Assembly: GCA_026985075.1 (NCBI GenBank)
Contig: JALSQX010000105.1
Location: forward strand, 1 to 64,000
Direction of reading: 5' to 3'
Source of the DNA: Blastocatellia bacterium
GTDB lineage: Bacteria; Acidobacteriota; Blastocatellia; HR10; J050
DNA length: 64,000 nt
In this document: positions 1 to 64,000 of the stretch, piece after piece
How the letters are laid out: each line of letters begins with the position of its first letter
Numbering within the stretch: position 1 is the stretch's first letter
Program-made: the position numbers and the translations under genes
The notes under the pieces: model-generated
Databases searched by the model: none
Seen by the model: only the letters and a program-made list of their open reading frames with translations
What the model was told of the DNA's origin: nothing

Positions 1-37
1 CCTCGACCGGTCAGTTAGAAGAGGGCGGCGCTCTTCG

Positions 38-1576
38 GTGAAGAACGTCACCTCGCACACCATCCTTACTCGCCCGGATTCAGAGATGGCGCTGTGGACT
101 GGGGGGATCGTCGTCATCACATCGGTGATGGTCGGAGTCATCGTTTTGGTGCTCGGTGGATTATCCGTCGCGTGGGGGATGACCTTTCTCACTGGTCTCC
201 TCGTGCTGATGGTGATGATCGTCATCCCAGGGCGGCGGCGCTTCTTGGAGGCCGCCTTGATGCTCAGCTTCGGAGCCAATATCGACTATCACATTGGGCA
301 TGATCCCACCCATCTGGTGAGTCCTTCGGGCATTCCCGTGTCGGTGACGGGGCTGGTCGTCTGTGCGCTCTGTATATGGTGGGGACATGAGCGATGGTGG
401 CGACGACGGCGTTCGCCCGTACTGGGTGGCCTCAGCGTCCCTCTCATCGGGCTGTGGGCCAGCGCCATCATTTCAACGCTGGGGGCCCCCGAACCACGGT
501 TTGGATTCTATGCGCTGGTCAACCTGGCCTATTTCACGCTCCTTTTCCTGTACCTGGCGTACACCATCTCCACGCCCGAGCACTTGCGATTTCTTCTCAC
601 CTGGCTGATGGTCGGGATCGTGATGACCAGCGTGGTTGGATTGGCCGAATATCATCTGCAGCGGAATGGGGCGCTGGCCATTCTGGGGATGTTGGGCGAT
701 GAGAATAAGCAGACATTGGCCAGTTCCGATTTGGTTCGCATTGGCGGATTATTGGGCAGTTCCAACGGATTGGCTTGGGCGCTGGCCGAGATCTTGCCGC
801 TGATGCTGGCATTATTTTTCTGCCGCGCATCTGGCATCAACCGGGTCGCCTTGTTTGGCGGAGTGACCGTGTGCGTGTTGGCGCTCATTTCGACATACTC
901 TCGTGGGGGATGGGTGGCGTTCGGTGTGGCGGTCATCCTGTTGATTCTGCTGATGGGAAGTCGCCGATTCGGTCTCCCCGAACGCGGATGGCGCGCGAAG
1001 GTCGTCCTCCTGGGGGCGTTCCTCGCCGTCGCGGCGGCTCCGCTCTATGGGAACGTGTATACGCGCCTCACTGAAGATGATCGAGGCTCGGCCTACGCAC
1101 GCGTATTGATGATGAAGGTGGCCCTGCGGATGATCGAGGATCATCCCCTGTTCGGAGTGGGATTGAACAACTATGAGCGCGTGATGGACGAGTATGACGG
1201 GCCCCCTGAGCGTATTCATCAGGACTTCCCTTGGCCGGTTCACAACATCTATCTGCACACCACGGCCGAAGTGGGTCTCCTGGGAGGAGGGTTTTTCGTC
1301 CTGCTGGCTCTTTTCGCCCTCTGGCAAGGGATTCGAGCGACGCGCACGGATGATCTCTTTCTTCGCGCGGTTGCCCTGGGGCTCTCGGTGGGATTGATCG
1401 CCTATATGCTGGTCGGGATGAAGGAACTTGGTTCGTTAGGGAATGGCCGCTTCTTCTGGCTCAGCCTCGGCCTGCTGGTGGCGACGCGGCGGCTGAGCGA
1501 GGCCAGCGGGAATGACGGGTCGAAATCGATCGCCCAGGGCGACCGCCAGCATCATCTCTCCCCCTCGTCGCGGTGA
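38..1576 (+). CDS. O-antigen ligase/polymerase family membrane protein (Wzy/WaaL-like)
   Basis: This 512-residue protein consists almost entirely of hydrophobic segments, with about ten or more membrane helices. Near the C-terminus it carries the typical Wzy_C/ligase signature: a loop reading HPLFGVGLNNY followed by PVHNIYLHTTAEVGLLG. The family joins polysaccharide repeat units, or ligates them to a carrier, on the outer face of the inner membrane. The GTG at 38 has no clear Shine-Dalgarno sequence, and the frame stays open to the window edge, so the true start may lie upstream; an in-frame ATG lies at 86. The gene overlaps the following flippase by four bases (GTGA), which suggests translational coupling. 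Whether it is a polymerase or a ligase cannot be decided from sequence. Confidence 0.85.
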   Translation: MKNVTSHTILTRPDSEMALWTGGIVVITSVMVGVIVLVLGGLSVAWGMTFLTGLLVLMVMIVIPGRRRFLEAALMLSFGANIDYHIGHDPTHLVSPSGIPVSVTGLVVCALCIWWGHERWWRRRRSPVLGGLSVPLIGLWASAIISTLGAPEPRFGFYALVNLAYFTLLFLYLAYTISTPEHLRFLLTWLMVGIVMTSVVGLAEYHLQRNGALAILGMLGDENKQTLASSDLVRIGGLLGSSNGLAWALAEILPLMLALFFCRASGINRVALFGGVTVCVLALISTYSRGGWVAFGVAVILLILLMGSRRFGLPERGWRAKVVLLGAFLAVAAAPLYGNVYTRLTEDDRGSAYARVLMMKVALRMIEDHPLFGVGLNNYERVMDEYDGPPERIHQDFPWPVHNIYLHTTAEVGLLGGGFFVLLALFALWQGIRATRTDDLFLRAVALGLSVGLIAYMLVGMKELGSLGNGRFFWLSLGLLVATRRLSEASGNDGSKSIAQGDRQHHLSPSSR

Positions 1577-2988
1577 AGCGCATGTGGAAGATATACAAAA
1601 ACACCGGTTTCATGGTCTGGTCGGGTGGCGTGAACATGGTCAACAGCCTCCTGGTCTGGGCCATCATCGCTCGATATCTGGGGCCCACGACGTTTGGCCA
1701 CTTCACGCTCATCATGGCCATCTATGTCGTCTTCTTCAACGTGTGCTCCCTGGGATTAGGGCCATTAATTGTGCGGGAGATGAGCGGGGGAGAGGAGCAG
1801 CGCCGATCCTTCGTGGGCAGCGTGACGATCGTCCTGATTGCTGGAGGGATCCTCAGCAGTGCGCTCATGTCGATGACCGGTCTCGTGCTCGAAGGCGCGT
1901 CGGACGTATTGAAACCGCTCGGCATCTTGAGCCTCTCGTTGATCGCCACGGCGCTCATCGCCAAGTACGAATCGTTGCTCATCGCGCGAGAACGAGCTTC
2001 GGTGATTGCCAGTGTGAACACGGGCGAGAACGTGTTGAAGGCGCTCATTTCCTGGTGGGTGGTGAGTCAAGGGGGAGGGTTGTCGGCCGTCTGCGCGGCG
2101 TTCGTCATGCTGCGATTCGGTGCGCTCATCGCCTATCGGTTGAAGGTGCGCGCCAAGCGTACATTCGGCTGGCCGGACGGCCGCGAGCTGTTCCGCGTGT
2201 TGAGGGAGGTTCCCTGGTTTTTATTGATCAATCTCTCGGCGGGACTCCACTGGCAGCTGGGCATCATTCTTCTCGCTCAGTGGCGAGGGGCCGCCGAAGT
2301 GGCCAGTTATGGGGCAGCGAGCCGGCTGCTCACCCCTTGGACGTTGCTGTGCGTGAGCTATGCCACGTCCGTGAATCCCACCCTCTGTCGGCTGGCCACC
2401 GATTCCTTGACGCGCATGGGTCGTTTCTGTCAGCGGGCGATGGCCGATTTGCTGCTCCTCCTCTTACCGCTGGCGGCAGGAACGTATCTGCTCGGTCAGC
2501 AGATCATCGGGCTCATCTTCGGTCCCCAGTATCTCCCGGCCGTCGCTCCGTTGAAGATCCTCATTTGGGCATTGGTGCCTTTGGGATTGATTCTCATCCT
2601 GGCGCGCAGTCTCATCGCCGTTCATAAGCAACAGATCGATTTTTGGACCAATGCCGTGGCCTTGGGAACGAATTTTGTCCTCAATCTGTGGTTGATTCCC
2701 CGGTACGGAGCGGCGGGAGCGGCCGGGGCTCAACTGGCGTCGGTCACCCTGCTATTGGTGATCCAATCGCTGTACGTCTCCAGACGGCTATTCCCGGTTC
2801 GTCTCGTCGTCGTCGCCGGGCGGTTGGCTCTGGCCACAGCCGTCATGGCCGGGCTGATCATCATACTCGATATCCACGCTCTCTGGGGAGCCGTGCCGAT
2901 TGGGATCATGAGTTATGCGGGCTGTTTGTTCGCTCTGGGATGGCGGCCCGCATTCAAACTCTGGGGTTCGCTGGGAAGCCCCGGCTGA
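1573..2988 (+). CDS. Wzx-type polysaccharide flippase (MATE/MOP superfamily)
   Basis: This 471-residue polytopic membrane protein opens with WSGGVNMVNSLLVWAIIARY and continues GPTTFGHFTLIMAIYVVF, the usual N-terminal pattern of Wzx/RfbX flippases. About twelve to fourteen hydrophobic segments follow. The family moves lipid-linked repeat units across the inner membrane before polymerisation. The gene starts at a GTG overlapping the stop of the ligase/polymerase gene; an ATG three codons later (1582) is an alternative. Its position between the ligase and the glycosyltransferases fits Wzx/Wzy-dependent assembly. No broken transmembrane pattern or frameshift is seen. Confidence 0.87.
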   Translation: MKRMWKIYKNTGFMVWSGGVNMVNSLLVWAIIARYLGPTTFGHFTLIMAIYVVFFNVCSLGLGPLIVREMSGGEEQRRSFVGSVTIVLIAGGILSSALMSMTGLVLEGASDVLKPLGILSLSLIATALIAKYESLLIARERASVIASVNTGENVLKALISWWVVSQGGGLSAVCAAFVMLRFGALIAYRLKVRAKRTFGWPDGRELFRVLREVPWFLLINLSAGLHWQLGIILLAQWRGAAEVASYGAASRLLTPWTLLCVSYATSVNPTLCRLATDSLTRMGRFCQRAMADLLLLLLPLAAGTYLLGQQIIGLIFGPQYLPAVAPLKILIWALVPLGLILILARSLIAVHKQQIDFWTNAVALGTNFVLNLWLIPRYGAAGAAGAQLASVTLLLVIQSLYVSRRLFPVRLVVVAGRLALATAVMAGLIIILDIHALWGAVPIGIMSYAGCLFALGWRPAFKLWGSLGSPG

Positions 2989-3057
2989 TTGCTGATCTCT
3001 CGCGCGATCACGTGACGGACGCGTCGAGAAGCGATGATCACCAGAAGGAGGTTTCCG

Positions 3058-3594
3058 ATGAGACGACGAACATTCTTACGGCACACTCTTCCTGGATTGG
3101 CCCTGGGCTCCATCGTCGGTGTGAGAGACTCGACCTCCACTCCAGCGATGACTCCCCGGGAGATCGTCACCCATTTCATTCACGGTTCCAATGTCACCAT
3201 TGAATTTCCCGAGAATACGAGTGCCATTCGTCATACCGGCGTGGGGACAGTCGTCGCTCTGCTGGCCGGGAGTGAGTGCTGGCTTCACGCCGCCGTCCCC
3301 ACATCTTCGGCCATGAACGGGTTGAACCTCATGTTGACCGACGTGAGGGTGCGATTTTGCACGTCGAGCGATGAGACGATCGTTGATCGCATTGACGTAT
3401 ACGATGGCGAGATTCTGATCCAGACCCAGGCTGATTTGGCGCTCATCGGAGGACAGGATTTTGCTTTCCGGATCGATCCTCCCCGTCCCATGCTATTTGG
3501 ATTAGGCCTCAGTCTCCATGTGATGGCCGGGATCGGCCCGGGGCCTCATGAACTCACTTTTTACGGGGCGGGAGGGACTTTTCAGGAGGTATGA
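3058..3594 (+). CDS. Small Tat-exported protein of unknown function in EPS cluster
   Basis: The start at 3058 is chosen because AGAAGGAGG lies 5-8 bases upstream; a longer frame opens at 3034. The 178-residue product begins MRRRTFLRHTLPGLALG, a twin-arginine-like signal (RRxFL followed by a hydrophobic stretch), so export in folded form is likely. The rest is beta-rich, with no catalytic motif I recognise and a Gly-rich tail (GPGPHELTFYGAGG). The stop overlaps the start of the next glycosyltransferase gene (ATGA), so the two are probably translated together. The location suggests a role in the periplasmic handling of the polymer. I cannot name a family. Confidence 0.7.
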   Translation: MRRRTFLRHTLPGLALGSIVGVRDSTSTPAMTPREIVTHFIHGSNVTIEFPENTSAIRHTGVGTVVALLAGSECWLHAAVPTSSAMNGLNLMLTDVRVRFCTSSDETIVDRIDVYDGEILIQTQADLALIGGQDFAFRIDPPRPMLFGLGLSLHVMAGIGPGPHELTFYGAGGTFQEV

Positions 3595-4763
3595 TGAGAT
3601 CGCCTGTGGATCTGTCCGAAGCGAGACCGCGGTCCGCGACTGGTGGCTCGCGCCTGCGCATCGTCATGATCGCGGCCGGCGTCTTCGAGTATACCATCGA
3701 GTTAGTCAACGCTTTATCTCAGCGCCATGACGTTGATTTCCTCGTTCCTGGGAATCGCTTCGGTCATCTCGTCTGGGCCGTTCATCCGCGCGTCCGTCTC
3801 CACATGCTCGATTGGCCGCGCCATCGCGATCCACGAAGCCTGTTCTTCGCCATGCGGTTGGCCCGGATCATCGAGCGGTGGCGACCGGACATTATCCACT
3901 TCCAGTGTGGGCAAGTGTGGCTCAATCTGCTGATGCCGCTGTTGGATCAGCACACTTTCGTCATGACCGTGCATGATGTTCTGCCTCACGTTGGAGATCA
4001 AGAATCGCGCAAAATTCCCGAGTGGATTGGTGCGTTCACCATCCGTCATGCGCATCGCTTGATCACCCACGGCGAGCGACTGAGAGTGGCGCTCGCCGAT
4101 CGCCATCATATCCCATTGGATCGCATTGACGTCATTCCGCATGGCGTGCTCTCTTTCTACCGTCGCTTGTTGCCCTCACCCAACGGGAACACATCTCAGG
4201 CCACCGGCCGGGCTGAAGTGCTTTTCTTCGGGCGCATCTACACATACAAGGGACTGGAGTATCTCATCCGGGCGCAGCCGAAGATCACGCGAGCTGTCCC
4301 CGAGGCCCGGATCGTCATCGCCGGTCGGGGTGAAGCCTTTGATAAATATGCGGCGATGTTGCCCGATCCAGAGAAGTTCGTCATCTATAACGAGTACATC
4401 CCCAATCGACAGGTGGCCGAGCTGTTCGACCGCGCCGCCGTCGTCGTTCTCCCGTACATCGGCGGCTCACAGAGCGGCGTCCTTCAGATCGCCTACGCAT
4501 TTGGTAAACCGGTGGTCGCCACTCGAGTGGGAAGTATCGAAGAAGCTGTCGATGATGGTCTGACCGGGCGATTGGTCCCGCCCGGAGATGCCGATGCGCT
4601 GGCCGATGCCATCATCGCGTTGCTCCGCGATCCGGCTCGGCGGGCAACGATGCGTCAGCATATCGCCCAGCAGGTCGCCACCCGATTCGCCTGGTCTCAC
4701 ATCGCCGAGGCTACGGAGAGAACCTATCGGCGGGCCATAGCTTACCGGTCGGGTCTCCTCTGA
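3591..4763 (+). CDS. Glycosyltransferase family 4
   Basis: This 390-residue GT-B fold enzyme is probably cytoplasmic or membrane-associated. The N-terminal half carries IRIVMIAAG-type Rossmann strands and TVHDVLPHVGD. The C-terminal half carries FGRIYTYKGLEYLI and AFGKPVVATRVGSIEEAV, the donor-binding region of GT4 enzymes. The usual EX7E pair is replaced: the region reads GGSQSGVLQIAYAFGKP. This is a known-looking variant among EPS transferases, but it means the exact chemistry should not be assumed. It is translationally coupled (ATGA) to the small Tat-exported protein upstream. Its likely job is adding one sugar of the lipid-linked repeat unit; donor and acceptor are unknown. Confidence 0.85.
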   Translation: MMRSPVDLSEARPRSATGGSRLRIVMIAAGVFEYTIELVNALSQRHDVDFLVPGNRFGHLVWAVHPRVRLHMLDWPRHRDPRSLFFAMRLARIIERWRPDIIHFQCGQVWLNLLMPLLDQHTFVMTVHDVLPHVGDQESRKIPEWIGAFTIRHAHRLITHGERLRVALADRHHIPLDRIDVIPHGVLSFYRRLLPSPNGNTSQATGRAEVLFFGRIYTYKGLEYLIRAQPKITRAVPEARIVIAGRGEAFDKYAAMLPDPEKFVIYNEYIPNRQVAELFDRAAVVVLPYIGGSQSGVLQIAYAFGKPVVATRVGSIEEAVDDGLTGRLVPPGDADALADAIIALLRDPARRATMRQHIAQQVATRFAWSHIAEATERTYRRAIAYRSGLL

Positions 4764-4793
4764 TGACGCTTCGTCTGGAAAGAGCGAGATGAT

Positions 4794-5996
4794 ATGCGCT
4801 CATCGAAATCGAACCTGTCTCTTCATTGCATGTCTGTGAAGCCTACTGTGGTCATGGTCGGTCCCCATCCCCATCAAGTGATTGGGGGGATCTCGGCCAT
4901 GATCAATCTCATCCTCGATTCGGAATTGTCTCGAAGATTCGACATCGAGCACTTTTCTACCGTCGTCGCCGGGCCGAAGCGTCGAAAAGCGAGAGTCGCT
5001 CTGAGCGCGCTCCTTCAGTTCGTGAGACGCCTTCTCGCCCGCCCCGTTTCGGTGGTCTACGTGCACGTGGGAGGGGACGTGAGTCTCTACCGGAAATCGG
5101 TATTCATTCTCGTCGCCCGACTCCTCGGGAAACGCGTCCTGGTGCATTATCATGCCGGCCACTTTGAGTCCTACTATCATTCTCGAAGTCGGTTGGGTCG
5201 CTGGTACCTCCGTCGGGTCCTCCAATCGAGCCAGCGTCTCCTGGTCGTGTCCCATTGTCTGCGAGAGACGATGCTTCGCATACTGCCTGGCGTCCACGTC
5301 CGCGTGCTTCATAATGCCGTGCATCAGGCGGCGCTGGTGAACGGAGAAGCTCGCGCCGATACCGATCGATTGCGCATTCTCTTCATGGGTGATCTGAGCG
5401 CGTCCAAAGGTGTTCATGACTTACTGGCAGCCATGCCGCGAATCGTCGCCCGAGCGCCGCAGGTTCGCTTTCTCCTCTGCGGAAAGGGCGATGTTCGATC
5501 AATTCGCCGCTACTGCCAACAGCGCGGATTACGGCCGTTCATCGAATATATTGGACCGGTGCCTCTCTCGGAGAGAGGGAAAATCTTGCGGCGGGCGCAG
5601 GTGTTCGTTCTGCCCAGTTATGAAGAGGGGTTGCCTGTCTCCCTATTAGAAGCCATGGCCGTTGGGTTGCCCGTGGTGAGTACGCCGGTGGGCGGGATTC
5701 CCGAGGCGATCATCGATGGTGTGAACGGATTTCTCATTCCACCGGGCGACGTCGAATCCCTCACCGAGCGCCTGCTCGCTCTCGTCGCTGATCCGGCGCT
5801 TCGGTATCGCATGGCGCGAGCGAATCGAGAGCGAATCGCCAGAGAGTTCGATGTCTCCCAGTTCATCGCCCAATTGGCCGATCACCTCGAGGTGGTCATG
5901 GACAGTCCGCGCCATTCCGGGAGCGGCGTCCAGCGTGAGGAAGCATCGCTCTCGGCATCTCCCTCCCGGGGAATGGATACCCATCGAGCCTATTGA
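4794..5996 (+). CDS. Glycosyltransferase family 4
   Basis: This 400-residue GT-B enzyme has PHPHQVIGGISAMIN near the N-terminus, FMGDLSASKGVHDLLAAMP in the middle, and EEGLPVSLLEAMAVGLPVV followed by PVGGIPEAI. It therefore has the intact EX7E motif of retaining GT4 enzymes. An internal Met at 4830 (MSVKPTVVMVG) is an alternative start, and neither has a strong ribosome binding site. It lies 30 bases after the previous GT4 gene, in the same direction. It probably adds another sugar to the undecaprenyl-linked repeat. The last 30 residues are Ser/Arg-rich and probably disordered. Confidence 0.87.
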   Translation: MRSSKSNLSLHCMSVKPTVVMVGPHPHQVIGGISAMINLILDSELSRRFDIEHFSTVVAGPKRRKARVALSALLQFVRRLLARPVSVVYVHVGGDVSLYRKSVFILVARLLGKRVLVHYHAGHFESYYHSRSRLGRWYLRRVLQSSQRLLVVSHCLRETMLRILPGVHVRVLHNAVHQAALVNGEARADTDRLRILFMGDLSASKGVHDLLAAMPRIVARAPQVRFLLCGKGDVRSIRRYCQQRGLRPFIEYIGPVPLSERGKILRRAQVFVLPSYEEGLPVSLLEAMAVGLPVVSTPVGGIPEAIIDGVNGFLIPPGDVESLTERLLALVADPALRYRMARANRERIAREFDVSQFIAQLADHLEVVMDSPRHSGSGVQREEASLSASPSRGMDTHRAY

Positions 5997-6222
5997 TGAC
6001 GATATGGGGTGAAGAGAGAGAAGGAGATATCCTCCGGCCATCGCGCCGTCAGCAGTGTCGTCGGCGGTGGAACGCTTCACCGATTGATCTCTCCCTCTCG
6101 CTCTCGAAGCGAACCGAATGCGCCATGAAGAGTTTCACCTGCAGGCCACAGCGCGGCCCGAATGACTGGGAGGGGCCTCACTCATCTTCGCCCCATTGTC
6201 GCCGTCCTGACGAGGATATCTT

Positions 6223-8151
6223 ATGTGTGGAATCGCTGGAATTTATGGGAAAGTCGATCCTGAGATCTTAGAGCGGATGGGCCATCGCCTCCGCCATCGA
6301 GGACCGGATGATGCTGGTCACTATGTGACCCGCCTCTCGCCGTCGTCTCCGCGCGGGGTTGGCCTGACGCACCGTCGGTTGAGCATCATCGATCTCTCCG
6401 AGCGAGGGCGTCAACCGCTGGCCAATGAAGATGGATCGATTCGAGTCATCTGTAATGGGGAGATCTACAATTTCCCCGAATTGCGCGCTCACCTCCTGCA
6501 GAGAGGACATCGATTCCGGTCCAATTCGGACTCGGAAGTGCTGGTCCATCTCTACGAGGAGAAGGGCACGGCCATGTTGAATGATCTCAACGGTATGTTC
6601 GCTTTCGCGCTATGGGATGATCGTCGAAAGCGACTGGTGCTCGGCCGCGACCGATTCGGGGTGAAACCGCTTTATTATGCTCGAGCCGATGGCAATGTTC
6701 TATTCGCATCCGAGATCAAAGCGTTGCTCGCGCACCCGGGAATGGCGCCGAGGGTGTGTCCGGAAGCGCTCCGGTATTACATCGCCTTTCGCTATGTGCC
6801 GGATCCGCTGACCATGTTCGATGGCGTGTTCAAGTTACTTCCCGGCCATTATGCCGTAGTGGATGAAGAAGGTATGCAATTCACCCGCTATTGGGAACCA
6901 CAGTATCGTCCCAATGCGCGGCTCAGCGAGCGAGAGTGGATCGAGGGATTGCGCGAGCGACTGGCCCAGGCCGTCAGACGACAGTTGATGAGCGATGTTC
7001 CATTGGGGATCAGCTTCAGCGGGGGCGTGGATTCCGGAGCGGTCCTGGCGATGATGCATGAGGTCGGCGTTCCCGAGATCGAAGCTTACACGGTCGGATA
7101 TCCCGACCAGGAGGCCGATCTCGGCGGGGCCAAGAGCGATGCGTCGTACGCTCGTCGTCTGGGACAACTGTTTGGCGTTCGCTATCACGAGATCGCGTTT
7201 GATCCTCGAACGCTCGCCGACGTCCTCCCCAAGGTCGTATGGCATCTGGACGAACCGTTACCCGATACCGGCGCCGTGGCCAGCTTCCTGGTGGCTGAGC
7301 GAGCTAAGGGAGCGGTGAAAGTCCTTCTCAGCGGTCAAGGGGGCGATGAAATGTTCGGCGGTTATCCCTGGCACCGAGCGATCAAATTGGCCGCCTGGTT
7401 GCGACGATGGACACTGGCCCTGAAGCTCCTCCGGTTGATGGATCATCCTCTCCGATGGGCTCCAGTCATGGTTGGTGGGCGACCGGTCACCGTGTTGCGA
7501 CGATTGAAGAAATTTGTGGCTCATGCGCATAAGGATCTCATCCATGGGCATCTGGGATTTCTCAGCTACGCCGACGAAGAGGACCGGCGCGAACTGCTGG
7601 CTCCTTTGTTCAATGGTCGGAGCAACGCTCCCTATGAGATCTTTCTCGCTCATCTGAGGGTTGGAGCTGATCTGGATCCTGTGCATCGCGCGCTCTGTCT
7701 CGACATGCAAACGTTCCTGCCGGCGCATAATCTGCTCTACGCCGATAAGACGGGCATGGCTCACGCTGTTGAAATTCGCGTGCCGTTTCTGGACAACGAA
7801 CTCTTCGATTTCGTGGCGACTATTCCCGAGCATCTGAAAGTGCGACTGCGGGAACAAAAATATATTCTGAAAAGAGCCCTGGAGGGTCGACTCCCTCATG
7901 ACGCGCTCTATCGGAAGAAGACGGCCTTCGGAGCGCCGATCCGATATTGGTTGACTCATTACCTGAGGGGAATGGTCAGCGAGTTACTCGATGAGACCTC
8001 GCTGGCGCGACTCGGTTACTTCGATCCGCTGGCCGTTCGACGATTGATTCGGGCTAATGAGGCCGGATCCCGTGATGCGGCGCCGCTCCTCTTTGCGCTG
8101 CTCACTTTCGCCATCTGGCATCGCACGTTCATCGACGAGGGACGGCGTTAA
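6223..8151 (+). CDS. asnB: Asparagine synthase-like glutamine amidotransferase
   Basis: The start is fixed by the catalytic cysteine: the protein begins MCGIAGIYGK, giving Cys2 after Met removal, as in class II glutamine amidotransferases. The 642-residue protein has an N-terminal glutaminase domain (about 1-200, with RHRGPDD and CNGEIYNF) and a C-terminal ATP pyrophosphatase domain with SGGVDS at 266-271. Known AsnB makes asparagine from aspartate, glutamine and ATP. Paralogues in exopolysaccharide and exosortase-type clusters are thought to amidate or modify sugars such as uronic acids, and that role fits an AlgD-type dehydrogenase and a lyase as neighbours. GAGG seven bases upstream serves as the ribosome binding site. 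A housekeeping asparagine synthetase role cannot be excluded. Confidence 0.9.
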   Translation: MCGIAGIYGKVDPEILERMGHRLRHRGPDDAGHYVTRLSPSSPRGVGLTHRRLSIIDLSERGRQPLANEDGSIRVICNGEIYNFPELRAHLLQRGHRFRSNSDSEVLVHLYEEKGTAMLNDLNGMFAFALWDDRRKRLVLGRDRFGVKPLYYARADGNVLFASEIKALLAHPGMAPRVCPEALRYYIAFRYVPDPLTMFDGVFKLLPGHYAVVDEEGMQFTRYWEPQYRPNARLSEREWIEGLRERLAQAVRRQLMSDVPLGISFSGGVDSGAVLAMMHEVGVPEIEAYTVGYPDQEADLGGAKSDASYARRLGQLFGVRYHEIAFDPRTLADVLPKVVWHLDEPLPDTGAVASFLVAERAKGAVKVLLSGQGGDEMFGGYPWHRAIKLAAWLRRWTLALKLLRLMDHPLRWAPVMVGGRPVTVLRRLKKFVAHAHKDLIHGHLGFLSYADEEDRRELLAPLFNGRSNAPYEIFLAHLRVGADLDPVHRALCLDMQTFLPAHNLLYADKTGMAHAVEIRVPFLDNELFDFVATIPEHLKVRLREQKYILKRALEGRLPHDALYRKKTAFGAPIRYWLTHYLRGMVSELLDETSLARLGYFDPLAVRRLIRANEAGSRDAAPLLFALLTFAIWHRTFIDEGRR

Positions 8152-8193
8152 ACCACGACTTCCCATATCCGGACTCCAGATCACCTATCGGTC

Positions 8194-10215
8194 ATGCCTT
8201 CCCTTCGATGGTACATGAAGCGGCTCTCGCTCATGCCGCCGGCCGAAGTTTTCTATCGAGCGCAGATCACGGCTCGTCAGTGGCTCGGCTGGCCTCGGCG
8301 TCGCTTTGATGGTCACCAGCCACCCCTTCAAAAGTTTCTCCGCGTCGAGGGCCAGAGCGTTCACCGACGAGTGACCGGCCGACGGGGAGTGAGGTTCTTC
8401 GCGCTGACTTCCAGGACACCCATCCCAGAAGCGATTTCCCAGGACGAAGCCCTGGCCGTGGCCGATGACCTGTTGGCTCACCGATTCACGTTTTTCGACT
8501 TGGAGCGCGAGCCCTTTGGGGATGTCATTCAATGGAATTACAACTACAAGGACCACAAGATCTGTCCGCTCCTGTACGCGCCGAGAATCGATTATCGTGA
8601 TGAGCGACTGGTTGGCGACGTCAAGTATGTGTGGGAACTCAATCGGCATCAGCACCTGGTGCCTCTGGCCAAGGCCTACGTCCTCACCGGCGATGAGCGA
8701 TATGCGCGAGAAGTGGTCCACCAAATTCTGGGATGGATTCAACAGTGCCCGTATATGATGGGCATTAACTGGACGACGCCCGAACAGGCGGCGTTGCGGA
8801 TCATCAGTTGGATCTGGGCCTTCGAATGGATCAAATCGGCAGCCTGCGTGACTGAGACATTCGTGGAGCAATTTCTCCACAGCCTCTATCAGCATGTTGC
8901 ATTCATCACTCAGCATTATTCTCGATTCTCGTCGGCCAATAATCACTTGATTTGCGAGGCGACGGGCGTGTTCGTAGCCACGGTGTATTTCCCCGAGTTG
9001 AAGAATGCCGACCGGTGGCGCGCCACCAGTCAACGCATTCTCATCGAGGAAGCATTGAGACAGAATCACGACGATGGCGTGAATCGGGAACAGGCGATGG
9101 CTTATCACTGCCTGGTGTTGGAGTACTTGCTCTTGGCCGGACTGCTCGGCGAACACAATGGCTTTCGATTTCCCACGGCCTACTGGCGACGAGTGGAGAA
9201 GATGATGGAGGTCATCGCGGCGTTCATGGATTGTCGTGGACAACTCCCCCATTTCGGCGATGACGATAATGGCGCTGTCATCGTGTTGGGCAAACCACCA
9301 CAGAGCCGCGCGCGCTCTATCCTGGCTACGGGAGCCGTCCTGTTCGGACGAGACGATTTCCGGGCTTTGGCCCCCGAGTTCGACGAGCGGACATTCTGGT
9401 TGCTCGGTACTTCGACCATAGGGGATGGGTCGACTTCAACGTCAGCCCATTGTTCATCTTCCCGAGCCTTTCCCAGCGGATATTACGTCATGCGCTCGGG
9501 AACGACGGCCGATGATGAGATCGTCGCCATCTTCGATTGCGCGCCACTCGGATATGCCCCGTTAGCGGCGCACGGGCATGCCGACGCGCTGAGCTTCGTC
9601 CTCACCGTGGCCGGACGGGAGATTCTCATCGATCCGGGCACATATGCCTATCACAGTCGCCAGCGCTGGAGGACCTATTTTCGCAGCACATCGGCTCATA
9701 ATACGATTCGCATCGACGAGCAGGATCAATCCGTCATGGTCGGCAATTTCATGTGGTCACATAAAGCCGAGGCTATCCCGGAGGTGTGGGAATCATCACC
9801 TCACTATGATCGGGTCAGTGGATATCACACCGGGTATCTTCGACTGAGCGACCCCGTTCGGCATCGACGAGAGATCCTCTTCGACAAGGACCGTCGCTGC
9901 TTTCACGTCGTGGACACGATCGAGGCCGAAGGCGAGCATCTCATCGAGCAGTTCTTTCACTTCGCCGAATCCTGTCGACTGCGCCGGGAGGATCGCGAGT
10001 GGATCGTCGAGAACGACGGCGTAGAGGTCAGATTTCGCCTGGATGACCGGTTGGACGTGACGCTCGTCCATGGCCGCGAAGATCCACCGCTCGGCTGGCG
10101 CTCGAAACGACTGGGCCACAAACAGCCCAGTCCCACGTTGCTCGGTCGGTTGAAAGGCGTCGGATCTTATCGACTGAGAACCACCATTTGGATTGAAAAG
10201 TTACCCCTCGCCTAG
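8194..10215 (+). CDS. Heparinase II/III-alginate lyase family polysaccharide lyase
   Basis: This 673-residue protein has an all-alpha toroid N-terminal domain (about residues 80-340, with NWTTPEQAALRIISWIWAF and ANNHLICEATG) and a beta-sheet C-terminal heparinase II/III domain (about 430-640, with HGHADALSF, DPGTYAYHS and STSAHNTIRI). Family members cleave uronic-acid glycosidic bonds by beta-elimination. In EPS clusters this type often follows an asparagine-synthase gene and probably trims or edits the uronate polymer. No signal peptide is evident: the N-terminus reads MPSLRWYMKRLSLMPPAEV. That is odd for a lyase acting outside the cytoplasm. It begins 42 bases after the amidotransferase gene. 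Confidence 0.87.
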   Translation: MPSLRWYMKRLSLMPPAEVFYRAQITARQWLGWPRRRFDGHQPPLQKFLRVEGQSVHRRVTGRRGVRFFALTSRTPIPEAISQDEALAVADDLLAHRFTFFDLEREPFGDVIQWNYNYKDHKICPLLYAPRIDYRDERLVGDVKYVWELNRHQHLVPLAKAYVLTGDERYAREVVHQILGWIQQCPYMMGINWTTPEQAALRIISWIWAFEWIKSAACVTETFVEQFLHSLYQHVAFITQHYSRFSSANNHLICEATGVFVATVYFPELKNADRWRATSQRILIEEALRQNHDDGVNREQAMAYHCLVLEYLLLAGLLGEHNGFRFPTAYWRRVEKMMEVIAAFMDCRGQLPHFGDDDNGAVIVLGKPPQSRARSILATGAVLFGRDDFRALAPEFDERTFWLLGTSTIGDGSTSTSAHCSSSRAFPSGYYVMRSGTTADDEIVAIFDCAPLGYAPLAAHGHADALSFVLTVAGREILIDPGTYAYHSRQRWRTYFRSTSAHNTIRIDEQDQSVMVGNFMWSHKAEAIPEVWESSPHYDRVSGYHTGYLRLSDPVRHRREILFDKDRRCFHVVDTIEAEGEHLIEQFFHFAESCRLRREDREWIVENDGVEVRFRLDDRLDVTLVHGREDPPLGWRSKRLGHKQPSPTLLGRLKGVGSYRLRTTIWIEKLPLA

Positions 10216-10242
10216 TCGAGGCGGATTTCCGGAGGAGGAGAT

Positions 10243-11559
10243 ATGAACATCAGCGTGTTCGGATTGGGTTATGTTGGATGTGTCACGGCCGCTTGTTTGG
10301 CCAATGATGGCCATCGCGTCATCGGCGTTGATGTCAACGAAACCAAAGTGCATATGGTCCGGGAAGGCCAGTCGCCCATCGTCGAACGCGGTCTGTCGGA
10401 ACTGATTCGAAACAACGTGGAGAAGGGGCGGCTCTCGGCGACGACCGATGCGCTGGAGGCCGTTGCGGCGAGCGAACTCTCACTCGTTTGCGTGGGGACG
10501 CCGAGCAATGGGAATGGGAGCTTGGATCTCAAATACCTGCGCGACGTCACGCGACAGATCGGAGAAGCGCTCATCCACAAGCCGGCCTTTCACACCATTG
10601 TCGTACGGAGCACCATGCTTCCCGGTACGACGCACCAGGAGATCATCCCCTTACTGGAGCGGATTTCGGGGAAACCATTCGGTGAAGGATTCGGCCTCTG
10701 TGTCAATCCCGAATTCTTACGCGAGGGTTCGGCCATTGAGGATTTTTATCATCCTCCCAAGATCGTGGTCGGGGCCGACCATCCCGAAATCGCTGAACAC
10801 GTTATGGAGCTTTATTCGAACATTGACGCTCTTCGGTTCATCACCGATGTCGCCGTAGCCGAGATGGTCAAATATGTGGATAACGCTTTCCACGCTCTGA
10901 AGGTCACGTTCGCCAATGAGATCGGCACGCTGTGCCAGCGATTGGGAATCGATAGTCATGAGGTGATGAAGATCTTCTGTAGCGATACCAAGCTCAATCT
11001 CTCGCCCGCCTATCTGAAGCCGGGATTCGCCTTTGGTGGCGCCTGCCTGCCCAAAGATGTGCGGGCTCTGGTTCATCGCGCCCGCCTGCTCGACCTCCAA
11101 TTGCCCGTGCTGGAGGCCATCATACCCAGCAATGAGCGACACATTCGCCGGGCTGTGGAACTCATCATGGCGACGGGGCGCAAGCGCATTGGGTTCCTGG
11201 GACTCAGCTTCAAGGCGGGAACGGACGATCTTCGCAATAGCCCGATTGTAGACGTCATCGAAACGTTGCTGGGCAAGGGGTATCATCTCAAGATCTTTGA
11301 CGAAAATGTTTCGTTGGCTCGGCTGTGCGGAGCCAATCGTGAGTTCATCGAGCGAGAGATTCCTCACATCTCGTCTCTCATGTGCGAGAGCATTGATGAG
11401 GTCATCGAGGCCTCCGATGTCCTGGTCATCGGAACGACATCACCGCTCTATGCTCGGGCTCTCCGGGGTATCAACGGTCGGCACATCGTCATTGATCTGG
11501 TGCGTCTCATCAACCCTGATCTCAGGAGGGAGAACAGGTACTATGGCATCTGCTGGTAA
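10243..11559 (+). CDS. Nucleotide-sugar dehydrogenase, GDP-mannose 6-dehydrogenase (AlgD) type
   Basis: This 438-residue enzyme has an N-terminal Rossmann NAD site (FGLGYVG at 6-12), a central dimerisation helix region and a C-terminal UDP/GDP-binding domain. The catalytic thiol is Cys268 in GFAFGGACLPKD. GLSFKAGTDDLRNSPIVD and the C-terminal end GICW recall AlgD-type rather than Ugd-type enzymes. The family oxidises C6 of a nucleotide sugar to a uronic acid with two NAD+, so this gene would supply GDP-mannuronate or a similar donor for the polymer. GGAGGAG lies just upstream of the ATG. The gene overlaps the start of the next glycosyltransferase by 17 bases. The substrate (GDP-Man or UDP-Glc) is not proven. 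Confidence 0.88.
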   Translation: MNISVFGLGYVGCVTAACLANDGHRVIGVDVNETKVHMVREGQSPIVERGLSELIRNNVEKGRLSATTDALEAVAASELSLVCVGTPSNGNGSLDLKYLRDVTRQIGEALIHKPAFHTIVVRSTMLPGTTHQEIIPLLERISGKPFGEGFGLCVNPEFLREGSAIEDFYHPPKIVVGADHPEIAEHVMELYSNIDALRFITDVAVAEMVKYVDNAFHALKVTFANEIGTLCQRLGIDSHEVMKIFCSDTKLNLSPAYLKPGFAFGGACLPKDVRALVHRARLLDLQLPVLEAIIPSNERHIRRAVELIMATGRKRIGFLGLSFKAGTDDLRNSPIVDVIETLLGKGYHLKIFDENVSLARLCGANREFIEREIPHISSLMCESIDEVIEASDVLVIGTTSPLYARALRGINGRHIVIDLVRLINPDLRRENRYYGICW

Positions 11560-12814
11560 GGTTCTCATCATCGTTCATGATATCCCCGTTCCCTTTGATC
11601 GGCGAGTCTGGCGTGAGGCCAATGCCCTGAAACGGGCCGGGTGGCAAGTGAGTATTATTTGTCCGCGCGGCGATGCGACGGCCAACTACGGTCGTCGATT
11701 CGGTCGCTATGATTGTCTGAATGGCATTCATATCTATCGATACTGGGCACCAACCAATGCCAGGGGATTGCTGGGATATATGGTCGAATTCGCCTATTGC
11801 TGGTTGAGGACGTTCCTGCTCTCTTTGAAAATCTGGTGGAAACATGGATTCGATGTCATTCAAGCTTGCAATCCACCAGATACCTACTGGCTGTTGGCGC
11901 GATTCTACAAGCTGTTCGACAAGAAGTTCATCTTCGATCATCACGACTTATGTCCCGAACTCTATCTGGCCAAGTATCCCGGGAAGACGCCGGGACGAAT
12001 ATACAAACTCCTCTTGTGGCTGGAGCGCATGACGTTTCGTACAGCCGATGTGGTGATCGCCACCAACGAGTCATATCGCCATATCGCCCTCACTCGCGGG
12101 GGATGTCGTCCCGACCGGGTGTTTGTGGTTCGGAATGGGCCGAGCGGCGATCGATTGAAGCTCATGCCACCGGAACCGGCGCTGAAAGAAGGACGACGAC
12201 ATTTGATCTGTTATTTGGGAACGCTCTGTAATCAGGATGGCATCGATTACCTCCTGCGCTCGTTGAAGGTTCTGGTCGAAGAGTGCGGTTACCGCGATTT
12301 CCTCTGTGTGATCATCGGCGGCGGCCCCGAACTGGAGTCATTGAAGATCCTCAGTCACGCATTGGGGTTGCGAGATTATGTTCGGTTCACCGGTCGCCTC
12401 TCCGATCGCGATGTCTGCCGGTATCTTTCCAATTGCGATGTCTGCGTTGATCCTCTACCGCGGAATTCATTCTCCGATAAATCGACGATGAACAAGATCG
12501 GCGAGTATATGGCTTTCGGCAAGCCGGTGGTGGCCTTCGATTTGACGGAGACGCGTCGCACGGCCGAGCAGGCCGCCGTCTATGCGCGGCCTAATGATGA
12601 GCGCGATTTCGCCCATCAGTTGTTGACGCTATTACATGATGAGCCTCGGCGGTGGCGGTTAGGGCGTATCGCCCGGGAGCGGGTGAGGACGCAGTTGGCT
12701 TGGGATCACTCTGTCCCTCATTTACTACGAGCTTATCAGACCGTTCGCCAAGATGAGCGCCAATCACCAGTTGAGCCTGTTCGGGTTCCATTCCATACGG
12801 CGAAGTCGACATGA
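11543..12814 (+). CDS. Glycosyltransferase family 4 (WbuB-like)
   Basis: I place the start at 11543, where CTCAGGAGGGAGAAC precedes ATG and the protein reads MASAGKVLIIVHDIPVPFDR; a spurious upstream extension overlaps the dehydrogenase gene. The 423-residue product shows HDIPVPFDRRVWREANAL, FDHHDLCPELY and, near the C-terminus, DKSTMNKIGEYMAFGKPVV, a pattern common to WbuB/WcaI-like GT4 enzymes. It overlaps the dehydrogenase stop by 17 bases, so it is translationally coupled and may use the sugar that enzyme makes. Its own end overlaps the open frame of the sensor kinase. Confidence 0.86.
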   Translation: MASAGKVLIIVHDIPVPFDRRVWREANALKRAGWQVSIICPRGDATANYGRRFGRYDCLNGIHIYRYWAPTNARGLLGYMVEFAYCWLRTFLLSLKIWWKHGFDVIQACNPPDTYWLLARFYKLFDKKFIFDHHDLCPELYLAKYPGKTPGRIYKLLLWLERMTFRTADVVIATNESYRHIALTRGGCRPDRVFVVRNGPSGDRLKLMPPEPALKEGRRHLICYLGTLCNQDGIDYLLRSLKVLVEECGYRDFLCVIIGGGPELESLKILSHALGLRDYVRFTGRLSDRDVCRYLSNCDVCVDPLPRNSFSDKSTMNKIGEYMAFGKPVVAFDLTETRRTAEQAAVYARPNDERDFAHQLLTLLHDEPRRWRLGRIARERVRTQLAWDHSVPHLLRAYQTVRQDERQSPVEPVRVPFHTAKST

Positions 12815-12864
12815 GGCCATTCTCCATGCGGTGTCCTCAAATTTTGCTTCAGAAGGAGCCTTCT

Positions 12865-15072
12865 ATGACCTACTCACCGGAAATGCATGCGGGGAACGGA
12901 TTGTCTCCTCAGGATCGGGAGAAGATGGCCTGGGTGGAGACGCTCGCCCATCTCTCACGTCGCCTGGGCCTAGCCACTGATCTGACGGAGATTTTTCAGA
13001 TGGCCACCACTCTGATCGCCGAAGCGTTTCAGGTCGAAAAGTGTGCCGTGTTCCTCTATGAGGAGACGCACCAGGAGCTGGTGGGGCAGGCACCAGCGTT
13101 TGGCATTGATCAGGCCACCATCGAGCAGATCCGGTGTTCGCTGAAAGAGGGATCGCCGGGTCGGCTCATCTGGGATCGGGAGAAGCCATTGATCATTGCC
13201 GATTCGACCACCGATCCCCGGCTGGCGAGCTGGCGGGCTCTCAGTCAATCGCTTCGGCTCCGATCGGTCTTGATTTGTCCTCTGTGGGTGGAGCACTGGC
13301 ATGTGGGCATTGTGGTATTGGCCAATAAGCGGTCAGGCCGCCCATTCAGTGAAACCGAAGCGACGCTGTTACGCGCCCTGGCCGATCAGGTGACTATTGC
13401 ATTAGTCAATGTTCGAACCCGGCATGCGCAGGCGCGCGAAGCCAGGCGCGGCCACACCCTCGCCCAGATGGCCAGCCTTCTGCATGCCACCCTTGATCCT
13501 CGAGACGTCGTCAGAGCGGCAGCGAGCCTGGTGTTAATGGCGGCGGATGCCGATCGTTGTCACGTCTTCGTGCGGCCCCGTACGGAAGGTTCTCCGCTTC
13601 CCGTCCTCTCGGCGAGTCGCGGTGGGGAAGAGGGGAAGGTTCAAACGTCCGAGAGCGTCCCCAGTGAAGTCATCCGGTGGTTCAAAACACACTGGGAATC
13701 GCTGGCTTCCGATCGATCGACGATCATTGAAGAAGCCCTTCTCAGTCCCCTCATCCCATCCAGTTGGATCACCAATTTTCACCTCCAGACCATGGCCATC
13801 GTTCCCATGTCAGCGCGAGACGAGGTGTGGGGCTACATGCTCATTGAGTACTGTCGGACAGCGCGCCATTTGGACGAAGGGGAGATTCGCTTCATCGAGG
13901 GCATCGCTCGCCAGAGTGGACTGGCGTTCCGAAATGCTCATCTGTATCGAGAAGTGCTTGATGAACTCAATCCCCTGCGCCAATCCCTGGAGCGATATGC
14001 GCCTCTGATCGAAGGGGCGAAGGTCGCTTTCTTGATCGTACAAGACGGGCGATACGGGTATACCGGTGGGGCAGTGACCGAGCTCTTAGGTTACACGTCT
14101 GAGGAATTATCCGAGATGTACTTGCCGGATGTTTTCGCTCCGCCCTCCCAAACGCTGGTCATCGAGAGCTACGAGCAGATTCTCGAAGGAGGCATCATTC
14201 CCAGTTTCGAAGCGCAGATCGTGCGAAAAGATGGTCAAGAAGTGACTGTGAGCCTCAGTGGTTCGCTCATCGAGTTTGAGGGACAGCCGGCAGTCCAGTT
14301 CGTGGCGTGCGACACGACCGAGCAGTCTCAAGAGCGGGAACGACGATTACTGGCCAGCAAACTGGAGGCAGTGACTCGTCTCATCGGCAACCTCGTCGGC
14401 GAGGCGAGGAACGCGCTCACGCCAGTCGTCGGGTTCACCGAATTGACTCTGGAATTACCCGACATCAGCCCCGAAGTCAGGAGCAACCTGGAGGTCATCG
14501 CTCAAGGAGCTGAGCGAGCCAAAAAGACATTCGACACGCTGGCCACCTGGGCCCAGATTCAACCGCCGGAGAAATCGCTCGTCAATGTCAATCATTTCAT
14601 TCAGCATATTCTCTCTCTGAAGCAGTACGAGTTGCAGTCTCATCATATTGAGGTCGCGTGCGATTTTCAGAAGGACCTCCCTGAGACGAGTCTCGATGCT
14701 CAGCAACTGCAAGTCGCCCTGCTCGCCATCATCGACAATGCTCGAGATGCGTTGCTGCAGATTCCTCAGGAGCGGCGCCTGATCGTTCGAACCAAACAGC
14801 AGCAGCGTGGGTTCTGGAAGCTGAGTGAGATGATCGAAATCCACATCGAGGATAATGGACCAGGTATCGCGCGAGAGAATCTCTCCCGCGTATTCGATCC
14901 CTTCTTTTCCACGAAACCACCGACACAAGCTCTGGGATTGGGTCTCTGGATCGCCTATCAGATTGTTAAAAACCACAATGGTGACCTCACTGTCCGAAGT
15001 CGCGAGGGCGAAGGAACGACGTTCATCATCGCCCTCCCCATCCTGCGCGATGAAGAGTCTCTGGAGCCATAA
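12865..15072 (+). CDS. GAF-GAF-PAS sensor histidine kinase with degenerate H-box
   Basis: The start at 12865 follows AGAAGGAG; the frame is open from 12811. The 735-residue protein has GAF domains at about 35-185 and 200-360, a PAS domain at about 375-490, a dimerisation helix region at 500-570 and an HATPase domain at 600-728. The N-box (IIDNARDAL, Asn625), G1 (DNGPGI, 663-668) and G2 (GLGLW, 691-695) are intact. The expected phosphoacceptor His is absent: the H-box reads VGEARNALTPVVGFTEL with Gly512 (codon 14398-14400) at the His position. There is no transmembrane segment, so it is a soluble sensor. It recalls the PrsK kinases of PEP-CTERM clusters, but no response regulator lies beside it. 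Confidence 0.85.
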   Translation: MTYSPEMHAGNGLSPQDREKMAWVETLAHLSRRLGLATDLTEIFQMATTLIAEAFQVEKCAVFLYEETHQELVGQAPAFGIDQATIEQIRCSLKEGSPGRLIWDREKPLIIADSTTDPRLASWRALSQSLRLRSVLICPLWVEHWHVGIVVLANKRSGRPFSETEATLLRALADQVTIALVNVRTRHAQAREARRGHTLAQMASLLHATLDPRDVVRAAASLVLMAADADRCHVFVRPRTEGSPLPVLSASRGGEEGKVQTSESVPSEVIRWFKTHWESLASDRSTIIEEALLSPLIPSSWITNFHLQTMAIVPMSARDEVWGYMLIEYCRTARHLDEGEIRFIEGIARQSGLAFRNAHLYREVLDELNPLRQSLERYAPLIEGAKVAFLIVQDGRYGYTGGAVTELLGYTSEELSEMYLPDVFAPPSQTLVIESYEQILEGGIIPSFEAQIVRKDGQEVTVSLSGSLIEFEGQPAVQFVACDTTEQSQERERRLLASKLEAVTRLIGNLVGEARNALTPVVGFTELTLELPDISPEVRSNLEVIAQGAERAKKTFDTLATWAQIQPPEKSLVNVNHFIQHILSLKQYELQSHHIEVACDFQKDLPETSLDAQQLQVALLAIIDNARDALLQIPQERRLIVRTKQQQRGFWKLSEMIEIHIEDNGPGIARENLSRVFDPFFSTKPPTQALGLGLWIAYQIVKNHNGDLTVRSREGEGTTFIIALPILRDEESLEP

Positions 15073-15159
15073 GTGGGGGCGAATCCAGGGCGATGTTCAG
15101 TGAAGGTCGCATCAGGATTCTTCACCAACAAAGATTAACGACAAGGAGGAGAGCTAACC

Positions 15160-16710
15160 ATGAGTCAGTTGATTCAAGCGGCTGATGTCCTGGGATATCG
15201 AGCGCGCACCATGGAGCGGCATCGTTCGCTCGTCCCGCTCCTGGTGGCTGGATTGATTCTCTTCGATGGAATCATCGCCATCAGCAGTTTCATTCTCGCG
15301 TACTGGGTCCATCTCGGTCCACCGCTGTTCATCTGGGGGGAAGGGCATTGGCTCCCGGTCGGCATCGCTCCCGATTTCCGACCGGTATGGATTCTCCTCG
15401 GCTTCGTCCCATTCGTCCGCATGGGCACACTATGGTATTGCCGGCTCTATCGCGTTCAGGGCGAATTCGCCTTCAGTCAGGATCTGGCTCGCATTGTGAA
15501 GGCGGTTTCTCTGGGTTCGGCGATCATGATCCTCATTGCCTTCATGTATCGAGGCGGCTTCGAATTCCGCCACCACTCTTATTCCCGCATGATGTTCATC
15601 CTGGATTGGGTATTCGCCCTGCACGGGACATTGGCCGTGCGGCTGGCGGTTCGCTCGATCCAGATTGCCGCTCGAAAGCGAGGGAAGAACATCATCCCCG
15701 CGGTCGTCATAGGCGAAGGACAGTTGGCCGAACTCTGCCTGCGAGAGATCGTAGGGAATCATCGGCTGGGCTACGAATTGGTCGGTGTGCTCGCCAGTTC
15801 TCCTCGGTCGGAGCATCCTACGAACTCTCGACTTCCGATCATCGGCACCATTGAGGACCTCCCTGCGCTCATCCGCCAGTATGGAATTCGAGAGGTATTG
15901 ATCGCTGATGATCGACTCGATCAACAGGTGCTGTTCGAGACGATCATGAAATGCGGGCGAACCCATCCCGTCCACTATCACGTCATCCCGAACCTGTTGA
16001 ATTGCTTGCCCCAGAAGACAGAGATCGATCAGATGGGCATCCTGCCGATGGTCAAACTGTTTGAGGAACCTCTGCGCGGCCTGAATCGGTACGTGAAACG
16101 GGCTATAGATGTGATTGGAGCCAGTCTCCTGCTGCTTGTGACCAGCCCCCTATGGTTGATTCTGGCCATCCTCATCAAATGGGAGTCGCCCGGTCCCGTC
16201 TTTTACAAGCAGGAGCGCGTGGGTATGGACGGACACGTGTTCCTCATGTACAAGTTTCGATCTATGCGTCCGGATGTCGATGATCGGCCTCACCGGGAGA
16301 TCATGAAAAAACTGATCCGTGGTGAGCGCATCAACAACGGAACGCCCGACAAGCCCATTTATGGCAAGGTGAAGGATGATGATCGCATCACCCGGGTGGG
16401 GCGATGGATGCGGCGCTATAGCTTGGATGAATTGCCGCAGTTGCTCAATGTGCTGCGCGGTGAGATGAGTCTCGTCGGTCCCCGTCCTCCCATTCCATAT
16501 GAAGTCGAATGTTATCAACCGTGGCATCGAGCGCGATTCCACGTCAAGCCCGGTCTCACTGGGCTCTGGCAAGTGAGCGGGCGCAATCGGCTTCCATTTG
16601 ATGAGATGGTGCGGTTGGACATCTTCTATATCGAAAATTGGTCGCTGTGGATGGATCTGAAAATTATGTTGAAAACGCCGACGGTCATGTTCGCTGGGTG
16701 CACCGAATAA
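15160..16710 (+). CDS. Undecaprenyl-phosphate sugar phosphotransferase (WbaP/WcaJ-like priming transferase)
   Basis: This 516-residue polyprenyl glycosylphosphotransferase starts EPS synthesis by moving sugar-1-phosphate to undecaprenyl phosphate. It has four N-terminal membrane helices (to about 160), a CoA-binding-like Rossmann domain (about 170-300, with VVIGEGQLAELCLREI), a further helix near 315-335, and the catalytic bacterial sugar transferase domain. That domain contains FYKQERVGMDG, YKFRSMR, YSLDELPQLLNVLRGEMSL, GPRPP and KPGLTGLWQVSGR. AAGGAGGAGAG precedes the ATG. It follows the sensor kinase after 87 bases and commits the pathway, so it is a natural target for that kinase's output. 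The sugar specificity is unknown. Confidence 0.92.
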   Translation: MSQLIQAADVLGYRARTMERHRSLVPLLVAGLILFDGIIAISSFILAYWVHLGPPLFIWGEGHWLPVGIAPDFRPVWILLGFVPFVRMGTLWYCRLYRVQGEFAFSQDLARIVKAVSLGSAIMILIAFMYRGGFEFRHHSYSRMMFILDWVFALHGTLAVRLAVRSIQIAARKRGKNIIPAVVIGEGQLAELCLREIVGNHRLGYELVGVLASSPRSEHPTNSRLPIIGTIEDLPALIRQYGIREVLIADDRLDQQVLFETIMKCGRTHPVHYHVIPNLLNCLPQKTEIDQMGILPMVKLFEEPLRGLNRYVKRAIDVIGASLLLLVTSPLWLILAILIKWESPGPVFYKQERVGMDGHVFLMYKFRSMRPDVDDRPHREIMKKLIRGERINNGTPDKPIYGKVKDDDRITRVGRWMRRYSLDELPQLLNVLRGEMSLVGPRPPIPYEVECYQPWHRARFHVKPGLTGLWQVSGRNRLPFDEMVRLDIFYIENWSLWMDLKIMLKTPTVMFAGCTE

Positions 16711-16803
16711 TGGCATGGAGGATGAAGGGGTCGAGAGATCAGCAGAAAGAGGACCTGGGGTCCGTCTCGTTAATCCGAAGCTGATGAGGTGAGAGGATGC
16801 ATT

Positions 16804-17946
16804 ATGGGAACGTTCTCTAAAAGGTGGACTGCACGTCTGATGGGGAGTTTGGGCGTCGCTCGGTTGATGCGCCGCGCGAATCGCCATCGCCCGGCCGTGC
16901 TCATGTATCATGGTGTGGTGCGGGACGACGAGAAGTATGTCCCTCCATGGATGGTCACTGAGAGTCAATTCCGATGGCAAATGACATATCTCGCCTCCCA
17001 TCATCGGGTGCTCCCACTCTCTGAGGTGGTAACGTCCCTCCTGGAAGGACGCTCGCTCCCACCATACTCGGTCGCGCTCACCTTTGATGATGGGTTCCGC
17101 AATAACTACACCATCGCCTATCCGATCCTCAAGGAGTTCGGTTTTCCCGCCACCATTTTTCTGGTCACTGGTTATCTGGATACGGATCAGGCCCTCTGGC
17201 CGGATGTCCTCTTCCAACTGCTTCATCGGACGGAGGTTGAATATCTGGATCTGTCCGATCTCGGAGATGGGAGGCATGGGCTTCGGACGCCTCGTGACCG
17301 CTGGATCGTTTTTTCGGAGATGATCGAATACCTGAAGAATCTCCCCGTTGGAGAGAAGAACTGGCGGTTGAGAGAACTCGCTCGGCGACTTCGGATCGAT
17401 CTGGAGACCATTGTGCGCAATGAGCACGACGCTTGTGCGCTGTTGCGATGGAGCGAAGTCCGGGCGATGGCCGCCGAAGGGTTGATTTCGTTTGGCGTTC
17501 ATACGGATACTCACGAGATCCTGACGCGCCTTTCCCTTGACGAAGCGCGGCGACAAATCGTGATATCAAAGCAGAAGCTGGAGTGCCAGCTCGGAGAGCC
17601 GGTTCGATTCTTCGCCTATCCGAATGGGAGACCGGGAGATTTTAACGAAGCGATCAAGCAGGAGGTGAAGAAGCAGGGGTTCACCTGTGCGTTCGCCTCC
17701 ACCGGAGGATTGATTGGCTATCCATTTGATCCTTTTGCGCTCGAGCGATTGGGGATCAGCCGGGATATGAGTCGGTCATACTTTAAATTCAAGTTGTCGG
17801 GTGGGGTGGCCTGGTTCGATAAGCGGTTGAGAAGGAGAGGAGGCGTTAGGGATGAGGGCGAATCTTTCGCTCGAGGGACATCGCGCGGGCGCTGGGAGTT
17901 GGAAACCGAGCCCGTCAAAGTGGCCCTGCCAGAGATGGGGGATTGA
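16804..17946 (+). CDS. Polysaccharide deacetylase (CE4/NodB-like)
   Basis: The start at 16804 is preferred because GAGGTGAGAGG lies upstream; a GTG at 16789 is in frame. The 380-residue product holds a NodB homology domain. Motif 1 is ALTFDDGFRNN with the Asp-Asp metal/catalytic pair. Motif 2 is GVHTDTHEIL with the metal-binding HxxxH, followed by FAYPNGRPGDF. The family removes acetyl groups from N-acetylated sugars in polymers. The architecture resembles the deacetylases of XrtA-type EPS clusters. The first 30 residues are basic without a clear signal peptide. It lies seven bases before the first acyltransferase gene, so the three last genes probably form one unit. Confidence 0.87.
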   Translation: MGTFSKRWTARLMGSLGVARLMRRANRHRPAVLMYHGVVRDDEKYVPPWMVTESQFRWQMTYLASHHRVLPLSEVVTSLLEGRSLPPYSVALTFDDGFRNNYTIAYPILKEFGFPATIFLVTGYLDTDQALWPDVLFQLLHRTEVEYLDLSDLGDGRHGLRTPRDRWIVFSEMIEYLKNLPVGEKNWRLRELARRLRIDLETIVRNEHDACALLRWSEVRAMAAEGLISFGVHTDTHEILTRLSLDEARRQIVISKQKLECQLGEPVRFFAYPNGRPGDFNEAIKQEVKKQGFTCAFASTGGLIGYPFDPFALERLGISRDMSRSYFKFKLSGGVAWFDKRLRRRGGVRDEGESFARGTSRGRWELETEPVKVALPEMGD

Positions 17947-17952
17947 GACAGC

Positions 17953-19128
17953 ATGATCGCTCGAACGATCTTCGAACCAGTGAACCTGAAGGAAGCCACT
18001 CAGCGGCACGTGGTGCGCGTATCGACGCTGGACGCGCTCGACACGCGCAGAGACGAATGGAATGCTCTCGTCGCACGCAGTCATACTCGTACCGTCTTTC
18101 AAACCTACGAGTGGCATGTCGGTTGGTGGAAGACACTGGGCTCAGAACGCCAGTCGCTCATCCTCCTCGCCGAGGAGGGAGGAGAATGGGTAGGTATCGC
18201 TCCGTTAATGCTGTCCGAACATCGGCTCTTGGGGCGCAAACGGAGAGTCATCGAGTTCATCGGCGCCGGTTCTTCCGATTATTGCGACTTCATCGTCGAT
18301 CGCGCTTCTCCCGAAGTGTTATCTCTCTTTGTGCGCTGGCTGAGCGAACACAATGGGGAGTGGGATATGCTTCGTCTATCCGACATTCCCAACACGACAC
18401 CCACGCTGTCTCTGCTCCCCCATCTGTTCCGCCCGTACGGGTATGCGATCGACGTTCATCAACTCTATGAGGCGCCGACTCGCCTCCTTGGAGATCCGGT
18501 CGCCGACGAGCGGTGTGTGAACAAGAAGAGTCTGCGGCGACATTACAACTATTTTCGTCGTCGCGGTCGGTTGGAGATCAAGCATTGTCGGACAGTAGAG
18601 GAGATCGACCAGTATTTGGATCTTTTCTTCCAGCAGCACATCGAGCGCCGCGCATTGACCGATGCCCCCAGTCTGTTTCTGGACGAGCGACAACGAGCTT
18701 TTTATCGAGCGTTGGTCGAGGAATTGGCACCAACGGGGTGGCTCCTCTTTTCCGTGGTGTTGTTCAATGACGTCCCGCTGGCTTTCCATTTCGGGTTCGA
18801 GTTTGGCGATCGCTTGATTTGGTATAAACCGACGTTCAACGTGAAGTATGCCAAGCACTCGCCCGGCGAAGTATTGATCAAATACTTGCTGGAGTATGCC
18901 ATCCAGCGTCAGATGGCCGAGTTCGATTTCACCATCGGCGAGGAACCGTTCAAATATCGTTTCGCCAATCACGTTCGCCATAATTATGCGATCCATGTGT
19001 TTGGTCGGCGATCGCTCTATTGGCATCATCGACTGTGGCGGGACGCGAAAGCGTTCGTCAAGCGATTCCCCCAGCTCGCCCGTTGGGGACGTCGAGTGAT
19101 TCGGCACTATGAGACCCTTCGATGGTGA
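17953..19128 (+). CDS. FemAB/CelD-like GNAT acyltransferase (paralogue 1)
   Basis: This 391-residue protein has the split-GNAT arrangement of the BcsL/CelD and FemAB-like families. Its N-terminal half has WNALVARSHTRTVFQTYEW, and its C-terminal half has AFHFGFEFGDRLIWYKPTFN and EFDFTIGEEPFKYRFA. Members transfer an acyl or aminoacyl group, and those in EPS clusters are thought to decorate the polymer or its precursors. It sits seven bases after the deacetylase gene and 120 bases before a paralogue with the same layout. An acetyl group removed by the deacetylase could be replaced by another acyl group here. That is inference; no substrate is known. Confidence 0.82.
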   Translation: MIARTIFEPVNLKEATQRHVVRVSTLDALDTRRDEWNALVARSHTRTVFQTYEWHVGWWKTLGSERQSLILLAEEGGEWVGIAPLMLSEHRLLGRKRRVIEFIGAGSSDYCDFIVDRASPEVLSLFVRWLSEHNGEWDMLRLSDIPNTTPTLSLLPHLFRPYGYAIDVHQLYEAPTRLLGDPVADERCVNKKSLRRHYNYFRRRGRLEIKHCRTVEEIDQYLDLFFQQHIERRALTDAPSLFLDERQRAFYRALVEELAPTGWLLFSVVLFNDVPLAFHFGFEFGDRLIWYKPTFNVKYAKHSPGEVLIKYLLEYAIQRQMAEFDFTIGEEPFKYRFANHVRHNYAIHVFGRRSLYWHHRLWRDAKAFVKRFPQLARWGRRVIRHYETLRW

Positions 19129-19248
19129 TGACTGAGGCGGAGAGTGAAGGGCACAAACTGAAACCCCCTGGCTGTTCCGCCCTTCGCTCTTCGTCCTCTT
19201 TCATGTGGCTTTGGGGAATAACCGGGGACATCCCACTCCATCGTCATC

Positions 19249-20418
19249 GTGGAAAAAAGAACCGGTGCTGCGCCTATGATAACTATTGAGACCATTCAAT
19301 CCCTGGAGAGATTTCGTGCCTTGAAAGAGGAGTGGAATGATCTGCTCGCTCGTTGTCCTCATCGGACGCCGTTCTTGACTCACGAATGGATGATGACGTG
19401 GTGGACGTATTTTGGCGCCGGGAAGACGTTGTCCATTCTCGCGCTGCGGGAAGCCGGGCGACTCGTCGCCATCGCCCCACTGATGACGTATTGGGGATGG
19501 TTCTACGACCGCTACCTGAAACTCCCCGCCCGGGTCGTGGAGACGATGGCCAATTATCATTCCAATCGGGTGGACTTCATCTATGCTGAGTATCGCGACG
19601 AGTATCTGATGGCCATTTGGGATCATCTCGCCGCAGACGGTGACTGGCATTTCTTGCGGCTCTATCCCGTGGATGCCCGCTCTCGGACGGTAGCCGGTCT
19701 TCGCCGAATGGCAGCCCGTCGAAAGGTGCCCATCGCCGTACTCAAGGATCAAGCATCGCCCTACTTAAAGATATCGAATGAGTGGGAGGAATTCACTCGT
19801 CGTCATCTCACCGCTGAGATACGACGCAAGGGGCGAAAGGCGATGCGGGCGCTGGCCGAGCATCGCCTCCTCGTTGATGTGGTGACTCAAGCGGCAGATA
19901 TCGATGAACTCATGGAAACGGTTTTTCGAGTTGCTGAGAAGAGTTGGGCCGCGAAACGAGGGACGGCCATCTCGTCGACGCCGCAACTCCGGGGGTTCTA
20001 CAGAGATCTGGCTCGACTGGCCAACGCGCGCGGATGGCTCCACCTCTGGTTGCTGAGGCAGAATGGAACGACGTTGGCCTACGAGTACAATCTCCGATTC
20101 GGAGAGACCATCTACAACCTCAAACTCGGATTCGATGCCACCTTCTCTCGGTTGAGCCCCGGGCATACGTTGAAGTATCTGGCGCTGTCCGAAATCGTGC
20201 GAAACGAACCGCATGTGAAAGAGTACGATTTTTTGGGCGACGTCGAACCCTACAAACTCGGATGGACGCGCGCTGTCCGCCCTCATGTGAAGATGTACCT
20301 CTATCACCCCCGCCATCTTTATGCTCGATGGCTGCACCTCTTGCAAACGCGATTGGTTGAACCGGCCAAAGCCCGCTGGTGGCATAAATCGCCATCTCCA
20401 TCTCCGCTTCCTTCGTGA
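19249..20418 (+). CDS. FemAB/CelD-like GNAT acyltransferase (paralogue 2)
   Basis: This 389-residue protein starts at a GTG at 19249 or at the ATG at 19276; neither has a strong ribosome binding site. Its landmarks match the preceding gene: KEEWNDLLARCPHRTPFLTH, LVAIAPLMTYWG, LAYEYNLRFGETIYNLKLGF, SPGHTLKYLALSEI and EYDFLGDVEPYKLGW. It is therefore an old tandem duplicate of the acyltransferase family and the last gene of the polysaccharide cluster. The two copies have diverged strongly, so they may act on different positions. The C-terminus is basic (KARWWHKSPSPSPLPS). Confidence 0.82.
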   Translation: MEKRTGAAPMITIETIQSLERFRALKEEWNDLLARCPHRTPFLTHEWMMTWWTYFGAGKTLSILALREAGRLVAIAPLMTYWGWFYDRYLKLPARVVETMANYHSNRVDFIYAEYRDEYLMAIWDHLAADGDWHFLRLYPVDARSRTVAGLRRMAARRKVPIAVLKDQASPYLKISNEWEEFTRRHLTAEIRRKGRKAMRALAEHRLLVDVVTQAADIDELMETVFRVAEKSWAAKRGTAISSTPQLRGFYRDLARLANARGWLHLWLLRQNGTTLAYEYNLRFGETIYNLKLGFDATFSRLSPGHTLKYLALSEIVRNEPHVKEYDFLGDVEPYKLGWTRAVRPHVKMYLYHPRHLYARWLHLLQTRLVEPAKARWWHKSPSPSPLPS

Positions 20419-20504
20419 GGCGACGAATTCCCCTAGCCCCCGTTATTGGCAGACGCCCCCCGATTCGTCCATCCCTCTGACATGACGGCCTTCCGAGACT
20501 CGGC

Positions 20505-20532
20505 CTGATAGGTCCGTTTCTCCCCCTATCAG
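20505..20532 (+). terminator. Inverted repeat downstream of EPS cluster, possible terminator
   Basis: Arms of 8 bases pair perfectly (CTGATAGG and CCTATCAG) around a 12-base loop, 87 bases after the last EPS gene. There is no long T-run, so Rho-independent action is uncertain. Confidence 0.4.
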
Positions 20533-20669
20533 TTGGCCCTCCCGGCCCTCATCAACGGCCGTTCGGGCGGGAGTCTGTTCAATGGGATGCCTCTCGGCCG
20601 GAATCCTCGGCTGCTGGCCGATGTCGTTCGCCAGCGTCGGTTCCTTCTACCACGAGAGTCAAAATCACC

Positions 20670-20698
20670 TTACCGTCATTCCCAGGGTGTGCTATACT
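20670..20698 (+). promoter_or_regulatory. Candidate sigma-70 promoter for fbp
   Basis: TTACCG at 20670-20675 and TATACT at 20693-20698 are separated by 17 bases. The expected transcript start is near 20705, giving a 5' leader of about 165 bases before the ATG at 20871. Confidence 0.55.
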
Positions 20699-20870
20699 AC
20701 ATTTGCTTTGATTGATAAAACCGGCTGAGCGAGACGTGTCTGAATGAGGAACGCTCCATGTGTGTTCATGGATGACAGGAGAATCGTCGTGGAGTCTCCT
20801 CTCGTCACGTCCGGATGAGGAGGCACTGTTGGCGTGATCAACCAAAAATCTCAGTAAGGAGGGTAAGAGC

Positions 20871-22007
20871 ATGAAAGTCACACTTTCGGTCATCAAGGCG
20901 GACGTTGGATCGATCGGAGGACATACACGACCGTCGAATAAGATGCTCCATACGATCGGTGAAATGGTGCAATCGGCGTGTTCTGCAGAGAAAGGACTTT
21001 TGCTCGACGGGATGGTGACCTATACCGGTGATGATATTGCGCTCATCATGAGCCACCAGCATGGGGTGGGGGCCGAACCGGTTCACAAGTTCGCCTGGGA
21101 TTGTTTCTTGGCGGCGACGGAGATCGCCAAACAGCAAGGGTTGTATGGTGCTGGGCAGGATCTCCTGGTCGATGCCCCCTCGGGAAACATCCGCGGGGCG
21201 GGCCCGGCAGTGGCAGAGATCGAATTCGAACGCGATCCCCGTAGTTCCTATCGCCCGGCGGAAGCCTTCCTCGTCTTTGCCGCCGATAAGTGCAGCCCGG
21301 GAGCATACAATTATCCCTTGTACAATATCTTCTGCAATCCAATGCATAACGGTGGCCTTCTGCTCAATCCCAAGATGCATCAGGGATTCACCTTCACCAT
21401 CATCGACATGGATTACAAGGACAAGGATCGCATTATCAAACTCGATGTCCCGGAGCGCGCCTGGGATGTCGCGGCGCTATTGCAAAATCCAGATCGGTTC
21501 GCCGTGGAGGCCGTTCATTCGCGCTATAAACCCGAAGAACAGATCGTCTCGGTATCGGCCACGCGCCTTCACAATATTGCCGGGAAATATACGGGTAAAG
21601 ATGATCCCGTGGCCATCGTTCGCACGCAGGGGATCTTCCCGGCACCGGAAGAGGTGGTCGAACCCTTCCTGTTGGGACATTTCGTCGCCGGCGATGCGCG
21701 AGGATCGCATGTGATGCCCATCATGCCGGTAGCCATTAATACGCCGGTGGCCGGAGCGTTTTGTCTGCCGCTCGTATCGTGTCTGGCCTTTTCCATGAAT
21801 CCCGATGGACGGTTCACTGAAGAATATGTGGATATCTTCGGCAATGCCGTGTGGGATCAGACCCGTCTCAAAGTTCAACAGAAAGCCGACGAGTGGCGGC
21901 GCCAAGGGTTCATCGGATCGACCATGGCTTCGCACACTGAACTGGCCTATACCGGCATCGTCGATACCCTCAAAGCATTGGATGAGGAGTTCTTCATCCG
22001 AGAATGA
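20871..22007 (+). CDS. fbp: Bifunctional fructose-1,6-bisphosphate aldolase/phosphatase (archaeal type)
   Basis: This 378-residue protein starts MKVTLSVIKADVGSIGGHTR after AAGGAGGG. It is the class V, archaeal-type FBP aldolase/phosphatase, which condenses DHAP and GAP and then dephosphorylates the product to fructose 6-phosphate, making gluconeogenesis one-way. Visible family residues are Asp11, His18, Asp54-Asp55 and Gln96 for metal binding. The segment KYTGKDDP at 239-246 appears to supply the Tyr240/Lys243 Schiff-base pair by analogy with Sulfolobus Tyr229/Lys232. RTQGIFPAPEEV follows. Its length matches the family. Outside archaea the enzyme is mostly found in deep-branching or thermophilic bacteria. 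The gene has its own promoter and is not part of a sugar operon. Confidence 0.93.
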   Translation: MKVTLSVIKADVGSIGGHTRPSNKMLHTIGEMVQSACSAEKGLLLDGMVTYTGDDIALIMSHQHGVGAEPVHKFAWDCFLAATEIAKQQGLYGAGQDLLVDAPSGNIRGAGPAVAEIEFERDPRSSYRPAEAFLVFAADKCSPGAYNYPLYNIFCNPMHNGGLLLNPKMHQGFTFTIIDMDYKDKDRIIKLDVPERAWDVAALLQNPDRFAVEAVHSRYKPEEQIVSVSATRLHNIAGKYTGKDDPVAIVRTQGIFPAPEEVVEPFLLGHFVAGDARGSHVMPIMPVAINTPVAGAFCLPLVSCLAFSMNPDGRFTEEYVDIFGNAVWDQTRLKVQQKADEWRRQGFIGSTMASHTELAYTGIVDTLKALDEEFFIRE

Positions 22008-22154
22008 ACGGTGGGGCTCCTTCCCTCTGGCATCCTTGGCCATGGATGTGATTGCATACGATGAGCTTCTGAGGAACAGAAGTGGGGAAGAGAGGATGAC
22101 TTCTCCCCTCGTCCGTCGAGGCCTGCTGGCCTGTGAGAGAAAGAGGAGCCGTTG

Positions 22155-23429
22155 ATGCATACGACAGCTGGTTCCACAACTTTCGGGCGAACGTTCGTCG
22201 GTGGTCTTCTCGTCGTCGTGCTGACGACCGGTGGAGGATGGGGGCAAAGTCCTTCGGCGGTTCTCATCCGTGCTGTTATGGGTGGAGATCGCCGGATGGT
22301 GGAGACATTATTGGAGCAAGGGATCGACGTGGATGCTGCCGATGAGATGGGGATGACGGCCCTCATGTACGCGGCCGATGGCGGTCGCGCCGATCTCGTC
22401 AAATTGTTGTTGGAATGGGGCGCTCAAGTGAACGCTGTCGACCGAGCCGGATGGAGCGCCTTGATGATGGCGGCCCAGCATAGACATGCGGACGTCGTCT
22501 CGCTGTTATTGAATCATGGGGCCGATGTCAATATGAGGAATAAAGTGGGGACGACGGCCTTGATGTGGGCGGCTACCCGTGGCCACGTCCACGTGGTGCG
22601 CACTTTGTTGGCCGCTGGAGCGGATCCTGATGTTCGCGATGTCACCGGCTACTCGGCCTTGACGTTGGCCAGAATAAAAGGACATGGCCGCGTCGCCCGC
22701 CTTCTGGAAGAGGCCGGCGCTCAAGATTCCAGGCTCCTGGACGCGGAGTTGATGGACGCGCAGGAAGAGCAACTGCGGGAAGCGGCGCTCGATGGGGACG
22801 TTGACGCCGTCGGTCGGCTGCTGAAGGCGGGCGTGAATCCCGACGCCAGGGATCCTGAGGGAAAGACGGCGTTGATGTATGCGGCTACCAGCGGCGAGGC
22901 GACGATCATCAGGCTCTTACTGGACGCTGGAGCAGACGTCAATGCTCATGATGCCCATGGGTCCACAGCATTGATGGAAGCGGTATCCAAGGGGAACGCT
23001 GAGGCCGTTCGGATTTTGCTCGCCGCCGGCGCCGATGTTCGGGTGAAAGATCAGCGAGGCCAGACGGCCCTGGATCGGGCCCGATGGCTTGGTCGGACGA
23101 AGATACTCAACGTGTTGCGCGCAGCGGAGGAGGGGGATCGCAAAGATGAGCGTCGCCCCCGCTTCCACCCTCGAATCCTCTCTCTGCCTCGACCGGAACT
23201 GACCGAAGAGGCGCGGCAATACCAGGTGACGGGGGAAGTCATCCTCACAGCCGTTTTTGGCGCCGACGGGGTCGTTCGGGATATTCGGGTCATCCGAGGC
23301 TTGGGATATGGATTAGATGAGAGAGCTATCGAAGCGGTCAAGAAGATTCGATTCATTCCTGCCGAGGATCCTCCCGGTCACCCCATTGATTACTCGATGA
23401 CGATTCACGTTCAGTTCCGGTTTCACTAG
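22155..23429 (+). CDS. Exported ankyrin-repeat protein with C-terminal TonB domain
   Basis: The start at 22155 follows AAGAGGAG; a TTG one codon earlier is less likely. The 424-residue product has a signal peptide (hydrophobic GGLLVVVLTTGGGW before GQSPS) and about seven ankyrin repeats (residues 35-320) carrying the G-TALMYAA, GADVNAHD and LLLDAGADVN hallmarks. It ends in a TonB_C-like domain (about 345-424) with TGEVILTAVFGADGVVRDI and LDERAIEAVKKIRFIPA. Ankyrin repeats bind proteins, and TonB_C normally contacts outer-membrane transporters or acts as a periplasmic binding domain. With only a signal peptide as a membrane segment, it is probably a periplasmic scaffold rather than an energy-transducing TonB. 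The partner is unknown. Confidence 0.85.
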   Translation: MHTTAGSTTFGRTFVGGLLVVVLTTGGGWGQSPSAVLIRAVMGGDRRMVETLLEQGIDVDAADEMGMTALMYAADGGRADLVKLLLEWGAQVNAVDRAGWSALMMAAQHRHADVVSLLLNHGADVNMRNKVGTTALMWAATRGHVHVVRTLLAAGADPDVRDVTGYSALTLARIKGHGRVARLLEEAGAQDSRLLDAELMDAQEEQLREAALDGDVDAVGRLLKAGVNPDARDPEGKTALMYAATSGEATIIRLLLDAGADVNAHDAHGSTALMEAVSKGNAEAVRILLAAGADVRVKDQRGQTALDRARWLGRTKILNVLRAAEEGDRKDERRPRFHPRILSLPRPELTEEARQYQVTGEVILTAVFGADGVVRDIRVIRGLGYGLDERAIEAVKKIRFIPAEDPPGHPIDYSMTIHVQFRFH

Positions 23430-23873
23430 GGGTTGATCCCCATCGTTCCGTAAGGCCGAAGCGGAGGAGCCCGACAGCTTTCTCAACCCAGAGGAATCTC
23501 GCGCGCGAGAGGGCCATCACGTCCAGGGCAATCGAGGCGACGCCCTCTCCCCACCCGCTCGCCTGGCCTTTCGGACTAGACATGGATCACCCTCGTCACG
23601 ATTCCTCTCCAATCAATGGCATCCCTCGGGTCTTCGTTCACCTCTTGCCTCGATGCGGTTTCTCCCAGGTTGATGCAAGATCGGAGACGGATTCCTCTAT
23701 TCGCGCTGGTTCCTCGTTCGAGCCGAAGGAGTTGCATGTGCTGACGGTTCAGTGTCGACGGAGCCATCAAGAACCGGGAGAAGCACGCGCGCTCTGATGG
23801 CCGTTCCCTTTATTGATCTCTCATTGTGAAGTGAGCGAATGGGCAATCGGGCTTCCCAACCGCTCATATATGA

Positions 23874-23917
23874 GGGCGGGAGCTCCCCGAGGGGCTTCCG
23901 CACAGGGGCTCCCGCCC
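23874..23917 (+). ncRNA. Strong GC-rich hairpin, candidate structured RNA element
   Basis: GGGCGGGAGCTCC at 23874-23886 pairs with GGGGCTCCCGCCC at 23905-23917 over 13 consecutive positions with one G-U wobble, closing an 18-base loop. It has no T-run and lies about 445 bases after the nearest upstream gene, so a simple terminator role is not obvious. Confidence 0.4.
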
Positions 23918-24108
23918 GGCCTCGGCGCAGGTGGGTGCTCTCGACCCGGGCCAGGCTGGGATAGGATGCGTTCCCTTCACTGGGCAAAGCTCAATAGAAG
24001 GACCACGGCGGGAGAGGCCCGGTTCCTGGGGACGTGTCTTCAGGCTCTCCCATGGTATTCCTCCGAAGTGTCTAAGCCCGGCTGACGCAAGGTGCGGACG
24101 TTTTGCAT

Positions 24109-24137
24109 TTGCCTCTCATGGCGCGAGTGACTATAAT
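24109..24137 (+). promoter_or_regulatory. Consensus sigma-70 promoter upstream of alcohol dehydrogenase
   Basis: TTGCCT at 24109-24114 and a perfect TATAAT at 24132-24137 are spaced by 17 bases. Transcription would start near 24144, ahead of the short ORF at 24169 and the dehydrogenase gene at 24292. Confidence 0.7.
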
Positions 24138-24168
24138 CCTCGCCTTCTGGACGAAGGAGCGCAAGGAT

Positions 24169-24240
24169 ATGGTAAAACTCTCGGAGGCGACCTCGGGCCA
24201 ACGGCGGTGCAGAGAGAGACGGGCGGAGGCGATCTCTTGA
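24169..24240 (+). CDS. Putative 23-residue leader peptide
   Basis: An ATG with GAAGGAG nine bases upstream opens a 23-codon frame (MVKLSEATSGQRRC then a basic tail ending EAIS). It lies between the consensus promoter and the dehydrogenase gene, the place expected of a regulatory leader peptide. It shows no run of one amino acid and no clear attenuator, so a true role is doubtful. The good ribosome binding site is the only support. Confidence 0.3.
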   Translation: MVKLSEATSGQRRCRERRAEAIS

Positions 24241-24291
24241 TCCTGTCGCATCGAACCTGAGCCCCTCCTCGTATAGGATGCTAACGACGGA

Positions 24292-25338
24292 ATGATGATG
24301 TTAGCGGCGGTTCTTTACGGCAAGGAAGATGTTCGCGTGGAGCACAGGCCCAGACCTCTTATTGGCGACGGTGAGGTCTTGGTGCGTATTGAGACAGCGC
24401 TGACCTGTGGAACCGATGTGAAAGTCTATCGTCGGGGGTATCATGCGCGCATGATACAGATTCCATCGGCGTTCGGTCACGAGTTCGCCGGTCGCATTGC
24501 GGCCATTGGTCCCGGGGTGGAGGGGTTTCAGGTGGGCATGCGGGTCGTGGCGGCAAATTCCGCTCCCTGTGGTCGATGCTTTTATTGTCGTCGAGGAGCT
24601 TTCACCGTCTGCGATGATTTGCTCTTCCTCAATGGCGCCTACGCTGAGTATATCAAAATCCCCGCCCGCATCGTGAAGCAGAACCTGCTGCCCATTCCCG
24701 ATCACGTGTCATTTGTTGAGGCGGCGATGGTCGAACCGCTGGCGTGCGTCTTGCGCGGAGTCGATGAGAGTCAGATTGCCGAAGGCGAGAGTGTCGCCTT
24801 GCTCGGGTTAGGGCCCATCGGCCTGTTGTTTTTACGACTGCTGAAATTGCGAGGAGCCCGCGTGCTCGCTTTTGGTCGCCGTGCAACCCGCCTTCGCGTT
24901 GCGGAGCAACTGGGAGCCGACGCCATCTTCAACGTCGACGTCGTCGGCGATATCCCGGCGCGGGTGAGATCGTTGACCGAGGGGCGCGGCGCTGACACGG
25001 TGATCGAGTGCGTGGGGCATCCATCGGCTTGGGAGTTGGCGATCGGCTGCGTGCGACGAGGCGGCATGGCGATTCTGTTCGGTGGATGTGCGACGGGAGC
25101 ACATGTCCATCTCGATGCTGGGCGACTGCATTATGATGAGTTGACTATCAAGTCACCGTTCCATCATACACCGCATCATGTTCGAGAAGCGCTCCGGCTC
25201 ATTTCCCACCGCGTCATTGAGGTGTCACCGTGGATTTCTCACACGGCTTCGCTGGTCGAACTTCCTCAGATCTTGGCCCATTTGACTCGGCCGAACGGCA
25301 TGTTGAAAGTGGCTATTCATCCTTCGGAGAGCGATTGA
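24292..25338 (+). CDS. Zinc-dependent medium-chain alcohol dehydrogenase
   Basis: This 348-residue MDR-family enzyme carries the catalytic-zinc motifs TCGTDV and FGHEFAGRI. A structural-zinc lobe has four cysteines in the order CGRCFYCRRGAFTVC. The NAD(P) site is GLGPIG, near residue 170. The family oxidises alcohols or polyols such as sorbitol, threonine or galactitol, and the substrate cannot be told from sequence. Three Met codons open the gene (24292, 24295, 24298) without a strong ribosome binding site. It stands alone with its own promoter and ends at a hairpin shared with the convergent M16 protease gene. Confidence 0.88.
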   Translation: MMMLAAVLYGKEDVRVEHRPRPLIGDGEVLVRIETALTCGTDVKVYRRGYHARMIQIPSAFGHEFAGRIAAIGPGVEGFQVGMRVVAANSAPCGRCFYCRRGAFTVCDDLLFLNGAYAEYIKIPARIVKQNLLPIPDHVSFVEAAMVEPLACVLRGVDESQIAEGESVALLGLGPIGLLFLRLLKLRGARVLAFGRRATRLRVAEQLGADAIFNVDVVGDIPARVRSLTEGRGADTVIECVGHPSAWELAIGCVRRGGMAILFGGCATGAHVHLDAGRLHYDELTIKSPFHHTPHHVREALRLISHRVIEVSPWISHTASLVELPQILAHLTRPNGMLKVAIHPSESD

Positions 25339-25387
25339 TGGATTTTCGCTCCCTTTTTGGCTGCCTCATCGCATGGAGATGGGAGAA

Positions 25388-25424
25388 CGTCGATGAGGAG
25401 AGCCCGAAGGTCTCCTCATCGACG
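25388..25424. terminator. Perfect inverted repeat between convergent genes (bidirectional terminator)
   Basis: The 14-base arms CGTCGATGAGGAGA (25388-25401) and TCTCCTCATCGACG (25411-25424) are perfect complements around a nine-base loop. The repeat lies between the stop of the dehydrogenase gene and the stop of the M16 protease gene, so it could end both transcripts. T-runs are absent on both sides. Confidence 0.6.
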
Positions 25425-25428
25425 CTGA

Positions 25429-28182
25429 TCACCTCACAATATTCCCATCGGCATCGATCACGTGAATCTCCCCGAGATCGAGTTGACGAATGCCCGGTTC
25501 GATCTTCTCGCGATCGCCGACGATGACCCACACGAGGTTGTCCGGATGAATGATCTTCCGCGCCACGCGGGAGAGATCGGCGAGCGTCAGGGCACGGACC
25601 TTATCGGGATAGGTTCGATAGTAATCGTCCGGCAAGCCGTAGCGAACGATCTCGGCGATGGTGGACCCAATGGCGCCGATCGTCTCCCATCGTCCGGGGA
25701 GCGTGAGCGTCTGGTTCTTCTGGGCCTTGATGAGTTCGTCCTGAGTGATCGGTTGTTCCCCCAGGATGCCACGAAGCTCCTTGAGAACTTCTATCACCGA
25801 TTCCTCGGTCTTGTCCGTCTGAACGGGCGCGTAGACGATGAAGGGGCGTTGACCGCGGGCCCCGACCAAGAGGGAGAAAGCGCCATAAGACCAGTGTTTT
25901 CCTTCGCGCAGATTCATGTTGATTCGAGAGGTGAACGTCCCGCCGAGAATGTTGTTCACCGTTTCGATGGCGATTTCATCCGGGTCGTTTCTCGGCGGAG
26001 CAATGTGCCCGGCGAAGATAATCGATTGCATGGCTCCCGGTCGATCCATGAGATAGACGGCCGAATGGGCCCGAAGGCGAACTGGACGAATGTTCTTCCT
26101 GGGTACTTCGCCAGGTTGCCACTGGCCGAACAATCTCTCCAGTTTGGGCGCAATCTCGTCCATGGTTGTGTCGCCCACGACGATCAGCGTCGCATTATTC
26201 GGTTTGAACCACGTATGGTGAAATGCGACAAGATCGTCGCGGGTGATGTGCGAGACCGATTGTTCAGTGCCCGAACCGGTGAACGGATTCCCGTAGGCGT
26301 GGCCTTCCCCATAGAGCAGTCGAGGGAAGACGCGAAGGGCCATTTGCAGGGGAGTGGCCTTCTCGCGCTGGATCGCCGCCAGTTGTTGTTTTTGCAAGCG
26401 ATTGAATTCGGCTTCGGGGAAGGACGGATTGAGGATGACATCGGCGAAAATTTCTAAAGAACGATCCAAGTTGGCCTTCAGCGCCGAGAGGAAGACGCTG
26501 GACGTATCCAGATCGGAGCCCGCGCTGAGCTGAGCGCCGAGCAAGGCCAGTTCTTCGCTGATCTCTAGCGCCGTTCGATGCGTCGTTCCTTCGTCGAGCA
26601 TATTCATCGTCAGACTGGCCGTGCCGGGGAGAGCGAATTGATCGGCAGCATAACCGGCATCGATCAGGAGATGGAAATTGACCAGCGGCGCGGCATGGCG
26701 CTCGGCCAGAATGATCTGTAATCCGTTAGACAATGTCTTCCTTTGCAGGGCGGGGAATTTCGGTGCCGGCGGTGGCCCGACTGTGGGGAGCTTCGAGCGA
26801 TCGACTTCCGTCTTCTGCGTCTTATACTTGGGGAATGGATGAACTTCGAGAATGTACACGCCATCGGAGAGCCAGGTGCGTGCCGCCTCCAGCAACGCGT
26901 CCGGTGTCGCCTCCCGTATGCGCTTGAGGGTGACTTTGTAGAAATCGGGGCGTCCACCATATACCTCATTCATGGCGAGAATATCGGATTTACCGCCAAA
27001 GCCGCCGATGCGCTCGATGCCTCGGATGAATCTGGCCATATACTGAGTCTTCACCCGCTCGAGTTCACGTTCTGTAGGACCTTCGGCCAGGAATTGGGTC
27101 AACTCTTCATCAATGGCCTTCTCGACGACGGCCAGATCAACGCCCGGCCGGGCCGTGGCCTGGATGAAAAACTGTCCACCTATCTCTCGCAGTTGAGCGA
27201 AAGCCGAGACATTGGTCGCGATTTGATCGCGATACACCAATCGCTTATACAGGCGCGAGTTTTTCCCGCTCCCCAGAATATTGCCGACGAGCCGGAGATA
27301 ATCTCCTTCGGCGGAACCCCACTGGGGAATGTTCCACACTTTATAAATACGCGCTTGAGGAACGCGATCTTCCATGATCTCTCGCTGGGTTCCCGTGCGC
27401 TTGGCGATCCACACTCGTGGTCTCGCTACCGGAGGACCGGAGGGAATGTCGCCGAAGTACTTTTCGACCTTCGCTTTCACCGTTTGGGTATCCACATCGC
27501 CGGCAATGACGAGCACGGCATTCGCGGCGCCGTAGTAGGTTTGGAACCACTGACGGACATCCTCAAGGGTGGCCGCGTTCAAATCTTCCATCGATCCGAT
27601 CGTCGTCCAGGAATACGGATGTCCGGCCGGATAGGTCGCTCGGGCGATGTGGAGGAACACTTTTCCGTAAGGCTGGTTCTCACCCTGTCGCTTTTCGTTC
27701 TGAACGACGCCGCGCTGCTCGTCCAGCTTCTCCTGGGTGATCGCTCCGAGCAGATGACCCATGCGATCCGATTCCATCCATAATGCCAAATCCAGCGCCG
27801 AGACGGGAACGTTCTCGAAGTAGTTCGTTCGATCGGTATTGGTCGTCCCATTCATCTCGGTGGCGCCGACCTGCTCGAATGGCTTGAAATAATCGTCATC
27901 GTAATGCTCGCTCCCATTGAACATGAGGTGCTCGAAGAGATGAGCGAATCCCGTCTTCCCCGGCTTTTCATTCTTCGAGCCGACGTGATACCAGACATTG
28001 ATGGCCACGATAGGTGCTTTGTGATCTTCATGGACGATGAGCGTCAATCCATTGTCCAGGACGAATTTCTGATAAGGGATGTCGATCTCGATGTCCGCGT
28101 TCTTTTCACTTTGTGGTGCGCCGAGCACCAGGACGGATAGACTGATCAGACACCAGGTGGCGAACATGGCAACCTGACGCAT
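25429..28182 (-). CDS. M16-family zinc peptidase (two-domain, exported)
   Basis: This protein has about 917 residues from the ATG at 28182, which has the best spacing after GAGGAGG; codons at 28188 and 28191 are also in frame. It opens with a signal peptide (MRQVAMFATWCLISLSVLVL). The first M16 domain has the inverted zinc motif HLFEH and the distal Glu in EQRGVVQNEKRQ, so it should be active. The second M16 domain (from about residue 480) lacks HxxEH, as in the usual non-catalytic partner half. The two halves form a clamshell that degrades peptides in the periplasm or on the outer membrane. Its start overlaps the stop of the sigma-54 regulator gene, which suggests co-translation. Confidence 0.92.
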   Translation of the reverse strand: MRQVAMFATWCLISLSVLVLGAPQSEKNADIEIDIPYQKFVLDNGLTLIVHEDHKAPIVAINVWYHVGSKNEKPGKTGFAHLFEHLMFNGSEHYDDDYFKPFEQVGATEMNGTTNTDRTNYFENVPVSALDLALWMESDRMGHLLGAITQEKLDEQRGVVQNEKRQGENQPYGKVFLHIARATYPAGHPYSWTTIGSMEDLNAATLEDVRQWFQTYYGAANAVLVIAGDVDTQTVKAKVEKYFGDIPSGPPVARPRVWIAKRTGTQREIMEDRVPQARIYKVWNIPQWGSAEGDYLRLVGNILGSGKNSRLYKRLVYRDQIATNVSAFAQLREIGGQFFIQATARPGVDLAVVEKAIDEELTQFLAEGPTERELERVKTQYMARFIRGIERIGGFGGKSDILAMNEVYGGRPDFYKVTLKRIREATPDALLEAARTWLSDGVYILEVHPFPKYKTQKTEVDRSKLPTVGPPPAPKFPALQRKTLSNGLQIILAERHAAPLVNFHLLIDAGYAADQFALPGTASLTMNMLDEGTTHRTALEISEELALLGAQLSAGSDLDTSSVFLSALKANLDRSLEIFADVILNPSFPEAEFNRLQKQQLAAIQREKATPLQMALRVFPRLLYGEGHAYGNPFTGSGTEQSVSHITRDDLVAFHHTWFKPNNATLIVVGDTTMDEIAPKLERLFGQWQPGEVPRKNIRPVRLRAHSAVYLMDRPGAMQSIIFAGHIAPPRNDPDEIAIETVNNILGGTFTSRINMNLREGKHWSYGAFSLLVGARGQRPFIVYAPVQTDKTEESVIEVLKELRGILGEQPITQDELIKAQKNQTLTLPGRWETIGAIGSTIAEIVRYGLPDDYYRTYPDKVRALTLADLSRVARKIIHPDNLVWVIVGDREKIEPGIRQLDLGEIHVIDADGNIVR

Positions 28183-28187
28183 ATTCA

Positions 28188-30125
28188 TCACCTCCTCATC
28201 GATGGATTAGAGCGGCGTTTCAGTATCGACTTCAAATTCAAGTTACGAATCAATCGGTGTAAATAGTTCGGGTGTACACCGAGCAATTGAGCAGCCTCGG
28301 TGTAGTTTCCATTGGCTCGTTCGACGGCTTGCACGATGAGATCTTTTTTCAATTCCTGAATAGCGTGATGATAGTTGGTAGGCATCGCCTTCAGAAGCGA
28401 TACCCTCGCGAGTACCGTTTCAGGAAGATCGTCCGGTCGAATCACATGGGATGAGCCGAGGACGAAGGCTCGTTCGATGACATTTCTCAGTTCGCGGACA
28501 TTCCCCGGCCAATGATAACTCATCAACCAGTCTCGTGCTTCTGGGGCGATTCCTTCGATCTGACGGTTGAGGATCTTGTTGTAATAGGCGATGAAATAAT
28601 CGACCAGAAGAGGGATATCATCGCGACACTCTCGTAACGACGGCATTCTCAAGCCCACGACGTTGAGCCGATAGTAGAGATCCTCACGAAACGCGCCTTG
28701 GGCAACGGCGCTCTCCAGATCCTTATTGGTCGATGCAATGAACCGGACATTCGCCTCGATGGGACGCGTTCCCCCAACGCGCTCGAACTCTCGTTCCTCC
28801 AGGACGCGCAACAATTTCGCTTGAAGCGCGGGGGCCATTTCTCCGATCTCATCGAGGAGAACGGTCCCCCCATGGGCCACTTCCAACTTGCCTTTCTTCC
28901 GAGCGGTGGCGCCGGTGAACGCGCCTTTCTCATGACCAAAGAGTTCGCTCTCCAGGAGCGTGTCAGATAACGTTGCGCAATTGATGGCCACAAGCGGGCG
29001 ATCGGCCCGGGGGCTGTTTCGATGAAGGGCGCGAGCCACCAGTTCCTTGCCCGTTCCCGTCTCGCCGCAGATCAATACCGTCGAGTCGGTGGGCGCGACT
29101 TTGGTGATGAACTGGTAAACCTGGCGCATGCCGTCGCTCTCACCGATCATACTGTGAGTGATGAGAGGATCTCGGTGATATGGCTGCACTTCATTCTCGA
29201 GGTGTGCTTCGACTCGCATGTGCTCCATCGCCATCGCCGCCATACTGGCGATGGCCGTCGCGAGTTGGAAGTGGTGCTCATCAAACCGAACCGCTCCGTC
29301 AGTCGTATCGAGGTAGAGCGCGCCTCGTACTTTCCCCAATGCGATCAAAGGGACGCAGAGTAGTGATCGGATGGATCGAGCGGTCGTGGAGGAGGCAGAT
29401 GGAGATTGTGTTTTCTCCCCGATGTCATTGGTCAAGATCCCGATGTTTTCCTGGAGAGCGCGACGGGCGATGGCGCGACTGACTCGAATGGGGCGATCTG
29501 AACCCAGTCGCCGATCCCAGGCATAGGCGGAGGTGCACTCCTCCCAGCCTTCATCAGCCAGCAAGACCGCTCCACGTTCGGCGGGGATGACCTCCAGAAT
29601 CAGTTCCAGCAGCCGATGCCCCAGTTCGTCTATCTTTCGCATCGAGTTGATCAGGATGCCGACATTTACGAGTACATCAAAATCGCGCGCCAGCCGAATC
29701 ATCGAAGTCGATTGGGCGGAGAGATTCTCTAATGACTCGCATCGGGTATCGTCCATCCGGAGTGGAGCGGTGGGCTTCTCGGTTCGGGGCTCATCCTTCA
29801 ATCGAACGGAGCGGGAGGGCGGTGATATCTCGCTCTCATCCAGAATGAAGAGAAATGTAGAGTTTCCTACAGTAATGCGGTCACCGTGCTGGAGGATGTA
29901 ATACGCAACGGCCTTATGATTGATGAACGTGCCGTTGAGACTCTCCAGATCCTTGATTTCATATCCGGTCGCTTCTCTGGCGATGAGGCAGTGGTGGCGC
30001 GACACGGAAGGGTCGGCAATGGTGAGACCATTGGACGATTCGCGCCCTATAGATAGCGTCCTCTTGGTCAGTGCAAAAGTTGTGCCTTTGAGTGGACCAG
30101 TGATGGCGATAAGTTTTGGAGTCAT
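28188..30125 (-). CDS. Sigma-54-dependent enhancer-binding regulator with FHA and GAF domains
   Basis: The ATG at 30125 gives 645 residues; a TTG at 30155 would add ten. The FHA domain lies at about 5-95 ([19 protein letters not shown]) and reads phosphothreonine peptides. A GAF domain at about 150-300 may sense a small ligand. The AAA+ core has Walker A GETGTGKE (354-361) and the sigma-54 contact loop GAFTGA (401-406). A Fis-type HTH ends the protein ([21 protein letters not shown]). The FHA input implies control by a Ser/Thr kinase rather than by a two-component partner. It overlaps the M16 protease gene. Divergent to it lies a perfect -24/-12 promoter, its most likely target. Confidence 0.93.
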
Positions 30126-30208
30126 CGATGAGCCCTCAGCCCTCGTCTCGCTCAATTTGCCGTGTCAAGTGTAAAGCAACTCATGGTGAGGAGCAACAGA
30201 CAGCCAGC

Positions 30209-30254
30209 GAACGAACAATACTTTTTACGTTTTTTTTCATCATCGTGTTCGTTC
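30209..30254. promoter_or_regulatory. Inverted repeat, candidate upstream activator site
   Basis: Nine-base arms GAACGAACA (30209-30217) and TGTTCGTTC (30246-30254) are perfect complements flanking an AT-rich spacer with long T-runs. They lie about 200-240 bases upstream of the sigma-54 promoter, the usual range for enhancer binding. Which protein binds is unknown. Confidence 0.4.
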
Positions 30255-30260
30255 TTTTCT

Positions 30261-30273
30261 GAGCGAATCGCTC
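30261..30273. promoter_or_regulatory. Palindromic site, candidate enhancer/operator
   Basis: GAGCGAATCGCTC is a perfect dyad with six-base arms around one central base, about 180 bases upstream of the -24 element. It suits a Fis-type HTH dimer such as that of the divergent regulator. Confidence 0.4.
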
Positions 30274-30449
30274 TGAACATCAGGATCTCGGCTATCCGAA
30301 CCGCTGGTCGAACTATGCGATCGGATAGATCCACTCGCTGCCCGATGTTCGGCTCGCGTCCTGTCGAGGCTCAGCCCATAGAAGATATACAGTAGGCCGG
30401 TAAGGAGTTACATCCTACGGCCCGTTTTCTCCCCGCTCGCCCTGTATGA

Positions 30450-30465
30450 TGGCACGCTCATTGCA
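30450..30465 (+). promoter_or_regulatory. Perfect sigma-54 (-24/-12) promoter
   Basis: TGGCACG, four bases, then TTGCA match the RpoN consensus exactly, and the GG and GC doublets are ten bases apart. Transcription should start near 30476 and read into the exported protein gene at 30584. An RpoN-type regulator gene is divergently transcribed next door. Confidence 0.8.
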
Positions 30466-30583
30466 TATTGAACGGTGACCTTTAATGGGTCCGTAGAAGG
30501 TGGGGAAGCCGATGAGTCCACCCGAGATGAATGCGCGATCGGTTCGCTTCCGCCGTCGCCTCACATCAGGAAGGAGGGATAAC

Positions 30584-31054
30584 ATGAGAAAGTTCATGAT
30601 GAGGATTTCCATGATCTTGGGTTGTGTCAGTCTGTTGGCCATGACGCTGCCCGGCCTGACGACGATTCACGGTCAGGTCGTAAGGCAGATGAGCGTGACG
30701 ATCCCGTTCGATTTCGTCGTTGGAAATAAGATGCTCCCGGCTGGGCAGTACACTGTTGAGCCGTTTCACGCCGCTGGGGGAGCGTTATGGTCGCGCCTGT
30801 TGATTCGGAGCGTTGTGGAATCTCCATCCAACTGGGTCGTCATTTCATCGACCATTCCCATTTATACGAATGCGACGTCAGGGAAAGGGAGGCTCATCTT
30901 CAACCGATACGATAGAGATCGCTATTTCCTCTCTCAGATCTGGGTGTCCGGAAATCCCACGGGACGCCAGGTCCTCAAGTCTCGGATCGAACAAAAACTG
31001 ACCAAGAACGTACCCGCGCACCATGTGGTGTCAGTCGTTGCTCAGACCCGGTGA
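30584..31054 (+). CDS. Small exported protein (VTIPFDF/LPAGQYTV type) under sigma-54 control
   Basis: The start at 30584 follows AGGAAGGAGGG. The 156-residue product has a signal peptide (MRKFMMRISMILGCVSLLA, cleavage probably after IHG). It then reads MSVTIPFDFVVGNKMLPAGQ, a pattern I associate with a family of short secreted proteins that is abundant in Acidobacteriota and has no known function. The rest looks like one small beta-sandwich. It is the sole gene between the perfect sigma-54 promoter and a strongly structured 3' region, so it is probably induced on demand by an activator. A cell-surface or periplasmic role is likely; nothing catalytic is seen. Confidence 0.78.
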   Translation: MRKFMMRISMILGCVSLLAMTLPGLTTIHGQVVRQMSVTIPFDFVVGNKMLPAGQYTVEPFHAAGGALWSRLLIRSVVESPSNWVVISSTIPIYTNATSGKGRLIFNRYDRDRYFLSQIWVSGNPTGRQVLKSRIEQKLTKNVPAHHVVSVVAQTR

Positions 31055-31130
31055 ACGACGTCAACCTAGAAGAGAAGGCGACACACCTTTTCAGAGGGAA
31101 GTTGAGCCTGACCTATTGAGCTCGTGCCAA

Positions 31131-31258
31131 TGCGTTCCCAGCTCGCCTGGAGGAGGGGAGCGACGGATCAGGAGCACACTCATCTCGTCGTGTCTGTGGG
31201 CTGGGAACGCGCGGTAGAAAGATCACTCTGGGAGGAAGCGGTGGTGTGTTCCTGATCT
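31131..31258 (+). ncRNA. Two interleaved long stems in the 3' region (pseudoknot-like RNA element)
   Basis: Stem A joins GCGTTCCCAGC (31132-31142) to GCTGGGAACGC (31200-31210) and extends inward to 15 pairs with two G-U wobbles. Stem B joins 31165-31179 (GGATCAGGAGCACAC) to 31244-31258 (GTGTGTTCCTGATCT) with 15 pairs, two of them wobbles. The arms alternate A, B, A', B', so the stems form a pseudoknot or compete. Wobbles count as pairs only in a + strand transcript, which places the element in the 3' untranslated region of the exported protein gene. It may also act as its terminator. Confidence 0.5.
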
Positions 31259-31291
31259 AATGACGGTTCACGTTGGCTCTCTCACCTCGCC

Positions 31292-32764
31292 TCAGCAGGC
31301 CCCCGAAGAGGTGGGCTCGACTTTCGCCTTGAAGAGTCGAAGTGCCCAATTCCCTAGCAGCTTGACCAGGCGGTCGGCTTCCACCGTTCGGGCTGAATCG
31401 GCGGTGATGCCATGCCGGAAATACATCTTTTTATAGATCTTGGAGATGAGCCAGTAAGCCAGAAACGTCGAAGGTCGCGTCAAGCCTATTCGTCGGGCCC
31501 TTTTCATAATCTGCGGCGTGGAATAAAACCCATCCCACAAAAGCCGGAGGGCATTGTGGATCTCTTCGGGTTGGAGGCGAGGGTGTTGGCTGGGCAGACC
31601 CATCTTCTCCAGAAGCCAATACTGTTCCATTCCAGGGATGAGCTTGATGGGCAACTTGTTGTTGATCATGTAGAACCAATCGACGGTGCCGGGGAAAGGA
31701 GTGTACTTAACGAACTGAGCAAAGGCCATGTGAGAGGCATTCGCGACGCGCGCCATCGTCCGGAAGGTCTCCTTGGTGTCTGGCTCTAGTCCTACGATGA
31801 AGGAACCGAGAACGTACACCTGATGAGCTTGCATTCGAGCGATGGCTTCGATGAGATCCTGACCCGTTTTATTGAATTCCTTCTTGATCGATTGGAGTCC
31901 ATCGCGATCCACCGATTCGATTCCGACCAATGCACCACGAATCCGCGCCTTCTCCATAGCTTTGAGGAACTGAGGGTCATCGGCCGTTCTGAGCGTCGTT
32001 TGAGTGAAGAATTTCGCTTCAGATGGGACGTCAGTGGCTAACCGGTCCATCAACTCATAGCGTTGCTCCATGACCTCTTGATAGGCCTTTTGATTCTTTT
32101 TCCCCACCGCATAAAAGTTATCATCGGCGAGAATGAAAAATCGGAAACCGAGCGAGCAAAGAGTATTGATTTCATCGATGATATCATCGGTGGGTCGAAT
32201 GCGCATCTGGCGTCCATCGGTCACCCAGACGGAACAGAAACTACAATTCTCCGGGCAGCCGCGCGTCGTATGGACGGATGCCATCAAATAGCGTTCATGC
32301 TTCATCAGATCCCATCGTGGCTGAGAGACAAAATCTGGTCCTCCGATGCGACCACCATGATAAAGGCGCTGCAGTGCGCCATTAAAAAAGTCGTTCACGA
32401 CGTCAGTCCAGACGAGATCACCATCGCCGGTGACGACGGCATCGGCGCCGTGGTCCAGGACTTCCTCGGGGAAGATCGTGGCGTGAATGCCGCCGACAAT
32501 GACCGTCGCCCCCGAGGTTTCTTTGATCTTCCCGATCTTCTCGTATGCCCGTCTGGCGTTGAGGGTGTGTACACTCAGGGCGACCAGATCGGTCGATTGG
32601 ATCTCATCGTAGTCGATAGGTTCGATGGCCTCATCGAGGAGCACGAGCCGATCGGCAAATTGTGCCGGCGTGGCCCCGGCAATAATGGGCATCCATCGAG
32701 GGGTGACGGCGGCAAAGCCGCTGCAAATATTAGAGGGATTAATCAACCAAATACGTGAATCCAT
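31292..32764 (-). CDS. B12-binding-domain radical SAM protein
   Basis: This 490-residue protein starts after a good ribosome binding site (AAGGAGAGAAG before ATG). The N-terminal cobalamin-binding-like Rossmann domain (about 1-150) has VIVGGIHATIFPEEVLDHGA, without a clear DxHxxG base-off motif. The radical SAM domain carries the [4Fe-4S] cysteines C170, C174 and C177 (TTRGCPENCSFCSVW), then ILADDNFYAV and ALVGIESVDRDGLQSI. Relatives carry out methylations, ring formations or lipid modifications, including BchE- and Hpn-type hopanoid enzymes. The C-terminal 100 residues are helical and not diagnostic. It stands alone, and I cannot name the substrate. Confidence 0.85.
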   Translation of the reverse strand: MDSRIWLINPSNICSGFAAVTPRWMPIIAGATPAQFADRLVLLDEAIEPIDYDEIQSTDLVALSVHTLNARRAYEKIGKIKETSGATVIVGGIHATIFPEEVLDHGADAVVTGDGDLVWTDVVNDFFNGALQRLYHGGRIGGPDFVSQPRWDLMKHERYLMASVHTTRGCPENCSFCSVWVTDGRQMRIRPTDDIIDEINTLCSLGFRFFILADDNFYAVGKKNQKAYQEVMEQRYELMDRLATDVPSEAKFFTQTTLRTADDPQFLKAMEKARIRGALVGIESVDRDGLQSIKKEFNKTGQDLIEAIARMQAHQVYVLGSFIVGLEPDTKETFRTMARVANASHMAFAQFVKYTPFPGTVDWFYMINNKLPIKLIPGMEQYWLLEKMGLPSQHPRLQPEEIHNALRLLWDGFYSTPQIMKRARRIGLTRPSTFLAYWLISKIYKKMYFRHGITADSARTVEADRLVKLLGNWALRLFKAKVEPTSSGAC

Positions 32765-32874
32765 CTTCTCTCCTTTCTCCTTCCGCTCACGACCACCATT
32801 TGATGCTCGTCAAATATATACCATGGCGGGCAGATTCACCAGCGAAGACGAACGGCGTCCCGATCAACATCTTC

Positions 32875-33621
32875 TCAAATCACAAAGGGAATGAACCGCT
32901 TGGTCTGTTGGGCATATTGCCTATACGCTTCGCCGAACTCTCGCTCGGCTTGCTTCTCTTCGTGTTGAGCGAGCCACGTGTAGGCGGCGATGAGGATGGG
33001 CCAGAGGAGCAACGTAATGACCGAGGGCCAGTGCAAAATCCATCCCAGCGTGAACAGCATGATGCCCGCATATTGAGGATGCCTCATGTAGCGATAAATA
33101 CCGTTCGTCACCAGCCCTTGCGCTCGATGGATGCGCACCCATCCGATGGCGATGAGAATGATCCCCAGCAGGCTCAGCGCCGTTCCCGCCGTCGCCAGCC
33201 AATGACCCACAGAGCGAAAGATCTGCGGCGCCAGCCGGGGAATCTTCACCAGGGGCGAGAGGAGGAAGAGAAACAGGGGCCAGCCAAACATCTCCGTCAT
33301 GAGCGCTACCACGAACGCGATGAATGGTCCTTGGGATTTCCATACGTGCTTGGTCGGACGGCGATAGGGAAGCAAGGCGAGGAAACCTAAAACAATGGCC
33401 ACGTTGAGTAGAATGAGACCGGTTTGTCCGAACGTTTTTCTGATCCACTGAATGGTCACCGGCGGTCCATGGTGAGGCCAGAGTTCAACAATGTAAATGG
33501 CGGTGAAGAGAATGATCGCGAGCCAGCCGATCACGGCTTGGAATTTGACGAAGCCAGAAAAAGTAGAATGATGCCCCCCGTCATCACGTTCTTCGCTCGA
33601 TGGCCGAGGCTCGATATTCAT
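32875..33621 (-). CDS. Isoprenylcysteine/phospholipid methyltransferase-like membrane protein
   Basis: The start at 33621 (MNIEPRPSSEERD) follows GGAGGAG; a longer frame to 33681 is not needed. The 248-residue protein has about five or six membrane helices. It has the ICMT/PEMT signature YRYMRHPQYAGIML near residue 190 and EEKQAEREFGEAYRQYAQQ at the end, which together bind S-adenosylmethionine. Family members methylate prenylated cysteines, phospholipids or small molecules, and in bacteria their substrate is usually unknown. It has its own promoter (33664-33692) and a free-standing position. It lies 110 bases upstream of the radical SAM gene, in the same direction. Confidence 0.8.
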   Translation of the reverse strand: MNIEPRPSSEERDDGGHHSTFSGFVKFQAVIGWLAIILFTAIYIVELWPHHGPPVTIQWIRKTFGQTGLILLNVAIVLGFLALLPYRRPTKHVWKSQGPFIAFVVALMTEMFGWPLFLFLLSPLVKIPRLAPQIFRSVGHWLATAGTALSLLGIILIAIGWVRIHRAQGLVTNGIYRYMRHPQYAGIMLFTLGWILHWPSVITLLLWPILIAAYTWLAQHEEKQAEREFGEAYRQYAQQTKRFIPFVI

Positions 33622-33663
33622 GGCTTGCGCTCCTCCGCAGATGGGAACACGAGAGTCAAAACA

Positions 33664-33692
33664 AGTGTATGCTCCTTCCATCTCTCGGTCAA
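33664..33692 (-). promoter_or_regulatory. Sigma-70 promoter for the ICMT-like gene
   Basis: On the minus strand TTGACC (33692-33687) and TACACT (33669-33664) are spaced by 17 bases. The start of transcription would lie about 35 bases before the chosen ATG at 33621. Confidence 0.6.
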
Positions 33693-33743
33693 GGCGTCAC
33701 TCGGGAATGAGGCATTGGGGGTGAGAGAATGCCGAGAGCGCCA

Positions 33744-34799
33744 TTAGCGGTTCAAAATCCGCAATCCTGGCTGCTGCTGAATGACCGTCATGAGGCGAGC
33801 CAGCTCGCGGTCGGACAAACGGATGGCACGACGTTCGGCGCGTCGTCGTTCTCGAATGTGCGGGAGAAGTCGCACCGCCGCGGCGAGGGCGCGTAAAAAG
33901 GGGATGTTCAATGTCAGCAGAGATGAAAGGACCAAGAGGGCGACCATGCCGCTATGTTTCATCATCCAGATGGGATCATGGAGGTTAATCCAATGGGTGA
34001 TGAGTCTATTGCGCTGCGCGATCATCGTAATCCGTCGGCGATCGAAATGGGTTCCGATGGTCGAGCTGGTAGCGTGGTAAACGATGGCTCGCGGTTCATA
34101 GATGATTTTCCAGCCGCGCCTCCAGGCCCTCAGGCTCAAGTCCACATCTTCCCAGTAGAACGGATCGAGAAGCTGATTGAAGCCACCCAACTGGCGCACC
34201 TTCTCTGTCGAAAAGGCGGAGAACCCCCCACTGGCGAGGATGGAGTAACATCGGATGTCCGGATTGAGCATCTGATCCTCCCTCATGGTCGCTCCGACCA
34301 CGTCGTAATTGCCGAATACGCGCCAGAATCCTCGTTTGAATTCGCCGATTTTGCCCGCTGTGATCACGGCATGTGTCTCGGCGTCCAGCGCCTTACAACA
34401 TACGGCGAAGACGGTAGGATCGGAAAAATGCGGAATCAGGTGGGTGAGGAAATCTCTTCTCACGCCAACGTCGTTGTTGAGTAGCACTGTGATGGGAGAG
34501 GCGGCCCGGGCGAAACCCGCATTGGAGGCCGAGGCGAATCCCTCATTAACCTCTTTTCTCACGACCGTGATCTGGGGATACGCGGCCCGGAGCCAGTCGG
34601 CCGTCCCATCGGTGCTTCCATCATCCACAACGATAACTTCGACGGCGAGGCTCTTCTCCTGCGCACAAGCATGCGCCGCTTCCACGACGGAAGGGAGACC
34701 GCGTTCGAGGAGGTGGCGGCCATTCCAGGTGGGGATGACGATGCTGACGTCCGGTCGCTGGGGATGGGAAGTGAAGGACGGGCGATCAGATGGAGTCAT
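33744..34799 (-). CDS. Glycosyltransferase family 2
   Basis: This 351-residue GT-A enzyme begins its catalytic domain with DVSIVIPTWNGRHLLERGL, then has VIVVDDGSTDGTADWL, TVLLNNDVGV (donor/metal site) and YWEDVDLSLRAWRRG. The C-terminal region contains a hydrophobic segment (MVALLVLSSLLTLNIPFL) that should anchor it in the membrane. It resembles WcaA- or rhamnosyl-type transferases that act on surface glycans. It lies 90 bases downstream of nuoN and may be read from the complex I transcript, although the function is unrelated. Confidence 0.88.
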   Translation of the reverse strand: MTPSDRPSFTSHPQRPDVSIVIPTWNGRHLLERGLPSVVEAAHACAQEKSLAVEVIVVDDGSTDGTADWLRAAYPQITVVRKEVNEGFASASNAGFARAASPITVLLNNDVGVRRDFLTHLIPHFSDPTVFAVCCKALDAETHAVITAGKIGEFKRGFWRVFGNYDVVGATMREDQMLNPDIRCYSILASGGFSAFSTEKVRQLGGFNQLLDPFYWEDVDLSLRAWRRGWKIIYEPRAIVYHATSSTIGTHFDRRRITMIAQRNRLITHWINLHDPIWMMKHSGMVALLVLSSLLTLNIPFLRALAAAVRLLPHIRERRRAERRAIRLSDRELARLMTVIQQQPGLRILNR

Positions 34800-34889
34800 A
34801 GGTCAAAGGACGCTCCATTCGCTCCACACGACCGGTGGGGAGTGGCAGGTATTTTCGAATCCCCCGCATCGCTCTTCCTGGTTCATCGC

Positions 34890-36434
34890 TCAGAGTCCCA
34901 GAAGATGTCGAGTGGCATTCTCGGTGAAGGCGATGAAGGGTCTCGGATACACGCCCACCAGGAGAACCATGACCGTTGCCGTCACCAGCGTCGCTCGCAG
35001 GCTGGTCGAGAGGGCGAGGGGTTCCTCCTCCTTGACATCGCTCATGAACATGGCCTTGATGAAGCGAGCGTAATAGTAGAGTGAAATCGCCGTATTGATC
35101 ACCGCCAATACGCAGAGGGCGATGAGCCACGCGTTGCCCGTCTCGATCAGGCCGGCAAACAGAAAATACTTTCCCACGAATCCGGCGGTGGGAGGGATGC
35201 CCGTGAGGCTGAGCAAAAAGATTGTCATCATCACGGCCATTCCCGGACTCCGATGGATGAGGCCATTGAAGTCATCGACGCGCTCGCCGAGGATGCTCGC
35301 CCGGCGCTGAGCCACAATGACGCCCCAGGCACCGAGGTTCATGAACACGTACACGAAGAGATAGATGACCAGTCCGATATATCCCGTCTCATTCCCGGCA
35401 ATCAATCCGAGCAGCAAGTATCCGGCATGAGAGATGGAGGAATAGGCCATCAATCGTTTGGCGCTGTTCTGGGTCAAGGCGGCGATGTTCCCCCAGGTCA
35501 TGGTCAATGCCGATACAATGGCCAGCAAGCCGACCCAGCCGAATGACTCTCCCGTCAGGTCACCGCGTAAGCCGGGCAGTCCATCAATGAAGATACGCGC
35601 GAAGATGGCGAACGCCGCCGCCTTAGGTCCCACCGACATGAAAGCGGTCACCGATGTGGGAGCCCCTTCATAGGCATCCGGACACCACATGTGAAAGGGA
35701 ACCGCGGCGATTTTGAAGAACATCGCGGCGGCGATGAAAATCATTCCCGCCATGGCTACGAATCCCGTCGCCTGTGGCGCTTGTTGCCTGGCTAAACGGG
35801 CCAATGTATCGGCAATCTTCGTCAAATTCGTCTCCGCCGTCAACCCATAGATGAGCGACATGCCGTAGAGGAAAATACCCGATGAAAAGATGCCCAGGAG
35901 AAAATATTTCATCGCCGCTTCGTTCGATCGCCGATCGCGCTTCAAGTAGGCGACGAGAATATACGTGGTCAGAGCCATCAATTCGAAGCTGATGAATATG
36001 CTCAACAGGTCGGCTCCCGAGGCCATGAACATCATTCCCGCCGTGGCGAACAGGATCAGTGAGTAATATTCGCCTCGCTGCTCATTCTCGACGTCCAGGA
36101 ACTTGATCGACAAAGCGATGGTGAAGATGGCGGCCAGCAGGAAAATGACCTTGAAGACCAGAGCGAATCCGTCCACCACGACCATTTCATAGAATCCCAC
36201 TTCGGCAGTGGTGAATTTGACGAACATGAGAGCGAGAGACAGCCCAGCCGCACCTAAACCGGCGAGGCTCAGATAAGCAGCCCATCGTCGCTGCTCGGGC
36301 GTGAGCATGAACTCCAGGACGAGAACGAAACAGGCGAACAGAATGACGAGCATCTCCGGCATGAGGAGTCGCGCGGCATCCTGCGCCAATACCTGCCAAT
36401 CGGGTTTCGCCTGAATGAGCAGCATGATATTCAT
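34890..36434 (-). CDS. nuoN: NADH-quinone oxidoreductase subunit N
   Basis: This 514-residue antiporter-like membrane subunit of complex I has about fourteen helices. Recognisable segments are FISFELMALTTYILVAYLKR, PFHMWCPDAYEGAPTSVTAF and LMAYSSISHAGYLLLGLIAG, typical of NuoN/NdhB. It forms one of the three proton channels of the membrane arm. The start follows GGAGGAG. It is the last nuo gene, with nuoM 45 bases upstream. No defect in the key charged residues is obvious. Confidence 0.94.
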   Translation of the reverse strand: MNIMLLIQAKPDWQVLAQDAARLLMPEMLVILFACFVLVLEFMLTPEQRRWAAYLSLAGLGAAGLSLALMFVKFTTAEVGFYEMVVVDGFALVFKVIFLLAAIFTIALSIKFLDVENEQRGEYYSLILFATAGMMFMASGADLLSIFISFELMALTTYILVAYLKRDRRSNEAAMKYFLLGIFSSGIFLYGMSLIYGLTAETNLTKIADTLARLARQQAPQATGFVAMAGMIFIAAAMFFKIAAVPFHMWCPDAYEGAPTSVTAFMSVGPKAAAFAIFARIFIDGLPGLRGDLTGESFGWVGLLAIVSALTMTWGNIAALTQNSAKRLMAYSSISHAGYLLLGLIAGNETGYIGLVIYLFVYVFMNLGAWGVIVAQRRASILGERVDDFNGLIHRSPGMAVMMTIFLLSLTGIPPTAGFVGKYFLFAGLIETGNAWLIALCVLAVINTAISLYYYARFIKAMFMSDVKEEEPLALSTSLRATLVTATVMVLLVGVYPRPFIAFTENATRHLLGL

Positions 36435-36479
36435 TCCTCGGTCTCCTCCATGTCATGAAGCGCACGCACCGGGAGCATT

Positions 36480-38222
36480 TCACTCTCCCGAATTCGCGTG
36501 ACGCGCGGCGATTGGCACAGCCCGCTTCCGGGATGGTCCCCCCGCCCGAATGGGGAGTTCTTTGCCCGCATAACCCGGCCTCACCTGTTGAACGATGATT
36601 TCCACCGGTTTGCTGAAATAACTCAACACCGGTTTAGGATATAAGCCGATCCAGAAGGCGAGAAACACCAGAGGAAGGAAGTAAGCCCATTCCCGCTTAT
36701 ACAGATCGGGGAGTTTCTTGTTCGCTTCATGGGTCACCTGTCCGAACATCGTCCGCTGGTAGAGCCAGAGCATATAGCCAGCCCCCAGCACGATGCCCGT
36801 CGCGGCGAACGCCGCCCAGAGCTTGTTCTCCTCGAAGACGCCTCGGAGGATGAGAAATTCACCGATGAATCCGTTGAGCATGGGCAGGCCAATCGAGGAC
36901 ATGGTCATGATCATGAACACAGCAGCAAATCCGGGCATCACATGGCTGAGGCCACTGTAATCGGCGATCAGGCGCGTGTGCCGCCGTTCGTACACGACGC
37001 CAACAATCAAGAACAATGCGCTGGTGGAGATGCCATGATTGAGCATTTGCAAGACGGCCCCATTCAATGCATTCTCGTTGAGGGCGAAAATCCCCAGCAT
37101 GATCATGCCCATGTGACTGACCGAAGAATAAGCGACCAATCGCTTCCAGTCTCTCTGGGCCATGGCCACCAGTGCACCATACACGATCCCCATGATAGCC
37201 AGAAACACCATGACCTGAATCACCCGCGGGTCCTTACTCGCATCAGGAAGAATGGGGAGATTGAATCGCACGAATCCATACGTTCCCAGCTTCAGCAAAA
37301 TGCCCGCCAGGATGACCGATCCTGCCGTGGGCGCTTCCGTATGGGCATCGGGCAGCCAGGTGTGGAAGGGGAACATGGGCACCTTAATGGCGAAGCTGAG
37401 GAAGAAGCCGGCAAACAGCCATATCTGCAAATCCAGTGGGATCACCGGTTGACCATCGAGGCGCGCCGTGCCCAGCGCCTGCATGGCCATGATGTTGAAT
37501 GTCGGGAGCCCGTTGGCCGCGCGATCGATGGCGAATTGGATCATCCGGAGCATGGATTCGTTCTCGCCCGAAATCATCTGAGCGGCCACCGTCACGCTCC
37601 GCAGGATCTCTTCACTGCGCGGGTGTTGAGAGAGATACTCGGGGAAGATGAAGTACAGTTTCAAAATGGCCAGCAACATGACCACCGATCCCACCAACGT
37701 GTAGAGGAAAAACTTGATCGCCGCATAGAGTCGATTCTCGCTCCCCCACACGCCGATGATGAAGTACATGGGGACGAGCATCACTTCCCAGAATACGTAG
37801 AACAGGAACATGTCCATCGAGGCGAATACACCCAGAATGCCCGTCTGAAGGAGCAGCAGGAGGATGTAATACTCCTTCACCCGATCTTGAATGTAATCCC
37901 AGGAGCAGTAGACGGCGATGACGCCGATGAGCGCCGTCAGGATGATCAGGACGACGGAGATGCCATCGACTCCGAGCTGATAACGCGCGCCGATCTGGGG
38001 AATCCAGTTGACATCTTCGATGAATTGAATGCCTCCCAAATGACGATCGTAGGTCACGAGGAACAAGGCCGGGATCAAGCACAGCACCGCCCAGAGATTG
38101 GCGAACAACCGAATGCCCGCTTTCCGACGTTTGTCGAAGAAAAGGAGAATGATCGCCCCCACGGCGGGCAACCAGGTGACGATGGTCAGAATATGGTATT
38201 GGGCCAGAATCTGCTCGTTCAT
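36480..38222 (-). CDS. nuoM: NADH-quinone oxidoreductase subunit M
   Basis: This 580-residue protein is longer than the usual 500 or so. Family segments are FYVFWEVMLVPMYFIIGVWG, PFHTWLPDAHTEAPTAGSVI, RLVAYSSVSHMGMIMLGIFA and GFIGEFLILRG. It is the middle antiporter-like proton channel of complex I. The extra length comes from an insertion near residues 195-250 (after YFIFPEYLSQ) and a basic C-terminal tail of about 35 residues. It lies six bases after nuoL. Confidence 0.94.
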   Translation of the reverse strand: MNEQILAQYHILTIVTWLPAVGAIILLFFDKRRKAGIRLFANLWAVLCLIPALFLVTYDRHLGGIQFIEDVNWIPQIGARYQLGVDGISVVLIILTALIGVIAVYCSWDYIQDRVKEYYILLLLLQTGILGVFASMDMFLFYVFWEVMLVPMYFIIGVWGSENRLYAAIKFFLYTLVGSVVMLLAILKLYFIFPEYLSQHPRSEEILRSVTVAAQMISGENESMLRMIQFAIDRAANGLPTFNIMAMQALGTARLDGQPVIPLDLQIWLFAGFFLSFAIKVPMFPFHTWLPDAHTEAPTAGSVILAGILLKLGTYGFVRFNLPILPDASKDPRVIQVMVFLAIMGIVYGALVAMAQRDWKRLVAYSSVSHMGMIMLGIFALNENALNGAVLQMLNHGISTSALFLIVGVVYERRHTRLIADYSGLSHVMPGFAAVFMIMTMSSIGLPMLNGFIGEFLILRGVFEENKLWAAFAATGIVLGAGYMLWLYQRTMFGQVTHEANKKLPDLYKREWAYFLPLVFLAFWIGLYPKPVLSYFSKPVEIIVQQVRPGYAGKELPIRAGGPSRKRAVPIAARHANSGE

Positions 38223-38228
38223 GGCAAT

Positions 38229-40361
38229 CTAACTCCCCCAGATGAAATAGGCCGCCGTCGCAATGAGGAGCCCGAAGGTGATGACCAAAGCGTAGTTCTG
38301 GGTGAATCCTGTCTGTGCCGCTCGAAACGCGACCGAGAACACCCGGAGACCGAAGCCAATGGCATTCACGATCATATCGACAATGAACAGATCACTCCAC
38401 CCGCTCAGCCGGCTGGAAAACCGGGTGAACCAGGCCGAGCCATTCACTGCGCCATCGACGACGCGCGTGTCCGTGCGCCAGAACACTCGACTGAATCCCA
38501 ACGTCAGACCGCGGACGAAAACGCTCTCGTAGAATTCATCCACCCAGAACTTCCGCGCGCTGGCGATGTAGAGCGGTCGGATGGCCTCTACGATCGCCTG
38601 GAGCGTTTGTTTCCGGTGAATGTAGAGGTGATACGCCGCAGCCATCACCATGGCGGCCAACAGGGTGGATACGACCATGAGAATATACTCGGTGGCGCCG
38701 TGATGAGCCATCGCTTCGGCGTTGGTCGCTCTTCGATAGAGAACAGGATTCAACCAGCGTTCGAACCGATGACTCCCGCCCAATGCTGGTGGCCAGCCAA
38801 CGAACCCGGCAACAGCCGTTCCCACGGCCAAGGCAATGAGGGGAAGCGTCATGACCTTGGGCGATTCTCGAGGTTCCTCATGAGGAGCGGGCTCGTCGCT
38901 CAGTCCATGAGCCTGAGTGCTCGGGACGAATCGCGGTGACCCCCAAAAAGTGAGGGCCATCAACCGCGTCATGTAGAAGGCTGTCAGGGCAACGCCCACC
39001 AATCCTATGAACCAGAACCATCGTCCACCAGGAATGACCTCGGTGGTGAACGCTCGCCAGAGAATCTCATCCTTGCTCACGAAGCCGGCCAAGGGGAAGA
39101 TTCCGCAGATGGCCAGCCAGGCGATGACGAAAGTCCAATACGTCACGGGCATATAGGACTTCAAACCGCCCATCTCGCGCATGTCCTGTTTGTGATGGAG
39201 CGCGATGATGATGCTGCCGGCGCCGAGGAAGAGAAGGGCCTTGAAGAACGCGTGAGTGAACAGATGAAAGATGCCCGCCGTGAAGGCCCCCACGCCACAC
39301 GCCAAGAACATGTAGCCGAGTTGCGAGATCGTCGAATAGGCCAGGACTTTCTTGATATCCGTTTGGGCAAACGCGATGACGGCGGCCAGGATGAGCGTCG
39401 CCGCTCCGATGACGGCGACCACGAACATCATCGTCGGAGATTTCATGAAGATGACATTGGTGCGAGTCAACATGTACACGCCGGCCGTGACCATGGTCGC
39501 CGCGTGAATGAGTGCCGAAACCGGCGTGGGACCGGCCATGGCATCGGGCAGCCATACGTAAAGAGGAATTTGCGCGCTCTTGCCGGTAGCCCCAATGAAC
39601 AGGCCGAGAGCGATCCAGGACGCCATGCCAAACATCCCAAACGCTTCCGTAGGTAGATAGGCTTCATCGGCGGCCAGCCGCATGACCTCGGTAAATTGGA
39701 GCGTGCCGAACAGAGAGAAGACGGCGATCATGGCCAGCAAGAAGCCGAAGTCGCCAATCCGATTCACAATGAAGGCCTTCATGCTGGCCGCTTTAGCATC
39801 GGCGCGATGGAACCAGTAGCCGATGAGCAAGTAGGAGCAGAGGCCCACGCCTTCCCAGCCCACAAAGAGCATGAGGAAATTCGATCCCATCACCAGCGTG
39901 AGCATCATGAACATGAACAGGTTCAGTTCGGCGAAGAATCGATAGAACCCGCCATCGCCACGCATATAGCCGATGGCGAAGACATGAATCAGGAATCCGA
40001 CCAGAGTGACCACGACCATCATGACCATGGAGAGGGGGTCCACCTGGTAAGACCACTCCGCCCGGAAGGTCGCGCGCTGGCCAGCACGAGGACCCAGGCT
40101 CAGCTCGGCGTCACCGCCGGGCACCCAGACGAACGAGTGGGGGAAGCCTCCGGCTTCCGACGTGAGATAGGGTTCCGGCCAGTGAGCGGCTCGATATTGG
40201 ACGAAGACGCCCGCGGTGATGACCAGCGAGAGGAAGACCGATCCACAGGCGATCCATGAAATGGTCCGCTCAGACCATCTCAATGGTCTGCCGAAAATGC
40301 CGAGGATGGCGGCGCTGAGCAGTGGGAGCGCTGGAATGAGCCACACCAGTTTCAAGAACAT
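38229..40361 (-). CDS. nuoL: NADH-quinone oxidoreductase subunit L
   Basis: This 710-residue subunit has LFVGWEGVGLCSYLLIGYWF, PLYVWLPDAMAGPTPVSALI, VLAYSTISQLGYMFLACGVG and the long C-terminal lateral-helix region that clamps the membrane arm. It is the distal proton channel of complex I. Two insertions carry charged periplasmic-like loops (after HWPEPYLTSEAGG and after SPRFVPSTQAHG). Only three bases separate it from nuoK. Confidence 0.95.
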   Translation of the reverse strand: MFLKLVWLIPALPLLSAAILGIFGRPLRWSERTISWIACGSVFLSLVITAGVFVQYRAAHWPEPYLTSEAGGFPHSFVWVPGGDAELSLGPRAGQRATFRAEWSYQVDPLSMVMMVVVTLVGFLIHVFAIGYMRGDGGFYRFFAELNLFMFMMLTLVMGSNFLMLFVGWEGVGLCSYLLIGYWFHRADAKAASMKAFIVNRIGDFGFLLAMIAVFSLFGTLQFTEVMRLAADEAYLPTEAFGMFGMASWIALGLFIGATGKSAQIPLYVWLPDAMAGPTPVSALIHAATMVTAGVYMLTRTNVIFMKSPTMMFVVAVIGAATLILAAVIAFAQTDIKKVLAYSTISQLGYMFLACGVGAFTAGIFHLFTHAFFKALLFLGAGSIIIALHHKQDMREMGGLKSYMPVTYWTFVIAWLAICGIFPLAGFVSKDEILWRAFTTEVIPGGRWFWFIGLVGVALTAFYMTRLMALTFWGSPRFVPSTQAHGLSDEPAPHEEPRESPKVMTLPLIALAVGTAVAGFVGWPPALGGSHRFERWLNPVLYRRATNAEAMAHHGATEYILMVVSTLLAAMVMAAAYHLYIHRKQTLQAIVEAIRPLYIASARKFWVDEFYESVFVRGLTLGFSRVFWRTDTRVVDGAVNGSAWFTRFSSRLSGWSDLFIVDMIVNAIGFGLRVFSVAFRAAQTGFTQNYALVITFGLLIATAAYFIWGS

Positions 40362-40364
40362 AGG

Positions 40365-40769
40365 TCACCACTTGAGCAAATCGATCTCGTCGATGGCCAC
40401 AGTCTGTCGATTTCGATACAGTGCGATGACAATGCCCAACCCGATGACGGCTTCGGCCGCCGCCACCACGATGATGAAAATCGTGAAGACGTGACCCATG
40501 TGCTCGGAGAGACGGCCGGACATCTGCCAGTATCGGGTGAAGGCGATGAAATTGAGGTTGGCCGCGTTCAGGATCAATTCGATCGACATGAAAATGATGA
40601 GAATATTGCGTCGGGTGAGCACGCCAGCGACACCGATGGCGAATAACAAGAAGCTGAGAAGAATGAAATCATTGATGCCTTTCTTGAGCAGAGCATCGAT
40701 GAATCCCTGCCAGGTGCGCGCCTGGTTGGGGACTTGCTGAAGCACGGTCCACATCGCTTCCGTCACCAT
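40365..40769 (-). CDS. nuoK: NADH-quinone oxidoreductase subunit K (N-terminally extended)
   Basis: The ATG at 40769 follows GAGGAGG. The 134-residue protein is longer than the usual 100 or so. The family core starts near INDFILLSFLLFAIGVAGVL and continues with FMSIELILNAANLNFIAF, three helices carrying the conserved membrane glutamates. About 31 extra residues precede the core (VTEAMWTVLQQVPNQARTW), unlike typical NuoK. It is part of the proton path next to NuoA, J and N. An internal start is possible, but no ribosome binding site supports one. Confidence 0.9.
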   Translation of the reverse strand: MVTEAMWTVLQQVPNQARTWQGFIDALLKKGINDFILLSFLLFAIGVAGVLTRRNILIIFMSIELILNAANLNFIAFTRYWQMSGRLSEHMGHVFTIFIIVVAAAEAVIGLGIVIALYRNRQTVAIDEIDLLKW

Positions 40770-40859
40770 GATCCTCCTCACATCGGCGGGAGAGCCTCAC
40801 ACCGGCACCCGATGCGGTGCCGATGGGAGCGCTCGTATCCCGCGGCTTCACCCAACTGT

Positions 40860-41459
40860 TCAGTCAAATGTCTCCTCCTGTCGCCGCGTGCGGGCGAGTA
40901 CGACCGATCCCACGATAGCGACCAGTAGCAGCACAGAAGCAATTTCGAAAGGCAGAGCCGCTTTCGTATAGAGCACCGAGCCCACTTCCTGCGTATCTTC
41001 TGAAATCCGCCCGCCGAGCGTGGGTTCCTCCACCGGAGGCGGAGGCGCGCCGGGAGGGGGGATGAGGGCGACTACCGGTCCCTGGCGGACGAGATGGAAT
41101 GGATCTTGTTGAATGCCAAAGTACCACACGCCGAGAACCATCACGATCACCACAACCGCCGCCAGTCGTCGTTGGCGAGTATACGTGCGAAAAGGTTCAT
41201 TGATCTCGGCGCGGATATTCACCAACATGATGACGAAAATGAACAGGACAACGACCCCTCCCACGTAAATGAGAATTTGCGCACCGGCGACGAACTCCGC
41301 GTGCAATAAGAGGAAGAGACCGGCCACCCCGATGAGCGTGGCCATGAGATAGAGCGCACCCCGGACAGCCGTGGGAGCAGTGACCAGGGCGATGGCCATG
41401 ACGAGCGTGAAAAGAGCCAAGATGTAAAAGAAGACCGCTTCCGTGCCTGCTAATTCCAT
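40860..41459 (-). CDS. nuoJ: NADH-quinone oxidoreductase subunit J
   Basis: This 199-residue membrane subunit has the family pattern AEFVAGAQILIYVGGVVVLF and a five-helix layout. A loop of about 45 residues rich in Pro and Gly (PPPGAPPPPVEEPTLGGR) separates the fourth and fifth helices. NuoJ holds the helix that rotates during turnover and links quinone reduction to proton pumping. GAAGGG serves as ribosome binding site. It is separated from nuoI by 228 bases, an unusual gap in this operon. Confidence 0.92.
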   Translation of the reverse strand: MELAGTEAVFFYILALFTLVMAIALVTAPTAVRGALYLMATLIGVAGLFLLLHAEFVAGAQILIYVGGVVVLFIFVIMLVNIRAEINEPFRTYTRQRRLAAVVVIVMVLGVWYFGIQQDPFHLVRQGPVVALIPPPGAPPPPVEEPTLGGRISEDTQEVGSVLYTKAALPFEIASVLLLVAIVGSVVLARTRRQEETFD

Positions 41460-41687
41460 CGTCGCCCTTCAAAGAGCACAATCCCGGATGGTCCGTGGGC
41501 CGGTTCCCCGTCCATCAACTGATCGTCCATGAGGAGGGACTCGTCGCCGACCGATCTTTCTCACCATCCACCCATGAAGACCGGGGGGCGAATAGCTCGA
41601 CGGCGGGAAATGACCCCCTCCCTCGCTCCCGCCCGATGGCCGCTCCGGGATATTGATCGTCGATGTCCGCACTTTCTTTTCCATCAT
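41460..41687 (-). other. Gap between nuoI and nuoJ with a 72-codon open frame
   Basis: This 228-base gap interrupts an otherwise tight operon. A 72-codon frame starts at the base after the nuoI stop (41687, MMEKKVRTSTINIPERPSGG) and ends at 41469, ten bases before nuoJ. It lacks its own ribosome binding site and has no recognised motif. It may be chance, a small accessory protein or a leftover spacer. Confidence 0.3.
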
Positions 41688-42191
41688 CTACCGCGTATAG
41701 ACCGGCTGATCGATGCCGTTTTCTAACATCTCCCAGGTCCAGGCGAAATCTTTTCGCCGGTAAATGGCCAACTCGAATTCCTGCGTCAATTCGATGGCGT
41801 ACGTCGGACACACGTCTTGGCAGTATCCGCAAAACATACAGCGAGACGTATCGTAGAGATAATCAGCCAGGAAACGCTTCTTTTTCACTTTCCCCGAGGC
41901 TTCGTCCAGGTACTCGCGCACCTCTTCGGTCACAGTGATGAGGTTCTCCGGACAGGCGACGGCGCAGAGGTTGCACGCGATACACAGCGATTCGCCCGTC
42001 TCGGGATCGCGATTGAGTCGGGGAGCGCCCCGGAAGCGCTCACCGATTCGAGGACGAACTTTGGGGTATTGAACGGTGTAGCACTTGCTCGGCGCTTGCC
42101 ATTTGAAGGTCACGATCATTCCCTTAATCAGATCGAGCAGGAGAAAGCGGGAGATCGCTTGTTTCCAGTTACGTCTCCGATGTGCGACCAT
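41688..42191 (-). CDS. nuoI: NADH-quinone oxidoreductase subunit I (2x[4Fe-4S])
   Basis: The start at 42191 (MVAHRRRNWKQAI) follows AGAGG; an upstream ATG at 42203 is an alternative. The 167-residue subunit has two ferredoxin motifs, CIACNLCAVACP and CMFCGYCQDVCP, which bind clusters N6a and N6b and pass electrons towards the quinone site. The N-terminus carries an amphipathic helix, as in other NuoI proteins. It lies 41 bases after nuoH. Confidence 0.95.
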   Translation of the reverse strand: MVAHRRRNWKQAISRFLLLDLIKGMIVTFKWQAPSKCYTVQYPKVRPRIGERFRGAPRLNRDPETGESLCIACNLCAVACPENLITVTEEVREYLDEASGKVKKKRFLADYLYDTSRCMFCGYCQDVCPTYAIELTQEFELAIYRRKDFAWTWEMLENGIDQPVYTR

Positions 42192-42231
42192 GGTGCCTCT
42201 CATGTGTCATCATTAACCCGAGCCGGCGACC

Positions 42232-43503
42232 TCACACTTTACCGAACACGTCATCGGTAGCCGGGCGCTCGGGAAGTCGAATCTGCCGCTGCGCGCGCAA
42301 ATTAAAATCATACGAGCGTCGGTTGATAATAGCCAGGATGATCCAGGTCAGGGGGACGAGAACGAGCCATGCCATTCCAATGAAATAGGCCTTCCCCGCC
42401 AATCCCGGTACGACGAGCCGCTCGCCGTACTCTCCTCCCGTGACCTTTGTCAAGCCCAGAGTCTCCTGGCCGATCATGATGATGGCTCCCGTGATCAAGA
42501 TGTTCGCCAGCGTCGCCGGGATCATCCATTTCCAGCCCAGGTCCATCAGTTGATCGTAGCGATAACGGGGGAATGTCCAACGGAACCACATGAAGATGTA
42601 GATGAGAACGAAGACCTTGACGGCGAACACGAGAATGCTGAGGAGGGTGAACAGGCCGGGGTGCTCCGGGCGCAGTCGGTCCAGCAATGGGAAAGACCAT
42701 CCGCCGAGAAACACCGTGACGGCAATCGCCGAAGAGATCAACATATTCGTATATTCAGCCAGAAAGTAGAGAGACCAGCGGAAACCACTATATTCCGTGT
42801 GAAAACCGGCCACCAGTTCAGCCTCCGCTTCCGGGAGATCGAAGGGCGTCCGATTGGTTTCGGCCACGCCGGCCACCAGGAAGATGAGAAAAGCCACCGG
42901 TTGATAGAGGAGATACCAGATGTGATCGGCTCGTTGAGCTTCCACGATGGCCGTCATGGAAAGCGATTTAGCGAACATCAACGGGCCGACCAGCGCCAGC
43001 GCCATGGCCACTTCGTAACTGACCATTTGAGCCGATGAACGGAGCGCCCCGAGCAGGGGATACTTGCTATTGGACGCCCAGCCTCCCAGGATGATCCCCA
43101 GGATGCCCACTGATGATACGGAGAGAATGAACAGAAGCCCGATATTGATGTCCGTGATCGTGGCCACCCCCCAGCCGAAAGGAATGACGGCCAGCACCAC
43201 CAACGCGCAGACCACCGACATGATGGGAGCGAATTTGAAGATCGCTCGATCGCCCTCGGCGGGGATGAGATCTTCCTTCAGAAGGAGTTTGATCAGGTCG
43301 GCCAACGGTTGTAATAATCCGTAAGGACCAACGCGCATGGGGCCGAGACGGGCTTGGATGAAGGCGCTCACCTTGCGCTCGGCATAGACCAGGTAGGCGA
43401 CCAGCGTGAGGACGATGAACAGCAGGATGAGGATGACCACCAGCGGTTTCCACACGTACTCCATCATGACGGGATTGGAGATGATCCGTTCGACGAGTTC
43501 CAT
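42232..43503 (-). CDS. nuoH: NADH-quinone oxidoreductase subunit H
   Basis: This 423-residue membrane subunit contains ERKVSAFIQARLGPMRVGPY, LADLIKLLLKEDLIP, AETNRTPFDLPEAEAELVAG and FHTEYSGFRWSLYFLAEYTN, all diagnostic for NuoH. It forms the quinone channel with NuoB and NuoD. GAGGTGAGGG precedes the ATG. The last 30 residues are polar and do not match the usual short end of the subunit. Confidence 0.95.
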   Translation of the reverse strand: MELVERIISNPVMMEYVWKPLVVILILLFIVLTLVAYLVYAERKVSAFIQARLGPMRVGPYGLLQPLADLIKLLLKEDLIPAEGDRAIFKFAPIMSVVCALVVLAVIPFGWGVATITDINIGLLFILSVSSVGILGIILGGWASNSKYPLLGALRSSAQMVSYEVAMALALVGPLMFAKSLSMTAIVEAQRADHIWYLLYQPVAFLIFLVAGVAETNRTPFDLPEAEAELVAGFHTEYSGFRWSLYFLAEYTNMLISSAIAVTVFLGGWSFPLLDRLRPEHPGLFTLLSILVFAVKVFVLIYIFMWFRWTFPRYRYDQLMDLGWKWMIPATLANILITGAIIMIGQETLGLTKVTGGEYGERLVVPGLAGKAYFIGMAWLVLVPLTWIILAIINRRSYDFNLRAQRQIRLPERPATDDVFGKV

Positions 43504-43517
43504 GATGTTCCCTCACC

Positions 43518-44651
43518 TCATCGGTCGACTTCACCGAGCACGATGTCGATCGAGCCGATCAGCGCAATGACATCGGCCACCATATGTCCAATGGCCATCT
43601 TCCGCAACGCTTGCAGATTGATCTGTGACGGTGGGCGAATGCGCAATCGCTCGGGGAATGACGTTCCGTTGCTCACCAGATAGACGCCCAGCTCTCCTTT
43701 GGGTGACTCGATCGAGTGATAGACTTCTCCCGCCGGCGGCCGGATCATCTTGGGCACTTTCCCCAGAATCGGACCCTGAGGAAGTCGATCGAGGGCCTGA
43801 AGGATGATGTGGCGGCTCTGCCGCATCTCCTCCATGCGCACGAGATAGCGATCGTAGGTATCACCGTTCTCTCCCACCGGCACCTCCCAATCGAGTTCGT
43901 CATACACCTCGTAAGGGAAGGCCTTGCGGATATCCCACTTGACGCCCGAGCCGCGCAGGACCGGGCCGGTCACGCTCAAATCCTTGGCTTCTTCGGCCGT
44001 CAACACGCCGACGCCCACCGTTCGCCCGAGCCAGATGCGATTCTCGTTGAGGATCGTTTCATACTCGTTGAGGCGCTCGGGGAAGATGCGGCAAAATGCC
44101 CGCACCTGTTCTTCGAAGCCCGGATAGGTGTCATAAAAGAGCCCGCCGATGCGGAGCGCATTCGTCGTGAGCCGGGCACCAAAGTAATTCTCGAAGATAT
44201 TGAGGACTTCTTCCCGCTCGCGAAAGGCGTAGAGGAAGATGGTGACGGCGCCGATATCCATGGCATGTGTCCCCAGCCAGAGCAGATGACTGGCGATGCG
44301 CTGAAGCTCTGTCAGGATGACGCGAATGTACTGGGCGCGCGGGGGGACCTCAATGCCCGCCAGTTTCTCTACAGCTTCGATGTAAGCCAGGTTGTTGGAG
44401 ACGCCCGCCACATAGTCGAGTCGGTCGAAATAAGGCTCGATGTGCGTGTAGGGGCGATTCTCGCAGATCTTCTCCACGCCTCGATGAAGATAGCCGATGT
44501 CGCAATCCAGATCGACGACCGTTTCTCCATCCAATTTGAGAATGATGCGAAGGACCCCGTGAGTGGCCGGATGTTGAGGCCCCATGTTCAGGACCATCTC
44601 TCGGATGCCCGGAGAACCTTTTTCGGTGGCGCCGAGGTCTCGTTGATACAT
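43518..44651 (-). CDS. nuoD: NADH-quinone oxidoreductase subunit D
   Basis: This 377-residue 49-kDa subunit, related to the hydrogenase large subunit, has [53 protein letters not shown] and [15 protein letters not shown]. It shapes the quinone pocket with NuoB. The start overlaps the nuoC stop by one base (TAATG), so translation is coupled. NuoC and NuoD are separate genes here, not fused. Confidence 0.95.
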
Positions 44652-45259
44652 TATTCGAACTTCCCCGTGTATTCCCCTTCGGGATCGAAGGGGATCATAT
44701 TGAGATGCTCCTGCGTCCAGCGATTATACCGAAACAGCAACGGATAGTCCTTCCGCAATGGGTGTCCTTCCCAGTCTTCGGGCAGCAGCAGTCGACGAAG
44801 GTCGGGATGGTTCTCGAATCGGATGCCGAAAAGATCGTAAACCTCGCGCTCCATCCAGTTGGCTCCGCTCCACACCTCGACCACGCTGGGAATCGCTTCA
44901 TCCTGACCCACATCTACTTTTAACCGCAAGCGCGCGTTCCGCGGGAAAGAATAGAGATGATAGATCACCTGGAAGGGCTTTTCGGCGTCTGGGATATGTC
45001 GGCCGGTCAGGTCCGTCAGGAAGTCGAACTGAGCCTCCGCATCATCGCGCAGAAAGCGGCACACCCTGAGGATGTAATCCCGCGCAATACGGAGTGTCGG
45101 CCAGTCCAGCTGTATCGCCTCCAATACCGCTTCCGGGAACTGTTGCCGCAACCTATCAACGATTGGGTCATCGGTTATCGGAGGCGGCTCGGACGAAGCC
45201 ACTGGTTTCTTCGCACTCACCTTGGGCGCCGATTTTGGTTTCTCTGGCTTATCGGTCAT
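44651..45259 (-). CDS. nuoC: NADH-quinone oxidoreductase subunit C
   Basis: This 202-residue 30-kDa subunit has the family signature [20 protein letters not shown] and [19 protein letters not shown]. About 25 low-complexity Lys/Pro/Ser residues extend the N-terminus ([19 protein letters not shown]). It bridges NuoD and the peripheral arm. It is the first gene of the nuo run in this window, directly behind the promoter at 45295-45322, and no nuoA or nuoB lies upstream. Confidence 0.95.
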
Positions 45260-45294
45260 CGTGATTGCTCGAATTCCTTCCGCAAGTAGAGGAC

Positions 45295-45322
45295 TTTTAA
45301 CATACGGTCATTGCTTTGTCAA
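45295..45322 (-). promoter_or_regulatory. Sigma-70 promoter of the nuo operon
   Basis: On the minus strand a perfect TTGACA (45322-45317) is followed after 16 bases by TTAAAA (45300-45295). A transcript starting near 45288 would have a leader of about 30 bases before nuoC. Confidence 0.6.
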
Positions 45323-45326
45323 TGAC
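45307..45326. promoter_or_regulatory. Dyad overlapping the nuo -35 box, candidate operator
   Basis: GTCATTG (45307-45313) and CAATGAC (45320-45326) are perfect seven-base arms around six bases, centred on the -35 element. Binding here would block the promoter. Confidence 0.35.
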
Positions 45327-45727
45327 GGGAGGCCGAAGCGGTGCGCCGACCTCGTGGAGCGCTGAGGTGTGTTCCGGGAAAGGCATGTGCTCAACGGCGG
45401 CGCGTCCTGAGCGAGGAGACAGGCCATCGAGTTCGACGTGGAATGGTCGCACCCCGACTGGGAGGCGCTCGAGCTTTCGGGCGCGCGAGGACGGGAACGG
45501 GCCAATGGAATCGTTATCCCTTCACTTCTCGGCGGTCGTTTGGTAACATCAACGGCTCTCGAGACGGTGTCCCCAGAGAAAGCCGAAGAACCTGTGATGA
45601 CCGTTCGGTGATCAGGGGCGATCGAGACGCGGGAGGCGAACGTGACCTTCTGAACCATGATGGGCTCTGCCTCCTGGCGGCGGATGCCCATGAGGATGAG
45701 AGACGAGCCCACAGGGAGGAGAAACGC

Positions 45728-47410
45728 ATGATCGCTCTTATGTTGTTGCCATCAAGCGGCGTTCGCTTGGGGAGCGTCGATCTGGTTGTGGTCGCTCTTT
45801 ATTTCATCATTGTGCTCGCCATCGGGTTCTATTTCATCCGGCGCGGGCGCACGACGGCCGATTATTTTCTCGCCAGTCGGAATATGGTCTGGTGGGCCAT
45901 TGGGGCCTCGCTGTTCTCATCGAATATCGGGAGCGAGCACTTCATTGGCCTGGCGGGCTCGGGCGCCGCTTCAGGATTAGCGGTGGGGCATTTCGAGTGG
46001 TTGGCGTCGATCATCCTGCTGATCCTGGGGTGGGTTTTCGTGCCCTTCTATCTGCGGTCTAATGTGTACACCATGCCTGAGTTTCTCGAGCGCCGCTATA
46101 ATCGCGCCTGTCGCACCTATTTGGCGGCCATCTCTCTGATCGCCTATGTGTTCACCAAGATCGCCGTGGCCATCTTCGCCGGTGCCATTGTTCTGCAAGC
46201 GGTCTTGGGGTGGAATATGTGGAAATCGGCTCTGGCCCTCATCATCGCCACCGGCGTGTATACTATTGCTGGAGGTCTGGCCGCCGTCATTTACACCGAA
46301 GTCATTCAAACGGTGATTCTCATCCTCGGCGCCATCACGCTCATGTTTCTGGGGTTGAACGAAGTCGGTGGATTCAGTGGATTGGAGGCGCGCCTGCCGG
46401 CGGGATTCTTTCATATGATGAAGCCGGTGAACCATCCCGATTTCCCTTGGACGGGGATTTTCTTCGGCGCGCCGATTCTGGGTATCTGGTACTGGTGCAC
46501 CGATCAGGTCATCGTGCAGCGCGTCCTGTCGGCCAAAGATGAAGGGAATGCCAAAGCGGGAACGGTGATGGCCGGATTCTTGAAGATCTTGCCGGTCTTC
46601 ATGCTCGTCGTCCCGGGAATGATCGCGCGAGCCCTCTATCCGGAGGAGATCATGGCCGACTCCAATGCGGCGTTCCCCATTCTGGTCGTGCGATTGATGC
46701 CGGCGGGGCTCGTCGGCGTGATGGTGGCGGCGATGCTGGCCGCCCTGATGTCGAGCTTAGCCGCCGTATTCAATTCCAGTTCCACCTTATTCACCATCGA
46801 TTTCTACCAGAAGGTTCGCCCCCAAGCCTCAGAGCGCGAATTGGTCGCCGTGGGCCGGTTCGCTACGGGCGTCATGGTCGCACTGGGGCTACTGTGGATT
46901 CCATTCATGAAATATATCAGCGATCAGCTCTACGTGTATCTCCAGAGCGTTCAGGCCTATGTCTCTCCGCCGATTGCCGCCGTGTTCCTCATCGGCGTCT
47001 TCTGGCGGCGAGCCAACGGATGGGGAGCCTTCGCGGCATTAATCGGCGGCTTCGTTCTGGGAGCGGCGCGGTTCATCCTGGAACTCGCCTTTGTCGGCGA
47101 AGAGCTGGACGGGGGCGTGCTCGGCTGGTTCGTGAGGATGAATTTCTTGCATTTTGCCAGCTTCATGTTCGTTGTATGCATTGTGATATTGGTGCTGGTG
47201 AGCCTGCTGACGCCCGCGCCATCCCGGCGCAAGGTCGCCGGATTGACCTGGGCGACGATCAAGGAGGAGATCGATACCGGCGACATCTCCCTCCGGAGCG
47301 TTCTCCAGGCCCATCCGGCACCAGAAACGCCGCGGTGGCATCGACTCAACAGCATCTTCGCTGGTGTATTGATCGTCACCATGCTCAGTCTGTGGATATA
47401 CTTCCGTTGA
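45728..47410 (+). CDS. Sodium/solute symporter (SSS family, SglT-like)
   Basis: The start at 45728 follows GGGAGGAG; the frame opens earlier without homology. The 560-residue protein has about fourteen helices. Family segments are TTADYFLASRNMVWWAIGAS, SNIGSEHFIGLAGSGAASG (sodium/substrate region) and LMSSLAAVFNSSSTLFTIDF. This pattern is that of sugar or myo-inositol type SSS transporters, which use the sodium gradient for uptake. The stop overlaps the next start by one base (TGATG). The substrate cannot be read from sequence; the downstream unknown protein and ATPase give no clue to it. Confidence 0.9.
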   Translation: MIALMLLPSSGVRLGSVDLVVVALYFIIVLAIGFYFIRRGRTTADYFLASRNMVWWAIGASLFSSNIGSEHFIGLAGSGAASGLAVGHFEWLASIILLILGWVFVPFYLRSNVYTMPEFLERRYNRACRTYLAAISLIAYVFTKIAVAIFAGAIVLQAVLGWNMWKSALALIIATGVYTIAGGLAAVIYTEVIQTVILILGAITLMFLGLNEVGGFSGLEARLPAGFFHMMKPVNHPDFPWTGIFFGAPILGIWYWCTDQVIVQRVLSAKDEGNAKAGTVMAGFLKILPVFMLVVPGMIARALYPEEIMADSNAAFPILVVRLMPAGLVGVMVAAMLAALMSSLAAVFNSSSTLFTIDFYQKVRPQASERELVAVGRFATGVMVALGLLWIPFMKYISDQLYVYLQSVQAYVSPPIAAVFLIGVFWRRANGWGAFAALIGGFVLGAARFILELAFVGEELDGGVLGWFVRMNFLHFASFMFVVCIVILVLVSLLTPAPSRRKVAGLTWATIKEEIDTGDISLRSVLQAHPAPETPRWHRLNSIFAGVLIVTMLSLWIYFR

Positions 47411-47949
47411 TGGTCCGTATCGTCAGCGTGAAATCGACACTCTCCGAAGCCGAGGCGATTCGCCAATTCTGTGGAGGAGGCATTCAGCGGTGGTTGCGCC
47501 CTTGGCGACGCCGATTGGTCGGCGTGCGGGTGGTGTACGTCCCCTATCGACTGTTTCGCATATCGATCACCAATCGCGGCCAGACGCGCACGAGCTGGTG
47601 GGCCATGGATGCTGTCATGGGGTGGCTCGATCCCTATCAGTTTGATGCTCCATGGGATGAGCTGCCCACCGAATGGGTCGAGACCGAGCACGTGCTCCCG
47701 GCGCAGTTATCCGATGAGCAGATGCGCCCGATGATGCTGGAGCGCGTGCGGCGGTGGGTGTATAGGGAGGGGTTCTTTCGACTTCGAGATCTGCGCATCG
47801 AGGTGGAGCCCATCGGGCGAGAGGTGCATATTCCCTATTGGGTGGGCGTCTATCAACGCGGCGTTCGATTCTCGATTGAGGTGGTCGATGGCGTACGGAA
47901 GCAGCGCCAGGGAGCCAAGGTGCGGGATCTGATTCTGAAGAGGCCATGA
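47410..47949 (+). CDS. Hypothetical protein between symporter and ABC-ATPase genes
   Basis: This 179-residue protein starts MVRIVSVKSTLSEAEAIRQF, overlapping the symporter stop by one base. It has no signal peptide, membrane helix or known motif. It is rich in Arg and Trp, with two halves that look beta-rich (VGVRVVYVPYRLFRISIT and LRIEVEPIGREVHIPYWVGV), perhaps two copies of a small fold. Its end overlaps the open frame of the ATPase gene by four bases. The tight spacing suggests all three genes are expressed together. I do not recognise a family. Confidence 0.7.
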   Translation: MVRIVSVKSTLSEAEAIRQFCGGGIQRWLRPWRRRLVGVRVVYVPYRLFRISITNRGQTRTSWWAMDAVMGWLDPYQFDAPWDELPTEWVETEHVLPAQLSDEQMRPMMLERVRRWVYREGFFRLRDLRIEVEPIGREVHIPYWVGVYQRGVRFSIEVVDGVRKQRQGAKVRDLILKRP

Positions 47950-48107
47950 GGGCGTTCGCTGCCGCGCGAGGTCGCCACAAATACCCTCTACCATCCCATC
48001 GTGGCGGTGGGCCGGGGCCTTTCCTCGCTCTCATCGATCGCCAGACTCATGGACCCGGTGCGAGACGCTTGGCAAAATACGGTGAATTGGCTAAGGTTAT
48101 TGGCCTT

Positions 48108-49847
48108 ATGGTCGGAAAGAGAATCGAAGACAAGGAGTATCTCCGTCGCACGCTTTATGCCATTGATCGACGCGGTTACAAAGCCTACAAGGACATCGAA
48201 GGGGTCTATGACTTCGGTGCCTACACGCTGTTCATCGATCATGCCCAGGGGGATCCGTTCGCTCCGCCCTCGGCCGTGCGGGTGCGCGTCGATCAGCGCG
48301 TAGCTCAAATCCCGGCCGATCTCCTGACCACGCGCACGCGCCGCATCGCCGTGGCCGATTATCTGGCTCGCCAGGTGGCCTTCCATTTGCGCCGGCTCAT
48401 CAAAGGCCATCGGGGTTCGGGCAAGAGCGGCATGATCCTGATCGATGCCGGGCATCAAGAGGTCCTGGAGCGCACGGCCATGGTGGTCAACCGGGATTTC
48501 GTCGAGGCGCGCCTCTCAGTGGGACTGCCCGCCTATGGGCGCACCGTGCAGGCCCGGGAGGCGATCGAGATCTTTTTCGACGAGATCCCCCGGGTGGTCG
48601 AGCGGTCGCTCATGGCCCGGCAACTCGATCTCTCTGCACTGCGCGCCCACGTGGGCGTCGTCGAAGATCAGGAGGTGTTGCGGGAGAAATTAGATGAGAT
48701 GGACCTGGTGGCGTTCATTGGCGATGGGGCGATCTTGCCCCGGGTGAGCGGAGCCAGCGATGCCCCCATGCCCGCCGATCAAGCGGTGAAATTTCAGTCG
48801 CCCCCATCGCTGCGCGTTCAAGTGGAGGTTCCCCATGCTGGGACGATCACCGGGATGGGCATTCCCCGGGGAGTGACGCTCATCGTCGGTGGAGGATACC
48901 ATGGCAAATCGACGTTGCTTCGCGCCATCGAGAGGGGCGTCTATGACCATATCCCCGGCGATGGGCGAGAGCGCGTCGTCACGGTGAGCGGCGCCGTCAA
49001 GATTCGTGCCGAAGATGGCCGCTCGGTGGAGAAAGTCGATATCACGCCGTTCATCACCAACTTGCCGTTTGGAAAGAGCACGGCGGATTTTTCCACCGAC
49101 GATGCCAGTGGGAGCACGTCTCAAGCGACCAACATCATCGAGGCCCTGGAAGTCGGGGCGACGCTCTTGCTCTTGGACGAGGATACGTCGGCGACCAATT
49201 TCATGGTCCGCGACGCGCGCATGCAGGCGCTCGTGGCCAAAGACAAAGAACCCATCACGCCATTCATCGATCGCGTTCGCGAACTGTATACCGAGCAGGG
49301 CATCTCCACCATCCTCGTCATGGGGGGGTCGGGGGATTATTTCGACGTGGCCGATCACGTCATCATGATGGATCATTTCCGTCCCGTGGACGTGACCGCC
49401 GAGGCCAAGGAGATCATCCGAACGTGGCCATCACAGCGGCGACGGGAGGCACCCGCTCCCTTCACCCCTCCCCCGGCGCGCATCCCGCAACCGGAGAGTT
49501 TCCCTCGTCCCAAGCCGGGAAAGCCGCTCAAAGTCCAGGCCAAAGGGCTCCATCATATCAGCTTCGCCAAGCATACCATCGACCTCTCGCTGGTCGAACA
49601 ACTCGTCGATGAGAGTCAAACGCGGGCCATCGCCGCCGCTCTGGTGACCGGGCTGGGACGCTACATCGATGGACACCATTCACTAGAAGAGATCGTGGAA
49701 GCGTTCGAGCGGGATATCTTCGAGCATGGACTCGATCGTTTGGCCTCCGGTCGGCATCCCCGTGGTGATTTAGCCTGGCCCCGACGGTTCGAGGTGGCCG
49801 CCACCATTAATCGTCTCCGCGGGATTCGTATGCGACAGCGGCGATGA
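48108..49847 (+). CDS. PF09818-type predicted ABC-class ATPase
   Basis: I choose the ATG at 48108 because family similarity starts there (MVGKRIEDKEYLRRTLYAID); the frame is open back to 47946, and TAAGG lies 11 bases upstream of the chosen start. The 579-residue protein shows GHRGSGKSG at 100-108, a P-loop GGGYHGKST at 261-269, DFSTDDASGSTSQATNII and a Walker-B-like ATLLLLDEDTSATNF, the layout of the PF09818 family of ABC-class ATPases. The function of that family is unproven. No transmembrane segment is present, so it is a soluble ATPase. Only six bases separate it from the convergent reductase gene. Confidence 0.85.
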   Translation: MVGKRIEDKEYLRRTLYAIDRRGYKAYKDIEGVYDFGAYTLFIDHAQGDPFAPPSAVRVRVDQRVAQIPADLLTTRTRRIAVADYLARQVAFHLRRLIKGHRGSGKSGMILIDAGHQEVLERTAMVVNRDFVEARLSVGLPAYGRTVQAREAIEIFFDEIPRVVERSLMARQLDLSALRAHVGVVEDQEVLREKLDEMDLVAFIGDGAILPRVSGASDAPMPADQAVKFQSPPSLRVQVEVPHAGTITGMGIPRGVTLIVGGGYHGKSTLLRAIERGVYDHIPGDGRERVVTVSGAVKIRAEDGRSVEKVDITPFITNLPFGKSTADFSTDDASGSTSQATNIIEALEVGATLLLLDEDTSATNFMVRDARMQALVAKDKEPITPFIDRVRELYTEQGISTILVMGGSGDYFDVADHVIMMDHFRPVDVTAEAKEIIRTWPSQRRREAPAPFTPPPARIPQPESFPRPKPGKPLKVQAKGLHHISFAKHTIDLSLVEQLVDESQTRAIAAALVTGLGRYIDGHHSLEEIVEAFERDIFEHGLDRLASGRHPRGDLAWPRRFEVAATINRLRGIRMRQRR

Positions 49848-49853
49848 CCCGGC

Positions 49854-50807
49854 TCATCCGGCAGCGGATTCCAGTGCTCGGACCTCTTCCGGCGTCAATA
49901 ATCGGCCATCGCTGGCGGCGGCGTTCTGTCGCAGTTGCTCGGGAGTTTTGGCGCCGGCGATGACCGTGGAGACGGCCGAATGGCTCAGACAATATTGGAG
50001 CGCCAATTGAGCGAGCGGTTTGCCCCACTGTTGGGCGACGGCCTTGAGGCGCTCGACGCGCGCGACGATCTGGCGAATTCTCTCTGATGGGTAGCTGACC
50101 GATCGATGATCATCGGGAGGAAAGCGCGTATCGGCGGTATACTTGCCGGTCAGGAATCCCGAGGCCAAAGGAACACGAACGATGATGCCGATGTTGTGTT
50201 GTTCGGCCACGGGGAACAGGCCACTGGCGGCGTCGCGCTGCAGCAGGTTGAATAAGACCTGTAAGGTGTCGCCTCGCCCCGTTTCGATCACCGAGAGGCC
50301 ATGCTCCCACGGACCAACCGACACGCCATAGAAGCGAATCTTACCCGCGCGCTTCAAGTCTTCGAAGACATCGAACACCTCGGGCGTATACTGGAAATCG
50401 CGATCCGGCGAGTGAAGCTGATAGAGATCGATATAGTCCGTTTGCAGTCGTCGCAAGCTCGCTTCTACGGCTTGGGTGACCCATTGGCGGGAGAAGTCTT
50501 TGAACCATCCCCGCTCGGGCGTATCCCGATTGCCCACTTTGGTGGCGATGATGACGCGGTGGCGCTTCCCCTTGAAAGCCCGACCGATCAATTCTTCGCT
50601 ATGTCCTTTCCCATAGACGTCAGCCGTATCGATGAAGTTGATGCCCACGTCCAGGCAGGCCTCCAGCGTCCTGAGCGACGTCGCATCATCGGTCTCGCCC
50701 CAACCAATGGGTCGATCCCCGAGCATGGCCGGACCACCAATGGCCCAGGCTCCCAGTCCGATCTCTGAGACTCGTAGACCTGTGCGTCCCAGGATTCGGT
50801 ATTGCAT
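49854..50807 (-). CDS. Aldo/keto reductase
   Basis: The ATG at 50807 (MQYRILGRTGLRVSEIGLG) follows GAGGAGG; a GTG at 50813 is in frame. The 317-residue (beta/alpha)8 enzyme has the AKR tetrad residues Asp60 and Tyr65 in FIDTADVYG, Lys90 in ATKVG, and His in DLYQLHSPD. The NADPH-binding end is TVIAGAKTPEQLRQN. This subgroup often acts on methylglyoxal or small sugars, and the substrate is unknown. It converges on the ATPase gene with a short GATGA/TCATC dyad over both stop codons. Confidence 0.9.
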   Translation of the reverse strand: MQYRILGRTGLRVSEIGLGAWAIGGPAMLGDRPIGWGETDDATSLRTLEACLDVGINFIDTADVYGKGHSEELIGRAFKGKRHRVIIATKVGNRDTPERGWFKDFSRQWVTQAVEASLRRLQTDYIDLYQLHSPDRDFQYTPEVFDVFEDLKRAGKIRFYGVSVGPWEHGLSVIETGRGDTLQVLFNLLQRDAASGLFPVAEQHNIGIIVRVPLASGFLTGKYTADTRFPPDDHRSVSYPSERIRQIVARVERLKAVAQQWGKPLAQLALQYCLSHSAVSTVIAGAKTPEQLRQNAAASDGRLLTPEEVRALESAAG

Positions 50808-50823
50808 GGTCACCTCCTCGTCG

Positions 50824-52173
50824 TCACCGCCTCGGCCACACCCATGACCTCATGAGACCTCGTCCATGGTGAGAGGCAGTGGCGAATGACCCGAATTCCT
50901 GCGGCGGAGTGACGGATACCGTGTAGTCGGATCCGCGCAGAACGGTTAACGCGTATCGACCCAATGCATCGGTGAACGTGGATGATGAAAACTGGGCATC
51001 GGACGCGTTCACGAGCGATCTCGATAACGCCGATACGAGGGCTTGAGCGACCGGTTGACCACTCTCATCAGTCACCGTTCCCGAGATCACTGCCGTGGAG
51101 GGCAATGGCGGAAGGCGAAAGTCATGCGTTGTATCGGCGACGAGATCCAATTCCAGGAAGGGAAAAGGGAAGGCGAGTTGTCCGATAACCCCTTCTCCCA
51201 GGTCAATATCAACAATGGATGCCACCGCATATGATCCTGGAGGAATGGAGAGCGTGTAACCGCCTGTGGCGCTCTCTTCTGGGATCGAGGCAATTCCGCC
51301 GGTGATGAACAAAGACGGAGCGAAAGGACCTTCATCGGGATCGTCCACTGAAGAGAGTTCATCGACGTCGAACGCGAGCACTTGAGCCGGTGCGGCCGGT
51401 TCTCCATCGGCGTGTTTGACCGTGCCCGAGAGAGTGACGGTGGCGGGTAACTCGATATCGAACGTGCGAGGACCATCCACCGCGACCTCCCCGACGCGCA
51501 TGGAGACCGACCCTTGCTCATCGACTCCGAAGGATACAGCGACCTGATACGTGCCGGCCGGCAGTCGGAGGCGGTACTCCGGATCGAATTGGGTGAATCC
51601 AAAAATCGTCTCGTCCGTGGAACGAAATTGAATCGTGCCTCGAGCGGAAGACGTTCCCGTACCGATGACGCGGCCGGAAACCGTGTACGTCGTCGGCAAT
51701 CCCGATACGGTGAGGTCGAGCGTCCGGTCTCCCGTGATCGTGATGGCTTGAGGGATGTCGGTGGTCATGAAGATCGGAACACTGTCTTCTGAGCTCAGAT
51801 CGATCAATCCAGCGATGACCGATAGTCGATACGTGCCCGTCGGCAAAGCGAGTCGATAGGTGGACGTGAACCCGGTGAAGACGAGTGGCGCGGTGAACGT
51901 TTCCTGGTCCGACTGGGCCCTGACGAATCCGGAGAACACCGGCGACCCGTCGGCCGTGCGGACGTTCCCCGACAGAGTGAATCCCAGTGGCAGGACCAGA
52001 TCGAGCGAGACGTCCTGAGTGACGTCCACGCCATCGACGCGAGTGGCGAGCAGAGGACGCCCGGACTGAGCTGTCGCTGTAGTCGCTTGATGGAACGACA
52101 TCGAGAGGAACGCCCAGGAAATGCCGATCGTCAAAATGGCGAGATATCGCTTTAATCCCCGTGCTGCTGGCAT
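50824..52173 (-). CDS. Exported protein with repeated carboxypeptidase-regulatory-like domains
   Basis: This 449-residue protein starts after AAGGAGG and has a signal peptide (LAILTIGISWAFLSMSFHQ). It contains four or five beta-sandwich units marked by FTLSGNVRTADGSPVFS, YTVSGRVIGTGTSS, VTLSGTVKHADGEPAAPAQV and AVISGTVTDESGQPVAQALV, each followed by YRL-P-GTY- or YTLSIPPGSY-like segments. Such domains occur in outer-membrane-associated and adhesive proteins. The last 25 residues (PPQEFGSFATASHHGRG) do not fit a domain end and may reflect a frameshift or a divergent tail. No enzyme domain is seen. It has its own strong promoter. Confidence 0.75.
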   Translation of the reverse strand: MPAARGLKRYLAILTIGISWAFLSMSFHQATTATAQSGRPLLATRVDGVDVTQDVSLDLVLPLGFTLSGNVRTADGSPVFSGFVRAQSDQETFTAPLVFTGFTSTYRLALPTGTYRLSVIAGLIDLSSEDSVPIFMTTDIPQAITITGDRTLDLTVSGLPTTYTVSGRVIGTGTSSARGTIQFRSTDETIFGFTQFDPEYRLRLPAGTYQVAVSFGVDEQGSVSMRVGEVAVDGPRTFDIELPATVTLSGTVKHADGEPAAPAQVLAFDVDELSSVDDPDEGPFAPSLFITGGIASIPEESATGGYTLSIPPGSYAVASIVDIDLGEGVIGQLAFPFPFLELDLVADTTHDFRLPPLPSTAVISGTVTDESGQPVAQALVSALSRSLVNASDAQFSSSTFTDALGRYALTVLRGSDYTVSVTPPQEFGSFATASHHGRGLMRSWVWPRR

Positions 52174-52254
52174 GTATTACATCCTCCTTGAATTGATGTC
52201 GAGATGACTCTCGTCGTCTCCCAGTCTGGAGAGAGACGGCACCGGGCCTGGCGA

Positions 52255-52284
52255 TTTATAGGCCATCCGCTCAGAAGATGTCAA
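52255..52284 (-). promoter_or_regulatory. Strong sigma-70 promoter for the exported repeat protein
   Basis: On the minus strand a perfect TTGACA (52284-52279) and TATAAA (52260-52255) are spaced by 18 bases. The leader of about 75 bases contains short GTCTC/GAGAC arms. Confidence 0.65.
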
Positions 52285-52322
52285 GCGTTCCCGATGAGAT
52301 ACCCCTCGCCGTTCCCTTCGGT

Positions 52323-53006
52323 CTAGGATTTCAAATGTTTCTCAAAGAACGCCAGGACGCGTCGCCAGGCATCTTCGGCTGCCTCCCGATTGTAAACTTC
52401 GGGTCGCTCGTCATTGAAGAAGGCGTGCTCCGTGTTGGGATAAATATGAATCTCGGCATCCTTCCCCAACTCCTTCAGTCGACGTTCCAACTGACGCACC
52501 GACTCGGGTGTGACGAACGTATCATTACCGGCATAGAGGCCGAGCATCGCTCCCTGGAGATTCTCCAATTCGGGTTTCACGTTCGGGTGTCCACCGTAGA
52601 AGACGACGCAGGCCGCCACTTGAGGATTCTTACAGGCCGCATAGAGCGAGAGAGCCCCGCCCATGCAGAAGCCGATCGTTCCGACTTTGTCGGTGGTCGT
52701 GGCTTCGTGCTGAATCAGAAAATGAATGGCTCCACGCAGATCTTTCTCGGCTTCCTCAATGCGCATGGCCATCATGAGTTTCCCGGCCTCATCGGGCGAA
52801 GTGGTCGTTTTTCCATGGTAGAGGTCGGGAGCCAAAGCGACGTAACCTTCCTTGGCCAGCCGGTCGGCGACATTCTTGATATGTGGGACGAGTCCCCACC
52901 ACTCTTGAATGACCACGACGCCCGGACCTTTCCCCGATTCAGGAAGCGAGAGATAACCGGAACAGGTTCGTCCATTAGCGAGAAATTCGACCATCTGTCC
53001 TGACAT
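52323..53006 (-). CDS. Dienelactone hydrolase family protein
   Basis: This 227-residue alpha/beta hydrolase carries the family triad Cys114 (IGFCMGG), Asp162 (AGNDTFVTP) and His194 (TEHAFFND), with Glu35 in IQEWWGL interacting with the cysteine. Such enzymes hydrolyse dienelactone in aromatic catabolism, but many are general esterases. GGGAGGAC precedes the ATG. It is divergent from the glycosylase gene. No catabolic neighbours are present, so a specific substrate cannot be named. Confidence 0.92.
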   Translation of the reverse strand: MSGQMVEFLANGRTCSGYLSLPESGKGPGVVVIQEWWGLVPHIKNVADRLAKEGYVALAPDLYHGKTTTSPDEAGKLMMAMRIEEAEKDLRGAIHFLIQHEATTTDKVGTIGFCMGGALSLYAACKNPQVAACVVFYGGHPNVKPELENLQGAMLGLYAGNDTFVTPESVRQLERRLKELGKDAEIHIYPNTEHAFFNDERPEVYNREAAEDAWRRVLAFFEKHLKS

Positions 53007-53055
53007 AGACGTTGTCCTCCCTGTCGTTGAGGTTCAAAATAACCGAGGTAGTCTA

Positions 53056-53084
53056 TTGGATTTTTCTCGGAGAAGCAATATCAT
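53056..53084 (+). promoter_or_regulatory. Candidate promoter giving a near-leaderless glycosylase mRNA
   Basis: TTGGAT (53056-53061) and TATCAT (53079-53084) are 17 bases apart. Transcription would start at about 53091, almost at the ATG at 53093, which has no Shine-Dalgarno sequence. Confidence 0.4.
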
Positions 53085-53092
53085 ACCAGAGC

Positions 53093-53692
53093 ATGAAGAA
53101 GACAAAATTGCCGCGAGCCTTCTACGCTCAGCCGACCGTGGAGGTAGCCAGGAAGCTTCTGGGGAAGTATCTTGTGCATCGTACTGCGGAGGGGATGCGC
53201 CGGGGTCGCATCGTGGAGACGGAAGCCTACGTGGGACCCGAAGATCGGGCTTCTCATGCCTCACGAGGAAAGACCAAGCGCACCGCCGTCATGTTCGGGC
53301 CACCGGGCGTCGCCTACGTATACGTGATTTACGGGATGCATCATTGCCTCAACGTGGTCACCGAGCAGGAGGGATATCCCGCCGCCGTTCTCATCCGGGC
53401 CGTGGAACCCGTTCTGTCCGATGAGGAGCAGGAGCAGCTCCGCCCGGGTGACTTAACAATCGCCAAGCTGGCCAACGGGCCGGGCAAGCTCTGTCGTTAC
53501 ATGGGCATTGATCGTAGATTGAACGGCGCCGATCTCTGTGGATCGGAGCTCTACATCGAGGATTGGGGAGAGCGCGTCCGCCCGGAAGATATCGTGGCCA
53601 CCACGCGTATCGGCGTCGAGTACGCCGGGGAGTGGAAGCAGAAGCCGTGGCGGTTTTATCTGAAGGGAAATCCCTGCGTATCGAAGCCGTGA
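53093..53692 (+). CDS. DNA-3-methyladenine glycosylase (AAG/MPG family)
   Basis: The start at 53093 (MKKTKLPRAFYAQPTVEVAR) is chosen by family fit. The 199-residue enzyme has RGRIVETEAYVGPEDRASHA with the catalytic Glu, MFGPPGVAYVYVIYGMHHC and NGPGKLCRYMGI, all conserved in AAG/MPG. It excises alkylated purines such as 3-methyladenine and hypoxanthine in base excision repair. Its length matches the bacterial family. A near-leaderless start would explain the missing ribosome binding site. A gap of 175 bases separates it from the dehydrogenase gene downstream. Confidence 0.92.
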   Translation: MKKTKLPRAFYAQPTVEVARKLLGKYLVHRTAEGMRRGRIVETEAYVGPEDRASHASRGKTKRTAVMFGPPGVAYVYVIYGMHHCLNVVTEQEGYPAAVLIRAVEPVLSDEEQEQLRPGDLTIAKLANGPGKLCRYMGIDRRLNGADLCGSELYIEDWGERVRPEDIVATTRIGVEYAGEWKQKPWRFYLKGNPCVSKP

Positions 53693-53867
53693 GACGGAAG
53701 AGATGCCATGTGAAAAGTGGGAGGGTAGTGATCGTCGGGGGGCGGAGGAGACCGCTTCATCACTCCATGCGCCGAGACGAATCCCCGATACTCCCCACGA
53801 TGAGCGCTCCCATCCATCCCTGGCGGGCCTTTTCCGTTTCGCGATTCAGATTTTACATTTTAAGAGT

Positions 53868-54608
53868 ATGGAACTGACGAACAAAGTCGCCCTGATCACG
53901 GGAGCCAAGCGGATTGGCCGGGTGGTGGCCGCTCAGTTGGCCGCGGCGGGAGCTGACATTGTCCTCACCTACCATCGCTCCCGGGATGAAGCCATGCAGA
54001 CCGCGGATGAGATTTCTAACCGCGGCCGTCGCGCCCTGGCCCTCCAGACCGATGTCTCCCGATCCGATCATATTGCCCGCCTCTTTGAGCGCATCCGTGA
54101 GACCTTCGGGGGCGTTGACATCCTCATTTACATGGCCTCGATATACGAGAAAAAGCCCTTCGCCGAACTGACCGAATCGGATTGGGACCGGAACTTAGCC
54201 GTGGACTTGAAGGGGGCTTATCTGTGCGCTCGGTCCGCTGCTGAGGACATGAAGACGCGGGGTGGTGGCCGAATCATCACCGTATCTGATTGGGTCGCGG
54301 CCAGCGGCCGCCCACGATATAAGGGATATCTGCCCTACTATGTGGCCAAGGTGGGACTCATTGGTCTGACACAGGCGTTGGCTCTGGAATTGGCGGAGCA
54401 TCACATTCTGGTCAACTGCATCGCTCCGGGTCCGATTCTTCCGCCTCCGGGGCTGGCACCCGAGGAGGACATCGAAATCCGCACGACGACGCCGCTGAGA
54501 CGGTGGGGAGGTGCCGATGAAATCGCCAAAGTGGTCCTGGGACTCATCGAGTCGGATTTCATCACCGGTGAATGCATCCGAGTGGATGGAGGACGGCACG
54601 TGTATTGA
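53868..54608 (+). CDS. Short-chain dehydrogenase/reductase (FabG/pteridine-reductase-like)
   Basis: The ATG at 53868 (MELTNKVALI) starts the Rossmann fold directly and gives 246 residues; the frame is open back to 53703. TGAKRIG at 11-17 binds NADPH. The TGxxRIG form with Arg recalls pteridine reductases. TVSDWVA and YYVAKVG supply the catalytic Ser, Tyr and Lys. The end DFITGECIRVDGGRHVY is the usual SDR C-terminus. The substrate is unknown. A weak ribosome binding site (TAAGAG) precedes it. Confidence 0.88.
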   Translation: MELTNKVALITGAKRIGRVVAAQLAAAGADIVLTYHRSRDEAMQTADEISNRGRRALALQTDVSRSDHIARLFERIRETFGGVDILIYMASIYEKKPFAELTESDWDRNLAVDLKGAYLCARSAAEDMKTRGGGRIITVSDWVAASGRPRYKGYLPYYVAKVGLIGLTQALALELAEHHILVNCIAPGPILPPPGLAPEEDIEIRTTTPLRRWGGADEIAKVVLGLIESDFITGECIRVDGGRHVY

Positions 54609-54629
54609 TCCTCGACCTCTCGGGTGGCG

Positions 54630-54659
54630 TTGTTCATCAGACCGGAGAGGATGTATAAT
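54630..54659 (+). promoter_or_regulatory. Sigma-70 promoter for the M36-like peptidase
   Basis: TTGTTC at 54630-54635 and a perfect TATAAT at 54654-54659 are spaced by 18 bases. The leader would be about 100 bases before the ATG at 54765. Confidence 0.6.
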
Positions 54660-54764
54660 CAGCGAGCGTGAGTACGCAAGTCCAAGCTTGGCGATGCCAT
54701 CAGAGATCGGGTCATGCCCAGAGTTTGGACGCTTGACACCACAACATAAGGAGTGAAAGACGCT

Positions 54765-57503
54765 ATGCGAGCAGCTCATTCTTTCGGCCGGGCCCAGGTC
54801 GCGGCTTGGCTTTTCCTTCTTGTGTGTCTTCAGCCGCTCTTCAGTGTCGTTCAATCCGGTGCGTGGCGAGGCGCTGAGGAGCGTTATGGCAAATGGAGAA
54901 GTCCTTCTGGTCGCCTTTCATCGGCCGTTGCTCCGTTGGACAAGGGAATGCCCGATGCCGAGGTGCTACCGGTTTGGGAGCGGTTCCAGCAGGAAGCATT
55001 AGGCCCGCTGAATATCTTCTGGCAGCGACGATGGGGTACTCCTGAGGCGATTTATGGGCCAATGGCCGATGTCTCCGCCGAGATGGATGATCCCGTCCGA
55101 GCGGCGCGCCACTTCTTGGCGCGCCAGGCCGCGCTGTTCAAGTTGCGGTCAATCGATGAACTGCAACTGATCAAGGTGAGCGAGAGCGTGGGCGGCATTC
55201 ATGTGTTCTTTCAGCAAACTTACCGGGGACTTCCCGTTCACCGCAGCATGATGGGCATTCATATCAATCGAGCCGGTCAGATTCACGCCGTGGTGAATTC
55301 GTATGTTCCCAATGTGTACCTGGCGTCGACGAGACCGCGTTGGGATTCGGAGTCGGCCTACGATCGCATGCTCGCCGAATTGGCTCAACGGACCCAGACG
55401 GTCACGCTGCGAGCCGAGCCACGACGGGCTTTGGTCGTCTATGTCGTCAATGGGGTGGCCCATCTGGCGTGGCAGATTACCGTTCCGGCCTGGGAGCCGT
55501 TGGGCACATGGGAGGCGTTCTGGGATGCCCATACGGGCCAGCGCCTGAGCCCATTGGTGGATCGAAATGAATATGTCGATGGGACCGGACGGGTCTTCAT
55601 CACCAATGCCGTCGTGGCGACCGGCGATAATACGCTCAGCGATCAGAATGATAGCCCCAGCGCCGTGCCCGATAGTGCCTATTCGACGGTCACTCTTCTG
55701 GATCTGGATGGGAGCGGATTTCTGAACGGACCGTTCGTCAACACCGGTCCGACGTCCAATCGCGTGAATCGCGCTGATAACGACTTCACCGATCTCAATC
55801 GCGGCGATGCCGGATTCGAAGAGGTAGAAGCGTATTGGGCCATTGACGACGCCCAGCGGTATATTCAAAGCCTGGGCGTGCTCAGCGCAGCCAATTATTC
55901 AATCGGCGTCGATGTCCATGGGTTGTCGGCCGATAACTCGTTTTATTCCGGGTTTGGAAATGGCCAGGGAGAGATCACCATGGGCGATGGTGGTGTGGAT
56001 GATGCCGAGGACGGGGAGATCATCTGGCACGAGTACGGTCATGCCATCCTGGATAATCAGGTCCCCAATATCGATCAAAATTTCGATGGCATGGGCGAGG
56101 GCTTTGGCGATTATTGGGCGGCGACGCTGAGCACGCGCCATCCCAGCGCCGACCACGCCCAGTATGATCCGGCCGTCGGCGAGTGGGACGCCACGTTCTA
56201 TAATCCGGGGAATCCGCCGTTCCTCCGTCGCGTGGATACCAGTGCTCATTATCCGGAGGATCGAAGCAGTGATCCCCACGTCACCGGGATGATTTGGTCC
56301 GCCGCTTTGTGGGATATCCATCAAACCATCGGGCGCGAGACGGCCGATCAAATCTTCCTCGAAGGGAACTTCCTTCTGCCGCCCAGTCCCACATTGCCGG
56401 AAGCCGCCCAGGCGATGTTAGAGGCCGATCAGAACATCAATGGTGGGGCCAATAACCAGGCGATGGTGGACGTCTTCGAGGCGCGAGGACTGGTGACCAT
56501 CGAAGTCCAATCGCCCAACGGCGGGGAGAACTGGATCATCGGGAGCGACCAGACGATCACCTGGAAGTCGCGGGGCCTCGGCGGAAACGTGAATATCGAA
56601 CTCAGTCGGGATAATGGGACAACATTCGAGATGCTGTTTGCCGATACGCCCAATGACGGATCGGAGACGTGGACGGTCACCGGGCCGGAGACGAATCAGG
56701 CGCTTCTGCGCATCACCAGCGTTGACCACCCGACAGTCGATGATGTGAGCGATAGCGTGTTCAGTATCAGTCAACCGCCGCCCGCCTCTATCACCGTAAC
56801 AGTACCCAACGGAGGCGAGGACTGGCAGATCGGATCGAATCACACCATTCAGTGGACGTCCACGGGCAAAACGGGGCTCATCCAGAATGTGAAGATCGAG
56901 CTCTCCCGCGATGGTGGGAGCACGTTTGAAGTTTTGTTCAGCAGCACAGCGAATGACGGATCGGAGACGTGGACGGTCACCGGACCGGCGACGACACAGG
57001 CGCTCATTCGCATCACCGATACGAGCGATGCCTCGGTGAACGATACGAGCGACGCATCGTTCACTATCAGCGAGCCTCCACCTCCGCCTCCTCCGGGAGG
57101 GTGTGCGGCGACGGCGGCTGTGGCCGGAACGCCTCAGGAGACCGACACGTTGACTTTGCTCTATCGGTTTCGCGATGAAGTTCTGGCGCGGACGCCTCGC
57201 GGGAAGAGGTACATTGAGCAGTTTTATCAATTCTCCCCCGAGGCCGTCAGCCTCCTCTCGTTCGATCCGGCCCTTCTGGTCCAGACGCAGAGGAAGCTGG
57301 AGCGATACAAGCCGGTCATTCAGGCGCTGGTGGACGTGGGGGAGGTCAAGGTCCGTCGATCGGATCTGGAGCAAATCGACGAGTTGCTCCAGGCTTTCGC
57401 CATCAACGCCAGCCCATCATTCCGAGCCGTGCTCGATCGGCTTCGTCGAGATCTCCATGATCCCGACGTTCAACGGGAATTCGGCGTCCATGTTAAGCCA
57501 TGA
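54765..57503 (+). CDS. Exported M36-like (fungalysin-type) zinc metallopeptidase
   Basis: The ATG at 54765 follows AAGGAG; a GTG at 54753 is in frame. The 912-residue protein has a signal peptide (AAWLFLLVCLQPLFSVVQ) and an FTP-like propeptide (about 110-200, QTYRGLPVHRSMMGIHIN). The catalytic domain has HEYGH at 422-426 and the third ligand in GMGEGFGDYWA, the M36 pattern. Two beta-sandwich repeats follow (about 580-670 and 680-770, each with PNGGE-W and NDGSETWTVTGP). A proline-rich linker with GGC and a helical C-terminal domain of about 110 residues end the protein. It probably degrades external protein. It has its own promoter. Confidence 0.87.
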   Translation: MRAAHSFGRAQVAAWLFLLVCLQPLFSVVQSGAWRGAEERYGKWRSPSGRLSSAVAPLDKGMPDAEVLPVWERFQQEALGPLNIFWQRRWGTPEAIYGPMADVSAEMDDPVRAARHFLARQAALFKLRSIDELQLIKVSESVGGIHVFFQQTYRGLPVHRSMMGIHINRAGQIHAVVNSYVPNVYLASTRPRWDSESAYDRMLAELAQRTQTVTLRAEPRRALVVYVVNGVAHLAWQITVPAWEPLGTWEAFWDAHTGQRLSPLVDRNEYVDGTGRVFITNAVVATGDNTLSDQNDSPSAVPDSAYSTVTLLDLDGSGFLNGPFVNTGPTSNRVNRADNDFTDLNRGDAGFEEVEAYWAIDDAQRYIQSLGVLSAANYSIGVDVHGLSADNSFYSGFGNGQGEITMGDGGVDDAEDGEIIWHEYGHAILDNQVPNIDQNFDGMGEGFGDYWAATLSTRHPSADHAQYDPAVGEWDATFYNPGNPPFLRRVDTSAHYPEDRSSDPHVTGMIWSAALWDIHQTIGRETADQIFLEGNFLLPPSPTLPEAAQAMLEADQNINGGANNQAMVDVFEARGLVTIEVQSPNGGENWIIGSDQTITWKSRGLGGNVNIELSRDNGTTFEMLFADTPNDGSETWTVTGPETNQALLRITSVDHPTVDDVSDSVFSISQPPPASITVTVPNGGEDWQIGSNHTIQWTSTGKTGLIQNVKIELSRDGGSTFEVLFSSTANDGSETWTVTGPATTQALIRITDTSDASVNDTSDASFTISEPPPPPPPGGCAATAAVAGTPQETDTLTLLYRFRDEVLARTPRGKRYIEQFYQFSPEAVSLLSFDPALLVQTQRKLERYKPVIQALVDVGEVKVRRSDLEQIDELLQAFAINASPSFRAVLDRLRRDLHDPDVQREFGVHVKP
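56652..56983 (+). repeat. Exact internal DNA repeat within the peptidase gene
   Basis: A 32-base segment beginning AATGACGGATCGGAGACGTG occurs at 56652-56683 and again, exactly 300 bases later, at 56952-56983. It encodes the NDGSETWTVTG core of each beta-sandwich repeat, pointing to a recent 100-codon duplication or gene conversion. Confidence 0.7.
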
Positions 57504-57514
57504 AGAATGGGCGA

Positions 57515-57552
57515 GGACTGGCGAGTGGAAGCGAAGTTCCACTTGCCAGTCC
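57515..57552 (+). terminator. Long hairpin after the peptidase gene
   Basis: GGACTGGCGAGTGGAA (57515-57530) pairs with TTCCACTTGCCAGTCC (57537-57552) over 16 positions with one G-U wobble, around a six-base loop. It starts 12 bases after the stop codon. No T-run follows. A smaller CCTTC/GAAGG hairpin comes next. Confidence 0.6.
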
Positions 57553-57611
57553 CTTCCTTCGCCGAAGGGAATGAACGGTCGGCGAAGGTCACATTCGTGG
57601 GGAGAGGGGCG

Positions 57612-59273
57612 ATGGCAAAAATCCTGGGCGCGGGTTTGATCATTGTGATGGGAATGATGCAGGGAACCGAGCCGAAAGCCGATCTCGTGCTGTTCAACGG
57701 CGTGATCTGGACGGGCGATCCTCAACGGCCGATGGCTGAGGCGCTGGCCGTGCGAGGCGAGCGGATTGTCGCCGTCGGTGAGAATGAGGAGATTGAGCCG
57801 CTGATCGGGCGGCGCACACAGGTGATCGATCTCCAGGGTCGGTTAGCGCTGCCGGGATTCATCGACAATCATACGCATTTCATCAGTGGCGGCTTCCAAC
57901 TACTCTCGGTCGATCTGCGCGATGCCCGAGACGAAGAGGAGTTCGCCCGGCGGATCGGCGAGAAGGCCCGGTCCCTCCCCGAAGGGCGCTGGATCACCGG
58001 GGGGAACTGGGATCACGAGCGATGGCCGCGCGCGACGTTGCCCCGGAAAGAGCTCATCGATCCGGTCACACCGCATCATCCTGTTTTCGTCACCCGACTC
58101 GATGGGCACATGGGATTGGCGAACAGTCTGGCCTTGAAGCTCGCGGGGATTACGAAAGAGACGCCCGATCCACCCGGCGGGCGCATCGTGCGCGATCCCC
58201 GGACGAAAGAACCGACGGGGATTCTCAAGGATGCCGCCATGAATCTCGTACGACGAGTGATTCCACCTCCCACACCAGCCGAGATGGACGAGGCCATGCG
58301 CGCAGCGATGAACGAAGCGGCGCGAGTGGGGGTGACATCCATCCAGGACATCACCTCTTGGAGCGACTGGGTGGTGTATCAGCGTTTTCACCAACGCGGT
58401 CAGTTGACCGTGCGCATCACTGCGCGCACGCCCATTACCGAGTGGGAACGGCAACGCGATCTTCGCCAGAAAGAAGGTCCTGGCGACGAATGGCTCCGGC
58501 TGGGTGGACTGAAAGGATTCGTCGATGGATCGCTTGGCTCGACCACGGCCCTGTTCTTCGAGCCCTATCTCGATGCCCCGCAGACGAGCGGGTTGTTGCA
58601 TGAGGAGATGTTGCCCGAGGGCATCATGCGGCAGCGCGTCGCCGCCGCTGATAGAGCTGGACTCCCCATCTCCATTCACGCCATCGGAGACAAGGCGAAC
58701 AAGATCCTTCTGGACATCTACGAGCAGGTCATCCGAGAGAACGGGGTGCGCGATCGCCGATTCCGCATCGAGCATGCTCAGCATCTTCGCCCGGAAGATA
58801 TCCCCCGCTTCGCCCAATTAGGGGTGATCGCATCCATGCAACCGTATCACGCCATCGATGATGGGCGCTGGGCCGAGAAGCGCATCGGGCGCGAGCGCTG
58901 CCGGACAACTTATGCCTTCCGCTCGCTTCTGGATGCCGGAGCCGTGTTGACCTTCGGATCGGATTGGCCGGTGGCCCCGTTAGATCCCCTGTTGGGGATT
59001 TATGCCGCGACGACGCGACGGACCATCGATGGCGCTCATCCCCGAGGCTGGTTTCCCGAACAGCGCATCACGGTGGAAGAGGCCGTTCGCGCCTACACGG
59101 TGAATAACGCCTATGCCGAATTCGCGGAAAAAGAAAAAGGGTCGCTGGAACCGGGCAAGCTTGCTGACATTGTTGTTCTCTCCAGGGATATTTTTTCCAT
59201 TCCTCCCGATGACATTCCCACCGCTAAAGTGGTGTACACCATCGTGGGTGGTCGAATCGTCTTCGAACGATGA
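57612..59273 (+). CDS. YtcJ-like amidohydrolase (metal-dependent, Amidohydro_3)
   Basis: The ATG at 57612 ([20 protein letters not shown]) follows GGAGAGGGG; the frame is open to 57507. The N-terminus looks like a signal peptide or lipid-free export signal. The 553-residue protein has the metal motif DNHTHF (His87, His89), [27 protein letters not shown] and [14 protein letters not shown], all typical of YtcJ-type amidohydrolases. The C-terminal [17 protein letters not shown] closes the beta-sandwich. The family hydrolyses amide-type bonds of unknown substrates. It is separated from the peptidase gene by a strong hairpin and may have its own transcript. Confidence 0.9.
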
Positions 59274-59310
59274 GGACCCTCGCGTGGTTTCTTCGGACAA
59301 CCCCTGATCA

Positions 59311-59334
59311 CCAGAGGAGGGAACGGTCCTCTGG
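59311..59334 (+). terminator. Hairpin after the amidohydrolase gene
   Basis: Eight-base arms CCAGAGGA (59311-59318) and TCCTCTGG (59327-59334) pair perfectly around an eight-base loop, 38 bases after the stop. No T-run follows. Confidence 0.45.
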
Positions 59335-59455
59335 GACGTCGAGCGACCTCGGGAACGTTCTGCCACGTGATGCTCGATGTTCGCTGTGGAGGCCGGGCGC
59401 TGGGGCGTCGCATCCAGCCGCAGCCGGTGTGATCAACGGAAACGTTGCCCCCAAC

Positions 59456-59474
59456 GCCGCTCTCATAGAGCGGC
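59456..59474 (+). terminator. Second hairpin with T-rich tail, likely terminator
   Basis: GCCGCTCT and AGAGCGGC pair perfectly around a three-base loop, followed by TTCCCCATTTT. It looks like the main end of transcription before the sufR promoter. Confidence 0.55.
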
Positions 59475-59571
59475 TTCCCCATTTTCGATGGTTCGAGAGG
59501 GCCCAACCATGACTCTGGGTGGGCAGCCTTTCCCAATAAATCAGCGTAAAAAATATATCAAGTGATCTTAG

Positions 59572-59600
59572 TTGAATATCCTTCGATTTCGATGTAAAAT
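59572..59600 (+). promoter_or_regulatory. Sigma-70 promoter for sufR-like gene
   Basis: TTGAAT (59572-59577) and TAAAAT (59595-59600) are spaced by 17 bases, in an AT-rich stretch. Transcription would start near 59607, only about 15 bases before the ATG. Confidence 0.6.
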
Positions 59601-59621
59601 TGCCTGGAGAGAAGAAGGTCT

Positions 59622-60323
59622 ATGACGCTCGAGCTTGAAGACATTAAAGGACTACGAGAAGGAAAAGCCGTCAAAGATACGACCAGACGACAGATCTTGG
59701 AGTATCTCAAACAGCGCGGGCGCGCCACTGTGGATGAGATCGCGGCGGCGGCGGGTATCACCTCCATGGGCGTACGTCGCCATCTCCTCGCCCTGGAGAA
59801 TGCGGATCTCGTCCGCGTGGAACTGGAGCGTCGGCCCATGGGACGCCCGACGCACATCTACGAATTGACCGATAGCGCAGAAGAGTTGTTCCCCAAGAGC
59901 TATCACCGATTGACGCTCCAGCTCCTGGACAGCCTCGTCGAGTTGGAGGGAGAAGAAAAAGTCACTCAACTCTTTGAGAAGCGGAAACAGCGACTCCTCC
60001 AAGGTTATGCCGGCCGCATGAAAGGGAAATCGCTCGAAGAGCGCGTCGTCGAGATGACGCAGATCATGACTGAGAACGGATACATGGCTCGCTGCGAGCG
60101 GGTCGAAGATGGGTACGCTCTGGTGGAGCATAATTGTGCCATCTCCTGCGTCGCTCAAGAGTATCCTCAGGCGTGCATCTGCGAACTCGAATTGATCCAG
60201 AGGCTCCTCGGCCCGGATGTTGAAGTGACCCGCGAATCCCATATTGCCAGCGGCGATCATTGTTGTGCCTATATGGTGAGGAAAAAACCCCGACGTTCAG
60301 CGCGACGAAGTAGCCGACGATGA
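59622..60323 (+). CDS. sufR: SufR-like iron-sulfur-responsive transcriptional regulator
   Basis: This 233-residue protein has an N-terminal winged HTH (about 20-75, TRRQILEYLKQRGRATVDEI and GVRRHLLAL) with the wing GRPTHIYELT. The C-terminal sensor half carries EHNCAISCVAQEYPQACIC and HIASGDHCCAYMV. Cysteines at 158, 172 and 185 are spaced by 13 and 12 residues, with further cysteines at 176, 187, 214 and 215, matching the cluster-binding region of SufR. Known SufR binds an Fe-S cluster and represses the suf operon. Here no suf gene is adjacent; the next gene is convergent and unrelated. A basic tail (RRSARRSSRR) is unusual. A more distant DeoR/ArsR-type regulator is the alternative. Confidence 0.82.
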   Translation: MTLELEDIKGLREGKAVKDTTRRQILEYLKQRGRATVDEIAAAAGITSMGVRRHLLALENADLVRVELERRPMGRPTHIYELTDSAEELFPKSYHRLTLQLLDSLVELEGEEKVTQLFEKRKQRLLQGYAGRMKGKSLEERVVEMTQIMTENGYMARCERVEDGYALVEHNCAISCVAQEYPQACICELELIQRLLGPDVEVTRESHIASGDHCCAYMVRKKPRRSARRSSRR

Positions 60324-60376
60324 TGCCCCCTCGGGAGCGGGCGATCGACTCGACCGGGGTCGCATGGGGGTCATCA
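60321..60376. terminator. Stem spanning both convergent stop codons
   Basis: TGATGCCCCC (60321-60330) pairs with GGGGG (60366-60370) and CATCA (60372-60376) with one bulged T. The arms contain the stop codons of the SufR-like gene and of the convergent hydrolase gene, so one structure may end both messages. Confidence 0.45.
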
Positions 60377-61090
60377 GCGCATCAGTCGCAACCACTCATC
60401 GAGGCTCTTGATGCGAAGATAGTAATTGTTCTGCTTTTCCTCTCCAATGGTGCTCGTCGGCTTGTCGGCGTAATCGTGACCTGGGTAGAGTATGGTGTCG
60501 TCGGGGAGTTTGGCCAGCTTTTGCGTGAGACTCTCGTACATCTTCTCCGGATCACTACCGGGGAGATCAACCCGACCACATCCTCGGACGAAGAGCGTAT
60601 CCCCTGAGACGAGACGTTCCTCGTTGACCAGAAAACATTGGCTGCCCGGAGTATGACCGGGGGTGTGGATGAACTCGATGCGCTGTTGCCCAATCTCAAG
60701 GATATCTCCGCTGTCATGGCGAATGAGGTCCGATTCCGAGAGTCCGGTGAGTTTTTTCAGCCCGTCTGCCTCTTCGCGGTGGACGTGAACCTTCACCCCG
60801 ACCCGCTCCAGGAGCCTGGCCACTCCCTGAACGTCGAATCCGAAGAGATCACCGCCCACGTGGTCGGGATGATAGTGGGTGGCCAGTGCACCGACGACGG
60901 TCATCCCGTCTTGCTCGGCGATCTCCAGCAGACCATCAACATCCCAGGCGGGATCGACGATGAGGCATTCGCCGCTCTGACGGTCACCGATGAGATAGAC
61001 GAAATTGACCATCTGGGCGGCAATAGGATTCACTCGGGCGAAGTCCCGGCCAGCACGCAATTGCCGAAAGTAAAGACGATCACGATTCAT
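60374..61090 (-). CDS. MBL-fold metallo-hydrolase (glyoxalase II/persulfide dioxygenase-like)
   Basis: This 238-residue protein has the metallo-beta-lactamase zinc motif THYHPDH (71-77), then FIHTPGHTPGSQCFLV, VSGDTLFVRGCGRVDLPGSD and YPGHDYADKPTSTIGEEK. This set resembles the ETHE1/GloB-like branch, whose members hydrolyse thioesters or oxidise glutathione or CoA persulfides. With an Fe-S regulator as convergent neighbour, a sulfur-related role is tempting but not proven. The ATG has no clear ribosome binding site, and TATGAT lies just upstream, so a leaderless mRNA is possible. Confidence 0.87.
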   Translation of the reverse strand: MNRDRLYFRQLRAGRDFARVNPIAAQMVNFVYLIGDRQSGECLIVDPAWDVDGLLEIAEQDGMTVVGALATHYHPDHVGGDLFGFDVQGVARLLERVGVKVHVHREEADGLKKLTGLSESDLIRHDSGDILEIGQQRIEFIHTPGHTPGSQCFLVNEERLVSGDTLFVRGCGRVDLPGSDPEKMYESLTQKLAKLPDDTILYPGHDYADKPTSTIGEEKQNNYYLRIKSLDEWLRLMR

Positions 61091-61559
61091 AGAGCTTTAT
61101 CATAGCATTCGATCTTTCCTTCCACCAGTTCCATTTCAGCCCTCAGCACTCCTGAAGGTGATTTCAACCCCGTGAATCCTCGGTGATCTCACCGGAACTC
61201 ATCGAGGCTCTCCGATCTCGAAGGTGATGTCACCTTTCAGGATCGTGAAACTGGAGGACCGGGTTCCTGGGGCGCATGCACCGTTGACTTCGACCCGCTG
61301 ATCGCCGACATTCTCAACGGCGGATTGGTTCCCTGGAGCATATGCCCCGGGCTCCTTCGAGGCGGTTTTTCGGGATTCCTCACCCTCGGTGGGCGCATCG
61401 GGGGGAGTCATCTCCTTTCCTTTCGCCTCATTCTCTTGTACATTACTCCGTGTGCGAGCAACGGGATTGCACTTGGCTCGGGCGATGAGGACATGAAGCA
61501 CAAGTCATCATGGTGGTGCTCGCAGTCGTGACGAGACCCACTCCATCGTTGGAGGACGT
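61091..61559. other. Intergenic region between the MBL hydrolase and the phosphatase
   Basis: These 469 bases contain one possible short gene on the minus strand (61199-61411) and otherwise no recognised feature. Overlapping plus frames have no homology I can see. The ribosome binding site of the phosphatase gene (GGAGGA) lies at the right end. Confidence 0.5.
61199..61411 (-). CDS. Possible small hypothetical protein (70 residues)
   Basis: An ATG at 61411 preceded by AAAGGAAAGGAG opens a 70-codon frame (MTPPDAPTEGEESRK, then KGDITFEIGEPR at the end). The frame itself continues upstream to 61501. It is rich in Gly, Pro and Glu, has one Cys, and shows no motif. It lies 108 bases upstream of the hydrolase gene in the same direction. 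The purine-rich ribosome binding site is the main support, and it could be chance. Confidence 0.3.
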   Translation of the reverse strand: MTPPDAPTEGEESRKTASKEPGAYAPGNQSAVENVGDQRVEVNGACAPGTRSSSFTILKGDITFEIGEPR

Positions 61560-63236
61560 ATGAACATCATTCGTAAATACATCATCGGTGCCGCCGGCGG
61601 TTTCGTGGGGATATCTCTGTTGTTGTGGACGAGCGCGGGGATCGCTTCTTCGAGTTCTTCCTCTCATCGAAAGACGGACCAGCGGCTTCGGCTCATCGTT
61701 CTCATTGTCGTCGATCAAATGCGTGCCGATTATCTGGATCGGTTTGGTGAGCAATTCACCGGGGGATGGAAAAGGCTCCTGGAAGAGGGGGCCGTGTTCA
61801 CCAATGCTCACCAGGATCACGCGCTCACGCAGACGGCTCCCGGTCACGCGTCATTGCTTTCGGGACGATATCCTCGTTCGACGGGCATCATCGCCAATGC
61901 CTGGTTCGACCGCCGGGAGAAGCGATCAGTGGCGTCTATCGAGGATGTCCATTATCCACAGTTAGACGATCCTCGACGTGGCGTTTCCCCGGCGCGATTC
62001 TATGGAACGACGCTCATCGATTGGCTGCGGCAGAGGTACCGAAAAGCCAAAGTGGTTTCTGTCTCTCGGAAAGATCGGGCCGCCGTTTTGATGGTGGGCA
62101 AGAGAGCGCGACACGTTTATTGGTATACGGCGACCACGGGCGGGTTTACGACGAGCACCTACTATCGGCAAGACCTTCCCCGTTGGGTGCGCGCCTTCAA
62201 TGCGCGTCATCTCCTCCACAAGTATGCTGGGCGGCATTGGGAACTGTTGCTCGGTGACGAGGCTCGGTATCAGGCCTCCCGGGAAGACGATTTTCCCCAG
62301 GAGGCGAGTCCTCGGCTATTCGGTCGCATTTTCCCCCATCCGTTGCCGCGAGATGAGCGGCAATTGCGACGACTCATCGCCCTCACGCCTTGGATGGATG
62401 AATACGTCTTACAGTTCGCCAAAACGGCCGTCACCGCGCTCCATCTGGGTATCGATAATGTGCCAGACGTACTGGCCATCAGTCTCTCATCGACCGATGC
62501 CATTGGTCACGCTTTCGGTCCATATAGTAAGGAAATTCATGATCACCTCTTGCGTCTCGACCGTTGGCTGGGAGATTTTTTCCGTTTCCTCGATAAGGCG
62601 GTCGGACGCCAGCATATGCTCATCGTGCTCACGGCCGACCACGGCGTGGTTCCACTGCCCGAGTTCGCTGCCCGGCGAGGCCGGAAGGCGAAGCGCTTCA
62701 GCATGAAACCAGCGGTGAACGCTTTCCAGGATCGCCTCGCTGTGCGCTGGGGACCCGGGCATTGGATTCTCCACTACCGGTATGGCATGCTGTATTTCGA
62801 TCGCCAGGCGCTCGCTCAGAAAGGCGCTCGCCTCGTCGATCTGGAGCGGGAAGCCGTGGATTACTTCCGGAAGTTGGAACCCGTAGCGAGGGCGTATGGA
62901 CGCGAGTACCTGCAGCGCGCTTCGGTCCCCGCCGATACGATTGAGCGTCGAGTGATCCATAACTTTCATCCTCGGCGAAGTGGCGATGTGTGGCTGGTGT
63001 TCAAACCGTACTATCTGGAATCGGCGAATCCTTGGGGGACGAGTCATGGGTCTCCTTATGCGTACGACACGCACGTCCCATTGATCTTTCTGGGTGCGGG
63101 GGTGCGCTCAGGGCGTTACGATGATTTCGCGGCCACGGTGGATATCGCCCCCACGCTGGCCGAGATTCTCGGGCTTCGTCCCAGCGAACATCTCGATGGC
63201 CATTCGCGCAGGGAGATCGTGGACGAACGCGACTGA
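61560..63236 (+). CDS. Exported PafA-like alkaline phosphatase / phosphodiesterase
   Basis: This 558-residue protein starts after GGAGGA and has a signal peptide (AAGGFVGISLLLWTSAGIAS). The alkaline-phosphatase superfamily core includes the metal Asp52 in IVVDQMRADYLDRFG, the nucleophile Thr92 in TQTAPGHASLLSGRYPRSTG, SLSSTDAIGHAFGPYSKEIH and VLTADHGVVPLPE. The late metal site is in SPYAYDTHVPLIFLGAGVRS. Known PafA hydrolyses phosphomonoesters in the periplasm independently of phosphate level. The fold also fits nucleotide pyrophosphatases. The order of motifs and the length suit PafA best. Confidence 0.9.
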   Translation: MNIIRKYIIGAAGGFVGISLLLWTSAGIASSSSSSHRKTDQRLRLIVLIVVDQMRADYLDRFGEQFTGGWKRLLEEGAVFTNAHQDHALTQTAPGHASLLSGRYPRSTGIIANAWFDRREKRSVASIEDVHYPQLDDPRRGVSPARFYGTTLIDWLRQRYRKAKVVSVSRKDRAAVLMVGKRARHVYWYTATTGGFTTSTYYRQDLPRWVRAFNARHLLHKYAGRHWELLLGDEARYQASREDDFPQEASPRLFGRIFPHPLPRDERQLRRLIALTPWMDEYVLQFAKTAVTALHLGIDNVPDVLAISLSSTDAIGHAFGPYSKEIHDHLLRLDRWLGDFFRFLDKAVGRQHMLIVLTADHGVVPLPEFAARRGRKAKRFSMKPAVNAFQDRLAVRWGPGHWILHYRYGMLYFDRQALAQKGARLVDLEREAVDYFRKLEPVARAYGREYLQRASVPADTIERRVIHNFHPRRSGDVWLVFKPYYLESANPWGTSHGSPYAYDTHVPLIFLGAGVRSGRYDDFAATVDIAPTLAEILGLRPSEHLDGHSRREIVDERD

Positions 63237-63273
63237 GACCACTCGACGGGACACAGGTAGCATCAAAATGGCT

Positions 63274-63302
63274 TTGATTCTGCATCTATGATTGAGTATG
63301 AT
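63274..63302 (+). promoter_or_regulatory. Sigma-70 promoter for the OmpH-like gene
   Basis: TTGATT (63274-63279) and TATGAT (63297-63302) are spaced by 17 bases. Transcription would start near 63309, giving a leader of about 70 bases. Confidence 0.55.
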
Positions 63303-63379
63303 GGTTTGTTTGCCCCTCGTGGCGTGCGCACGCCTGGGGAAAGAACGAAACTGACATGGTGTATGAGAGGGGAGTGCTT

Positions 63380-63994
63380 ATGAAACCAATGCACATGTTT
63401 GGGTGGATGCTGGTGCCGATTCTCGGCATCATGTGGTGGCAAGGGCAACAACAATCGGGTTCTCAATCGGCGACTTCAGAAGCTATCCCACTGGCCAGGA
63501 TCGCCGTGATCGACAGCACGGTCTTCTCCTCCGAGCAGGGGATTCAACAGCTTCAACAGCAGATGAGGCTACTCGACGAGAAATACAAATCCCAGTTTGA
63601 CGAGTTGAAACGATACCAGCAGGAGGTGGCCGCACTAGAACGAGAAATCAGCACGAAGGCGGCCAATTGGACTGTAGAGGTGCGACAGCAGAAACAAGAG
63701 GAGCTTCAGGACAAACAGATTAAGATGAAGCGACTTCGCGAAGATCTGGAGCGTCGCTACAAGCGAGATCTCCAGCGGGTCACTCAACCCATCAGCGAAC
63801 GCGTTCGCACCTACTTACAGCAATACGCCAAGCGTCGGGGCATCACGTTGATTCTCGATGTGGCGCCTCTCAATCAGGCGGGAGCGGTACCCTATCTGGA
63901 TCAGGCGATCGATGTGACGGAGGATTTCATCAACGAGTACAACCAAAAATATCCGGCCATTCAGCCGGCGAAATCATCGTCTTCCTCTCCTTGA
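63380..63994 (+). CDS. OmpH/Skp-like periplasmic chaperone
   Basis: The start at 63380 (MKPMHMFGWMLVPILGIMWW) follows AGAGGGGAG; a frame from 63356 is longer without support. The 204-residue protein has a hydrophobic signal peptide, the beta-strand IAVIDSTVFSSEQGIQQLQQ, a long coiled coil (about 60-145) rich in Glu, Lys and Gln, and the closing strand GITLILDVAP. This is the OmpH/Skp layout, whose members hold unfolded outer-membrane proteins in the periplasm as trimers. It is complete, with its stop six bases before the window end. BamA or lpx genes, the usual neighbours, would lie beyond the window. Confidence 0.88.
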   Translation: MKPMHMFGWMLVPILGIMWWQGQQQSGSQSATSEAIPLARIAVIDSTVFSSEQGIQQLQQQMRLLDEKYKSQFDELKRYQQEVAALEREISTKAANWTVEVRQQKQEELQDKQIKMKRLREDLERRYKRDLQRVTQPISERVRTYLQQYAKRRGITLILDVAPLNQAGAVPYLDQAIDVTEDFINEYNQKYPAIQPAKSSSSSP

Positions 63995-64000
63995 GTGGGA

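Follow-up and report, generated by a model that had tools for sequence, protein, structure and literature searches.

A candidate 3′ UTR hairpin without a U tract between a sigma-54-promoter gene and its convergent neighbour in a Blastocatellia bacterium

The DNA analysed here is a single stretch of 64,000 nt (the window), in which two long, interleaved stems fall within a 237-bp spacer (31055-31291) between a plus-strand gene for a small protein and a convergent radical-SAM gene. The spacer is framed by the following features:

30450-30465, plus strand: sigma-54 (-24/-12) promoter, TGGCACGCTCATTGCA, an exact match to the consensus, upstream of the gene at 30584-31054
30584-31054, plus strand: gene from the list of open reading frames, with a product of 156 aa whose N-terminus is signal-like
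31292-32764, minus strand: convergent neighbour, gene for a B12-binding/radical SAM protein (Pfam PF04055 and PF02310)

The start of the small gene was placed at the ATG at 30584 on the basis of the preceding GGAGG and of the start in the relative. Its product is 88% identical to a counterpart in a genome of the same genus (G001) and gave no match in Pfam or NCBIfam. It belongs to an uncharacterised family of about 156 aa (signal-like N-terminus, 'IPFDFVVGNKMLPAGQYTV') that has no Pfam or NCBIfam model; of 162 genomes in the class, 76 contain the family, many of them in multiple copies. The radical-SAM protein has a 94% identical ortholog in G001, where the gene order is the same. The promoter also has a counterpart at the orthologous place in G001 (TGGCACACTTATTGCA, one mismatch to the consensus). 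A transcript running through the stems is plausible, because the plus-strand gene has a perfect sigma-54 promoter that is kept in the sister genome. The original prediction had located the stems in the 3′ region of the sigma-54 gene; this is correct if the gene behind the sigma-54 promoter is meant, the stems themselves lying in the intergenic spacer and not in the sigma-54 activator gene, which is on the minus strand at 28188-30155 and encodes FHA, GAF, AAA+ and Fis-type domains. A protein-coding explanation for the spacer was rejected: an overlapping plus-strand open reading frame (31023-31217) is interrupted in each of the two related sequences described below, through a 1-bp indel.

The exact sigma-54 consensus TGGCACGNNNNTTGCW has 26 matches in the genome, compared to 0 for a reversed control pattern. 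The copy in the window lies ahead of the gene for the small secreted-type protein, which adjoins the FHA-GAF-AAA+ sigma-54 activator, and this arrangement suggests a local regulator-target pair.

Both stems pair at the positions where they were originally described, with two G-U pairs in each run of 15 bp. Each extends by one further G-U pair, giving 16 bp with 3 G-U pairs. The structural features of the spacer are:

31131-31146, plus strand: stem A, 5′ arm, pairing with 31196-31211
31196-31211, plus strand: stem A, 3′ arm, pairing with 31131-31146
31165-31180, plus strand: stem B, 5′ arm, pairing with 31243-31258; not conserved as a stem
31243-31258, plus strand: stem B, 3′ arm, pairing with 31165-31180; not conserved as a stem
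31158-31194, plus strand: inner stem (31158-31171 paired to 31179-31194) in the loop enclosed by A; it and stem B cannot form together
31126-31215, plus strand: predicted hairpin of 90 nt without a U tract, formed by a GCC/GGU base, stem A and the inner stem (RNAalifold consensus)

The arms alternate along the plus strand in the order A5′-B5′-A3′-B3′, with 18, 15 and 31 nt between them. Those of stem A enclose a 49-nt loop that is partly paired inside, and the stem starts 76 nt past the stop codon. A third stem (31087-31096 with 31226-31235; a pyrimidine and a purine arm) can be seen in the window and in both related sequences, but it pairs differently in each; such a composition makes stems easily, and we do not claim it as a real element.

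To what extent the stems are unusual depends on what is counted. Stems A and B are the sole interleaved pair of at least 13 bp on the plus strand of the window. Interleaved pairs of at least 15 bp and at least 16 bp occurred in 17 and 1 of 1326 block-shuffled windows, respectively (one strand), and shuffling the spacer alone 4000 times gave no such pair at thresholds of 15 or 14 bp. Similarly, none of at least 14 bp was present in 800 kb of background from the same genome (400 kb of stretches, both strands counted). Single long stems, in contrast, are not rare: per 64 kb, this background holds 4.4 stems of at least 15 bp vs. 3.8 after shuffling, and 1.28 vs. 1.35 of at least 16 bp. The plus strand of the window has 8 of at least 15 bp, where 3.8 are expected. 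The interleaved pair is notable but not overwhelmingly unusual, since it was picked after the fact from the whole window.

These counts bear on the main rival to any functional reading, namely that both stems are chance complementarity in a G+C-rich spacer with no RNA function, A persisting simply because the relatives are close. The genome-wide rate of long stems, about that of shuffled sequence, is consistent with this explanation, as is the fold energy of the whole 246-nt UTR (z -0.97), which is no better than that of shuffles; the rarity of two interleaved 16-bp stems (the single case among 1326 windows) argues against it. A second alternative, that a mobile or repeated element (a MITE, a REP-like palindrome or transposon ends) left the inverted repeats behind, would account for two of them lying near each other. 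The element is single-copy, however, with no second copy in the genome either by similarity or by the pattern GCGTTCCC...GGGAACGC; its position is shared with the sister genome, and its arms form no nested terminal repeats. We consider this origin hardly credible.

A DNA search of 58 relatives recovered the orthologous spacer in G001 only, in two variants, G001a on contig C288 and G001b on contig C92. Both contigs include the small gene's 3′ end as well as the radical-SAM gene, whole or in part; the 3′ ends of the small gene agree, while the spacers differ. The two variants probably reflect separate strains or overlapping contigs in the assembly, and are thus not independent relatives. They differ from the window by 35 substitutions in 230 positions (G001a) and 47 in 222 (G001b). 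Weak DNA matches in two other genomes (G029 and G031) were confined to the coding part of the query and did not reach the spacer, and a contig scan with the radical-SAM protein led back only to the same sister genome. A covariance model of the hairpin, run across the 58 genomes, found only its three training loci above noise (best E value otherwise 0.27). Among these genomes, no homologous hairpin was found outside the genus, a further point in favour of chance complementarity.

The two stems fared very differently in these spacers. In G001a, three substitutions on the 5′ side and a deletion on the 3′ side abolish pairing in the apical half of stem B, and 9 bp remain; in G001b, two additional A.C mismatches interrupt the basal half. 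The breaks are uncompensated in both. Simulated neutral change makes decay of B to 9 pairs or fewer an expected outcome (P 0.70 and 0.79). The inner stem, B's competitor within the A loop, keeps all its pairs in G001a and has two of them broken in G001b. In the predicted ensembles, stem A pairs with a probability of 0.90 in the window and 0.999 in both relatives, vs. 0.10 and 0.0, respectively, for stem B, and forcing B in the relatives costs at least 13 kcal/mol. Stem B is thus probably a coincidental or lineage-specific complementarity. The original prediction held that the alternating arms form a pseudoknot or a switch, and had named uncompensated arm changes in related genomes as evidence against it; such changes are what we find for stem B. 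As in H-type pseudoknots and pseudoknotted riboswitches, the arms alternate in the window (A-B-A′-B′). Unlike in those elements, the second stem is not conserved, there is no Rfam match (covariance models, 30400-31400, at E values up to 5) and the structure lies downstream of a gene rather than in a leader. Of the two properties required of a functional H-type pseudoknot, the interleaving of the stems is present, and conservation of both among orthologs, or compensatory change in support of them, is absent.

The window genome could still differ from its sister in having an H-type pseudoknot of its own, or a two-state switch between A plus the inner stem and B. Within a 138-nt region of the window, the fold with A forced (-57.7 kcal/mol) is only 1.9 kcal/mol better than that with B forced (-55.8 kcal/mol), and when the longer UTR is folded, B forms in the minimum-energy structure and A in the centroid. 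Judged by length alone, the stretches between the arms would seem able to bridge the stems, and the interleaving is statistically rare. Against these points, B is lost in both relatives and A by itself dominates the ensemble in the window. We therefore regard a lineage-specific pseudoknot or switch as unlikely, and its more specific form, a two-state 3′ UTR switch on the sigma-54-driven mRNA that was gained here and is absent from the sister, as more doubtful again.

Stem A is the better kept of the two, which bears on how its neutral retention is to be read. It has 16 contiguous pairs in G001a (with a basal pair gained and a loop-side pair lost) and 14 in G001b, and the breaks are limited to one to three pairs at the loop, where the three last pairs are lost in one or both relatives. 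Every change in its core (A.C to G-C, U-G to C-G, A-U to G-U, C-G to U-G and U-G to C-G) preserves or gains pairing on the plus strand, while two of them (A-U to G-U and C-G to U-G) would break pairing on the minus strand. Together with the conserved promoter, this agrees with the original proposal that the stems belong to a plus-strand RNA, as part of a 3′ UTR. The fold is also stronger on the plus strand (-44.7 vs. -36.7 kcal/mol on the minus strand), the difference coming from G-U pairs. Compared to shuffles, the 90-nt hairpin folds better in all three sequences, with z scores of -3.1 (window), -3.6 (G001a) and -2.6 (G001b).

Under neutral simulation with uniform change, a stem would be kept as well as A with P 0.047 and 0.050 in the two relatives, which are not independent. 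The alignment of relatives called for originally yielded no two-sided compensatory change in either spacer, so the support for A is suggestive rather than proof; its conservation appears modestly above neutral expectation. Chance complementarity can accommodate a P value of about 0.05, but fits less well with core changes that are all compatible with pairing and with a local z near -3 in all three sequences. We rate it possible, somewhat short of even odds and close in probability to the reading that we prefer.

The preferred reading, to which we give a probability of about 0.5, is that the spacer carries one hairpin of about 90 nt (31126-31215) as a U-tract-less 3′-end element in the UTR, with no conserved pseudoknot or switch. 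In its favour are the retention of A in both spacers, the pair-compatible core changes, the local z scores, the loss of B, the conserved plus-strand promoter and the stems in three other convergent spacers described below. The hairpin would sit in the 3′ UTR of the mRNA made from the sigma-54 promoter, where it may block RNA polymerase, 3′ exonucleases or both, and could in this way define or protect the mRNA end and separate the transcript from the convergent radical-SAM gene. What began as a suggestive pseudoknot becomes a likely ordinary 3′ UTR hairpin, and little hangs on the outcome.

Bidirectional terminators occur between convergent genes, and the present spacer shares this arrangement with them; moreover, the 11-bp Watson-Crick core of stem A (31132-31142 with 31200-31210) would fold on both strands. 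It differs from them in that the plus-strand fold is the stronger, through its G-U pairs, and in having a U tract on neither side. A terminator with a T run was sought around the hairpin and found on neither flank; the sequence downstream of it is CGGTAGAAAGAT. The 3′-end or terminator-like role is instead proposed by analogy with hairpins lacking a U tract, the I-shaped class of WebGeSTer (definition in PMC7406221). As in that class, a stable G+C-rich stem-loop (with the z score and the shared position in two relatives given above) lies past a stop codon in a convergent-gene spacer, and no U tract follows the stem. I-shaped terminators are compact with a short loop, whereas the loop here is long, the stem begins far from the stop, and both values are atypical compared to other stems after stop codons; because of the long loop, we do not file the hairpin as a member of the class but treat it as a candidate that may terminate transcription.

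Among other convergent spacers sampled, 3 of 24 hold a G+C-rich stem of 15-16 bp that starts 21-22 nt after the plus-strand stop and has no U tract. These spacers (contig C53 of the window's own genome, G000: 74057-74258, 182632-182764 and 270018-270297) may contain U-less 3′-end hairpins, though they are too few for significance. Long stems were likewise not significantly enriched in convergent over tandem and divergent spacers (Fisher P 0.11; 0.37 when the spacer studied here is left out). The three spacers nevertheless offer a small hint that this Acidobacteriota lineage may end convergent genes with hairpins lacking U tracts.
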